From: Xestospongia bergquistia
Lineage: Eukaryota; Porifera; Demospongiae; Haplosclerida; Petrosiidae
NCBI GenBank assembly: GCA_963965975.1
Contig: OZ014419.1
Coordinates: forward strand, 7,024,150 to 7,088,149
Reading direction: 5' to 3'
DNA: 64,000 bases
Below the pieces are notes generated by a model. It saw only the letters and a program-made list of their open reading frames with translations, was not told where the DNA came from and ran no database searches. The translations under genes and the position numbers were made by a program. Positions 1 to 64,000 of this stretch are shown one piece after another; within the stretch, counting starts at the first letter, position 1; each line of letters starts with the position of its first letter.

Positions 1-2324
1 CACACCTCATCTACACAGGGCTGCAGAGTGCGGTGAAGATATGATTGACCTACCACTTTCATAAACTCATCAATAACTTTACTAGCTACAGAATTGCCTC
101 GAAATAAAGTGTTAGGATCACTAGAAATATAATATTATATATTAACTGAATATCATTACAGTATTACCTTGTTGAATTAACTTCTACTGTAACCAGCTTA
201 TGAGCTAACTCTTCAAACTAGAAAACAAATACTGTTTATACATTCATCCTATTCCCCTTCATAGATTTGTTATGATAATAATGTTAACATAAACTGTTCA
301 AGACATAATTACAGTAAATATACATTTGAAATAAATTATCTTTTAAATAATATAATAAAGTAATATTTATATTGTGTTAGTTGAATTTACATTAAGTCAA
401 AACAAACAAACTATTAATATACGGAAAGTGACTTTACTAATAAACTAACAGTATGTAATGTTATAAACTATCCCTCATAGAGATTAACAGGAGATTAGGT
501 ATAGAAAACAACTTACTTTATTCATTTTTAAGAACAATTTTACAATACATCTTCCCATGGCAGCTCTGTCCTTACAAATTTCATGTAATATACTTAAAGC
601 TCCTTCCCCAAAATCCTATAAGGAAATGTTTGGTACAGTATGTGACCATCTGTTGACAATATGATATCTAGTAAAGTCAACATGTTATCTGTGTATCTAT
701 AATAGTGATATGATGCTTTGTTTGGTGTCGAGTAACTTACTAATGGTAGATATCCTAGGTCACTGTGGTAAGTACTGATGTTCACTAGTCTAGAGCTTAC
801 TAATGGTAGCTATCCTAGGTCACTGTGGTAAGTACTGATGTTCACTAGTCTAAAGTTTACTAATGGTAGCTATCCTAGGTCACTGTGGTAAGTACTGATA
901 TTCTACATGATACTAATAGTAGTTATTCTAGGTTACTGTGGTAAGTGTGCAGAACATACTGGTTCAGTCAAACTATTTGTAAGAAGAGATAACAATGGCT
1001 GATAAGTTGATAGAGGCAGGATATAATCCTCATGATATGATACTAACATTCGAACACTGCCAATTTTACTAGGCATAGCCTCAGTATGAGGACAGAGAGT
1101 GTACCATGCTTCATATGAATGAGACAGGAAAGGATCAAGAGATGCCAAAGACAGGTGTACTTGTCCAAGAAAAATATCTTCTCCTATTAGTTGTTGATGC
1201 CACAAAGATATTCTAGTAAATAAAATAATATAAATGTTTGATACAGTCTTGATTAATTTTACTTGACTATCATGTCTTTAAATTCATCATATCTTGCTAA
1301 CTGTAGAATATATTAATAATAAAATATGTTAATTATTGTTTTAAATTACTTTAAATCTGAATACATCACCAAATACAGGATTAATAGTTCTTCTACGGAT
1401 AACACCTTTTTTTATATCAGATCTGAATGTACATGTGTGCGTGTGAGAGAGAAAGAGAGATATTCAAACAATGATAAACATTACACCAAACACACGTTTG
1501 TGTTCCCTCAGTATTCATTAAAGTAACAGTGCAGTAAGGATCAGAAAAAGAGCCAGAATTACTCCAACAAGCTAGACCAGCTGCTTCTAATGTCCTAATT
1601 AGTAGTAGGTGGAGCTAATATATGATTAAAATGACAATAATGCACTCACTTGACATGCAATATTGGTACAGTGTTATTGCCATCTAACTGCTCAGTAATG
1701 TTAACTGTTACTAACAGCTTACCCTAATAAACAATGCATAAGATATCCTGATTCCAATATCCCCATGTTCTCATACCTGGACTTCTGAGTTGGGAATGAT
1801 AGGATATAAAGGATGCCATTGTTCTGTGGGGAATTCATGCATAAGAGATAATTCGTCACGTGTGAAGGTCACATGACCAATACGTGGATCACGTGACACA
1901 TTATCTCCATCACAAATGTATAATGACAATCTTGAGAATTGATGTGGTACTAAGAAACTGAATTGTTCACTAATCAAAGGGCTAAAAAGAGATATCCATT
2001 ACATCAATTGACCATCTGTCCATCCATCTATCAATTACTTTATAGTTTTTTCAATAGTTGCTGTACGATATAATTCCTCTTGATCTAACATCACATTCAC
2101 ATAAATATCACGTATTTTTCCACCAGGACCATTAGATATTCCTTTTACTTCACCTACATTAACCAACAGTCATAAATATTATATTATTGGAGTCGTCTCA
2201 TTTCTCTTTATATAGCGTATTGAGCTCACCAATTTTCATATAAATCATGGTCTCTAATCTTCCTTCGAATGCATCTTCGTCCTCATGTGGTAGATCTGGA
2301 GTGTCCGTCTTTACTTCTGCCATT
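1..2324 (-). CDS. Ras GTPase-activating protein, RASA2/RASA3 (GAP1) type, N-terminal part; cut by window start
   Basis: Reads leftward from an ATG at 2324 (MAEVKTDTP). The first C2 domain is spread over exons at about 2324-1770 ([17 protein letters not shown]) and the second C2 is at about 1207-960 ([31 protein letters not shown]). Short exons at 615-513 and about 219-168 lead into the RasGAP domain, whose [14 protein letters not shown] and YLHRTLQP motifs lie in the last 126 bases. C2-C2-RasGAP is the GAP1 layout: such proteins accelerate GTP hydrolysis by Ras at the plasma membrane. The rest of the catalytic domain and any PH/Btk zinc region lie outside the window. Junctions checked: CCA|GAT across 960/615. 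RASA2 versus RASA3 versus RASAL1 cannot be separated here. Confidence 0.85.
736..947. repeat. 60-bp tandem repeat, about 3.5 copies
   Basis: The unit contains GGTAGCTATCCTAGGTCACT and repeats with an exact 60-nt step at about 736, 796 and 856, then decays in a fourth partial copy. It lies wholly in the RasGAP-gene intron between the second C2 domain and the next exon (616-959). Copies differ by a few bases only. Confidence 0.9.
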
Positions 2325-2429
2325 GACGCGTACTAACAATGTGAGCTCAGATTGAATGTGGCTTTCTAAAGTTAGCCACGCCCAATGAATGATCACCTCC
2401 TACGAACTTTTTGTTTATTATTAAAAAAA

Positions 2430-5400
2430 TTATACTGGTAAATTCAGTGTTATTAAATGGTTGATGCAGTGAGCTAAACTAGACTCATTATGGGAAGCTG
2501 TTGTCTCAGGGTTCTGAGGTTTACGAAGGACCTGATCAACATATTGCAGAGTAGGTGGGAGCTCAACACGAGAACTTGACGTGCGACGAGCAACAAAATT
2601 ACTATTAGTTTTAGGATCATGGAGAATTGGTAGAGTTACTTGAACTTGATCAGATTGTCGAATGAGATTTAACTACAAGATATAGATATATAAGGTATTG
2701 ATAATACTCTTGTAGTGGTGCTTACAAAGAGTAGAACTTTGCCACGATATATAATACCAGGAGATCCTGCACGAGCAATATCACCGAGATCAACACCTTT
2801 TGGAACAACTAAACAGTATTCCACTCTCCATACGGTATCAGGTGAATGGTGCTATAATACAAAGATAGGAGAGAGTTAGTGGTGTCTCTATTTTACCATC
2901 TGTAACTGCATTATATGGACGCAGGCTTTGAGAGTGCGTAATGGTATCCAGAATAGTTGCATAAATGCACTCATAGCAGGAAAAGAAAATGGTGATTTAA
3001 CAACCTAAATAAAGAGGAATGATACATATGTGTGATTGTGATAGAGACTAACATGTCGATGAAAGAAATCAGTCAACAATTGTAACTCGCTCTGCGTCCA
3101 AATGTTTTCTAAGATAAATAACAAAACATAATAATGTATTAATTACAGGAGTTTACCTTGTACAGGTTTAGCACTAAGGTGTACTGACATCATGGTAGAC
3201 AGATCCAAGGAGAGAGACAGAGTGAGTGTGTCTGTCTTGTATGAAAACACACCACGATCAACAGAGAGAAAAATCATCTATAGAGACGGAGATATTGTCG
3301 TAATGGTAAATATAATATATCGTGTACTTGTTGTTGAAGATAACGATCTTGTGACGCTTCCTTTACCCAATGTAACAATAATGAAAGCGATCCTATAAAT
3401 CTTTCTAATGGGTTTAACCCCTCGTGACTGGCTTCTATTAAAGTATTCAACTGAGCCATAGTTACAGAACGTTCCCATATTGGTGCTTCAAGAGAAATCT
3501 TTCCATCTGATGGTAACTCACTACCTGGGGGAGGAAGGGATGGGATTGATGGTAAAGGAGAGGCTAAACGAGGGGATGGAAGAGGCAAAAGGGAGTGGTT
3601 AAAACTCGATCGGATACCACTGGATGGGATTGATAGCTGAGGTTCGTCAATTAAATCATCTGGTAACTTTCCTGTTAATTGTATTTCTAGGAAAGACTAA
3701 AAGGGTGGAGTCAGCAAACCCAAACCACACCCATACAAATTACCTGTGCTATTCTTAGTAATGTTGGCTGAGTTACTATTGGAGGCATAGAGTCCTTCTG
3801 ACAAGTGACACCTAAAAAAGATGTGGCTAAGTTACCATGACAAATCACACAAACATCTTACCACAAAATGACACACCACCTTCAGGTAATAATCTTATAT
3901 TGAGTGACCTAGTGGGTGTGGTCAAGGATAAAATTAGTTCTAAATATAATAATATACAATGGTTGTCATGGATACACGTTGCCACGTGTTAGCCTGAGAT
4001 AAGACGGCGTAATGCCAACAATCTAATTATAGTGAGAGTAGTATAAAAGTAAATATGATCATTATACCTGATATCCTAATGTATTTTTGAAGCCACTAGC
4101 AAGCTTACTTAATGCTACTCTAGTCAAACAGAGCCCCTAGGCATAAGAACAATGGAGTAATGGATTGCAGGTGGTATAACCTTACTTGGACAAGAAGAGG
4201 GAGCGATTTTGTTTCATGAAGATAATGTTGTAATGTAGAGGTCATATAGTAGTGAGGAGAGGTGGGAGGACAATTAATGACCACGCCTTCTCCTTGAGCA
4301 TGAAGATTAATCTAAAGGGATGTAGTTATTAAGTTCTGTGGGTCTAAATATACTTACAATATATTCTCCATATTGTACAGTGAGAGTATCATAATTGTAG
4401 CTTTTTATAGAACATTGCTTGAAAGGACCATATCCTAATTATAATAGCATGCTATTAATAAAGCCACACCCACTTTCTAACCTTCATTAAGGTAGTGCTG
4501 TAATTCTAATGTCTCCATCAACAAAGTTGACTTATCAGACCAATCTTGGCGGATTAGTTCGCCAATCTTTTTAAGATGTAATCTTCTTTTAATAACGATA
4601 GGAGAAGCATTTGGTTTGAAAATATTTCTAAATACTATCTAAAAAAATAATGAATGAAGAATCAAATTTTGAGAGCAAACTTACTTTACACTGTACATCA
4701 TGTGGGTGTGGCCACAGCTCATATGAAAGCAACAATGAGGAAAGAAGAGAGTCTCCTTGTGTCCTACCACTTCTAGACTCTATACTAAACAGTTTTAGAG
4801 AAGAAGTACCTAAGACATCTATCATCTTAGCACTGGCTGATATTCCCAAAGCTGATAACTAAAAATATTCGTCAACAGATGAACAGACATTTTATATGTA
4901 CCGATGCCTGAAGTTCAGCTAATGCATCTTGTGTTGCTAGGAGACCAGATAAGGGAGGAAGTGACAATGACGGATATAAACATAATCGTTTGGCAGATGG
5001 CAATAATAAACTGTGATCTTGAAGCTGACAATATGATAATAAATATCAGATTAATTGTTAATAACAATAACTACCTTTCGTTTCAGTTTAGCACTACTTT
5101 GATTCACTGTGTGAGAACATAATGATTAAATGGGTGTGGTTTGAGGATGTAGTTACATACCTGTAATACTTCCTGATAATTGATCAAAAGCCATTTTAGC
5201 ATCAATTTCAATCAGTACTTCCGTCTTTAAAAATGCCTTTGGTATTTCTTCATTGGGAGTTGTAGGAATTATGGCACTAGGTACTACTCTTAATAAATGA
5301 TAGTTATTACAAAGTGCTCCATCCATCCACTGTGTCCCCAGAACAAAATACGTGTTTTCATTGAGTTTTAAGAAAAGAGTACGAGAATTATTTGGTAAAC

Positions 5401-5500
5401 GCATAAGAAGTGGAAGAGAGTATGTATGAGAAATACCACAGTTAGTGGTAAGGGTTGCTACATGTGTTAGATAGAGCTCACAGCTAAGGAGGGAGGGAGG

Positions 5501-5582
<82 letters not shown>

Positions 5583-7808
5583 TTATTATAACAGGAAATA
5601 CACATAGAATTATAGATATCAATGTACACAGTTTATGATCAAGTTCCAGAACTAATACAATTATTATTAAAAACAACCTTAACAATTCTTAAAATGGTCA
5701 TTGTTGACAAAAACACAATTTAAATACATAACATCAATTATACCAATTACATACTCACAGCAAATGACCCAATAAAAATGGCAACAAATGTTTGGTTGCC
5801 ATGGCATCTTTCTCAATTTGTTGAAGTGCTTTAACAATCTGTTCATTTGATGGTTTGACCACACCTTCTAAACTAGCCACTATCTGACCCATACGAATAT
5901 CAATAGAAAGCAACAAAACGTCTGTTGCTAAAGGGGAGGATAGAGTGACAGCAAGACAGGGAGGGTCATGAACTAGATTTACTAGAAGAGAGAAGGTGAG
6001 TTACATAGCTCTCTTTCTGTAGTTGTAAGTATGTTCATTTAAATGAGAGATAGAGTAGTCGGTTTATAAAATACATACCATGATTTTCCCAGGATGTGTT
6101 TACAAAGCTTTCCTGAAGTTCTTTCAAAAAAGCAAGTGATCTTACTCTAATGCATTGTACTAGTAGATCTTGTAAAGAGAGATTGTTTGGTTGAAGGGAG
6201 AGCTCAGCATTAAGTGGTAATGGTGGATGGTGTGTGGTTACTAGAGGTTTGTCATTAGAATAAGGACGAATTGAAAGAGTTATCCGAGGCCATGGAGCTA
6301 AAAGAGAAAGAACATTTATAAGTGTGTCTGTCTGTCTGTCTGTCTCTTACAATTATTTTCATTGAAGAGAAAAGTAGGCCCTGTAGAACGCCAGTATGCT
6401 AATCTTACATGTTGTCCAAGTAAATACTCTTCTACTTTCATATATATCCCACATACAGCCATACTTAGTCTCTCAACCTGCAGACATTACAGATAATACC
6501 TTCATGAATACCATATAAGGACATAGCTAGTAATACGTTGTCTCAAGAGTATACTAATTTAACAGCTCAATAGGTGACATTAATTCCAAATATTTATTTA
6601 TGTCATGTCCAATCTGGAGGCATATTTTTAGTCTCATACCCATTCTAAGTGGTATGGGAATGATATACCTGAGAATGAAGACAGTCCAGTTGTAAAGAGA
6701 GACAAAAGTGATGTAATATGTTAAAGAGATCACATAGAGAACCATCTTCAGCACAAAGATGAGACTGAACCAATTGATGAAGATAATACCTTTGCTGTTC
6801 TGTTATAAGAACAGGGGATCCTATAGAGTTAACAAATGACATAAGTTACCATGGCAACCAATCAACATACCAGGCAATGCATTGCCAACAAGTATTCTTA
6901 AATCCAATAATCTCCATGGTAAGTTCATGTCATCACCAACCACTGTAAGTATTACTTCAAACTCGTAGGGTACAGTCAATGTGACACGCCCCTTATCTGT
7001 GAATGACATCAATGAATGGACAATGGTGTTATTTTAAGACATAATGGTTGAACGTACTTATTGATGTGACTTGCATACATTCTGGGAGATTTTCTCGAGT
7101 CAAAGAGAATCGTATCACTTCTTCCAAGAGCTCATATGCCAACTTTTTTTCGGATACAGAGAGAGGAGCAGGAGGAATAATGCGATCTCGAATACAAGTT
7201 GGAAGACGGGGGTAAGACCCTGTTGTCATGACATCAATAGCAGGAGCTAAGCTGAGGTTAGGCATCCTACATAATAACATTGACAAGTTAATTAATTAAT
7301 TATGTTAATTAATAACATACGCTGCTTCTTGTAATGCTGTTCGAGACAAATTTGCTAATTGGTCAGCAGTGTCTATAAAGACCCACGATTGGTGACCAAT
7401 TTGACTGGATACTTCCTAAATTAATAAAATTAAATTAACACTTAAGTAAAGGGTGCTTCTTCTCACTGCACATTGGCGGACTGGGTCAGAGGTGCGTGCC
7501 CATTTGACAAGAGCTAGAAATCTTATCAATAATTGTCTCGTCTGTCGAGTGTATTGAACAATATCAAGCTTTCTATGATTAAAAGAACACTATGACTTAA
7601 ATTGCTGTGCATCTAGAGACGTACCTGTCCAAATCTGTTTTGCGAGGTAATCTAAAGTGATTTAAATCACGTGATTAAAGATATATTGACACTTAGAATA
7701 ATGTTATGTAATGAACATTACTTACAATTCAGCTAATTTTGTTAGATCACCGTATGACTTTTGTAATAAATGATCTAATAGTGTTGATAACTGGATAGTT
7801 TCCTCCAT
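2430..7808 (-). CDS. MED14: Mediator complex subunit 14
   Basis: Large many-exon gene from ATG 7808 ([16 protein letters not shown]) to TAA at 2430. Conserved blocks in order: [14 protein letters not shown] near 7500, then [16 protein letters not shown], then [14 protein letters not shown] near 7220, [19 protein letters not shown] near 6900, [15 protein letters not shown] near 6700, and C-terminal helical segments near 3280-3590. These match MED14, the backbone subunit linking head, middle and tail of Mediator, the nuclear co-activator of RNA polymerase II. Introns are mostly about 50 nt; one carries a long (CT)n acceptor tract. The stop lies 106 nt downstream of the RasGAP start codon, so both genes read leftward in tandem. 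The N-terminal MED14 domain is best conserved; the C-terminus diverges. Confidence 0.88.
5503..5572. repeat. (GA)n / (CT)n microsatellite at a MED14 splice acceptor
   Basis: About 35 GA units on the + strand. On the minus (gene) strand this is (CT)n followed by CCCTCCCTCCTTAG and then exon sequence starting CTGTGAGC, so the microsatellite is the polypyrimidine tract of a 3' splice site. Confidence 0.9.
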
Positions 7809-7972
7809 CTCCCTCTCCTATTCACCATCACAACAAACCACGCCTTTCTTAATTTACTAATAATATCCCGAAGTAACCGGATTCTTCCTGTCCTTCCTCC
7901 ATTTAGTGTGTTTGTTGGTGTTATTATCGTACTTTAAAGAATTTTTGACAGGCTGCCATCATTGACTAAGGA

Positions 7973-9525
7973 ATGGCGAGATTAGGTCCACGGCAATGTG
8001 TTGCTCTCTACGCTTATGTTGCCCAAGATGACGAAGAATTGTCCATTAACAAAAACCAACAACTTAGTATTATAAACTCTGATGGTACTTGGTGGATGGT
8101 AGCAAATGATAGAGGCAAGCAAGGACTTGTCCCTTGTAATTATGTAAGAGAACTACCTGGTGGTGGTGGAGGAGGAGGAGGTGGGAGAATGCAGCCAGAG
8201 GAGCAAATTGGTATGTATCAACAAACTGATTTAGTAATGCCCTCGAATGGTCCAGCATTGAATATCAAAGCTATAGCTAAGTTTCGCTATGCAAGTACAA
8301 GAGATGATGAACTAGCGTTAGAAAAAGGTGATGAATTGGTTGTCCTGGAGAAGGAAGCTGATGGGTGGTGGAGAGGGAGATGTGGGACACGTTTTGGATG
8401 GTTTCCCTTTAATTATGTCGAAGAGATTGGGGAACTCTCTTCATCGGCAGCTCCAATCCAATCACAACCAGTCGCAGTTCAACCAGTTAGAGAAAAGAAG
8501 TTTATATGTGGTGTTTTGGCATTGTATTCCTTTAATTCTGGTAATCCTGAAGAGTTAATGTTTTTAAAAGGTGATCTAATGGATATAATAGACCAACCTC
8601 TTGATGATCCTGATTGGTGGGAGGCACGGAAAGCAGATGGAACAACTGGTCTTATCCCTCGTAATTATGTAGAGATAGTTCATGACGCTACACCAGTATT
8701 TAGTAGTAGCGCGAGTGGAGGGAATGTTGGTATTAAAAGTCATGGTCCAACTTTCCATGGAGCAGGGGGTGGAGCCTCAGTAGTGTCAGGTGTTGGCTCG
8801 TTACCACCGCCTCCTTTCGCACATGAGCCTTGGTATCATGGACGGATGTCTAGGAAGGATGCTGATAGAATATTAGATACTGCTGGAGATAACGGACAGT
8901 TTTTAGTTAGAGATAGTGAGACAAAGGTAAGAAGTATAGTTAGAATATTTATTCATCTATTGTATGTATCTCATTTATCTACTCATTGTCTTAATATGTT
9001 CACATAATGTAGAGAAATTGAAAATGGATACATGTTAAAACAATGGGTGATAAATAGATGAATACTATAGATATGATCTTATTATTAAACCACATTAGTT
9101 TATTCATGACTTGTCCCACACCTTGATGCATACACCCTTGACCATTTTGGTGTTGGCTAACCCACCTATATAATTATAGAACTATTTTCTATTAACTGTA
9201 ACACTAAGAATCTTTAAACACAAATGATAAAACTATAATTTCAAACTTGTTTCAAGGACTTATTGTAACTATGATAATTGCTTCCATTGTAAATACTTGT
9301 ATCTCCTTTGTTGTATAGCCTGGCGATTTCTCTATTTCTATGAAAGCTCCTGATCGGATAAAACATTTCAATATCAAGAACCTTCCAGATAATCGATATG
9401 GTATTGGACAACGGAAATTCGACTCGTTGGATGAGCTGATTCAACATTATAAACGAGCTCCTATCTATACCAATAATGAAGGAGCTAAGATGTACTTAAC
9501 AACGGGTCTACCTCGAAGTAACTAG
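7973..9525 (+). CDS. NCK: NCK-type SH3-SH3-SH3-SH2 adaptor
   Basis: Two exons: 7973-8926 (318 codons) and 9319-9525 (68 codons plus stop), in phase, giving 386 residues, the usual NCK size. SH3-1 at about residues 8-61 (ALYAYVAQDDEELS, WWMV, VPCNYV), SH3-2 at about 103-157 (AKFRYASTRDDELAL, WWRGR, FPFNYV), SH3-3 at about 180-240 (ALYSFNSGNPEEL, WWEAR, IPRNYV), SH2 from about residue 283 (WYHGRMSRKDADRIL, FLVRDSETK) ending KMYLTTGLPRSN. The FLVRDS arginine that binds phosphotyrosine is present. NCK couples phosphotyrosine receptors to actin regulators such as WASP and PAK. A run of nine glycines forms part of the first linker. The start is 164 nt from the divergent MED14 start. Confidence 0.95.
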
Positions 9526-9849
9526 CAAATATTTCCTTCCTGGATATGGCAGTCTTATTTAATACATATCCACCTTTTTCTCCTTATTAATACATCATTT
9601 TATGTAGCAACTTAACAAGCCACTCTGTTGGCTTACATTATTCCTAATATGTCTTATTGACTAGTAACCATAGCAACACAGTCTGTCCTAGACACAGTTT
9701 TGTTGATGTCCTTATTATTGTAATGTAGACTATTGATGTTGTTTTTATTATAAATATAAAGATCTTTATCATATAAAGACAGACATCTAGTGACACAAAT
9801 GAATGGATGGTTGGTGAATGCCATTGGATGGATGTTACTTGTCTGAACA
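9526..9849. other. Convergent 3' region, no gene seen
   Basis: Lies between the NCK stop and the stop of the minus-strand gene at 9850. AT-rich, presumably both 3' UTRs. The minus-strand open frame inside it has no family resemblance. Confidence 0.5.
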
Positions 9850-10502
9850 TCAAATGTTAGTACAATGATTGGTCACTGCTAACTTGCTACTGATGACATT
9901 TCTAAGCCATATTTCCTTGAATTCCTCGTGTCCTGGTCTATAATATGAAGAAAAATGGGTGTGGTTTGTTTACCATATATGGTCATGTACCTTAAAACTA
10001 CTCGTTGACCTTCAACAACATAGAAAACTTGAACTGGTGCAGTCTTGTCCTATGTCATATGACATTACATCATAATTATGTGACATCATGTGCTATGTTA
10101 GTACTTACAATGTCTTGCGTTGCAATATAAAAGAAAACTGATGCAGTTGCTCTTGGCACAGGTTTACGTTGAGATGGTTGACTGAATATGACACTGTAGC
10201 CACGGAGACCCACTTCTTGTACACCATTATAAGTGGTATGATGGAGCCAGCTCTCATCTAACTGCCAGCTCTGAGAGAAATAGAGAGAGAAGTCTTCAGT
10301 ACTGAAAATGCTGTCTACTAACTTTTATTAGTTGTTCAATGGCTGATTGTCCTGCTTCTGGTGTGAATTCAGCTACTGGTGACCATTGTATCACTTGATC
10401 AGTTTCCTCGCTTGCTAGTTTCTGCAAACAAGAAATGATTAGCGATTGGACTAACTCTCTTGCTTCACTCTGATAGTCTCGATAGCTCGACGTGGTCGCC
10501 AT
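9850..10502 (-). CDS. Uncharacterised protein of about 160 residues
   Basis: Starts at ATG 10502 (MATTSSYRDYQSEARELV) and ends at TGA 9850. Four exons are supported by clean junctions: LIK|SWQLDESW, TQDI|DKTAPVQVFY and VVLR|YRPGHEEF. There is no signal peptide or membrane segment; the N-terminal third looks helical and the rest mixed beta. I do not recognise the family. It is divergent from the SKI-like gene with 149 nt between starts, a gap holding a CACGTG box at 10542 and a full CRE at 10621. The consistent frame across several introns argues that it is real. Confidence 0.6.
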
Positions 10503-10541
10503 CTTGTTACTAACTTACGGTTCCTATGGCAACTCGTAATC

Positions 10542-10547
10542 CACGTG
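10542..10547. promoter_or_regulatory. CACGTG E-box in shared promoter
   Basis: A palindromic CACGTG, 40 nt upstream of the minus-strand start at 10502 and 105 nt upstream of the plus-strand start at 10652. Confidence 0.4.
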
Positions 10548-10620
10548 GTGAATTGCTGTGAGTCTGAGGGAGGAGGTGTAGTATGTGCATTTGTGACGTG
10601 TAGTGTGTACAGTGGGAAGA

Positions 10621-10628
10621 TGACGTCA
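10621..10628. promoter_or_regulatory. Full CRE palindrome TGACGTCA
   Basis: Exact CREB/ATF palindrome 24 nt upstream of the ATG of the SKI-like gene, in the head-to-head promoter with the gene at 9850-10502. Function is inferred from the motif only. Confidence 0.45.
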
Positions 10629-10651
10629 GTAAGAGGCCACAAAATCACACA

Positions 10652-12395
10652 ATGGAAGTAACAGAGATAGAAACAAACAATGTAGAAGGTAAGTAATGGC
10701 AGTATCAGTCAAAATTTGACAGACTCTGCTTGTTTCAGACCATCAAGAGGAGGTCAACATGCTTCCAACAACTGGTGAGTTATATCATAGATATTTACTC
10801 TAATATCTATGGTTGTATCAACACACTATTCCTTGATCTATACAATATACTGTCTATGGTGTACAAGTCTCATTCCCATACACAGAAGTTGTTAAGATTG
10901 AGGCTCAGCCTGATCCACCAACATCGAACCCCTCATCTTCACAGCTGCTGTCATCAAATGACCTACCCTTAGGTTCACTGGCGAGTCAGTTGTGTCCCCT
11001 TGGTCCTAAAGATCGTTGTACGCCATCACAAGCTCAAGCCATGGGACAACAAGTATTAGCATTAATGGCAATGCACGAAGCTAATGCCATATCTCTACCA
11101 TGTAAGAGGAATTATGTTGAAAATCCTGTGATTAATTTTAAATTAATTTTTATATTTTTCAATAGATGAGCTTAAAAATACCTTCGATATTTTTCATCGT
11201 TGTCTTGCTGTAGCATATGGAACATTCTTTCTTAATCTCTATACTAAAGCTAATGCACCTTGCCTTCTTTGTCATGGTTGTAAATGTCTTTACCCTCCTG
11301 GCCAGTACATTCATCATGCATGTCCAGCACTTCCTCCAAATATTGTACCTTGTCGCTCTCGTATGTGGCGTCGTTGCCTTGTACCATTGGTCTCCTCCGA
11401 CATTGATAAAGTACAACAAAAAGAACGTTGGAAATATGTCTTGGAAAAGTTTTCCCATTCCAGTACTGGTGTCACAAGACGGAATCGTCTTCACCCAGAG
11501 GCGGAGACACTCCTCCTTGAAATGCCAGAATGTAAAAGAGGACGGTTTGTTAAACCTCCATCAGAGACACAAACATCGTCGCTTGTACAGCAAATAGTAG
11601 CCACACCCACTACCTCATCTAATTCTGAAAAAATGACTTGGAAAGGACTTGTTGCACTTTCTCCTTCACCTACAGAAAGTCACGACACCGAAACACATGT
11701 AATATAGCCACACCTTCTCATGAATATTTGATTAGCTTTTTTCAGTATACCTATACAATAGCCTATTATTATAATTATCCATTGATCCTTAGGATGAAGA
11801 CGATGATGTATCATTAGAAGAACAGAGTACAACAACACCTGTGACTACTACCATTGCTACTAGTCAGGTTTCTCTCTATATATTACATTACATGTGATTG
11901 ACATTTGATTCACTTATAGATTACCACTGATAAACCAGGCTACAAGGCTATAGGTACTGCCCATTTCTGGTCCCTCCTACACACATATACTTTAATTATG
12001 TCCTTTTTAGAACTGTTGGAGCAGTTACTTAAAGAAGTTCATAGACTGGAACAAGAACTAATAGAAACTAAGAAACAATTAAAAAGTACTAACAGCAAAC
12101 TAAAATTACTTACCAATGGAAGTAAGCTACAGTGCTTTATTATTACATTCTATAATAATGCCTTTAGACAGCTTATCTGAACAATTGGTGCACTCATTAA
12201 TAGCTCAGGAAAAACTTACTGCTGAAAGAGATAGAGCATTGGAACATGCTAATGAGGCAGAAAAAAGAGTAGAGGTGCTAGAGTCACATTTCAAGAAAAT
12301 GAAAAAGTTGCAAAGTGTGTTATTTTTTCTGAAGTATGTCTGACATGTTGTGATGATAGTTTTATTTTTTAGATGAAGTGGAGTCTGTATTATAA
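10652..12395 (+). CDS. SKI/SNO-like coiled-coil protein (tentative)
   Basis: About nine exons from ATG 10652 (MEVTEIETNNVED) to TAA 12395 (KKLQNEVESVL). The central exon at 11166-11700 has a C-x2-C cluster (CLLCHGCKCLYPPGQYIHH) followed by a Cys/Trp stretch (CRSRMWRRCLVPL) and a KERWKYVLEKF helix. This resembles the SMAD4-binding SAND-like zinc domain of SKI/SNO proteins. The C-terminus (about 12010-12310) is a strong coiled coil (LLEQLLKEVHRLEQELIETK). A psi-K-x-E sumoylation-type site (VKIE) lies in the third exon. The usual N-terminal DHD domain of SKI is not evident, so the family call is a hypothesis; it could be an unrelated zinc-binding coiled-coil nuclear protein. Confidence 0.5.
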
Positions 12396-12806
12396 GTAAT
12401 TCATCATCATTGTTATATATAAATCTAATCTTTACCCATAAGTTTTTAGAAAAATGTACCTTTGTTCTGTATACTATTACTCCAGTAACTCTTGATTGAT
12501 ACCTTTTTTTTTAATTGAAGTTGAAGACCATTGATATAATGTAGTAGTCAAAGGATGGTATTAAAACAAGAAAAGATATAGAAATTAAAATAGAAAAAAG
12601 TTAAGCTATGAATATCATTAATGCCACCGTACCGCCACCTTAAACCTGTTGTATTTTGTTCTCATTTTGTATTAAAGAAATATAATATAAAGTATTAACA
12701 GTTGGTGAGGGTAGTAATATAACAGAGAGAAAATGAAAAATCAAAAGAAATAAGATAATATTAAAGTTACAAATACCATTGAAGTTGACAGAATAGGAGA
12801 TTATTA
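12396..12806. other. Convergent 3' region, no gene seen
   Basis: AT-rich gap between the TAA of the SKI-like gene and the stop of the receptor gene. It contains AATATA/ATTAAA-type A-rich runs suitable for 3' ends. I see no open frame with family character. Confidence 0.5.
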
Positions 12807-15800
12807 TTAATAACTACAGTCTACTGTATATTCACGTACATTTAAGATAAACCTGGAAATCCCTTGTGTATCTTGCAATGCAAATTGCTGTGCAGTATGT
12901 AAATAACCATTGGGGATGTACTGTTTATCAGACAAGGTCGGTAGAATCAATGCAAAATTTTGTAAGTCTTGACTTTGTTGAAGAAGTGAGAGTATTAGCT
13001 GTTGTAATGCAAACACAAGGGGAATCTCAGCTTTGTGATTTGCATTCCACTCTTGATAAAAGTGTTTGTTGATCACGACTAAAACAACAGGTTTTGGCGT
13101 ACACTCTAATGACTTACACAACCATTCAGCTGGTGTGATACGCTCAGCACGATCATAAGTTAGTACTTGAATGCCATAATCCCTTAAATCATCTAAATAA
13201 GCCAAGTATGGTTCTTTGTCAGATTGAGCTGTATTATGAGCAATAATAGAGATCACTTTTGCTTGTGATTTAACTGGTTGAGATAAAGTAAGAGAAGGAC
13301 ATATCACTTGTGGTTGTTGATATGGTGATTTTATTGCTGAGTTGGAGCCATCCAGGTTTGGGTATACAGGTTTCTTTCTTCTCCTTGCTATTAGTATCAC
13401 AACAATTATAGTTATTAATATGATGATAACTAGAAGAACCACAACAGCTGGTATATAAGTTAATGGAGATATTGTTGGTTTTTTGAGAGTGTAATTTGTT
13501 GGAGAAGTGATTGTACTAGTTGTGAGAAATGAAGAGGAGAGGGAGGGAGAAGAAAAGTGTGTACTGGAGTAACCACTAGAAGGATAATTTGTTGGAGGAG
13601 TGATTATACTAGTTGTGAGAAATGAGGAGGAGAGGGAGGGAGAAGAAGAGTGAGTATTGGAGTAACCACTAGAAGGATAATTTGTTGGAGAAGTGATTAT
13701 TGTACTAGTCAAGAGTAACGAGGAGGAGAGGGAGGGTGAAGAAGAGTGAGTATTTGAGTAACCACTAGAAGGACTGATAATGTCAATTGGAGATGGAGGG
13801 TTGCCTGAACTAACATTCAAAGCTGTATATAAAGAAAAGAGACATGAATTTTGGGACAATACAAAATACAAAAACAAATGAAATAAAACATGATAGTTAT
13901 TTTCAGTTGTGTATTATTAACAATCAATGTGGTTTGTATTACGTCACTAATATATGCATTGGGAGAACAATACATCTTTTATTCATAACAATACCTTAAC
14001 CTTATATGTTTACAATAGTCTCTTACCATCACTGAGTGAGTAAACTGGTGTAGAGTTTGAACAACCACAAGAGAACTGTTCTAACCAAAAGTAAGTTTCT
14101 TCATTAGTTGGTATATCTTTTATAACAACCTTAGATACCTACAAAAAATATAGTCAATGATCAATTAATAGTTTTAATACTTTGCCAAGTCGGTAGAGTT
14201 TCTTGCCAGAGATTGTAGAGTTGATATAGAGAAAATACTCAGTAGTACTACTTAGTGGCAGCCATGATATGTTTGCTGATATTGTGTTGTAAGTTGTACC
14301 AATAGCACTAACTGATACACCTGAAGGAGGCTTGGTCACAGCTGGAAATTAATATATAAATAAAATAATGTACTTCATTTAATAATTGAAATAACTTACG
14401 AGTACAACCACAATTTTGACATGTAGGAAAATTAGAATTAGAACAAGATGTTGGTACTTTGATATATAGTGTTGGCCATTCATAAATTGGATAAGCTATG
14501 ACCTTTTAAATAAGATAATATTTCATGAACTAATTTGAAGTAATAATTACCTTTATATAATAATGACTCCACTCAGGTAAATTACTTTTGATATTAATCT
14601 CATTAGAAGTCTACAAGTAGACATATTTAATAAAATGACATATTTAAAATAATAACTTACATTGTTAACAGTAAAGAGAAAAGGACTGGATCCTTCAAGA
14701 AATTTACTGCAGTTTGCTATTTTACTTGAATCACTATTTAGTGAAGACTTCAATAAAACATAATATTTATGAACCTGACAGTTATCTAGAACAATATAAT
14801 AACAGATATTAATATCAGTAACAGGTGTTCAAAATTGTTATCTTATTCTCAAATTACCTTGAATAATAAGATCCCATTTTAAACGAACCACAATTTTCCA
14901 ATGTTCCTTCTTTGAATGTATCAATTGGTACATTAAAGGAGATGGAATTTGACTTAAACAGTTTCCATTAGGACAGTATTCGTTTGATCCCGAGTCAGCA
15001 TAAGTATTATATTCATAAGTATCATATACTATACAACATTAGTAACAATAAATACAGTTAATTTAAAAATGAACTTACAGTTATGTAATGTTTGTGTCAC
15101 TTCAGGCTAGAAGGGAAAAACATATTGTTTACAAGAAAATTATGTTGACATTATTGTATCATGACGTTGATAGTGTTAGGAAGACACCTTCTCATAATAT
15201 TTATAATATTTTAATACATTTTTCTTATGAAAAAGAAATTATTTAGAGAAAGTCCCAAGTGGGAAATAATCTTCAATAGGAAGTCTTACATAACAGACTG
15301 TGGTATCATAATATCCTTTGAATGTGGGCTTTATGAACCTCCTTCTAAAACTACCCTTATAGCATTAGACCGTCCCTTTAGCCTTAGACAGCATGGCAAA
15401 CATACATTATAAGGAAAGATTGTTTACAATAGTCTATATAAAATACCTAACATAACTAAAGTGTCATCATCACATTTTTGACTTAATTATTTTATATTTC
15501 TGTAATAATGACTTTAATTTCTGTATCTTCTTTAAATCATATATTATCTGTAACATAGTTTAGAATTGTACTTAAAAGGCTTTAGTGAAAGTGACAGAAA
15601 CGCTTCAATGGAATAGAAAAAGATCACTGAGTTTTCTGTCATCAGGATAAATATCTCACTCACAAAGTTTATGAGGAATTTTGCACAAAACTACGAGTTT
15701 TTTTACGTTAAATTGATACAATTCTTCATTTATTTCTGCATCTAATACGTTATATATACATAATATTCCTTTTTTGTACGTTTTCTGATATTTGCACTCA

Positions 15801-15951
15801 TGCAGCTTACCTCGCAAACAACAGTACTATACTGGTTACAATTTGCTTGAGGATCAGTCGAGAGAAGTACAGCTGATTTATCAAGGACAATGCCGGTAGT
15901 TCCAGAGAACAGTAAGAGAAAACAACAACAGAGTTCCACTGCAACAGCCAT
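12807..15951 (-). CDS. Single-pass receptor with FN3-like ectodomain and SEFIR/TIR-like tail (IL-17-receptor-like)
   Basis: The likely start is ATG 15951, giving a signal peptide (MAVAVELCCCFLLLFSGTTG); an in-frame ATG at 15993 is less likely. A long first intron (about 15110-15805) is followed by short exons encoding a Cys-containing ectodomain, including CQNCGC near 14410 and an FN3-like module near 14340-14180 (SANISWLPL, YFLYINSTI). The last exon (to 12807) has three Ser/Pro/Thr repeats of 31-32 residues, a transmembrane helix (VVVLLVIIILITIIVVILI), an RRRKK stop-transfer and a cytoplasmic domain (KVISIIAHN, GIQVLTYDRAERI, EWLCKSL, VVLVVINKHFYQEWN). Layout and tail fit SEFIR proteins that signal through Act1-like adaptors. 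TIR or another fold cannot be excluded. Confidence 0.6.
13500..13790 (-). repeat. Coding tandem repeat, three 93-96 bp units
   Basis: Three in-frame units in the receptor gene encode variants of PSSGYSNTHSSSPSLSSS plus a Thr/Ile/Pro spacer. The anchor AACCACTAGAAGG recurs at 13571, 13664 and 13760 (steps of 93 and 96). This makes a Ser/Thr-rich stalk next to the membrane, probably O-glycosylated. Confidence 0.9.
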
Positions 15952-16230
15952 GGTGTTCCTGTATGAATGAATGAATTCGTTTAGCAAGCGCAATTATAAG
16001 GGGTTAACCCCCTTACCAAAATTAATATTATGCCTGCAAAGAAGTTGGAATTTTATAGAATTTAAGAACTGAGCTATGTCTAAAAGACACTCATTTAACA
16101 TTCCATGATTCTCATTTTCGATGTTTGTACTACATTTGTGTATAACGTTTTATTTCCTAGAAAAGGATTTGTTTATTAATGAGCATTCACTCTTTATAAT
16201 AACATTGATGGTTTCACAAAATTCAAATAA

Positions 16231-16810
16231 TTACAGTCTGTTTGTGGTTAAAATTTGAATAGCACCAGTCATATCACCATGGGCTGAAATGAGGGCGTGT
16301 CTTGCTTCATCCCATCGGAAACCCATTGTTGTTAACTGGCGAATTTGAACCTCTCCTGGTACATAAGGAACTCCAATAGGATGTACCTATAACAACAAAT
16401 AGTATATATATGAGGAATTAATGAGGAAGTTGATGTATAAATAATGACAGTTAAACATATTATTATAAATGGATATATAAACATAAAAATGGATGTGCAA
16501 TGACTGGGTAAATGGACATATAGATACAAAAATGGACACATAACTAACTTGTCTTTGTTGCATGTTAAGTACAAGGGCTTCTAACAGGTCCATATGTTGT
16601 TGTCTTTGAACATCTAATGTCGCCCCTGACAACAGTCTTGGTGGTTTCTCTGAGGTTAGTCTGGTGGTTATACTTACTACTTGATGAATAATAAAATATG
16701 GAAGAGGAAATGGTTTGAATGTATTAGTAATAATAGATCCTATAACACCACAGAGAAAAGAAGGTAGTGCAATAGGAAAAGAGAGAAGCATCTAACAGAA
16801 GGGAGAGGGA

Positions 16811-16899
<89 letters not shown>

Positions 16900-17850
16900 G
16901 TCAGTCTATTAATCCATTACTCACAAAAGTTATTACAATCAGAGGTACAATGTGGGAAGTCAAACGAATTCCATAATGTTGGCTAATACATGAACCTCGA
17001 ACAGTCAACATAAGATGCGTCAATAACACACCAAGTATCCAAAATCTAAAGTACATTATAAAGTATATAGTAATATCGAAAGCAACTGAAAGGCCCAGTT
17101 TCCCAAAATATCTGAATAAACATTAATTCAATGTAACTGATACTATTAGGTTACCAAGGCAGCTGTATCACAGTCACAATTTGAAAACAGTGTTGTGTTG
17201 GTTTAAGCATGACATGGCTAAGTTAATAAACATTATTATTCATAACACTCTGACATCAAAGAAGTACAGAGTATACATGACCACACCTCTTCTTAATTTT
17301 CTTACATGATATTCCCTGGAGGTACAGAGTAGGACAGAGGAGAAAGGTTAAGGGAAACAGAAAGGCAACCAGCCAATAGACAAGAGGAAAGGAGGATATG
17401 CTATAAATATATATCCATAAGATGCAATGACATTTGTTAAATATTTACCACAAATTTAATTGAACCAAGTCTTCTCTCAAGTGGGCGGGTCCAATACATT
17501 ATAACCACTCCCATTGCCCATATTCCAGTAGAAGGAAACGAAATAGATTTTAAACATGACAACCAAATGCTCTAAAATGTTAAAAAATTACCATAGTTAC
17601 TGTGATACTTTCATACATGTGCATTATCTTCATGTAATTGTACATTTAATATTGTCATACAGTGGTTTCGTTTGTGATAGCAGTGTATACTACACTGTAT
17701 ATTAGAGTACTTGTACTAGCTGTGAAGACTAGGCCTTTTGTAACAGGTGAGCCATCTATAGCAATATGAGTAAAACCCTATATATATATATATATTAAAA
17801 TAAAGATTATAGCTTACAGAAACTAGTTTCTCTACCAGAAAAGAGGGACA
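16231..17850 (-). CDS. UBAC2: UBA domain-containing protein 2 (rhomboid-like ER protein)
   Basis: C-terminal exons encode a UBA domain (EVQIRQLTTMGFRWDEARHA, ending GAIQILTTNRL) with TAA at 16231. Upstream exons encode several hydrophobic helices (PSFLCGVIGSII near 16770; YPPFLLSIGWLPFCFPL near 17380; the N-terminal segment TASTSTLIYSVVYTAI near 17720). A multi-span rhomboid-like body plus C-terminal UBA is the UBAC2 layout, an ER protein tied to lipid-droplet and ERAD factor handling. The N-terminal exon is uncertain: ATG 17849 (MSLFSGRETS) does not splice in phase to the next exon at about 17778 with the donors I can see. Divergent from TM9SF. Confidence 0.75.
16815..16896. repeat. (GA)n / (CT)n microsatellite at a UBAC2 splice acceptor
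   Basis: About 40 GA units on the + strand. On the gene strand it reads (CT)n, CCCTTCTGTTAG, then exon ATGCTTCTC, so it is the polypyrimidine tract of the acceptor. Confidence 0.9.
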
Positions 17851-17919
17851 TCCTACTTTGTAGATTACGGAGTTATACTGGAGAGTTTTACGAAAATTAC
17901 AGGTTGCTCGGTTATAAAA

Positions 17920-20580
17920 ATGTCTACATATAATAGTCTCTTTCTCTTTCTTGTATCTCTCTTCACTCTCTCAAGAGCTTTCTATCTACCGGGCTTAGCT
18001 CCAACTAACTTCTGTCCACGAGAGGTGCTGCAACAAATTCCAAAACCGAAATGCCAGGTGAGTGAGAGATTTTTATAATTTTAATTTCTATTATTCTCAA
18101 ATATTTTTTTCTTTGAATTTTAAACAGAGTCAAGTCTACGTTCATGTAAACAGACTATATTCAGTGGAAAATATAGTACCATATGAACACACAAAGTAGG
18201 TTAACTTGCTCAATGGGCATTAATTAGAAAGCCACCCCTTCTTTCACTACAGCTTTGACTTTTGTGAAATACCTGAAGAATGGAAAGACAAAGACCCTCC
18301 GGAGAACCTTGGGCAGGTAGTATTTGGAGATCGTCTAAGAGCTTCACCTTATAACATTTCATATCGTCTTAATATCACAAATCACAAATTATGTGAGAGA
18401 CAGTATGATTTGACTAAGAAAGCTGACAAAGTTAAAGTGAAGTTTCTACGTGAGCGTATTATGGAGGGTTATATGCATTCATGGGTCATTGATAATATGC
18501 CAGTAACGTGGTGTTATCATATAATGAACTCCGATAAACAATTCTGTACCACACGATTCCCTGTGGGATGTTATGTCAATAAGGACGGCACAAAACAGGA
18601 GTCCTGCTACATATCAGTAAGTAAAGAAGTCTTAGAGAAAATAGTGATGTCTTTTCTCTTGTAGAATAAACTTAAAAAACCTGGGGCTACTTATATATTT
18701 AATCACATCCAATTCCTAATATGGTATCACTCTGGTACCAACAATGACGGACATATTGTGAAGACCTCTGTTGCCGTGGCATCATGTGATAAGCTACCCT
18801 GTAAATCCAATGGAGCTCCTGCCAGAATACCTAAGAAAGGACAATTTAAAATTGAATATTCCTACTCTGTTATATTTATGGTATATTGTTATGGTGTTAA
18901 TCTATTTATCTATTTTCTGTCTATTTTTTATTTAGCAAAACAATGCTATTCGTTGGGCCTCACGTTGGGACTATATTCTTGATAATGCATCACAGAGTAG
19001 TGTTCAGTGGTTCTCTTTGATCAACTCTATTCTTATTACTATCTTTCTCTCTGCTATGGTAGGAATGATTCTTCTACGTTCCCTCTATAGAGATCTTGCA
19101 AGATACAACAAAACAGACAATGTGGTTAGTAGCTTTTGATCTATTTTGTCATTTTATCTGTATATTTGTCCATTTACTTATTTATCTGTCCGTTTATCTT
19201 TCTACGTTCTCTTATTTAAGGAGGACATGCAAGAAGATTTTGGTTGGAAGTTGGTTCATGGTGATGTATTTCGGCCTCCTACTCATCCAATGTTATTGTC
19301 TGTATTTGTTGGATCTGGTGCTCAATTCATTTGTATGATTGTAATTACTTTAAGTGAGTTATAGAAATTAGTATATATTTTGATGATTTTGTCTCTCAGT
19401 TTTTGCCTGCCTTGGTTTTCTGTCTCCACCAAACAGAGGTGCATTTATGACAGCTGTGCTGGTAAGCCCCCCTTCTCTCTCTCTCTCTCATTTTTTAATC
19501 TGTTTGCTCTTTAGGTTTTGTTTGTCTTCTTTGGAGCTATTGCTGGTTACGTATCTGCTCGTATTTACAAATGTAAGTTTAAATGAAATGAATTAGATGC
19601 GTCAATGACTCTCTTTATTTTAGTTATGGGAGGTCTTCGTTGGAAAAGTAATGTTTTAATGAGTGCTTTCCTTGTCACTGGTGTGATTTTTGGTGTATTC
19701 TTTATTGTGAATCTCTTCCTTTGGGGAGCACAATCTAGTGGTGCTATTCCTTTCACAACATTAGTAGCTCTTCTTTGCCTGTGGTTTGGTATCTCACTCC
19801 CTCTTACCTTTATTGGATCTTTTCTTGGATTCCGTCGTGTGGTATGTTTGAGGATTAAATTATTTTATTTTTATTATATTGTTAGCCTGCTGAACCTCCT
19901 GTTAAAACCAATCAGATACCACGTGAAATACCAGATCAAAACTGGTTATCTCATCCTGTACCTAGTTCATTAATGGGAGGGATTTTACCCTTTGGTTGCG
20001 TCTTCATACAACTCTTCTATATTATGAACAGTATTTGGTAAGGATTGATAAATGGATTGATGATAGGTTAATGGATAAATGTGTATTGAGGGTTTGACAG
20101 TGTCTACATCAAACAGCCATTACCAACTATTTCAAAGAGTATGTCTTCATTTCAGGACTGGACAAATGTATTATATGTTTGGGTTTGTCACATTGGCCTT
20201 TGTCATCCTTTTGGTTGTGTGTGCAGAGACCAGTATACTCCTTTGTTATTTTCATCTTTGTACTGAGGACTATCGTTGGTGGTGGCGCTCTTTTTTCTCA
20301 ACTGGGACTACATCTATCTACTTGTTCCTGTTCAGTCTTCATTACTTTTTCTACAAGACTACAATAGTTGGTTCTCTTAGTTATCTAGTGTATTTTGCAT
20401 ACACTTTTATCATCGTGTTCCTGTTTTTCATTATTGCAGGTAAGTTGGGGGTGGAGTTAGAGATGGCTATAATTACAAATGTTCTGTATATTTAAACCAC
20501 TCCCTTTTTTAGGGACAATTGGATTTACAGCATGTTTCTGGTTTGTGTGGCGAATTTATACTATTGTGAAGATTGACTAA
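17920..20580 (+). CDS. TM9SF4: Transmembrane 9 superfamily member (TM9SF2/4-like)
   Basis: ATG 17920 opens a signal peptide ([15 protein letters not shown]) followed by the lumenal EMP70 domain ([36 protein letters not shown]) and nine membrane spans from about 19010 onward ([17 protein letters not shown], then [43 protein letters not shown]). It ends with the cytosolic signature KID at 20580, the COPI/COPII-binding tail that keeps family members in Golgi. Nonaspanins function in membrane-protein sorting, phagocytosis and adhesion. The conserved lumenal [15 protein letters not shown] and GS-G-Q motifs are all present. At least ten exons with introns of about 45-70 nt. The symbol is a best guess between TM9SF2 and TM9SF4. 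Confidence 0.92.
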
Positions 20581-20669
20581 TAATTAAAGGAGTAATCCTC
20601 ATTAAGACAATTAATGCACATAAAATGATAGCACTTAAATTGATGATAGGTCCAGTTTTATTAATTGTG

Positions 20670-22780
20670 CTACTTTTCTTTATCAGTATTGAATACTTCC
20701 ATTAACATCATATCTTCATCATCACTTTCTAGTGGGATTGATGTCATGTGACTATCACTAGGACTCATGTGACTTTTAGTATGTATCACATCAATGGGTG
20801 AATGGGGTTTAGCTTCTGAGACATTGGTAGTGGGTGTGGTTAAAACAGTGGTTCCCATGTCAACACCATCTATTTCTTCAGTTGACTCGTCACTCTCCTA
20901 TATGTTACATTAATTGTTAGTGTCTTTGCAGTGATGTCATTCTTACCTCATCTAATTGTAACTCAAAACGGCAAGTACTATTTCTAATTAAAGTCCTTAC
21001 AAGTTGATGTAACTCATCTACTTTATATATCAGTGAAGATGATTGGAGTGTGAGACATATACTGTTTATGGCCTAAAATAAATCAATATAAAGGAATTTT
21101 ACAATAGAGTCACCTTAATTATTGTGAGTGGGAGGTTATCACATTTCTGTAAACAGACATGAAGAGTTTTTATTAAACTTTCTAAAAGTTTTGAATCTAT
21201 AAAAGAGTGGGTGGAGTTAAATCCTTCCTTAATTAACTAATGATTACCTTGATTTGTTCTAAATGTACTTTTCCATTTTTTATCTAAACCACTTATCATC
21301 TAATTTTATAATAATGTATATGTTGATCACAAGACTGTCATGTGACTGACCTCTATACAATGGTGAGCCTGTAGACATAATAAACTGATTGTTGTTTCCA
21401 TAAAGTGGTGGGGACATCCTCCTCTAACTTGTACCCATTCTTGAATACATTGGAAAATCAACGCCATAATTAATGTAGGTGGAGTCTGCTCTAGCACTTT
21501 AATAATAGCAGTTTCTATTGTCTCAGCATATGGCATCAGATGTAGTCTACAACTAGAAGAGAAATGTCACATGATCTTTCTGTTAGTCATGTGACTTACC
21601 TGTGTATTGTAACCAATAGCAACTGCCAACTGACTTCTAATAATATTAGTTTGATGTTTGGAACGGAGACCTAGTGGGTGTGGCCTTAAAATAATATTTA
21701 CAAGGTAGTTAGTTATACCTGTGAGTCCATCGCTAACCAAATGACAGAGAATAGCTTATCTAATGAAACATTCAAAGGATGTGTAGTTTGAACAAGAAGA
21801 CAAGTAGAGACAAGTCTGGTCAATCCAGTTACACCATTTACTATTATCTTTAATCGTTCAATTCCACCAATTGACTCAAATTCAGGAATAATTAGTAGGG
21901 GCAGTACACTATCTTCCTCTTCAGTTCCAGTAAGTATGGCAACACAATGATAGAGTGACTGTACAGCAGACATAAAAAACTTAGAATAATCCTCTTCATT
22001 TTTTCCAGTACAATTTAAAGCCAAGAAAAGTTGGGCAGATTCCTAGAGAAGAATAAAATATACACCAAAAATATAGCAACATTTCACCTTTACTAATGCA
22101 TCAGATACTGTAAATAAACTGTCTTTACTCCAGCTCAATAAATGCTGACGATGCTCTTTGATGACACGAGGATAAAGCACAGTTATATGAGTTAGACAAT
22201 GGAAAATTAGACATTGACAGGACAAAGACGATGTTTGATGATGTAGTGTTAACGCTACAAGTTTGGTAAGAGATGATGGATACTGGAGTCTATCTTGGAC
22301 TAATCTACGTAGTAATGTTTCCACACAACCTAATATTAGAGCTAACGTCGCTGGATGATGACAACTCTACATGGATTACAAATGGATAAATTGAGAGTAA
22401 AATGGATGAATTGAAAGATTAAGTAGATCAATAAACACTGTTTTAAAAGGTAGATGATTACAACACAATTGTTACAACTGTTTACTTTAATTTCTAATGA
22501 AAGTTGTTGAATGACATTGTCAGCAGACTCCTTCAATAGAATACTGTTACAAAAGGTTAGTGCAGTACCGATATGACAGTATGATAGTTTGACTCCATTC
22601 ATGTACTTCTTAAGAGCCTAAAAACACATAATAAATGAGTACAGCATATTACGTCATGAAGACCTCATCTGCTTCTTCTAAACTCATGAAATTATGGACA
22701 GCCATTAGCCTGTCCCAATTTTTAACCCTCAAGTTTTTATTGCATTCTCTCACGTGAATTGATTGCCTTATGCTTGTCTG
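20670..22780 (-). CDS. PELP1/Rix1-like ribosome-biogenesis protein (tentative)
   Basis: Eight or more exons, all helical and Leu-rich, from about 22772 (possible start ATG 22705, MAVHNFMSLEEADEAL) to a stop at 20670. Segments such as CVETLLRRLVQ-PSSLTKLVAL, LTHITVLYPRVIKEHRQHLL, IVNGVTGLTRLVSTCLL and AIIKVLEQTPPTLIMALI look like the helical repeat of the RIX1 N-terminal region. The C-terminus is acidic (LESDDEDMM), as in PELP1, which acts with TEX10 and the SENP3 complex in 60S maturation. I could not confirm the family by key motifs, and the 5' end is unresolved; exon phases are consistent. Ends tail to tail with TM9SF, 89 nt apart. Confidence 0.45.
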
Positions 22781-23589
22781 GAAGAACAAAAGGAATTGTT
22801 ATAAATTTAGATAGAAGGAACAAAAGATAATGAAAATGAGTGTTTAGGTAATGATTTTTATTTTTGTAACATAAAAAAGGGACATAATGATATTTACATT
22901 AGTAATATGAAATGAATACAATAAAACAAATATTTTAACACAAGCAGACAACTATACTATTTAATGTTATCCTCAGTAAAATGATATAATGAAATATAAA
23001 AAGATAATTAAATAATTAATAAAAAAAACCCTTGTGTGTTGCCCAAACGATTCCTACTCGCTCACCCACTCAGGCTTCCACTTAGGCTCCAGGATTCCCT
23101 GCTATTGCTAGCTGGGACCGCCACCTGGCTTGGTAACCCTCGTCTTCGCGAGGTAATCCTGGCTGGAGCGTCGCCCTAACTTAAAACCAGCCGTACGGGA
23201 TTCCAGCTCTTAGGGAATGTCGCATTCAGGAACCGGGAACCACAAATACACCAGCCTCATCTCGTTTAAAGGGAGACTACCAGCCCTATCCTAGTCGGCC
23301 TTTCGGATACTCCGTAGAGTATGCTGGTAACCATCTCAGAGGTCTGATGCATTGCAGAACGCTGGCCCACAACACACTGGCACTCATGACTGCTTTGGTT
23401 TCTTTTTATATGTACGTCAGATTTTGTCTTCATGTTCTTGTGGGGCGCCACTGTGACGCTTATGAATCTCATTAACGGTAAGTGTACGGAAACGTTCTGA
23501 AATATGTACAGGAATACAATGGGATTTAAATTAACTTCGTATACTACTAACCACGTGTTACATAACACACCCACTAATTTTGAAACAAG
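22781..23589. other. Intergenic region with a GC-shifted block at about 23031-23470
   Basis: The left part (22781-23030) is ordinary AT-rich sequence. From about 23031 to 23470 composition shifts abruptly to GC-rich, with several self-complementary pieces (for example CTCG-CGAAGA-CGAG on the minus strand near 23140). On the minus strand the block ends in GGGTTTTTTTT. It does not match a protein family, tRNA or rRNA that I can recognise. It may be a SINE-like repeat or a structured RNA gene. The NUP58 promoter follows. Confidence 0.5.
23552..23557. promoter_or_regulatory. CACGTG E-box upstream of NUP58
   Basis: Palindromic CACGTG ending 32 nt upstream of the NUP58 ATG at 23590. NUP50 has the same box at a similar place. 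Confidence 0.4.
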
Positions 23590-25500
23590 ATGGCTGGAAT
23601 GCCAGGAGGTTTGAACTTAGGTGCTTCTCAGGGAGCAAACCTTTCGTTTAACTTTCCTACTTCTTCTGTTGGAGTGAGTCAACCACTGTCAATGTCAGGT
23701 CAGTCATCATTACTGCCACAACGTGGTGTACTTGGCAGTGGACTTACTGGATTATCACAACCTGGTCTAACTGGAGGTGTTACTGGTTCAACAGGGCTAT
23801 CAGCAGGAGGTACTAAACTAACTGGTTTAACAAGCAATATTGGTCAAACTGGTTTACCTCAGAGTAGTGTACTAACATTACCCAGCTCATCAGTGGGTAC
23901 TACTGGTTTGACAGGAGGTACTACTGGTCTTACTAGTTTGACAGGAGTTACTACTGGTCTTCCACAAAGTACTGGACTAACAATACCTGGTTCAACAGCT
24001 GGTATTGGTTTAAGAACAGGAGGTCTTGGACTACCAAATAGTAATACTGGACTAACAGGATCAACTGGATTGACAATAAGTACTGGTGGTCTAACTGGTT
24101 TAACTGGAGGTACTACTGGTTTGACTGCAGGTACTACTGGTATAACTGGTTTGCCTGGAGGGGTTACAGGTCTATCTGGTTTGACTGGAGGTCCTCAAAA
24201 ATCAGGTTTGGTTACTGGAACATCAACATCATTACCAGTGGTAGGATTAGGAGGTGGAGCTACTTCAACAAGTCGTGTGACTGGATTGGGTGGAGCTAGT
24301 CAAAGCAGTACACAGACTCAGTAAGTTGTTGAATTTTATTTATTAATTTACATTTTGTACTTTCAGAGTAGCCTCTGTCAGTGAAGGACAAATCCCTGAT
24401 ATATTAGTATGTTTAGTACAAGAATTTGAAAAGTTTTTAAGTGAGCAGAAATCAAGAAGTGACAAAATCAGTAAATCATCAGAGAATTTTGAAAAGACGT
24501 TTCGTACTGTTGGGAATAATATTGACATCCATCATCAGGTATATTTGTCTGTGAATGTGATATATATCTCTCTCTTTCTCCACTCACTCACAGCAGGCTA
24601 CAGCAGTTGGACAAGAGCTACATCAATTGACACAGTCTTTAACATTGCTAAAAGAAGAGAGTGGTAAAGAAGGCCGTGTAGTAGAGATGGCTCAGAGAAC
24701 AAGAGAATTACCTACTGGTTTGCAACATGAGAACAGTGCACCTGATCAGTAAGAATTGAGAAATAGAGAAAAAAATTGACTGGCTCTTTATAATTTTCAG
24801 GTATTTCCATGAAGTATCAATCCAGTTTGAAAGACGTATGAAAATATTTCGTAATCAACTTGAAGAATTAGAGAGCTACTTAGGAGCATTATTATCTACA
24901 TCATCATCAATGACATCTAGTGACATCATCACAGCATTACAATCTCAACATCAACCTTTTCTTCTCCTTGCTGCAAGACTACAAGTCGTCCATGAAGAAA
25001 TACAACGACTCAAAGAACAGTATATTAATTTAAAGAGACTATTAGGACAAGATACTACAGATGTATTTGTAAAACAGCAACTTAAGAAAAAAGGTAAGTC
25101 TTTGAATCAGTTGCTAATGTGATTGATTTGTGTGTAGTTGATATTGGATCTACAGAGTCACAAACTGGACCTTCTCCATTTGCTGCTTCTATAACTCAAG
25201 CTACAGCTGCTCTTACTGCTATGGCAACAGCAGGTAATGATGGAAAATATTAGTGTAAATCTAAGTTATTTACTAGGTCATGTTGGTCAGATTGGAGGTG
25301 GACCAGGTTTAGGAGGGTCTTCGTTAGGTGGTTTTGGAGGTGTCCCTAAATTGGGATCTAGTTTAGGTGGAGGACTTGGTATAGGACTGAATACTGGGGC
25401 AATGGGTGGAATAGGGGGCGGGGCTGGTACAGGATTGACTGTTGCTGGTACAACTAAACCGTTCACATTGAAACCACCACCAGCAGGAAAAAGAAAATGA
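23590..25500 (+). CDS. NUP58: Nucleoporin p58/p45
   Basis: The first exon (23590 to about 24320) encodes about 243 residues of Gly/Leu/Thr/Ser-rich repeats (GLTG, TTGL). Exons at 24367-25120 encode the coiled-coil core (LVCLVQEFEKFLSEQ, FERRMKIFRNQLEELESYLG, LAARLQVVHEEIQRLKEQY, DTTDVFVKQQL). The last exon is a Gly-rich tail ending KPPPAGKRK at 25500. The core and the PPAG-K-K end are those of NUP58, which with NUP54 and NUP62 builds the central channel of the nuclear pore. FG dipeptides, normally abundant in both flanks, are missing from the N-terminal part and appear once in the tail (GGFGG). A NAGNAG acceptor at 24591-24596 may add or drop one glutamine. Confidence 0.88.
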
Positions 25501-25590
25501 GAAAAATGTATTTTAATTATTATTTCTGTAATAACAATAAACAAAATAAATTAATATAATCATTACTCCTAGACAGATGAAGTAATGATT

Positions 25591-26763
25591 TTACAAATTG
25601 TTTTTTATTGTACTGTGGAGTTGTTCAGCAAAGACTGTATCTTTAACTTTTAGTAAGTATGTCACTGGAGTAGGTGTCGACTCAGTTTTGTCAGGTGATG
25701 ATATTTCAAGAGGTGGATTAGGAAATGTTACAAACATGATCGAGTTCTTTTGTAATGTGATTGGAATTGAGTCTGTTATTTGAACATTGAGAAGAATTTG
25801 ACCAATGGATGTGTCATTTCGTAAAAGGAGGCGGACCCCATGTTCCTGTTGTTCAACACGAAGTTTACCTACTCCTAGCTCAACAAATTGGTTTTCCTTT
25901 TTATAATAGAGTTTTGAACGTACAGCAAAGAGACAGTCAGAATCAGGCTCACTTGATATCGTTTGTGGACTAGGAGAGTGTGGTTTATCTAAGGAATATA
26001 ATAAGTCAGTAATTTTGTAGAGATCAATTTACCTTGACAGCTGGTACTTTCTTCTGAGTCTGAACTTTGATGATCCGGTGTTTTTCCATTTTGGTCTTTT
26101 TCTGTGTCCTCTAACTTATCATCATTGTCCACTTGATCTAATTCTCTTAAATATCGTTGATAATCTTCAAATACAGGAGTCAAATCGATACAGGGATTAG
26201 CACGGACGTGGTCACTGATCCATTTAGTAACACTCTCGTTAAGTGAACGTAATTTATGTATATAATTAGAATCATAATCTTTCTGTGGAAGTGGTGTTGA
26301 CATTGGAAGGGCTGTAAATGAGATTGATGGAGCTAAGGAGGGAGTTATTGTGGGTGCTAATAAAGGGACTGTGCTTTGAGGGACTAATGGTTTAAAGGAA
26401 CCTGTTAAATTGATACTAGAGAAAATACCACTGGACTAAAGGAGACAGAGTGAAACACTTAGGACATATAAACGCTATTTACTTGTTTGTCATCTTGATT
26501 AGATTTTGTTCTCCTTGCCATTTTCATCCTATAAAATGATATATCATTCAATAATGATTAAAATTTGACAAGCTTATCTTAAAATAAATAAGACTTACGG
26601 CCTCCTTTTTAGTTCATCATCTGATGCTTTTTTAAAGCCAGTGCTTACTTCCTGGAAAGGAAAGATTTATAATAAATTATGTCATCATTACTATTACCTC
26701 TTCCTCATTATCTTGTTCCCAGTTATCTGAGGTAAGCTGTTCATTTGCTGATCTCTTAGACAT
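25591..26763 (-). CDS. NUP50: Nucleoporin Nup50
   Basis: ATG 26763 opens with the NUP50 N-terminal importin-binding motif (MSKRSANEQLTSDNWEQ, then STGFKKASDDELKRR). The middle part is Ser/Pro/Thr-rich. The C-terminal Ran-binding domain begins near 25960 (CLFAVRSKLYYKKENQFVEL, GVGKLRVEQ, VRLLLRNDTSIGQILLN) and ends at TAA 25591. NUP50 sits at the nuclear basket and helps disassemble importin-alpha:cargo, working with RanGTP. No FG dipeptide is visible in the protein, unlike vertebrate NUP50. Its stop is 90 nt from that of NUP58, with AATAAA-type signals for both strands between. Confidence 0.9.
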
Positions 26764-26773
26764 AGTTAATACA

Positions 26774-26779
26774 CACGTG
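26774..26779. promoter_or_regulatory. CACGTG E-box upstream of NUP50
   Basis: Palindromic CACGTG starting 11 nt upstream of the NUP50 start codon (26763, minus strand). Confidence 0.4.
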
Positions 26780-26890
26780 GTGATGCAGGATTACGGAAGT
26801 ATGCAGAAAATATTAGAAATGGGTGGCATTAATTAATTATTCTCAATTACTGTTGTTAACAAATAATTATATAAGATAACAATAGATATA

Positions 26891-26910
26891 GTGTGTGTGT
26901 GTGTGTGTGT
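26891..26910. repeat. (GT)n microsatellite abutting the pICln stop codon
   Basis: Ten GT units directly next to the TAG at 26911. On the gene strand this is (CA)n starting the 3' UTR. Confidence 0.9.
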
Positions 26911-27820
26911 CTATGAGTCGTCTGGAACATCTTCAAATTGTCCATTATTATCATCACCATTGGTAGGAACTAGAAGATAAAATAATAATACATTCTGATT
27001 TTTATAGACACTCATTTAATGTTGTACTTTACATTAGTAGTGCATAATGAAGGGGTCCAACCTGTTTATATTTACTTACTTTCTTCATTATTAATCATAG
27101 AAGTAAATTCTTCTGGTCTAGGCATTTGTATAACACTCTCCAAATGTTCTAATACTGCCTACAATGATTTAATAAAATTACTTAATTAATAGGAGCTTAC
27201 CCTTCCTTCCACTGATAAATGAGGTAACCCTTCTTCTGCTGATGTATAAAACACGCCTCCTTCATTCTCATCTAACTCAACCTCTTCAAAATTATTATCA
27301 CCTTCAGCTTCACTATCCGAAGAGAGTTCTGGATCAGGATATAGTGTTTGACACTCACAAATAGCAGAGTACATGCCATCCACTGAAATATAAATGAAAT
27401 GGAATTAAACTAGAGAATAATGGCTTTACATTGATCTGATGATAATGGAACAAATCTAATTTCTGTAATTTTTTCAATGGGACTCCCTTCCTCGTCAGGA
27501 TCGTCATCATCATCATTTTCATCATCAGTATCCAACGGACAGTACAGGATATATAGACAAGGATGAGGAAAAGTTGACAGGTCACGACTAACAGCATGAA
27601 GAGAGATTGATGGATATTGAAGTGTCATAATATCAGATTGATCATCATTAGACCACTGCACGTACCTGTGTATGTATGATGGACATAAATATTACAATTA
27701 TTTAACAACTTACCCTTCTTCTATGGAGAGGATTCCTGGACCTCTGTCTTGTCCTTGTACAAAGAGAGAGACATTAGGTACTTGTAAAACACAGTCACTG
27801 CCAGCAAACTGAGACTCCAT
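26911..27820 (-). CDS. CLNS1A: Methylosome subunit pICln
   Basis: ATG 27820 (MESQFAGSDCVLQVPNVSLF), GILSIEEGYVQWSN near 27680, YPSISLHAVSRDL near 27620, an acidic Asp-rich loop (DDENDDDDDPDEE), MYSAICECQTLYPDPE near 27370, an acidic tail and ending GQFEDVPDDS. This is the pICln PH-like fold, the chaperone that hands Sm proteins to PRMT5 and SMN during snRNP assembly. Exons are small with introns of about 45-70 nt. The acidic insert and tail are typical. Length of about 220 residues is normal. Reads in tandem with NUP50 (147 nt gap). Confidence 0.93.
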
Positions 27821-28659
27821 TTATTTACGACTATACCACGTTTGAACAACAGCACTCAAAACTATGAATATTGTTAATACTATTGTCATTAATTAAGCAC
27901 TATATAATTCTTTCGAATCAAAGAATGACCCAAAATGATAGCTAATGAAATTACTTCAAACTTTTAAGTAGATATATATTGAGGTTATTGTTAAGTAAAG
28001 TTATTGTTTCTGCTCTAAAATGTTGTTAAAGTGTTTAAAAAACAAAGACATTTAATAATTTACTAGAACATGTACATAATATATATATATATTATGTACT
28101 AGTAAAATAAAGGGGATTTCAATGTTTTGACTTTTTTGCACACAATCTATTATTCTGGTTTGAGAAGAAGCAGCTGTAATATCTTATTGGCAACAATTCA
28201 AATGAATAAAGTGCAAATCAAAATATTTTATTACAATTTAGATAAATACAAATTATATAATTCTAAAATTGATTAATTAATAAACTAGAACAATACTATT
28301 AAATATTTTAATTTTAATCATTAATAGCGTTATAAAGGAAGGAACAATGGGCAGTGATAAATCATTTAATTTTTTCTGAAGCTAGAATTATAGGTACTTG
28401 TTAATTGACATTAATATCACTTCTCCTTAATGTTGTATCAATTTTAAAAGTATAATGTCCTCAGTTTTACTAGTACAATTATATACAAGACTACAAGTTA
28501 ATGAACTTTTTTACTGATTCTAACAACATTTCTGAGCACAAACAATTATCTACTCAACAAAGATTTGATAGCTAACTTTATAAAAAATTTAAGAAATTGG
28601 TTTCATAATTTTAGTTTCTTTCTTAATTTTGCATACAGACAAGCTTGTTTAATTATACA

Positions 28660-28700
<41 letters not shown>

Positions 28701-28709
28701 GTGATAATG
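27821..28709. other. Intergenic region, very AT-rich, no gene seen
   Basis: Gap between the pICln start and the DAW1 stop. It holds a perfect 28-nt AT palindrome at 28072-28099 (GTACATAAT arms) and an (AAT)n run just below the DAW1 stop. I see no open frame with family character and no RNA gene. Confidence 0.6.
28660..28700. repeat. (AAT)n microsatellite in the DAW1 3' UTR
   Basis: Thirteen to fourteen AAT units on the + strand, starting 9 nt beyond the DAW1 stop at 28710. Confidence 0.9.
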
Positions 28710-29880
28710 TTATCGCCACAATCTACACGTGTTATCTTTGCTACCTATCAAAAGATAAAACGATATAATTAAAGGAAATGGGTGTGGCTAACCTGTAATT
28801 ATGATGTCACCTTCATAATTAAAGGCGGCACTAAAAATTTCATCACTATGTCCCTCAAAAATTTGTAGGCACTCTCCCTTCAAGGGGTCCCACAAACGAG
28901 CTGTTTTGTCACTACTTGCAGTTAAAATACGTGTCCCTTGAGGGTTAAAAATTACCTACAGACGATTGATAAAAATAAAATTTGAACTATTTACTTTGCT
29001 AATCTCTCCCAAATGACCTGTGAGTTTTGATATACAAGTACATGTGGAAACATTATATATACAAGCTGTACCTAAATGGATGCATAAACAAACAATGGAT
29101 AAACAAACATTTACCATCTGCAGATGCAGTTACTAAATACAATCCAGTAGAATCAAATGCAACATCTAGTACCTCATCTTCATGATCCCTTGAATTAAGT
29201 GATAGTCATGTGACACAATAGTGAGGTCACATGATACCTTAGTGTCGAAATACACTTTCCAGTTTGTGTGTCCCATAATTTACAAGTACTATCCATAGAA
29301 CCAGTTGCTATAATTGTACTATCATAACTAAAAACAGCATTAGATATTTCTGCTCTGTGTCCAATAAGAGTTAATTTCCTCCTAGATAAATGGATGGATG
29401 ATGGATGAATAACTGGACAGATGGATGCATTGATAAAATTAATGGATGGATAAAATAGATTGATGGATAGATAGACAAGTGGGACATATTTTAATAGCAG
29501 ATTAACATGTACGTACTTTGCCGTGGGAACATCCCATACTAATACAGTATGATCAAATGATCCAGTTAGTAAAGTATCTCCACTACTATCAAAACATAAT
29601 GATATTACTTCAGCAGTATGACCCTATAATTAATAATTAATAATTAAAATAACAAGGTTATCATTACTTACTGCTAGAGTAGCTCTCTCTGTACCATTCA
29701 CAACATCCCATAGACGACCTGTGGTGTCCATACTTCCTGTGGCTACCAGTGTACTTTGAGGGTTAAAATTGACACACACTACTTCAGAAGTGTGGCCACG
29801 AAATGTATGATAACATTTGCCTGTGTCAGTACTCCATAGACGACAGGTTTTATCAAATGAACCAGTAGCTATTTTATCTC

Positions 29881-29956
<76 letters not shown>

Positions 29957-30627
29957 CTAAAATTATACTCAGCCATAACATACCCATAAGGATTATTAAA
30001 GGCCACAGAGTAGACAACATTCTTATGACCCTCCAATGTTAATAATTCCTCTCCACTTGCTGTCTCCCATACTTTACAAGTACGATCATAACTACCAGTG
30101 ATAAAACTAGGAAGGAATATTGTTAACAAAGACAGCATGAAAGATATTGTTAATGTACCATGAACCTGACTTGTTAAATGCAACATTAGTCAGTGGAAGG
30201 ATATGCGCTTTAATAACTTTGAAAAGATAGAATGTCTTGTCTTTTGATAGACTAAGTTTTTGTTGAAGTTCTTTAAGAAAGTAATTATGTGGGTTAGAAA
30301 GGGGTTAATATTTCTTACTAGTAACGAGGGATGTGATTTGTTCTCTTCTTGATGGAGTCAAAAGTGGTTCTTGTTGTATAATATTCTCTACTAGTTCCTC
30401 AATATTAGTACTATAGAGAGTTTATAATTTTAAAGTTAGTGGGTGTGGTTTTCTCACTCAGGTTGAAGATCTAATAGATCTATTGATCGTGAATGTAGTT
30501 CTCCATCTTGTTCATATTCTAAAATAATACCTATTGAAATAAAATAAAATTAGATCATCATATTTATTTGTGTATGAATAAACGAACCAGGGGGATAATA
30601 GCGGAGTAAAAACCTCTTCAATTTCAT
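28710..30627 (-). CDS. DAW1: Dynein assembly factor with WD repeats 1 (ODA16)
   Basis: ATG 30627 ([14 protein letters not shown]). The N-terminal helical part carries [16 protein letters not shown]. Eight WD repeats follow ([83 protein letters not shown]). The last repeat crosses an intron (ACAG|GTAGC) to a 35-nt terminal exon encoding [10 protein letters not shown] and TAA at 28710. DAW1 escorts outer-arm dynein into cilia by binding IFT46. The gene suits a ciliated animal. One intron has a (CT)n acceptor tract. Its promoter is shared with the kinase gene (105 nt gap). Confidence 0.94.
29385..29475. repeat. Degenerate ATGGAT repeats in a DAW1 intron
   Basis: Irregular GGAT/ATGGATGAT units with spacers such as AACTGGACAG. 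The same family occurs in other introns of the window. Confidence 0.7.
29885..29954. repeat. (GA)n / (CT)n microsatellite at a DAW1 splice acceptor
   Basis: About 35 GA units on the + strand. On the gene strand (CT)n runs into GAAGAG and then the WD exon (DKIATGSF). Confidence 0.9.
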
Positions 30628-30732
30628 AATAAGCCTAAGGTGTGGTTGTGGGTGCGGTCAGTGGCTATTGTCAATAGAGGATAATTATCCTTTGAATCTT
30701 GTAGCAGTGCTGCTCTCTTTTGTCTGTGAATA

Positions 30733-33275
30733 ATGGCGACAGCTGTAGGTCTAAGTATAGATTGTAGTGATAATTCCTTATACAATAGTCGTTAGTAAAT
30801 AATGCATATCTTGTAATTCACGGACTAGTTTGTGATTTCGTCTTGTGCAGAAATTAATTGGAAAAGAAGGCACGAAAGATCCAGAGAAAATATTTACAAA
30901 GCAAGAACGAATTGGGTGTGGCAATTTTGGTGAAGTTTTTAAAGGGTATCTAATATATATATAATACTAATAATGAAAATCTATGGCTACATTAGTCAAT
31001 AAGTAAATACAAACATAAAATGTTTATATTTACTTTCTTTGTATGCAATATAGACTCATACTATAATATAATACATTATATTAGTATTTGTAGCTGTAAT
31101 ATAAATAATATATTAATGTTGTGTTTATTTATAGTGTTGAAAATCGTACAAATCGTGTTGTAGCTATTAAAATTATCGACTTAGAAGATGCAGATGATGA
31201 AATTGAAGATATCCAACAGGAAATTACTGTATTGTCGCAATGTGATTCACAATTTGTAACAACCTATTATGGATCTTATCTTAAAGTATGGATATTATAG
31301 TATGGAGAAATGGATGGATGGATAGATGAATGGATGTATTGATAAATGAATGGATGTATTGATGAATGAATGGATGAATGGATGTATTGATGAATGGACG
31401 GATAGCCAAGAGAGAGTGTTTATTTGATAAACAATCTAGTTATATACAATAACACAATGACAAAGTGTATTGTATATTTTCATTTTAGGGTACAAAGTTA
31501 TGGATTGTTATGGAATATGTTGGGGGTGGGTCAGCTCGAGATTTGGTTAGTATATTAAATTATTGTGTGTTTTGTTTTCTAAAGCAAACATTTGTTCTAA
31601 TTAATGCTTTAATAAAAACACTTGTACTATAGCTAGTATTTTGAGTAAGCCCCTATAATATTCTCATAATAGATGCAACCTGGTCCATTGGATGAGACTC
31701 AAATTGCTACTATTTTACGTGAAGTCTTAAAGGGTCTAGACTATTTACACTCTGAGAGAAAACTTCATCGTGATATTAAAGGTATGTTATTAGACGGATA
31801 ATGTTACAGTGCAAACTTACATCACTAGCCAATTGGAATATGGTCTATAAGACTCTATATTGATAACATGTATGGCTTTACTATAAAGTTTTTATAAGTT
31901 TTCAATCCACCTGTTATTATTGAGTCTTGTTCTTTCTTTAGCTGCTAATGTACTGCTCTCAGACAGAGGAGAGGTCAAACTTGCTGATTTTGGTGTAGCT
32001 GGGCAGTTGACTGATACTATGAAAAGATTTACTTTTGTAGGTACTCCATTTTGGATGGCACCTGAAGTTATTAAACAATCTGCTTATGATATGAAGGTTA
32101 TAATGCCATCCATCCATTTAACTGCAAACCATCCATCCATTTAACTGCAAACCATCCATCCATTTAATTGCAAACCATTAATCCATTTAGTTGCAGTTTA
32201 TTTAGCAACTCGTCAAAATTACATATCCATTTAATCATCTATTCATCCATTAGTCAAAGTTATTTGTAGTTATGCATCAATTATGTCATTGTTATCTATC
32301 CATAGGCTGATATCTGGTCATTGGGTATCACTGCTATTGAATTAGCTAAAGGAGAACCTCCTAACGCAGACCTTCATCCAATGAGGGTCTTGTTCCTCAT
32401 TCCTAAAAATCCCCCACCAGAATTGACAGGAAACTTTTCTCGGCCTTTCAAAGAATTTGTTGCAGCTTGTTTGAATAAAGACCCAGCACATGTGAGAAAG
32501 CCCCTAATAATCAGTGGATAATGAGAAATACATCCTTATCCTATAGCGTCCAACAGCTCGTGAATTGTTGAAACATCGATTTTTAAAGCAAGCCCGAAAA
32601 ACTTCATATTTGATAGACTTAATAGAAAGGTATCAACGCTGGAAAGCGAGTGGAGGTGACGAAGGTATCTCTCCTCCTGGTTCACTACAAAAAAAGAAAA
32701 AAAAGTAAGAAATGATCGTCCATCGATTAGGCTAGATCTATGCATCCATTCACATTATATTTATCTATCCATTTTCCTTATAGTCAAGAAGAAGTAGACA
32801 GTGGTTTAGAAGATACTTGGGACTTTGATGTGGACTCTCCAAGTGAGAAAACAGGAACTGTTAAAAGACGTTCCTCATCCTCTACTGACTCCTCCCCTTC
32901 TTCGTCAGAGGTACATTATACTTCTCATTCTATTGATCACTCTCTCTCTCTCTTTCTAGAATGCTTTTCCGTCAAATACAGAGCCTCCTTCAGCTAGTTT
33001 ATCAAAGATAGTACTGCCATTATTAGCACAGGTAAGAGATGGGTGTGGTTTATTATTTAACCTCTACTTCTTATCAGTTTGATGCACCTACTGATCCCAG
33101 TTGGCGTGTAAGTGGACAAGAAGCTGTAGTCGCTGTAGCTGAATTAATGGCAGCATTTCGTGAAGTGGAACAAACACGAGCAGGTTTTTGCGACGAATTA
33201 ATTCATAAAATTGTCTCATATCTTCAAACACCTCTATCTCATGAAAATAAATCTATTAAAAATAATATTGTTTAA
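30733..33275 (+). CDS. STK25: GCK-III Ste20 kinase (STK24/STK25/STK26 type)
   Basis: A tiny first exon from ATG 30733 (MATA) joins in phase to the kinase exon at about 30852. P-loop [13 protein letters not shown] near 30910, VAIKIID near 31170, gatekeeper-hinge [15 protein letters not shown] near 31500, HRDIKAANVLL split by an intron near 31780/31941, DFGVAG, activation loop [17 protein letters not shown] near 32040, [19 protein letters not shown] near 32310, then [10 protein letters not shown]. The C-terminal half is Ser-rich then helical, like the MST3/4 PDCD10-binding end ([19 protein letters not shown]). Kinases of this group work in STRIPAK and Golgi/polarity control. Introns hold ATGGAT repeats. 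A single gene here probably stands for the three vertebrate paralogues. Confidence 0.93.
31305..31400. repeat. Degenerate ATGGAT/ATGAATGGAT repeats in a kinase intron
   Basis: Six or more GGATG units arranged as ATGGATGTATTGATGAATG, in the intron after GSYLK. Confidence 0.75.
32096..32195. repeat. 27-29 bp tandem repeat with CATCCATCCATTTAA core
   Basis: Three to four copies of CCATCCATTTAACTGCAAA in the intron after YDMK, the reverse-strand form of the ATGGAT family. Confidence 0.8.
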
Positions 33276-33438
33276 TTAATTGTTTATTTCTATTCCCTCC
33301 ATTACAAGTCATTTGAAATCAACAGGTAACACTTTGTATTATAATTTAATATTATAATTACAATGTTTATAATAATTATAATTATTATTATAAAACCACT
33401 TCCTTATAACCTATGATCTGACCCCTACACTCAACAGT

Positions 33439-34650
33439 ATGTTATCATCTTTCATTTCCTGTACATCTTTCATTTCCCGTACGTCTTTCATTTCCTGTAC
33501 AAGAGAGAATTACAATATTATCATATTAACAGTATCGGTACTTACAATGGATGGAGAAGAACAGAAGAAGTTAAACGAACAGTTAATTTCTGCAGTTATA
33601 AGTGGAGAACTCTCAGATGTTCAAGAAGCTATTCAAAATGGAGCACAAGTCGATGCTCAAAATAGCATGGGATGTACAGGTCTCCACTATGCTGCTGAAC
33701 TTACGAATGTAGAAAAAACTCAATATCTATTATCCCAAAAAGCTAGTGTTAAGATTGTTGATAAACGTGGTAGAACTGCACTTTATCTAGCAGCAAGAGA
33801 GGGAAGTCTAGCAATAGTCAAAATGTTTGTTGAAGGACATCAAGCTGATATCAATGCTAAAAATGATCATGGTGAAGCTCCATTACATGTTGCAGCAACA
33901 ATTGGTTGTACAGATGTTGTAGCCTTTTTAATTGAATGCGGTGCTCCTATTAATGAAGTTAATGTATACGATTATAGTCCTCTGATGTTAGCTGCCCTCA
34001 ATGGTCGTAAAGAGACAACTAGCTATTTAATCAAGAAAGGTGCTGACATTTATCTTGGTAATGGAATTGGCTCTACTGCTCTTCATTTAGCTGCATATCG
34101 AGGACATGTTGAAGTAGCTGAAGTCTTGATCAAAGAAGCTCATGCAGATTATGAACGAAAGAATGAACCTGGTAACACTCCATTTATGGTAGCGTGTGAG
34201 TCAGGTCATTGTCCAGTAGCTTCATTTTTATTAGAGAAAGGAGCAGACAAATATATGCTTAATAATGATAAGCGCTCAGCATTTCATTTAGCTGTTGAAA
34301 GTGGAAGAGAAGAAGTGGTCAAGATGTTAGTTGATGACTATGACATCAATGTTAAAGATAGGTGTGGTTTTGCTCCATTGACATTAGCTTGCAGATATGG
34401 ACACTACTCCATTGCTGTGATTCTATTGAAGAAAGGAGCAGATCCCAATACAGTTACCAGTAATCAATGGACAGCATTGCATTATGCTTGTACCAATGGA
34501 TATGTTGACATTGTAGAGCTCTTGTGTCGTCAATATGGTGCTAATGTACATGTTGTGAACAATTATGGTCAGACGCCATTGGATGCTGCTCAGGAAAAAG
34601 GTCATGAAAACATTGTAAAGTCTCTGAATGAGTTTATAAATGACAAGTGA
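33439..34650 (+). CDS. Intronless ankyrin-repeat protein
   Basis: One uninterrupted frame; I favour the internal ATG at 33547 (MDGEEQKKLNEQLISA), giving 367 residues, because the upstream 36 codons are a tandem-repeat translation. About ten ankyrin repeats fill the protein (TGLHYAAEL, TALYLAAREG, APLHVAATIG, SPLMLAALNG, TALHLAAYRGH, TPFMVACESGH, SAFHLAVESG, APLTLACRYGH, TALHYACTNG, TPLDAAQEKGH). There is no other domain, signal peptide or membrane span, so it is likely a cytosolic scaffold. The absence of introns among intron-rich neighbours may mean a retrocopy. No orthologue is recognised; ankyrin proteins cannot be assigned from repeats alone. Confidence 0.85.
   Translation: MLSSFISCTSFISRTSFISCTRENYNIIILTVSVLTMDGEEQKKLNEQLISAVISGELSDVQEAIQNGAQVDAQNSMGCTGLHYAAELTNVEKTQYLLSQKASVKIVDKRGRTALYLAAREGSLAIVKMFVEGHQADINAKNDHGEAPLHVAATIGCTDVVAFLIECGAPINEVNVYDYSPLMLAALNGRKETTSYLIKKGADIYLGNGIGSTALHLAAYRGHVEVAEVLIKEAHADYERKNEPGNTPFMVACESGHCPVASFLLEKGADKYMLNNDKRSAFHLAVESGREEVVKMLVDDYDINVKDRCGFAPLTLACRYGHYSIAVILLKKGADPNTVTSNQWTALHYACTNGYVDIVELLCRQYGANVHVVNNYGQTPLDAAQEKGHENIVKSLNEFINDK
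33448..33501 (+). repeat. Three 18-bp tandem units
   Basis: TCTTTCATTTCCTGTACA occurs three times head to tail with two substitutions in the middle copy, just upstream of the preferred ankyrin start. Confidence 0.85.
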
Positions 34651-34776
34651 TTATAATGGACCTAATTTTTTTCAATATTTGGGATATAATTTTTTTCATT
34701 TTTGCTAACTTGTATACTTATCTTGATTATTCATTACTTATGAATTTAATAAGCCCCACCCTGCTGTATTACCAAA

Positions 34777-36670
34777 ATGTTAGGTAGAAGATGGTCTTCC
34801 AGTGGTCAGAGGACATCCTCAGCTTTTCCTAAATGGAAGGAAGGACCACCCAATAATCCAACTAGTCGGCCTAAGACAGCTTTTTCCTCAGTTCCAGAAG
34901 AAGACCCAGCACAGCAAGTAAGAACAGTTGCATGCTACCTTTCTATCATGCACTGATATTTTGTTGCAGCGACCTACTTCTAGTTGTATCCGACCTCTGT
35001 CTGGAAAGGTATTTATCAGACGTACAGTCAAACGTGGTTGGGTAGCTAAAAGTGTCAATGATCCTCCACCAGGCAGTGGTGTCTGGGACCTTGAAGAGGA
35101 GGATGACCTATCAGATACAGGCTCACTGGATTCATTTTTTGATGATGACTTTGATCAGGATACTAAAGAGGAAGCATTAGGCAAGTTCTTATCTTGCAAC
35201 ACATTAGGAGTTGAATCAAAGGTGCATTATAAAGATAACACACATTACTTCACAGCTCTTTACATTATGTAGGGTCATAAAGCAGATTGGAGGGCTGGGG
35301 AGCTTGCTATTCCAGAGTTCCATTGTCCTCGATGTCGTGATCACTGGTATGGACTCTCTGCTTTTCCATGTGATGAAGAACTAGCTCGACTCATACGAGA
35401 GGGAAAATGGTATGTTGGAAAAGGCAATGGAATCCGAAATGAAAGACTAACTGATACTCAAAGAGAGAGAGGAAAATCAGACAATATTGTTAATAGTCAC
35501 TCTACAGATTCCTTAACATTGCCAGATATAAGTTCAAGAAGAAAAGGTGGTTTCCAAATAAAAAAATCTGATCATCATATTGATTTTTTGAGCCCAACAG
35601 CTCAAAATAAGAAAAAGAAAAATCGCCACATTTCATTCAAACTAGGTGATGAAGGTGAAGATGATGACAATCTTAAAGGAGAAGGTTCCACTGGTTTACT
35701 AGATGTCAGAAATAGAGGGAGAAAAAGAGACTCCTCTAGTCCATCAAGCAGCTCTGTTAATGTTTCCAGTGATATTAGAAGTAGAGAAACTGCAGGAGAT
35801 AACAAGTTTGGAGGAGGGCTAGGTACTAGTAGAGAAAGTGGAGATGACACAGCTAAAAGAAATATGAAATCATCTTCAAGTGCTTCAGATCTAAACAGTG
35901 GTAGTTCAGCTACTTTGTTAAGAGACACAGAGAGGATTAGGAGAGGTAGAAGAGGTGATGGTGACAATGATGGTAACTCTAATGGAGTCAACAAAAGTAG
36001 GAAAGGAGGAAATAGACTAGCAAACAAGAGAGAAGAGAGTAGTCTTTCCAAATTAGGTGAGGACAAATCAAAGAAAGATGATAATAGAAAGTTAGGAAAT
36101 GGAAAAGGTGATGGTAATGGTTCTGTCAATTCTAGATTCAATCAGAGTACTCATTATGGTGGTGATTTAAATCGACAAGAAGGGAAGGGAGAGGTAGTAA
36201 GAAGTACTGAACAATTCACACATGGTCAAAGTACTGACAATAAAGACAGTCAAAGAAATGGAATAGCAGCAGGAAGAGAAGAAGGTAGAAAAGATGGGAG
36301 ACCAACAGATTCACAAACTTCAAGCCATCGAGGATCCCGAACTAGTTTGCATAGAGGGTCTCAACAATGGGGAGGAGGTACAAAGACAGAACGAGAGTTA
36401 GTCCAGGGCAAAGGTTATATGCGAGCTTCAAGTCCTTCTCAGTCAGAATGGGGTGATCCAACACATGCTCGGATATGGGCTTCAAATACTGCAAGTTCTT
36501 CACGAGTTTCACTAGCTCCTAGCAACAGTGGTCGTCATAACAACGACGAAGATACAAATGAACCAATACTACCTCCAATAGTACGTCAGAAGATGGAGAA
36601 TCCTTTTGCATCCATCAGTTTAATGGATGGATTTGAGTTAACAAGAGCATTCAGGTTCTCATATTATTAA
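34777..36670 (+). CDS. Uncharacterised charged protein with a CPRC motif
   Basis: ATG 34777 (MLGRRWSSSGQR). Exon junctions: PAQQ|RPTSS at 34917/34970, and VESK|GHKADW using a GTGCAT donor at 35220. The short ordered part has FHCPRCRDHWYGLSAFPC, which could hold one metal or be redox active. From about 35500 to the stop at 36670 the protein is disordered and rich in Ser, Lys, Arg, Asp, Gly (RGRKRDSSSPSSSS, SSHRGSRTSLHRGSQQW). I recognise no family. It follows the ankyrin gene in the same direction, 126 nt behind. The last exon runs to a stop, but a potential donor near 36655 could extend it. Confidence 0.65.
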
Positions 36671-36904
36671 CATGATCATTATATTATTATAGTTTTGTTT
36701 GTGCCTGAAGGTCTTTTATAATAATATTCATAGTTGTGAATGTATTGTTTACTGGATTATGAATATCAACTAAATAAATCTATAAATATAAATTCATTGT
36801 AAGGGAAAATAGATTTTTAGATAATAACATGAGTGTCTTGAACTTGGGCTTGACCTCAACTGGTGATATTTGTTTAACTTAACAATAATGTTTTATTTAA
36901 TATA

Positions 36905-38930
36905 TTATATGTCAAAGTTGATATCAGGTTCGTGTGGGAGAGAGGCTCGACGAGTATAGAAGGTGTGGTCCAATGAAAAGTCCCTCAAGTTATCTAAAGA
37001 GGACATGTAGAGACTTGCAAACCTCATAAGACGCCGAGAGAAATATGTTTGACCTTTCTCTGTTCTAAATATACTACCAAAATATGGATTATATAATTCT
37101 TTAAGGTAGCGTCTAGAGAAGAGAGAAATCTTGTCCAAGTTCAATGAAAAAAGAAGACATACCTCAACCTTTTTCTCTCTTGTCTCCATTGCTCAATTAC
37201 ATTGATCAGCTCAGGGTCTTGATAGCCTTGATGTTCATTCAATAAATTATCCAGTGCCAACAAAGAGGCTAGCCCCTGTTTATATTCACTCGAATTCCCT
37301 TTCTTGATTTCAGTGTCTAGTTCAGGTATAATAGCACCAGTTTTCCAACCCAAGTTAAGAGAGGGGTCCTACAATATATTACACAATTGCTCCTATCATT
37401 AGTGGTTATTAACATACTGATAAATCTGAGAGAACATGATCTCCAATATATAGCACATGTGATCCATTCCAACCCGTCAGTTTAATAAACTCCTTGATAT
37501 TACCTTGTTGATAGACAGCAACATTACCAGGTTGAAGTTGAGTGACTCTCTCCCATGTTGGAGCTAATGTCTCCGGGTTTACAGAACGAAAGGGTCTGCG
37601 ATGTCATTATGTAGATGTTATTATGATGTAATGGAACTACCTGATAACGTCACTGTAAAATTTTGGTTTACGAGCTGAGCAAATAATAATATCAAATAAA
37701 TCTCGCCAATCTAGTGAGTTAGTCATGTGACGCATACCATGGTTGCTATGGAAACAAGATGTAAAGTCGATAGTAAGTAATTGAGTTACTCACACAAACC
37801 AAAATGGACTATTTGTTAATAAAAACAATTTCTTTCCAGCAGATTTGAGACGAGATAATAATTCTGGTATACCAGGAATTATCTCCATATATCGATCTAT
37901 AGTGGGCGTGGTCAATACACAATATAAACGATAGTTAATTACCAGGATCATTAACAATTGCCTCATGTATAATTCCAGAATTATGAACTTCTTTAATTGA
38001 ATTCTAAAATGTATTATATAGAATAATACAATCTATTGTTAAGATAATAACCTCAACATCAAGATACAAATACTCTGGATCAAATGGTATATTGCGTTGT
38101 AAGAAATACTAAGAGATAACACAATGGGTGGAGTCAGTGAGTGGAGATGATTTTCAACTCACATCTGATATATCAGCAAATAGCCCTATCTCGGGTATTG
38201 AAAATGTGTCCAAGAATTGAATGTGATGTCGATTCTGACGTCCGTCAAGATCTCGGCGATGAAGATGGTCATCCATGATATATAGAGGTACATGAGTACC
38301 TCTATATAACTGTATCACTTCTTCATTTTTAACAGAGGTATGTCCACGGTAGACTGAACCCATTTGAATGTGATGGTATGCATCCATTTTCATTAATAAA
38401 CCCTAAATTACACAATGGATGTATAGTTAAAATTGACAATACTTACATTTCTAATATCTAAATGTAGACCACGTGTTGCAAAATTCGGATCAAACTTCAA
38501 AGACTGGATATACGGTGGATACTAAAATGGAAAGGAATTATATATACCAGGTAAACTGTACAGTATTAATAATTACACGAAAATCCTTGACCAACTTTGA
38601 TTTTGTTTTGTCATAGATCAATTCCATTACATCTGGTGTATACTGTACTAATGTGAAGTCATAATCAAATCCATATACTGTTATATGCTTCAACGAAAAC
38701 TCTGCATTAGTGAATACAGCTCGACTATTAACAGTACGACCTTCATACTGATCTAATATATCAAGTAATATATGTAAAAGATGGTGTGACTCACTATATA
38801 ATGTTGTCTTCTTCTCCTTGTACAACTGATGCAAGGTTTCTGGAGTTGGAACAACGCCTTGAATATTACTGAGGTATTTGACTATCACATTCCTAACGTA
38901 TGGTCTTGTTTTAAAAATAGTTGGGTACAT
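36905..38930 (-). CDS. NT5DC3: 5'-nucleotidase domain-containing protein, NT5DC2/NT5DC3 type
   Basis: ATG 38930 (MYPTIFKTRPYVRNVIV). HAD motif I is YGFDYDFTLVQYTPDV (nucleophile Asp in D-x-D). Cap-region blocks follow: LKFDPNFATRGLHLDI, GLLMKMDAYHHIQMG, GSVYRGHTSV. Motif II/III zone: PELLSRLKSAGKKLFLLTNS near 37860 and WNGSHVLYIGDHVLSDL near 37460. The C-terminus is PYFGSIFRTEKGQTYFSRR, then FTFYT-like end to TAG at 36905. Family members are putative purine 5'-nucleotidases; NT5DC2/3 lack a confirmed substrate. About ten exons, introns of 45-60 nt. Head to head with SPO11 across 91 nt. NT5DC2 versus NT5DC3 is not resolved. Confidence 0.9.
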
Positions 38931-38984
38931 GTTCTTTTAGCGGGTGCTACAAAAATGGGTGGAGCTAAGACTAAAAGCATCACC

Positions 38985-38990
38985 CACGTG
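38985..38990. promoter_or_regulatory. CACGTG E-box in the NT5DC/SPO11 shared promoter
   Basis: CACGTG in the 91-nt gap between start codons 38930 (-) and 39022 (+), next to a GGGTGGAG word at 38957. Confidence 0.4.
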
Positions 38991-39021
38991 GATACCGCAA
39001 GTAGTGCGCGTTGCAGTGGTC

Positions 39022-40776
39022 ATGGCTACTAGAGAAGACGGGTTAATATGTACTGGAGGGTCTATGAGGTGTTCAGTAGAAGGATGGTCCGATGCTCAGT
39101 GTCTCTCCCGAGATGAGATATTAAAATTAATTGAGAAATTAGTACTGGAATTTCTACAGACAGTCAGCCGAGGGGACGACCCTCAATTAATTCTAGTTAG
39201 TGAGAATACATGTATTAAAGATTATTTTATTTTATTTTTCAGGTAAATCGTAGTGATCGGAATACAGTTCGAGATGAAAAGGGTACTCTTCATCTTGGAA
39301 AGACTACAACAACAAAACGATTATTCGGTCATAAAGGTGTTGGATTACAACGATTTACAAAAAGTATTTATTTCAACCAACATCCTAATCTTGAATATAA
39401 ACAGTTTTAAACAATATCTATTGAGTATCTATATATTAGAATGCATGGATCCTCAATAGATAAGAATGGATACTTGCTAGCTAGTATTCAATAGTAAAGT
39501 AGTACAACTTGAGCTCATTATAACAAGCACACATTATAATATCGATATAGTTTGGCAAGTACTTGGATTAATTCATCAACTTGTACAAGAAAATAAAGCT
39601 GTAACACAACGTGAAGGATATTACTGTTTAGTTCAACACTTTAAAACTCAAGCAGAATTCAATGATACATTACAAGGTATATCAGTAATGCATCGAGAAG
39701 ATGTTTATATCATTGGTACCAGATGTTGTTGCATTGACTGGATGTACCAGAGCTTCTTTAGGGATCTGTGCTAGTAGCTCTGGAGGTTTAGCTGGGTTAC
39801 TGCTATTCAAGGTAGACTGCATTGTATCTCATTGTCTCATTATTGCATATATAATGATAGGAGCCTGATGGTGATTGGGTAGATTGCTCAACTGGAACTG
39901 CAGGAAAACGAGTAGGTTATTGCAGTAATATTATTGACATGTATGAATGCATTCATTTCAATAATTATCGTTTAAAGATTCCTGGTCAAATTGGAGGAAT
40001 TAATTTTAAGTCTATGGGAGCACGATATATTCTAGTTGTTGAGAAAGGTATTAATACCACATAGTGACTTGAATAATTTCATATTATTTTCAGATGCAGT
40101 TTTCACATATCTTTGTGGTCAACGAATTTGGGACAATTTGCCATGTATTATTCTGACTGGATGTGGTTATCCTCCATTGAGTGTACGAGCTATATTAAAA
40201 CAATTATCTGATCAGTTCCATATACCAGTATTAGGACTATTTGACTATAATGTAAGGAGGACCTTGTAAACAATCATTGACTTTTGTAGTTTATACTATA
40301 GTATATTGTAATCCATCTTTACTTTAGCCACACGGTATTCGGATATTACTGACCTACAAGTATGGCTCAACTAGGATGGGCACAGAGACACATGCTTATG
40401 GTAAGACACCTCCAATTAAGAACAGATATAGCACTATTGTAATAGCTGTTAATATCTATTGGTTGGGACTACATCATCAAGATTTGTTTGGTGATGATGG
40501 CACATTGCTAGTAAGCCCTTCAGCATTACAGTCATGGACTAATTCTGATAAGAGAGTGTTTGCAAGTGTGAAACATAGTTTATCATATCAAGTAAGCTAT
40601 TTCAAATTACCTGCTTGAAGCATCTTTTTACACAGGATAATCCTATGTTTAGTCGCGAGCTTGAACTGATGGAAACTCAAAAAGTAAAAGTTGAAATCGA
40701 AGCTTTAAATAGTAGCAATTTTGATGGTCTTGAGAGGAGATTAATTCATAAAATATTGTGCAGACAATATATTTAG
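39022..40776 (+). CDS. SPO11: Meiotic DNA double-strand break protein SPO11
   Basis: ATG 39022 (MATREDGLICTGGSMR), then LIEKLVLEFLQTVSRG. An intron from about 39375 to 39554 joins QRFTK to IWQVLGLIHQLVQENK. The 5Y-CAP motif is TQREGYYCLVQHF (Tyr codons 39619-39624). Next comes VVALTGCTRASLGICASSSGGLAG near 39730, then the Toprim part: IPGQIGGINF, YILVVEKDAVF, DNLPCIILTGCGYP, PVLGLFDYNPHGIRILLTYKYGS, WLGLHHQDL. The end is KILCRQYI at 40776. SPO11 is the topoisomerase VI A-like enzyme that starts meiotic recombination. The Toprim D-x-D reads D-Y-N here. The last exon overlaps the minus-strand EIF4E2 frame. Confidence 0.93.
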
Positions 40777-41833
40777 CATGACATGTATAAAAGGATTCAA
40801 CAAAAGAATGAAAATGGAAAATAATGTTATGGCAGAGCTGATCATCATTGTACACCATATAATTCTGTGTTCCTGAAACTTGACTTATCCCTAACATTTT
40901 TAATGCAAGATAATTATTATTAGAATTAATAAAAATTAAAGGGGCTGACTTGATGCTAGCATCATGAGCTTTATATTCCATAATAGTTTGTGATGGTAGC
41001 TGCATTACTCTTGTAATAGTATCTCTACAAGTATTAATGACTACATCATCTATATAATATATCATACTTGATTTTGCCTGTAATATAAGCATCACTAGCT
41101 GTTCTATTCCAAATAGAAATAATATCTTCTGTTGGTCGAATGGAAATGACTGTTCCACAAATTTCATTGCCAACTATAAATTGCTCACCCAACATTGCAA
41201 GGAGCTAAGTCATTGTATGTTAAGGTGACTTATGATGATGAGTTATGTAATACTCACAAGATTTTCCCAACATCGTGATGATATCTCTTTTCTCAATCTA
41301 ACTATCCACTTACCGCCTTCTTTGTTAGCTTCGTCCTAGAGAATACCTCATGAATATCATTATATAGAGATACATTAATGTACTTCCCACATGGGTTTGA
41401 TACCCATTTTGAAGAGATGTATATCACAGTGAGGAGGTAAATCATTAGGATGAGCCATGTGACAATACACAGACCAAAACTGTTCCACCTATATTGGAAA
41501 ATACTCTCAATCAAAAATCCTCCCAAAATAGAAACTAATTATGTGGGTGTGGTCAAAGATGTGTTATTCAAGTCTTACACTAGAGAAGGCTGCAACGTGT
41601 TTTATCTGGTCTTCATAATCTGATGGAGCAGATGATACAGAGCCACGACTCCGTTGTGTAAACCAAAAGCTATATGAATATTGAAGTTGATGTTCTCCAT
41701 CAATTACTTGTGGAACAATCAGTTTATCTATAGACTGTAACAGAAGACAAAGTGTTGAAAAAATGGTAAATAAATTTACTTTAGCTGTTAGGAGATCAGG
41801 TTGCTGTTGTGATGGTGGTTGTTCAGACTCCAT
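40649..41833 (-). CDS. EIF4E2: eIF4E type 2 (4EHP), cap-binding translational repressor
   Basis: Start ATG 41833 (MESEQPPSQQQPD); an in-frame ATG at 41866 would overlap the MRPL44 promoter. Motifs: LQYSYSFWFTQRSRG, DYEDQIKHVAAFSS, VEQFWSVYCHMAHPNDLP, GIKPMWEDEANKEGGKWIVR, SRCWENLLLAMLGEQFIVGN, EDIISIWNRTA, then NDVVINTCRDTITRVMQLP and TIMEYKAHDASIK. A Tyr (DYED) stands where eIF4E has its first cap-stacking Trp, the hallmark of class II (4EHP), which competes for caps and represses translation with GIGYF. A 46-nt intron gives the best fit after RTA. After SIKSAP the frame continues about 85 more codons to 40649, antisense to SPO11; the true end may be earlier through splicing. Confidence 0.88.
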
Positions 41834-41863
41834 GTTTAATTGGTGGGCGTGGCTTCTAGCAAC

Positions 41864-41869
41864 CACGTG
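41864..41869. promoter_or_regulatory. CACGTG E-box in the EIF4E2/MRPL44 shared promoter
   Basis: CACGTG inside the 54-nt gap between start codons 41833 (-) and 41888 (+). A GTGGGCGTGGCT word lies beside it at 41843-41854. Confidence 0.45.
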
Positions 41870-41887
41870 GTCTCAAACCGAAAAGGG

Positions 41888-42901
41888 ATGCATTTAGCAG
41901 TATTGTGGAGGTTTAATAGTAGATTGGCAATAAGGACTGTGACTAGACGGTTACCATTATTGCTAGGTACCAAAAAAACGTTTTCTCAAAATGTAGAGTC
42001 AACTGACTTGTCTCATAATGAAAACATTGCCATTTTGAAGAAAACAGATCCTCATACTGGAGAGAAAAGAATGGGTAGTAACTTCAATTATCCAATGGAA
42101 TTAGGAGCACTAGCTGCACGTCTAGGCTATACTACTGATCAGCTCCCATCTCTATCTACAGCATTAATACATCGTTCAGCTTTATCTCAACTTAACTCCA
42201 ACGAACAACCTGAAGACTACCACAATCAACACAATTCCAGACTATCCACTATTGGCTATAGTACACTAGTTCATTTTGTACACGAGTACCTTTACCAAAC
42301 ATATCCTAATATGGAAGGCTATATGTTGTGGGATATCAGTAACTATCTTACTAAATGGTCTACATTAGAAAAGATCTGTCAACATCTAGGTGCTACAGAT
42401 TTGATTGTGTCACAAGTGACACTAAACACACAGATCATTGGTAAAGCTCTCAGAGCTATTCTGGGTGCTATCTTTATAGATCAAGGTTCTAAGGCAGCAC
42501 GTGATCTGATACATAACTACATTATACCTCAATTAAGGGAAACTGATCTACATGATCTCATTAAATTACAACATCCTAAATTTATGTTAAAAGCAATTCT
42601 TAAAGCTCAAGGTAAAGAAGTTCCGCAGTCTCGGTTGCTATGGGAAACGGGACGGAATACTCATTTTCCAACATTTGTGGTTGGTGTATATTCTGGTAGC
42701 CAGTATCTTGCAGAAGGAGCTGGATCATCTCTCAGGAGAGCAGAGGAAGAAGCTGCAAGTGCTGCACTTAGAAACCACTTTATGAGTGAAGTCAAAACTT
42801 CACATTTACCATCAGCTTACAATGAGTACAAATCTGAATCAAAACTCAATTTCAAAAAAATTAAAACTGATTTAGAAGCAAGAAACTCACAAACTGAGTA
42901 A
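41888..42901 (+). CDS. MRPL44: Mitochondrial ribosomal protein L44
   Basis: Intronless. I choose ATG 41888 (MHLAVLWRFNSRLAIRTVTR), which gives an Arg-rich, acid-free mitochondrial presequence; the frame is open further upstream to 41840. A degenerate RNase III fold follows: LGYTTDQLPSLSTALIHRSA, LSTIGYSTLVHFVHEYLYQTYP, LEKICQHLGATDLIV, ALRAILGAIFIDQGSKAA. A dsRNA-binding domain follows near residues 220-300 (HPKFMLKAILKAQGKEVPQS, TFVVGVYSGSQYLAEGAGSS, AEEEAASAAL). As in other L44 proteins the RNase III acidic catalytic residues are not retained (LSTIGYSTL instead of LEFLGDAVL). It forms the large subunit of the mitoribosome. About 337 residues, normal. Confidence 0.9.
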   Translation: MHLAVLWRFNSRLAIRTVTRRLPLLLGTKKTFSQNVESTDLSHNENIAILKKTDPHTGEKRMGSNFNYPMELGALAARLGYTTDQLPSLSTALIHRSALSQLNSNEQPEDYHNQHNSRLSTIGYSTLVHFVHEYLYQTYPNMEGYMLWDISNYLTKWSTLEKICQHLGATDLIVSQVTLNTQIIGKALRAILGAIFIDQGSKAARDLIHNYIIPQLRETDLHDLIKLQHPKFMLKAILKAQGKEVPQSRLLWETGRNTHFPTFVVGVYSGSQYLAEGAGSSLRRAEEEAASAALRNHFMSEVKTSHLPSAYNEYKSESKLNFKKIKTDLEARNSQTE

Positions 42902-42926
42902 CTGCATTTGCACACAATATTAATAG

Positions 42927-43430
42927 TTAACGATGTTTCTCTTTCTTAATAATTCTTTTAAGAATCATGAGTGATGGAAACCCTAATAAAAATGTCTGCA
43001 CAAACCACAAGAATTGATCTAATTTTCGAAATTTAGCTCGTCTGGTAACAAATGGTAAAACATTTAGTTTATATCAAACAGTATTGCTAACCTTGTCAAA
43101 ATATATGCATACACGCCTTCCCCCAAATGAACAAGCCAGGCCAATATGTAGCTAATGAATGAACATATCATTAGTTGTAATGGTCGCACTCACCCTAGAG
43201 TCATTATAGTGTGATGCTCATATGCTAAATAATGAAGACCTCTTCCTATTGGACCAAGACGATCATAGGGAAATATGTCTCGATGGAACACGTGTATCTA
43301 TGAGGTAATCCCTATATATTACTAGCTTATTATGTGTATACTGTCTCACGTGATATTGCCCCAGTCCTAGCAAGACTAACACATAACCATACCAAGGAGA
43401 AAAACGAAATGTTAGATTTTCTTTCACCAT
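42927..43430 (-). CDS. TMEM254: TMEM254-like small membrane protein (DUF4499)
   Basis: ATG 43430 (MVKENLTFRFSPWYGY) to TAA 42927, about 130 residues in four exons. Membrane segments: YVLVLLGLGQYH, then YILAWLVHLGEGVYAYIL, then FLWFVQTFLLGFPSLMIL, with a basic tail RIIKKEKHR. The W-x-H-x-GE-x-Y and LWF-QTF-G-SL motifs are those of TMEM254, whose role is unknown. Convergent with MRPL44 (25 nt between stops) and divergent from NKAP (95 nt between starts). Confidence 0.8.
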
Positions 43431-43525
43431 CTTTACTCTGCAGCAGATACACCCACCTGAATTGTAATAATAACAAGTAATAACTAGCCACGCCCACCAC
43501 ATATTAGACTAAGACTCCAAATAAA

Positions 43526-44908
<1,383 letters not shown>

Positions 44909-44911
44909 GAA

Positions 44912-45442
44912 TTATAATTGAGCTAAGAAGTCTTCAGTGTTACAATTCAATATTGCTATTAAACTTTTGTCAGATAATTGTTCATTAATACTTAATGATA
45001 AAGGGGTTAGTTCAGTAAACTGAGTCAATACATCTTCACACAATGGAGACTGATCTTTTGGTTTAATTATGTGAGTGTCATGTGACTGAAAACTACCAGC
45101 CTGAGATTGATGCTTTCTGGCTGTGCTTTCCTCAGCAGGGTGGGTGTGGTCAGTGTCTTTGATTAGTTCTATAGGTTTTTCATATTCAGGACTAATGTTT
45201 TCTTTGTTAGAAGTTTTCTGTCTAATGCCATTAGTTAATGTAGTTGCTGGTACATACTCATCACTGTTGTCACGGTTACATGATCCTTTATCAGTTTTGC
45301 TCCTTTTTCTCTTTAACTTCTTCACATTCTCTGTTCTCTCAATTTCATCAACGTTTCTTTTTTTCTCCACTAAAATATATCGTCTTATATCCTCTTGTTT
45401 TCTTCTTTTCCTACTAGCACTACAGTTCAACCATTGAGACAT
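44912..45442 (-). CDS. Uncharacterised 176-residue protein with KEN box
   Basis: Single exon from ATG 45442 (MSQWLNCSASRKRRKQED) to a stop at 44912. Basic N-terminus with nuclear-localisation-like clusters (SRKRRKQ, KKLKRKRSK). A KEN box sits at about residues 80-82 (SNKENISPE), the classical APC/C degron context. The C-terminal end is helical and Leu/Asp-rich (LIAILNCNTEDFLAQL). I do not recognise the family; a short-lived cell-cycle protein is a reasonable guess. Its stop is 3 nt from the NKAP stop; its start is 37 nt from the COX18 start. Confidence 0.6.
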   Translation of the reverse strand: MSQWLNCSASRKRRKQEDIRRYILVEKKRNVDEIERTENVKKLKRKRSKTDKGSCNRDNSDEYVPATTLTNGIRQKTSNKENISPEYEKPIELIKDTDHTHPAEESTARKHQSQAGSFQSHDTHIIKPKDQSPLCEDVLTQFTELTPLSLSINEQLSDKSLIAILNCNTEDFLAQL

Positions 45443-45479
45443 CGTTAACTATAATTAATTATTCATTGATTATCCGGAG

Positions 45480-46589
45480 ATGATGAGAACAAGGGGACTT
45501 AATCTATGGAGAATTGGCTACCAGAAGCACATTATTCCGCCAAAACAAAGAGTGTGGGTTGGTATTAGATCCAGACATTTATATACATATATTAATAATT
45601 GTGGTGTTATACATTATACTGAACAATTTGTACTAAGTGTACATCAGTGGAGTTCGTTACCATGGTGGGCAGTGATTGGTGGATTGACAGTAACATTGCG
45701 TAGTCTTGTAACACTGCCATTAGCGATACATCAGAACAAAGTAGTGACACGTATGGAATTGTTACAACCAACACTCAAAGAATTCTCTGAGGCTATTAAA
45801 CATAATGTAGTCATTAGGTGTAGACGAGAGGGTCTTCCCGTTGAAGAAGCTAACAGGAGATATAGGACTGAGGTATGGTAATGTTTTTTCTAACTAATAA
45901 AAATTGTTTTAAGGTTCGTAAAATGGCTAAGGAAGTATATTTGAGAGAAGGATGTCATCCGCTTAAAGTGGCTCTGTTGCCATGGATACAACTACCTTTA
46001 TGGATCATTCTTTCGCTTGCTTTGAGAAATATGTCTGGAGCATTTCCTGGTTCTGAACCATCAGGTAATGCTGTAGATAAAGTAATGTATTATGATTATT
46101 TTTACAGTTGCAATATTGACTAGCCTCTCCACTGAAGGTATCCTGTGGTTTAGTAATCTGACTGTACCAGATCCCTGCTATATATTACCACTAACCCTTT
46201 CAGCTTCAAATCTTCTAAATATTGAGGTATTTAGTATAAATTTTGGTAATAATCTGATTGTGTTAAAAATGATATTTTTGTTTCAGATGCATGCTCTTAA
46301 AAGAAAGGATCCAGGTCGACTCCAAAGAAGTATGACAAATTTCTTTCGTTTTTTGTCACTGGGAATGGGAGTCATAGCAACTCAACTCCCTTCAGCAATG
46401 ACCCTTTACTGGTCAATCTCTAGCCTGTATAGTTTAGTACAAAACTCATTGTTTATGTTGCCTCGTGTAAGAAGAATACTTGGTATTCCTCAGACACCCA
46501 GTGAGAGTAAAACCCCTTATCGAGATCTCTTAATGAAAATGAATGAGAAAGGGGTGGCATTTTTAAACCGACAGAGACAAACAAAATAA
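45480..46589 (+). CDS. COX18: Mitochondrial inner-membrane insertase COX18
   Basis: ATG 45480 (MMRTRGLNLWRIGYQK) gives an Arg-rich presequence. YidC/Oxa1 core: WWAVIGGLTVTLRSLVTLPLA, ARRE-type coiled segment, HPLKVALLPWIQLPLWIILSLALR, then EGILWFSNLTVPDPCYILPLTLS, then FFRFLSLGMGVIATQLPSAMTLYW and SSLYSLVQNSLFMLP. Exons split at RTE|VRK, EPS|VAI and NIE|MHA with introns of 45-75 nt. COX18 exports the COX2 C-terminal tail across the inner membrane during complex IV assembly. The LPSA-LYW motif separates it from OXA1L moderately well. About 330 residues, as expected. Confidence 0.88.
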
Positions 46590-46717
46590 TGACTGCTTTT
46601 GTAATTTATTTTAAATATATCTGTTATATGGAATTAAGAGTTGATCTGTTGAATTGAAATATGTATCTACTATGAGTTATGGTACAGCTATAAACTGGTT
46701 ATTTGGTCTCTGACCAC

Positions 46718-47863
46718 TTATAGTCTAATGTTCTTGAAATCAACAGAGAATGTCACATCCTCTGGTAGTTCATATAGTTGTGCTATTTTCTGATCAGACC
46801 AGGCAGCAATCCCTAGTGCCTGTTTATCAACCTCACAGACTACCTTCACTTGAAAATCATCAAAGTTATTAGCAAGACTTACATTAGAAAAGTCTAAGAT
46901 TACTCCCACTAGAGGTACACTAACAATATTAAAATAAAAGAATTATTACTATTTCTCCCTCAATGACCTACGTGTAGTTGTCTTGGTTTTCAAATGGGTA
47001 ACTCTGTCCAGTTGGAGTATTAGGAATGTTAAGGGGTAGACCGGGAGGATTCCATGACACTTGTATACCCTATTTTCATTGCATCATAATGATGTCATCA
47101 TTTGATGGGACAGGTGCTTACTAGATGGGAGTATTGCTGCTCAACATTGCAGGTCAGATTGAGGTAGTCACCAAATTGAACTGGTGTAGGAAGAAATGGT
47201 TGTATAGCATTTGGAGTCCATTCAAACACCTAGGAAGTATTATAATATCTTACTACATATAATTGACATTACTTTAGCAACACGCAAAAGGACACATGAT
47301 CTATTGCTATTGTAACCATAGTTGTTGGTAGAATTCATACAGCTTGCACCAGCTGTGGAATCATGATAGAGAGAGAATGTTAACACTTTGTTACTTACAA
47401 GTACTAGCTGCTTCAAGGAGATTGTCTAAATTTGACATATGTTCACTTATATATGTGGCATATGTACCATTAGCTTGTATATATGGAGGTATAGTGATCA
47501 TGCCTATAAAGAGTGTACATTATAATGCTTGGAGTTCACTGAACTATTCATTGTACCTAATTTGGCATTAGGATAGTTAGGATATGCATATTTTCCAAAG
47601 TTCCATGGAGCTATTCCTGGTCCAGGAGAGGGTGTAATACCTACAAAAACAGCTAGATGGATTGCAAAGAAACCACCAATTAGAGTGTAAAAAACTAGAA
47701 AGAACCCTCCTAGCTGAACTAGAGAAAGTAGATGGATCATATATTCAAGTAATGATGAGTTCTTCTCACCCCAACTTAGTCCTGTTCTACCTAATACTTC
47801 ATGAGTTTCCTTATTATAGATAAAATTTTTGAGGTCATCCAGCTTTTTCCTCCAATCAAACAT
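46718..47863 (-). CDS. ATP1B1: Na+/K+-transporting ATPase beta subunit
   Basis: ATG 47863 opens a short cytosolic part with the family signature YNKETHEVLGRTGLSWGEK, then one membrane helix (LLSLVQLGGFFLVFYTLIGGFF). The ectodomain has VGITPSPGPGIAPWNFGKY, CVL-type Cys pairs (CNVEQQYSHLG), and the Ig-like C-terminal end LVGVILDFSNVSLANNF, FQVKVVCEVDKQALGIA ending at 46718. The beta subunit is needed for folding and surface delivery of the alpha pump. Five to six exons. Shares a 174-nt promoter with the PH gene; the gap holds CACCC-type words at about 47990. Beta isoform is not resolved. Confidence 0.9.
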
Positions 47864-48037
47864 TATTAATAAAGATAGTGTAAGAATACTTCACAACACT
47901 AAATCAATATACGCAGAAGCAAAATTGGACTGTTTCAAACTGCAGCTGTAATTCCGCTGTCTGCGGCTGTGATTCATTTCAGCCACACCTCCAAATAGTG
48001 GGCGTGTTGCTGTTGCAAAGCGCTAGCAATTAAAGTT

Positions 48038-50219
48038 ATGGCATCGAAGGCCTCACCACCAGAAGCCAGCCGACAGCAAGAGGTTTTAGAAGGACTACAG
48101 AAGAAGGGAACACTCAATAGAAATACAGTAGTTCATATTTCACGGGTTACAGAAGCAGTTGATTTTCAGGTAAATTTGATTTCAATAACATAGTGGCTTA
48201 TTGCAATAATTGAATTATCATTTTATTACATAGTCAACTCGATCTACCAGTGAACCTATCCTCTCATCTACTGATACTAAACATCCAAGTTTAGAAGAAA
48301 GAATAATTACATTATGTGATGGGACTCAAATCATAGTGGAATCAATTAATGAGTTCATGTACGTTTAATCTGATGGGGATTTTAACGATTCTTTAAAACA
48401 ATGAGCCACACCCATATTGAGAACTTCTTAATTGATAATTCTCCTGTAAAGCTGATCTGTTCTTAGTTTTTAGTTAGATAATTCTTGTTATTACACTGTG
48501 AATAGTGATTACATGTACTGTGTACGTGTAAGAAGGTACCAAGTGTAAACTGTGGATCACATGATAAATTTAGTAGTATATAGTATGTAGTAGTCAAAAC
48601 ATAAGAGTATGAGTCAATAGAGTATACCAAATGAGGTATCTGTTTAGTCTGTTGTACTATGACCTATTATAGTGATTATGTATTGTATTTTTCCTCAGGT
48701 TAGTGGGTCCTTTGGGTGCAAGAATAGTCTTAAGTTGTCTCCCTCTTTTCCTTGTTCCTGATTCCTCTTCTTCTCCACAACATCCTAAGTCATTAATTTC
48801 ATCACAATCAACCTCTAGTCCATCTAGGAAAAATGTTGGAGCATGGGTAAGATTTAGCGAGTCTATTAAAGCGACTGAAGAGATCCAGTTGTCTGGTTCC
48901 TTACCAGCAGGGTCTATTGACTCTATTCGAGAGCCTCTACCAAGTTTAACAGATGTATTTACTCATAGTGTTAATGATGATGTCTTTACTTATTTGGATC
49001 CATTTGAAGATGGGCAACTATCAAGTCAGGAAACCTTTGCATTGGAAGAATCTTCTAGAGATAAAGCAATAAATGATGTGTTTGTTGAAGCTAATGAACA
49101 GAAAGATTGCTCTGATTCTGATGAGAATATAATAGGAGAGGAAGATGACAGCAATCGAATCTCTGTTAACTATGTGGATGACCTGACTCCGCTGAAAAAT
49201 CGAAGTGCTTCAGTCAGTTTTGTAGCTCCACAAAAGATTACTAATTCAACAGATCCTGTTGAGAAGAGGTATAATACACTGATAGCTCCACCCACTCCTC
49301 TCCCACCTCCTCCTTTGACAATTTTCCCACGCTATGAAGAAAAGAATGGATGGTTGGTCAAGCTAAGTTATCGCAGAGGTATGGTTGAGTATAATATATC
49401 AGTTTATATAAAATATATTATAGGTGTATTTGGTGACAGGTGGCAGAAAAGATACTTCATCTTGAATGGGCCGACGCTAAGTTACTTCAAGAAATATGGT
49501 GTAAATGATTATTATATTTTTATTATTATAACTGATGTCAAACAATACAGGATAGTCAACCACGTGGAACAATCAAGTTACTACCTAACTCATGGTGTAA
49601 CTCTGTTACTCCAGGATCTCCTCGTATGTCAGATGCTGTAGCTAAGACAGTCAGAACTGGTATTATGTCAGTGGTAAGTAGACCTTCTTGATGTTGTGAT
49701 GCAAGTGACTGCATTCTTTTTAGAATCGTTGTTTAGCAGTACATAGACCAAATAACTTTGCAGCTTCACTCAGTGTAAGATTCTATTTATAATACATTTA
49801 TCAATGTATCTTTCTATCTATCTATTCATTCATTAGGCACTCTTAGCATCAGAAGGTGTAGTAGAAGCTTTCAATAGTCTCACTGTTGCGCTTAGTAATC
49901 CTGAGGACTCCTCTAGAACATTTTACATGATAGCACCATCTGAACAGGAGAGACATTCCTGGGTAGATGCTATTGATCATAACATTAAAGCATATGCTGT
50001 AAGTCAAGATATAATTGAAGTGTCCATGTTGATATTATTGTAATATAGAGATCTCCTGAGGCATTGGATGTTGCTTGCAAAGAATTACGAAGTATGTTCC
50101 AAGCAGTGGGATGTACTGTGAACGACAATATGTCATCAATTTTATTACTATTGTATACAAGAAGGGACTTGTTAACAAAAAAATTAGAAGAACTCTATAT
50201 TGTTAATAATAAAAGATAA
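48038..50219 (+). CDS. PH-domain protein of unknown family
   Basis: ATG 48038 (MASKASPPEASRQQEVLEG). Exon joins: DFQ|STRSTSEPI, NEFM|LVGPLGA over a 337-nt intron (48361-48697), RRG|VFGDRW, KKYG|DSQPRG. The N-terminal half is Ser/acidic-rich and probably disordered; a Pro-rich stretch (PPTPLPPPPL) precedes the PH domain (EEKNGWLVKLSYRRG, DRWQKRYFILNGPTLSYFK, GTIKLLPNSW, FYMIAPSEQERHSWVDAI). The C-terminus (ALDVACKELRSMFQAV) is helical. A second predicted block before the PH domain (RCLAVHRPNN) interrupts the fold, so it is a PH with a long insert. Likely a phosphoinositide-binding adaptor; no orthologue assigned. Confidence 0.7.
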
Positions 50220-50536
50220 TAATTATTCTTAGCATATTATATTTGTTATTAGTGTGTATATCATTTTTGATACACATGATTAGTTGTCATCAAAGTAATA
50301 TGATTTAATGATGAAAGAAACTGTGGTATTTTCTCTTTAAGATATTCTTGTGAAGTTTACTCAAAGGTGTTAACTGTGTTAACTGTATTAACAGATATAG
50401 GGGTAAAGCAAAACAATGCCTTTCTCACCTCGACTTTGTAATGGAAAGTGTAAATGATAACAGGAATGTGACTGTTTAGGATGGAATATATAAACGAGGT
50501 ACTCAATTCTTCGATCACTGCCAGATACAGAACATT
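50220..50536. other. Intergenic region upstream of the homeobox gene
   Basis: AT-rich, no gene supported. An alternative frame from 50481 is open but out of phase with the homeobox exon and has no family character. Probably promoter and 5' leader. Confidence 0.5.
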
Positions 50537-51319
50537 ATGGCTAAGGCTTCTGGTGATAAATTCTTTATCGAAAATATACTCGGACTTAAGGACGAGGAAC
50601 CTGCTATATTGTCACCAGTCAGTAAAGGACAAAAGCGTCGACGCCTCTCAGATGAGTCTGAAGGTACTAACGACCAATCATTTAATTTCCGTTTACCTTA
50701 CCACGTGTGTATATTGATTTTCAGATGAGGCAAGTAGTTCCTTTAGGTCTGACACTGATAAGACATCCAGTGATACTGATAAGAGATCCAATGATGCAGA
50801 TAAGACATCCAGTGATGACGACATTGAGAAAGATGCTAAACGTCGTCGAATTGCCTTCACAAATACCCAAGTACATTGTTTGGAGAGTTTATTTGCTGTG
50901 TGTCCTTATCCAGATGCCGACACTCGTATACGACTGGCAAAAGATAATTGCATCAGTCCAACAAAAGTTCAAGTAACAAAAAATATTAAAGTAACCACAA
51001 TTATCTGCATAAATTCTAGGTTTGGTTTCAAAATCGTAGAGCACGTTATCGTAAACGAGAGGGACTCAACCGACCTCTTCGTCGGTCTCTAGATCTCTCT
51101 CAAACATGTGCTTCTTACTATTATTCAAAAGTGGTTCGTCCAACACTTGAAGCAAAGATGTACCTGCATAATTACTATGCTTCATTGAGGCAAGCTTACT
51201 TCAATTACGTTACCCGTCAACACGACCAACCAAACCAAGACAAGAGTGATACCATCAACCAAGGTGGGAAATCTACTCAAGAAGAGTCAGAAAAAGGCAC
51301 TACACCTCATCAAAACTAA
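50537..51319 (+). CDS. PRD-like (Q50) homeobox transcription factor with eh1 motif
   Basis: ATG 50537 (MAKASGDKFFIENILGLK): residues 9-15 fit the Groucho-binding eh1 consensus F-x-I-x-x-I-L. A Lys/Asp/Ser-rich linker with 18-bp tandem units precedes the homeodomain (KRRRIAFTNTQVHCLESLF, YPDADTRIRLA, VQ|VWFQNRRARYRKRE). F8, L16, F20, W48, F49, Q50, N51, R53 are all in place. An intron (50973-51019, 47 nt) splits codons 46/47, the position typical of PRD-class genes. About 225 residues. The YPD stretch and intron suggest a PRD-like repressor (Gsc/Hesx/Arx neighbourhood); exact family unresolved. Confidence 0.85.
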
Positions 51320-51477
51320 GTGCTAAGCCTACTCAAGAAGAGTCAAAAGAAAGCACCTTAACTAAGTGACATTCTACACTTACTTAACTGTCAGCTATCA
51401 TATATAAAAATACTTAACTATTTAGAGTTTATGACAGTTTATTTGAGTTTTGACATTTATTAGGAGTTTACTTTTGT

Positions 51478-53018
51478 TCACATAATAATTACAGAAATAC
51501 AAAGTAATGCTATCAACAGTGCGAGGAGCCAAGGTGTAGCTAGAATAATTGAATGACAAGCCTATTAATAGAGAGTGTTCATAAACTCATAATGACATCA
51601 TGTTTATTTTTACCTCGTATAAATAATTATGAGTGTGGTCATTCAATTGTTGACATTTATCAGTAGTGACAGACTCTATTCCTAGGCACCAAGCATATTC
51701 ATATAATATATCAGAGTTAATTGTATACATATTAATAGCAATCTTTAACAATTGAAGTTGCCTATAATAGAAACAAGAAGTAGTGAGATTTTATCAAATA
51801 AAATACCTTATAGTCGCGCTGGCAGTAGACCAGTGTTCATTAGCAATTGATATATTGTTTCTTCTAAAACTTCCTAAACTTGTGAATTCAGTTTTAGCTA
51901 CTATTGTTATTTTTGGATAATTAATACTAACAAAAGAACGATTGAGAACCTCCAACCACCACACCTATAACAATAGTACATTTAATATTAGTTAGGACAT
52001 AAGGGAACTATACTTTGTTCAAATCTAATCCAGATTGTATCACAGTCTGAAGAGTATAGTCAACATAATGACTATAATATGGATGGTCTTTGTTGGGTGG
52101 ACTAAGATCAAATATGATGTTTTTCTTGTGCTTTTTAGCTATAGATAAGAGATCACCTAAAGTTGGTATATGTTGGGATAAATCTCCAATTAAAGGGAGG
52201 TCTTTTAAGGGGCAGGACCCTGTGTAATAATTGAGTGATGAGGCTTTAGTGAGAGGAGAGAGGTGGGAACATTTCTTTGTAAATGAAGTCGTTCTGAAGA
52301 GGGTTTCATCATGAAGGAGAAACAAGACGCCATCTTGACTTAAATGAACATCAGATTCCAAAGTGATAACAGAAGGGACACTGATTGCATGAAGAAAAGC
52401 GGCAACACTATTTTCAGGAGCTTCAGATGAGCAGCCTCTATGAGCAGTTAAGTAAGGTCTGGTGGGCAATGATTGACTGCTACATGAATGACATCCTAAC
52501 TTCATCAAAACAACAGCAGCGATAACAAATAATAAAACTAACAAAAGACTATAGATAAGTTTGGATGAACATTTACTTCTTGGAGACTGTCGCATTTTAA
52601 ACCATGAAATAAACACCCACACAATAACAACAAGAAGAATAAAATAAAAGTTTGAGAAGAAGAAACGAACAGTCAATAACGGGAAAGCAAGAAGAAAAAG
52701 ACTCCAGACTATACCGCCATTATTTATCAGATAATAAAATAAACCCACATTATATGTAATTGATATTCCATTTACAACCTAAATAACGAGGTAATTATTA
52801 ATATTATTGGTGGATCTTACCGAAGTGGCATATTTAGAGTACATACTAGTACAGGATACATAAATCAACTGGACTGAAAAGGAGACTAATATTAGAGTCA
52901 AATGGAATAGCCTTAATATTCCAAATAAATCAATTAATTGTGTGAGCTGAAGTTCCCTCGTAAAATGTCTATTAGATTCAAAACAGATGTCATAATTTGT
53001 ATTTGTCCATTCATCCAT
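51478..53018 (-). CDS. GDPD5: Membrane glycerophosphodiester phosphodiesterase, GDPD2/GDPD5 type
   Basis: ATG 53018 (MDEWTNTNYDICFESNRHF; an internal start is possible). N-terminal membrane helices (FLLAFPLLTVRFFF, FYFILLVVIVWVFISWF, LIYSLLLVLLFVIAAVVLM) are followed by the catalytic domain: YLTAHRGCSSEAPENSVAAF (HR, E), LESDVHLSQDGVLFLLHDETL (E-x-D, H), KKNIIFDLSPP. The later block WWLEVLNRS and YTINSDILYEYAWCLGIESV match the GDPD2/5 group, and a final helix ends at 51478. These enzymes release choline or shed GPI anchors, with the active site outside. Five to six exons. A 430-nt gap separates it from PCYT1. Confidence 0.9.
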
Positions 53019-53055
53019 CCATTCAACTGTCTATCCATCCATCCACCCACTCACA
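53004..53055. repeat. CATCC-type repeats upstream of GDPD
   Basis: CCATTCATCCATCCATTC and similar units, the reverse-strand form of the ATGGAT family seen in several introns. Confidence 0.7.
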
Positions 53056-53448
53056 AATTAACATCATCTTTGACATCCACATCCACTAAACTCAATACCC
53101 CCCATATCAACAACCAACTGAGATTCGTTGCTATAGTAACACTGGTACATATCATGCTACAATTTAAAAAACCTTTGCGCCGACCACTCTTATTTACTTT
53201 TGCTGTTTCCATCATTAATTTTCAGATGAAGGGGGTGGAGCTTCTTGTCTTCTCAAGACACCAGGCTCAATGAATAAATAGCTCATCCACGAGGGACCGT
53301 ACCAGCCGATTAGCATACCACTGACACCTATGAACACTCGCTGATAACGTGGGAGTCGTTTATAACTAGACCAAAATCCCATGTCCCATGTCACAGCAGT
53401 TATTAATAATTATTCATAGTTAATAATTGGTTATTAAAAGGCACGAGG
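53019..53448. other. Divergent intergenic region GDPD/PCYT1
   Basis: 430 nt between start codons of the minus GDPD and the plus PCYT1 gene. Contains CATCC repeats and one GGGTGGAG word at 53233. No gene is supported; the plus-strand open frame over it has no family resemblance. Confidence 0.5.
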
Positions 53449-54750
<1,302 letters not shown>

Positions 54751-54873
54751 CCAGTGTGGAACCTGCTAATTTCCAGCAATATTATTTATTAATCATAACT
54801 AAAATTTATTTATGAAGATTAATTGAAATAACTTTTAATAACTTTAGCCACACCCTCAGTGTTGCAAGTAAAA

Positions 54874-55610
54874 ATGGATCTCAGAATAGGTCTAATTTCA
54901 ATTTTATTTCTCACTCTCTTTTGTGGGACAGATGGAGGACCAAAACTAACTCATCCTGCATTTACTACGACTGCTGAAATGACTGTTAAAGTCATCTACT
55001 GGTAAGCTATTAAACACACTAGTGATTAATGACTATATGAAAATTATGTCTCGTTATTATAGTTACAGTTGAGGGTATAAAAAAGTATTCGAGCAGTACT
55101 CAGCTTTTTTGCGTCAAGATATACCATCCTTAAAAATGGAGGGGAGTGTCTATCCACCAAGTGATGCTGCTCGTTTACTTAGTAACATTGCATTTGTCAT
55201 GCGTTTATTATTGATTGGGTTGTTGCTGGGCGGTCCAGAAACTTTACAGAAAGTAGGTATTGATAACCCTCCTCAATGGTTTCTATGGATGTGTGAAAAT
55301 AAGGTAAATATATTTATTATAACAGTGTTAACATGTTGTTATATAGATGACTTCAATTCTACTGGTGATTGTAGTAGGAGGACAAATTGAGAATCAGTTA
55401 CTCTCCACTGGTGCATTTGAAGTCTATGTTAATGGTAATATATATGAATATCAAATAATTTAGTTTTAAATGCATATTTTGTTTATAGATGAGTTAGTGT
55501 GGTCTAAATTAGAGTCAGGGCGATTGCCATCTCTACCAGAATTCAAAGAACTCATTGGACAAAAACCTGTTCATTTCTCTTCAGAGCCATTAGTAGAAGT
55601 GGCGTCTTAA
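54874..55610 (+). CDS. SELENOT: Selenoprotein T (UGA-encoded selenocysteine)
   Basis: ATG 54874 opens a signal peptide (MDLRIGLISILFLTLF). Exon 1 ends at 55001 in VIY plus the first two bases TG of a Cys codon; exon 2 starts at 55063, giving C-Y-S-U-G-Y-K with the UGA at 55070-55072. This is the C-x-x-U redox motif of SelT, whose Cys/Sec pair is thioredoxin-like in the ER. The remaining protein, VFEQYSAFLRQDIPSL, GSVYPPSD, LSNIAFVMRLLLIGLLLGG, PPQWFLWMCENK, then GAFEVYVNDELVWSKLESGR, fits the family with TAA at 55610. A SECIS hairpin lies at 55656-55704. Not a pseudogene: the frame continues for about 150 codons after the UGA. Confidence 0.95.
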
Positions 55611-55655
55611 TATTGACTTACTGATAGCGTGAAGATAGAGGTTGTTAACAAAAAA

Positions 55656-55704
55656 ATGACAAGATCAGATGAATCTAGTATAAACTGGAATCTGATCTTT
55701 GATG
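55656..55704 (+). promoter_or_regulatory. SECIS element of SELENOT (type II)
   Basis: ATGA (55656-55659), a perfect 10-bp stem AAGATCAGAT / ATCTGATCTT (55661-55670 with 55690-55699), the TGAT partner at 55700-55703, and conserved AA at 55672-55673, twelve nt after the quartet. A five-pair mini-stem TCTAG / CTGGA (55674-55678, 55685-55689) caps the loop, as in type II elements. It lies 46 nt beyond the stop, in the 3' UTR. Confidence 0.93.
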
Positions 55705-55835
55705 ATTATATTTGTTAACTGCCTTAATCTTTACTGGAACTATCATGCTGTATGTGTGCTTGTATCATAAATTTATTTATACTAATAATGAATGGGTGGA
55801 GTTTGCCACGCCCATTAATTTACAATAATTTTACA

Positions 55836-56379
55836 ATGCCTAAAGGAAAAGGTGCTTCTGGTGGGGGAAAAGGAGGTGCCAAAAGTAAAGGAGGAGGAGC
55901 AGGTAAATGGTTGCCATGGATTCACAATGACCTCTATTTTTACACATTAAGAGGCATCAGCAGAATCTTCTGGAGGTAAAGGGAAGAAAAGTGGTGCTGG
56001 AAATGCTATTAAAGTAGGTATAATAGTTAGTGTTGTCAGTATATATGTATATATTAGGTAAGACATATTCTCTGTGAGAAGCATTCTAAAGTAATGGAAG
56101 CAATGGAAAAATTACATGCTGGTCAGAAATTTAGTGAAGTGGCTACTGCATACAGTGAAGATAAAGCTCGTCATGGAGTAAATTGTTGCTATATGTGTGT
56201 AATGATTTACATTACTATAGGGTGATCTGGGTTGGATGACACGTGGATCAATGGTTGGTCCTTTCCAGGATGCTGCTTTCCAATTGGAACCAAGTACTGT
56301 TGATCGCCCTGTTTATACTGACCCTCCAATTAAAACTAAATTTGGTTATCATATTATAATGATAGAAGGAAAACGATAG
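55836..56379 (+). CDS. PIN4: Parvulin-type peptidyl-prolyl isomerase
   Basis: ATG 55836 opens a Gly/Lys-rich tail ([20 protein letters not shown]), as in PIN4 (Par14). The parvulin fold begins with [19 protein letters not shown], then [40 protein letters not shown], and the end [14 protein letters not shown]. The proline-directed loop is not phospho-specific, as expected for PIN4. Four exons. It acts in the nucleus and mitochondria in rRNA processing and chromatin. The start is 226 nt after the SELENOT stop. Confidence 0.94.
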
Positions 56380-56463
56380 GGGCAACAGTTTGTTACCCCT
56401 TTTAGTATGATGACTAGATAAGACAGAATGAACACAGAAATATTTAATTTGACAAAATATTGT

Positions 56464-58632
56464 TTAATGGATCCCACTTTGCAAAAGAGACATCATACTG
56501 TCTTCACGAGTGGGCAAGGTCGATGGTTTTTTAAAACATTTCCATACTCTTAAAGTTTCATCAGCACCAGCTGATATAACGCGAGTTTTATTGGGACTAA
56601 TAGACATATGTAATACGCGATCTACACCAACACAATTACACGATAGTAGCTATGTTATTAAGTCTTACCTCCATGTCCTTTTAGCTCAGCAATTTTGGTC
56701 ATAATAGGATACTTCCATATTGTCAACTGATGACGAGGATGACCGTGTGATGTAATCAATTCTTGATGCTCTTTGCACCACATAATAGATGATACCTAAT
56801 AAGGTGTGTGTAGATGTAGGTCTTAAATGGCCACGTCCTCTTACTTGGGATTTAGTGTTCGTGGATTGGAGGCACTCTCCTGTATGTACATCCCAAAAGT
56901 GAATCATTTTATCTTTAGTACCTCCACCAGTTGCAAGGAGATGACTCTGCCAGGGACACCAAGAAATTGCCTACAAAATGCATGTAATTATAAATAACTG
57001 TTTGTTGACATAAATGCTTAAAGTATTATTGCACATCTTTCAACACACTTGAAGCCTATTAATTTAATTGTCTCCCAGACTAATCAGGTATTCCCTAAAG
57101 GACTTGCTAAAGACAGACTCACTTTAACAGCAGCTTGATGTCCTGATAAAACCTGAACTGGTTCTGATTTGACAAGAGGACTCCAAATGCAGACTTCATT
57201 ATCATTACCACCTGATGCCAAGTAACGTCCGTCTGGTGACCATTTTAGACCACATACTTCCATTGTATGAAAATTAAGTTGTTCTACTAAATGTGTTTGT
57301 TGACGCACATCATGTAGATGGATTTGTCCACTACGACTTCCACTAAACAATGAAATACAATGTCATATAACAATGACTAATATATTATATAACATAGGTA
57401 TTAATATTATTTACCTTGCTAATATATGTCCATTCCAATCAAGACTACTAACCCTATCTTTATGACCTCTCATTGTCCGAACTTTCTTTTTTTTATCAGC
57501 ATCGTATAACTACAATAAAGAGCATTAAATAGAGTTTACTTATATTGAATGTACATACTTGAATTGATCCATTACTTAGACCTACAGCTAAAAATCGTCC
57601 TTTCTCAGCCCAACATACTGAAGTGATCAAAGTGTCTTCGTAACCAATATCAGATGGTTGTTCAGCCTGACCAGTGTCTCCATCCCATAAGTATAAAGAA
57701 AATCCTAGTGCTATAGCCACAACATTTTTAGTACTCCAGTCCAGAATATTAAGATCTAATGTTGTATTAATAGTTCTAACATATATTTAGTGATAATGTC
57801 TTACAATAATCATTCACAAGTTCGGGTGCATCTAAAATCTTTTCAGGATTAGGACAGATCTTTCTTTTCTCTTTTGTACCAGTATAACGTTGTACTAATG
57901 ATCGTGAAAGCGAAGCTGAGTTACCTAATCCACCACTTGTAACATATTGTGGTACTGAGTCTATTCATAATATATTATAAGATATCAATTTCATTATTAT
58001 AACTACATACCAACATTAGGAGTGACGGTCTTAAATGTTAGTACTCCTCGTGGGACACTACCTTGAAGTGATGCCATTAAAAGAGCGTTTCGAAATACTT
58101 CAGACTTGTCACCACACTCCTTGCTGTCTCCTTCTTCATCTTCCCTTTCATTTTCTTTGTCGGTGTCAGCAGATACTAATGTTTCTCGTCTCAACAATAG
58201 GAATGAGCCATAGTCATCACTGACTGGTCGCTTTGGTATAAACCTGTTTGGGAAACAAGTTATCAACATAATAACAACAATGGTCTACTAGTCTCATCCT
58301 CATCCTCCCAAAAATTGGAGAGTTTAAGAATGAGGCTAAACATACCTGCAGTGAGTGGTTGAACTGGTTGGAGTAGTACCTACTTTAGGAGTAGTTCCCT
58401 TTGGAGTCGTTGTTGGATGAGGTGTCCCGCTACTGGCTCTAGATGGTGTTAAATGAACCGACTTGGTTTTTCTATCTTTAGGAGTTTTGTTGAAATGTGA
58501 TGCTTGATACAGCCTCAAGGGAGACGATTCTGATTTTGAACGAGTAGGTAATTTATGCCATCTTTGTTGTGGAGCTTTAAGAGGTTCTGGTAAACGTGTA
58601 ATGTCTCTTACACTACTACCACCAGTCGCCAT
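56464..58632 (-). CDS. CDC20: APC/C activator CDC20
   Basis: ATG 58632 ([17 protein letters not shown]). The C-box [17 protein letters not shown] spans an intron near 58340/58240; the canonical D before RFIP is Cys. A KEN box lies in [10 protein letters not shown] near 58170. Seven WD repeats follow: [20 protein letters not shown] near 57710, VGLSNGSIQ near 57570, [13 protein letters not shown] near 57330, [20 protein letters not shown] near 57220, then [16 protein letters not shown] near 56890, and the end QSGIH at 56464. The usual C-terminal Ile-Arg is Ile-His here. CDC20 brings APC/C to mitotic substrates and is the target of the spindle checkpoint. CRE and CHR-like boxes lie upstream. Confidence 0.93.
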
Positions 58633-58652
58633 GCTTGTGTGTAAGAATGAAA

Positions 58653-58705
58653 TTCGAAATATGATTTGAAAAGAGAGGCAAAGTACTTTATAGGAAATGA
58701 CGTCA
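58653..58705 (-). promoter_or_regulatory. CDC20 promoter: TTCGAA/TTTGAA boxes and CRE TGACGTCA
   Basis: TTCGAA at 58653-58658, TTTGAA at 58665-58670 and a full CRE palindrome at 58698-58705, all within 75 nt of the CDC20 ATG. The hexamers resemble CHR boxes bound by DREAM/MuvB at mitotic genes; inference from motif and gene type. Confidence 0.4.
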
Positions 58706-58865
58706 CCAGAATTGATCTGATTGGTCAGAAATTTAGCAAAGCTGAAGGTGTGGCTGTGCTTGATAAAATTTAATTTTATATACTTTTTCAGAGAAATAAA
58801 AATTCACGTAATTATAAAATTATATTTGTAGTTATTTTATTGATGTTGAAGTGATTGTCTCTCGT

Positions 58866-59349
58866 TTACAGTCCATGTTCAATAAGATAGTCTGCTAATT
58901 TCTCCATGACAGCATTGCAATTTCCTGGCTGAACTCCTGCCCCATATATACCAATCAAGAGAGCTTGCTTTGTTTTAACGACACACACACCTGAATCAGC
59001 TCCACGACGACCGTATACAGAACGACCAGGATCATCGCGTAACAATATATAATTTTGATTGGCCACTTTGATACCAGATTTTTTTAAAGGTGTGGTATCT
59101 CCTGTTATACAAGCAACTAACTTAGTAACTTGTTCTGGAGTGACCTAAAAATAATCAAATAAAAAGTAAAATACTTGTAACTTAGGATGGTTTCTATAGC
59201 AACCAATAAACAAACTTACTTCAAAGTTCTCAGACGTGGCCCATTTTGTACCGTCTAGTCCATGAATGGCTGCCATACTGACTTGCTCTGTTTGTAAGAG
59301 AGTGTCATCAATGTATCGCTGCCATTGAGCCTTCTTGGAAGCAGACATT
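58866..59349 (-). CDS. PFN: Profilin
   Basis: ATG 59349 (MSASKKAQWQRYIDDTLLQ), then VSMAAIHGLDGTKWATS, VTPEQVTKLVACITGD, LLRDDPGRSVYGRRGADSGV, TKQALLIGIYGAGVQPGNCN, ending KLADYLIEHGL. Two exons with an intron of 70 nt or so near 59150. The profilin fold of about 138 residues: it binds actin monomers and poly-proline and feeds formins. The N-terminal W-x-x-YID and C-terminal YL-x-x-x-G-L that form the poly-Pro site are present. Confidence 0.95.
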
Positions 59350-59503
59350 GTAAACAAATTCAAATTTGTTTACCTTTTGCAAGACTGTGAATAGGCGTGG
59401 CTCATTAAACATACTTAATAGGCAATTAATTAATCATAATAAATTAAATTTAATTAATTAATCGAGGATTTGCGCATGCTCAAATAATACAGGTATTATA
59501 AGA

Positions 59504-60251
59504 TTAGAATGTAACTGAAATAACGGCTCCAGATATAAAACCACTTGATAAATACATATGCTGACTACCAAGTTCCATTAATCTTTGAGACATTGATAAA
59601 TTATCATTGTCGTATTGTCCTGTCACAGCTCGTACTTGAGTCTCTACCACTTGAATATTACGAGCTGCAAATTGCTTAATTCTTCGAGTATTAACAGTAA
59701 TGATACCGAGTGCTGAGGCTCCCTTCAGAAAGAGAGAAAGAGAGAGAGAGAGAGAGAGCGACAGAGAGAATAACAAAACTTTATTTTTATTTACTTACCT
59801 GTATAGCTAAAAATCCAAATCCTACAACATAAGCAGCTGTTCTACTGACTTGTCTGAAAAGATATCCAGATATCCTAGTAAAATAAACATTCTATAAAAG
59901 GAAAGTCATTCAATTAAAATTAATACACAAATTATGAACCCACCCCCTCTATGATAATGCATGTCTAGCTTATTAGAATTATAATTAAGGGGCAACAGTG
60001 TCTACGTACCATCCTACACCAAATCCAATCCCAAATTGTTGTATAGGTGAAGAACGAACAGCAAAAGATAGAGCAGTTTGCAATACTGTTTGCAACCTTT
60101 GTTGATCAACTGTCACTGTTTCCAGAGCATCTGTGACTTCTGAATAATAACAGTAGTCACAAAAATATTGTAAATAATATAAATCTTCCTCACCTTCTCT
60201 TATTAGATTATTAGTTGATTGTAATAAAGAGGTTTCTTCTGTTGTAGCCAT
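59504..60251 (-). CDS. FUNDC1: FUN14 domain protein (FUNDC1/2-like)
   Basis: ATG 60251 (MATTEETSLLQSTNNLIRE). An intron joins IRE to VTDALETV. The FUN14 domain follows: SPIQQFGIGFGVGW, ISGYLFRQVSRTAAYVVGFGFLAIQ, GASALGIITVNTRRIKQF, and the end HMYLSSGFISGAVISVTF (SSGF-x-x-G signature). Outer mitochondrial membrane protein; vertebrate FUNDC1 is a mitophagy receptor that binds LC3 with a Y-x-x-L motif near its N-terminus. I see no such aromatic LIR motif in the spliced N-terminus here. One intron acceptor is a CT-rich microsatellite. Confidence 0.85.
59729..59767. repeat. Imperfect (GA)n / (CT)n at a FUNDC1 splice acceptor
   Basis: On the gene strand, CT units run to TTTCTGAAG and then exon GGAGCCTC (GASALG). 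Confidence 0.85.
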
Positions 60252-60358
60252 TTCATCAGAAAATTTTATTAGGGGTGTGGTCCATTTTTAATTTCACCAT
60301 TCGCATACTTCATAAGCAGGTGGGATGTGTGAACACTCTGGTAGTACTGCAGTTCATA

Positions 60359-63199
60359 ATGACTGATAAAAAAAGTAAGGCAACCATAACATTTTATTTA
60401 CTGTTATGTATTAATATATAGGTTTAGATAAAAGAGCACTGCGTTCATCATCAAGACCTTCATTATTGAAAAATGTTGATTTAAAGGAATTGAGTGCACA
60501 ATTTGGAATATCTCTCAGTTCAGGATCCGAATCATCAGACCGTGAATTTACTCCTCCCATTGACCCCACCTCTTCAGGTTACTATTTCTGTATATTTTGT
60601 TATAGATACAGTTTTTTGCAGACTCTAGTGTTAATACAAGCGACTCTTCTCAAGCAGAAAGTGAAAGTGAGAATGATAGTGAAACTGAAAGACAAGATGA
60701 AGCTGAGGTAGATGCCGCCATTAATGATACTGTTAACTTCAGCATTATAAAGGAGGAACCAGGTCCACCCACATTTTTGATTATAAAAACCACCCTTCAT
60801 TCTAATACACTTTTAATTATAGAGTTTATTGATCTGACTATTAAAGGAGAAGATAATGAAGATATGCATGAAATTTGTTGTGTTTGTTTAGAAACATCGT
60901 AAGTTACCCCTACTAATTTGTTATAATAAATTAATTATATTGACCAGAATTGATCACGATATTGTTACCTGTGATAAATGTGGATTGTCAGTACATGAAG
61001 GTATATATAAGTATAATAACCACTTGATAAATAGACACACCCACAATTAGGTTGCTATGGTGTTCCTGAAGATGATGGAGTTGATGAGAATCGTTCTGAT
61101 CTCTCGTCCTTTTCAACTATACCATGGTTTTGTGACCCCTGTCGAGCTGGAATCAACAACCCAGTGAGTGATATCATGTATGTCATATGATGTCATCATT
61201 TTTCTAGTCATGCGAGTTATGTCCAGTTGAAGGAGGCATATTTAAACAATGTGTCAATGGAAGGTATTATAATTTTGTTTGTAATATATATATAATACAT
61301 TTGTAGTTGGGTCCATATAATATGTGGACTTTATTGTGTGGGCGTTGAATATGTGGAACCTGAGTTGCTAAGTGGTATGACATTAGATCAAATACCATCT
61401 AATAGATGGGGTGCTAAAGTAGGTGTGGTCAGTCACATGTCACTTTGTTATACTTAATTTGTAGGCGTGTCAGTTATGTGATAATGATTGGTTAAGTCGT
61501 ACTGGTGTGTGCATTCAATGTGATGCTGGACTTTGTAAAACATTCTTCCATGCTACTTGGTAAGATTAATAGGTAGGGCTTAGGTTGTCATAGCAACATT
61601 TGGTCTAGTGCACAAAGGGAAGGATTGCTATGTGAAGCTGATGACACTAGTAACCATAGCGATGAAGGGAAAGCAAAACGAAAACATAAAGAAAGTGAAG
61701 TATGTATAATTATTAAGAAAATAAATAATATCTTTTCAAATAAAGGACGAGTTAGTTGATCCTTATTTTGCTCATTGCTCAGTTCATTGTGACAAGAAAC
61801 TTACCAAAAAGAAGGTCAGTATATGTGATATACAAACTTTGTATATTAACTCTTCTCTTGTAGAGAGCCACCTATATAAAAATGATGAAAGCAGTTCAAT
61901 CGTTCCATGTTAAAGATGACAAAAGGGTAGGTCTGTTAAGTCTGATACTTGATCTAATAGTTAATAGTTGGAGAGATATCTATCTGATGCACAAACAGAA
62001 TATAAAGAAATGTTTAAAACAATGAAGGGGTGGTATCATCCTGAGGACATTTCTGTAAAGAGCACAAGACTATTACATCATCATCCTGGAGGTGATATGT
62101 GTTACTATATTTAGAAGTTATCATTTTCTAAAAATAGCTTTTAAACTACTGACACAAAAAGCACAACTCTTAGGATATACTCCTCAAGTGAGTAATTTCA
62201 AAAAACAATAATTTTTATTTTATAATTTAGCAATTACCTCAAATACCTCGTCAGCATTTTGGTCTAGTATCAGTTGGATTGACACTTGATTTTGTCAATT
62301 ATTTTAATGGTAAATTATCAGAATATCTGTTACCATAACAACAATGTCTGGACGTTTCTAGAAAGAGGAGGGAAGATTGATGAATTGAAAGTTGAAAATA
62401 AGAAGCAAAATATGATTCAAAAAAGTTTAAAGGAAAGACGAGAAATACTTCTAGGAAATAAACAAAAGGTTTTATAAACTAGACAAATTTGCTGTGTTAC
62501 TATGGTAACCATTCATAGGTGGAAGCAGATTTACATTTATTAAAATCATCATGGCAGACAACAATGGAGACTGCTAGCAAACTGTGTGTAATGACTAACA
62601 AATTAACTAAAGAGGTGGGGCTGCATTTACCGACCACACCCATTAATCAATTATCTTAACTGTAGGAAATATTAGATATCAATCTAATGGTTCCTACCGA
62701 CAATACTCTTCATTCGCCAATAAACCACAAAGATGACTGCACCCACTATAAGTAATTCCCTTAATGAACTTTAAATTATCTTTTAAATTTGTTCATTAGA
62801 TGTTATATTTGTGAGTGTTACCATGACAACCATCTCATGGTTCAATGTGATACATGCAGTAACAGATATCACATCACATGTCTTGATCCACCATTGACCA
62901 GAGTACCCAAAAAGACGTCAAAATGTGGATGGTATGTAACCCTCTGCTACATCAATGTTCCATCATTCTCTAGGCAATGTAAAGACTGTTGTTTTGATAG
63001 TGAGGATGAACTCAAACCATCTGTTGCTGAGGACTATGAACCTAAGTCACGTTTTGGTCGCAAACTCAATCATCCTCGCTTAACAAGCTGGGGCTTGTCC
63101 TCAGTAAGCACTTACAAACCAGTTAAACCAGTTTTACAAGTTATGTTTACAGGATTTTATTATTAGGAGTGGAAGAAAAAGAAAAAGAAAGAGAAATAA
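60359..63199 (+). CDS. PHF14: PHD finger protein 14
   Basis: ATG 60359 (MTDKK|SLDKRALRSS). Acidic Ser-rich N-terminus, then the PZP module: PHD1 HEICCVCLETS, CDKCGLSVHEGCYGV, WFCDPCRAG; zinc knuckle CELCPVEGGIFKQC; extended PHD ACQLCDNDW, GVCIQCDAGLCKTFFHATC, ending AHCSVHC. A helical part follows (MMKAVQSFHVKDDKRL, LLGYTPQQLPQIPRQHFGL), then another PHD: CYICECYHDNHLMVQCD, YHITCLDPPLTRVPKK, QCKDCC, and a Lys-rich end (EWKKKKKKEK) in a 3' exon at 63167-63199. PHF14 reads the unmodified H3 tail and represses growth-factor genes. More than 15 short exons. Head to head with FUNDC1 (107 nt gap). Confidence 0.93.
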
Positions 63200-63306
63200 T
63201 AAATAACATTTTTATTTATTTCATAAAATGAAATATTTATTATTAGGAGTAAGTTTGTGTCATCAAAGATGACCTTATGTTTTGATATGTGACCTTCTTA
63301 TTGTTG

Positions 63307-64000
63307 TCATGTGACCTGACAGAATTGTGTCATAATAACACTACACAAATCTAATAACTGAAGTAGTTCATCTGCTCCATCTGTCAATTGTTTGTCAACG
63401 AGCTAGTTATTAAGGGGTTAATAATTAATTAACAAGGAGGAGCTCACCCCTAATCTCTCACAAATTACAGACTTTTGAATATCGCTGAGCTCGGCATGAA
63501 TTACAATAACATCATGGATCTGAGAACAATAATATTTTAAGCACTTTAAAATAAACAGTTTTCCTACATGTATTGATAATATTGTTCCCCCTATGTACCT
63601 ACTTTGCTAGTATGATAATGTTGCTCCCCCTATGTACCTACTTTGCTAGTAAAGTGGTAACATAGTAACAGAGCATTACAGTATAATAGTACTACCATAG
63701 TACTTAACCTTATAATATATTCATTATAGGATACCATATATTTGTACTTGCTATTGGTCTTTATTGTATAATATACCTGACTGATAATCTGTACAGCTGA
63801 GAATCCCTCTGCAATGAGACTCTAAATAGTACCAGTAACACAAACTAGTTTAACTGGTTAGAACAGTTACCTTGACAGCTTTATCTAACTGGTCATATGA
63901 ATTTGATTGACATACTTTTAATAAAGATTCTATAACAGCTGCTGGAACAACCTAGTAGGGATGAACTAATTTTGGTTAATACAGGGGCATACCCCAGCTA
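63307..64000 (-). CDS. RFC4: Replication factor C subunit 4, C-terminal part; cut by window end
   Basis: Four exons visible from the right edge: VVPAAVIESLLKVCQSNSYD, SLIAEGFSAVQIISQ, IHDVIVIHAELSDIQKSVIC, and LVDKQLTDGADELLQLLDLC ending FCQVT at TGA 63307. This is the C-terminal collar domain of RFC4, one of the small clamp-loader subunits that load PCNA. The AAA+ ATPase part lies outside the window. The TGA is 108 nt from the PHF14 stop, tail to tail. Confidence 0.88.
63574..63651. repeat. 39-bp direct duplication in an RFC4 intron
   Basis: Two adjacent copies of a unit with core CCCCCTATGTACCTACTTTG, differing at two or three bases (63574-63612 and 63613-63651). Confidence 0.9.

Follow-up and report, generated by a model that had tools for sequence, protein, structure and literature searches.

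The window, i.e. the whole 64 kb stretch of DNA that was analysed, contains on its plus strand a four-exon gene, at positions 54874-55610, whose predicted product is a selenoprotein T (SelT). The spliced frame comprises 579 nt and encodes 192 residues, with a TAA at its end and a sole in-frame UGA at 55070-55072 (residue 46). An in-frame TAA at 54829 lies upstream of the ATG, introns 1, 2 and 3 all begin with GT and end with AG, and retention of intron 1 would bring an immediate stop into the frame. Exon 1 ends with TG (55001) and exon 2 starts with T TAC AGT TGA GGG (55063), so that the two together read Cys-Tyr-Ser-UGA-Gly. The hydrophobic N terminus encoded by exon 1 is likely a signal peptide. 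Positions of the individual features are listed in Table 1.

An earlier note on this DNA had read Cys-Tyr-Ser-UGA from the exon join, with seven nucleotides of exon ahead of the UGA, and the same residues were obtained here at 55001/55063, with seven exon 2 bases preceding the UGA. Its statement that the frame stays open to 55610 also holds, once introns 2 and 3 (43 and 54 nt) are removed. The note described the Sec codon as rebuilt at the splice junction; however, it is the Cys codon (TG/T) that is split, and the UGA lies whole within exon 2. It also placed the start of the feature at 55002. The gene is indeed present, but its coding sequence begins at 54874, and it is intron 1 that starts at 55002.

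Table 1. Features of the SelT gene and its SECIS element (positions in the window).
Feature	Position	Strand	Remarks
SelT exon 1, coding part	54874..55001	+	from the start codon to the first two bases of a Cys codon; hydrophobic N terminus
Intron 1, 61 nt, GTAAGC...TATAG	55002..55062	+	
SelT exon 2, holding the putative Sec codon	55063..55303	+	
UGA read as Sec codon, residue 46, within C-Y-S-U	55070..55072	+	frame; family profile spans the UGA
Intron 2, 43 nt	55304..55346	+	
SelT exon 3	55347..55434	+	frame; profile match
Intron 3, 54 nt	55435..55488	+	
SelT exon 4, coding part, with TAA end	55489..55610	+	
SECIS, type II	55644..55719	+	fold, pattern scan, shuffle control

Genes were also recognised on either side. 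A cytidylyltransferase gene on the plus strand (53450-54750, PF01467 in one exon) ends some 120 bases ahead of the SelT ATG. On the other side, 226 bases past the SelT stop, a PIN4-like parvulin gene (55837-56379, PF13616) starts on the same strand; the exons and ends of both neighbours were read by eye. Further downstream, a minus-strand gene at 56490-58800 contains WD-repeat-like pieces and was Cdc20/Fzr-like by eye.

The spliced protein matched both the Pfam Rdx family PF10262 (E = 1e-17, 64.5 bits, cut-off 22.6) and the NCBIfam model TIGR02174, which covers SelT, SelW and SelH (E = 6.5e-24, 84 bits, cut-off 34.2). In the latter, 73 matched profile positions were dispersed across residues 38-176. 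When the 146 residues after the UGA were scored alone against TIGR02174, they still reached 65.3 bits (cut-off 34.2); the 45 residues ahead of the UGA gave no match in a profile search of their own. The post-UGA part matched the model from its first residue, at profile position 10, which indicates that the coding sequence continues directly through the UGA. The C-x-x-U motif, formed by C-Y-S-UGA at residues 43-46, is located at the N-terminal end of the fold.

Hydropathy peaks were observed at residues 1-19, 81-101 and 123-138. The middle piece of 65 residues (71-135), which contains hydrophobic stretches, matched no Rdx model when searched alone, and its one match to another family was at chance level (E = 0.075). 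We take SelT to be marked off from SelW and SelH by a hydrophobic N terminus together with an insert, likewise hydrophobic, between the fold halves; both occur in the predicted protein, which points to SelT rather than to either of the others. The top relative of solved structure, by sequence, was C17orf37 (2ljk, E = 2.6e-6). The next structure match, allophycocyanin alpha-B (E = 0.0018), was taken as chance because the Pfam Phycobilisome model stayed under its cut-off (E = 0.34).

Searches of the organism's own genome covered 146 Mb in 21 contigs. The Rdx family search exceeded its cut-off only at the SelT locus, with one weaker match on another contig (C8), and a DNA query of 773 bases (55063-55835) found its own locus only. 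Relatives of SelT were also sought in two further collections. Twelve stretches in viral_contigs fitted the pattern and none was confirmed. In genome_contigs, one stretch out of 61 was confirmed, a bacterial Rdx-like piece (L016) that matches SelT residues 134-167 only and is of no use for the SelT question.

The predicted SECIS begins 33 bases past the SelT stop. Its core reads ATGA (55656) C AAGATCAGATG AA TCTAGT ATAA ACTGGA ATCTGATCTT TGAT (55700). The quartet strands, ATGA at 55656-55659 and TGAT at 55700-55703, supply the UGA ... GA pair at the base of helix II, although the folding program cannot model non-standard quartet pairs and places some standard pairs there. Below the quartet, GTTAACAAA and TTTGTTAAC form a perfect lower helix of 9 bp (55644-55652 / 55711-55719), and helix II consists of at least ten pairs. 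The apical AA, unpaired in the minimum-energy fold, follows ATGA by 12 nt and is topped by a mini-stem, a 6-bp hairpin with a four-base loop. Type II elements are built in this way: an unpaired AA lies at 9-13 nt from the quartet on its apical side, and a mini-stem follows.

The SECIS fold had an energy of -25.1 kcal/mol (z = -6.24), and none of 200 shuffles was equally stable. Of 5000 shuffled versions of the 226-nt stretch after the stop, 70 contained the SECIS pattern, and none combined it with an energy ≤ -23.9. The type II SECIS with a mini-stem proposed in the earlier note is borne out by these values. The string given there is shortened: it lacks a single C and some 17 bases of the apical part, among them the mini-stem. 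The 9-bp lower helix was absent from the description. A scan of both strands of the entire 64 kb for a loose SECIS pattern gave four matches, where random sequences averaged 2.5, and at ≤ -20 kcal/mol one match in the window against 14 over 30 random sequences. The loose pattern itself is not rare across the window, and it is the position behind the SelT gene that makes the SECIS call convincing. At gathering scores, no Rfam SECIS family matched anywhere in the window, and none did so in 55600-55850 (251 bases) at E up to 10, which counts only weakly against the element. In the mRNA, 486 nt separate the UGA from the quartet, a value inside the 207-5207 nt from UGA to SECIS given for mammals in the consulted part of PMC3316567.

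We also observed parts of the Sec machinery in the genome. A tRNA-Sec scored 78 bits and was, among the 13 matches listed, alone over the gathering score of 47, with a model that is not fully selective, as it had matches in 14 of 14 control genomes and matches over the cut-off in five of them. ARAGORN called the same locus tRNA-SeC with anticodon tca. SepSecS was represented by five matched stretches (best E = 6.8e-30). The search for eEFSec with TIGR00475 yielded 11 matches in the genome, none over the cut-off, and did not pin the gene; loci were fetched for eight of the 11, and by eye, an eEF1A-like gene accounts for two of the matches and an EF-Tu-like gene for three. The L7Ae domain gave nine matches, among which a reading of the plus strand of the loci did not pin SBP2; one of the nine resembles ribosomal protein L7A by eye. 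The Sep15/SelM family had no match in the genome, but as its control likewise matched nowhere, this absence carries no weight.

Three further genes in the genome, resembling SPS2, SelK and GPx, carry an in-frame TGA at the Sec position. An SPS2-like exon on the minus strand (locus L017, G000:C10:1743500-1749500) reads LKG-TGA-GCK, with the codons checked, and a SECIS-like hairpin lies behind it, its core at 4272 of the reverse complement. This gene was matched exon by exon, and no single match reached the cut-off of the family (best E = 3.5e-6). Two more SPS-like matches lie on the same strand, about 6 and 16 kb from it, each with four TAA inside. A SelK-like gene (L039, around 1401-2050) ends with GGGG-TGA-G-stop; its family match is weak (best E = 0.002), and a SECIS-like hairpin with AUGA lies behind it, at position 1969 of that locus. 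A GPx-like exon reads NVASE-TGA-G, with the TGA at position 1540 of L033 (G000:C5, near 5574933); our own scan of the plus strand of L033 (7.1 kb) showed no SECIS behind this gene. A second GPx gene has Cys in place of the TGA.

The 18,997-base contig C21 is a mitochondrial genome and looks demosponge-like. Its long frames that were recognised by eye share a single strand, and TGA stands for Trp in them (code 4). The tRNAs reported by ARAGORN number 25, and an ATP9 gene was present (PF00137, E = 1.6e-13). ATP9 in animal mitochondrial DNA is a demosponge trait. A mitochondrial tRNA with anticodon tca (L032, 4705-4775) was labelled tRNA-Sec by ARAGORN; it is more likely tRNA-Trp under code 4.

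Taken together, these observations lead us to assign a probability of about 95% to the stretch being a functional SelT gene of animal origin, most likely from a demosponge. The proposal of the earlier note, a SelT with a Sec-decoded UGA, is supported at the level of sequence by the frame, the family profile and the SECIS fold, along with tRNA-Sec and SepSecS in the same genome. Removal of the three very short introns would leave an mRNA whose sole in-frame UGA lies in the C-x-x-U redox motif. The SECIS in the 3′ UTR would recruit the SECIS-binding protein (SBP2) and the Sec elongation factor (eEFSec) with Sec-tRNA, and delivery of the latter would allow the UGA to be decoded as Sec, as in the standard mechanism. 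The product would be a thioredoxin-like oxidoreductase that belongs to the Rdx family and is hydrophobic at its N terminus and in an insert, probably residing in the ER membrane and acting via its Cys/Sec pair. The earlier note held that SelT needs its motif for activity, and the same is stated of SELENOT and C-x-x-U in the part of PMC11032602 consulted. The next exon junction is located 231 nt downstream of the UGA. Given the 50-55 nt rule for nonsense-mediated decay, a rule that, according to the available text of PMC4911915, does not explain every case, the SelT mRNA would be open to such decay when selenium is short.

It is also conceivable, though we regard it as unlikely, that alternative splicing bypasses the UGA or disrupts C-x-x-U, in which case part of the output would be Sec-free or inactive. 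Among 17 AG sites between 55020 and 55302 that might serve as acceptors for exon 1, five are in frame (55063, 55069, 55147, 55162 and 55183). Splicing to 55147, 55162 or 55183 would keep the frame and skip the UGA, and the 15 bases ahead contain 11 pyrimidines at 55183, 10 at 55063, 9 at 55162 and 4 at 55147, so that on this measure 55183 is at least equal to the proposed acceptor. Use of 55069, six bases downstream of the proposed acceptor, would retain both frame and UGA and delete Tyr-Ser, leaving C-U with the motif lost. Moreover, the consulted section of PMC3316567 describes a SelT isoform that carries an additional exon within intron 1. Nevertheless, the three UGA-skipping acceptors would remove 28, 33 and 40 residues, respectively, including the profile-matched stretch after the motif. 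Only 55063 of the 17 sites yields C-x-x-U, and it is presumably the AG that comes first after the branch point.

Less probable still is that the UGA is a true stop, either in a decayed copy or at the end of a 45-residue peptide: an in-frame UGA is present, and termination there would leave a junction far enough behind for the 50-55 nt rule to predict decay of the mRNA (PMC4911915, in the part available), but the 146 residues beyond it keep the profile at 65.3 bits with no second stop or frameshift, a SECIS lies behind the gene, the genome holds tRNA-Sec and SepSecS, and neither the 773-base DNA query nor the Rdx family search found a second intact copy, so that these searches showed no twin from which this gene could be decayed. 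For a functional SelT gene, annotation with the standard code would plausibly break the reading frame, in line with the misannotated selenoproteins of Ciona mentioned in the accessible portion of PMC2874816.

Among known systems, SelW, SelH and C17orf37 have the Rdx profile in common with the SelT described here. These three proteins are not known to possess either an N-terminal hydrophobic segment or an insert between the fold halves. Vertebrate SELENOT differs within the motif, with CVSU as opposed to CYSU in the present gene; both conform to C-x-x-U and both have a SECIS in the 3′ UTR (PMC3316567 and PMC11032602, each in excerpt). As reported in the consulted text of PMC3316567, the mammalian SelT 3′ UTR is divided between two exons, the last of which carries the SECIS. 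In our gene, by contrast, the SECIS follows the stop so closely (33 nt) that an intron of the sizes found in this gene would not fit between them. The best-ranked matches of a literature search contained no usable report on an intron position beside the SelT Sec codon.

The closest comparison is with another sponge, Amphimedon queenslandica, for which the available part of PMC3473315 reports the same family, with a single SelT gene and its SECIS. Since SelT was thus already reported from a sponge, we consider the present gene an ordinary family member. In a literature search on sponge selenoproteins, judged by titles and the beginnings of abstracts, only PMC3473315 was on the topic; PMC9925728, judged on passages of its text, was not. 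What is gained is a single well-preserved SelT gene together with its SECIS and some of the Sec machinery, probably of a second sponge.

The two sponges differ in the base that precedes the SECIS quartet. In the three elements located with our own scanner, this base was A in SelT, A in the SelK-like gene and U in the SPS2-like gene (UUGA). In Amphimedon, GUGA was found in 12 of 21 elements, including those of SelT, SelK and SPS, and the SelT SECIS is GUGA_AA there and AUGA_AA here (PMC3473315, in the portion consulted). In view of this difference, the present DNA is probably not that of Amphimedon. A change of this base across a whole sponge lineage, with A, A and U here against G in the same three genes of Amphimedon, is a tentative reading that we find rather doubtful. 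If it is true, GUGA would not be sponge-wide, and the sponge SECIS-binding protein would tolerate A, U and G at that position. Comparing the SECIS cores of different sponges offers a small, directly testable point on the freedom of the base preceding the quartet.
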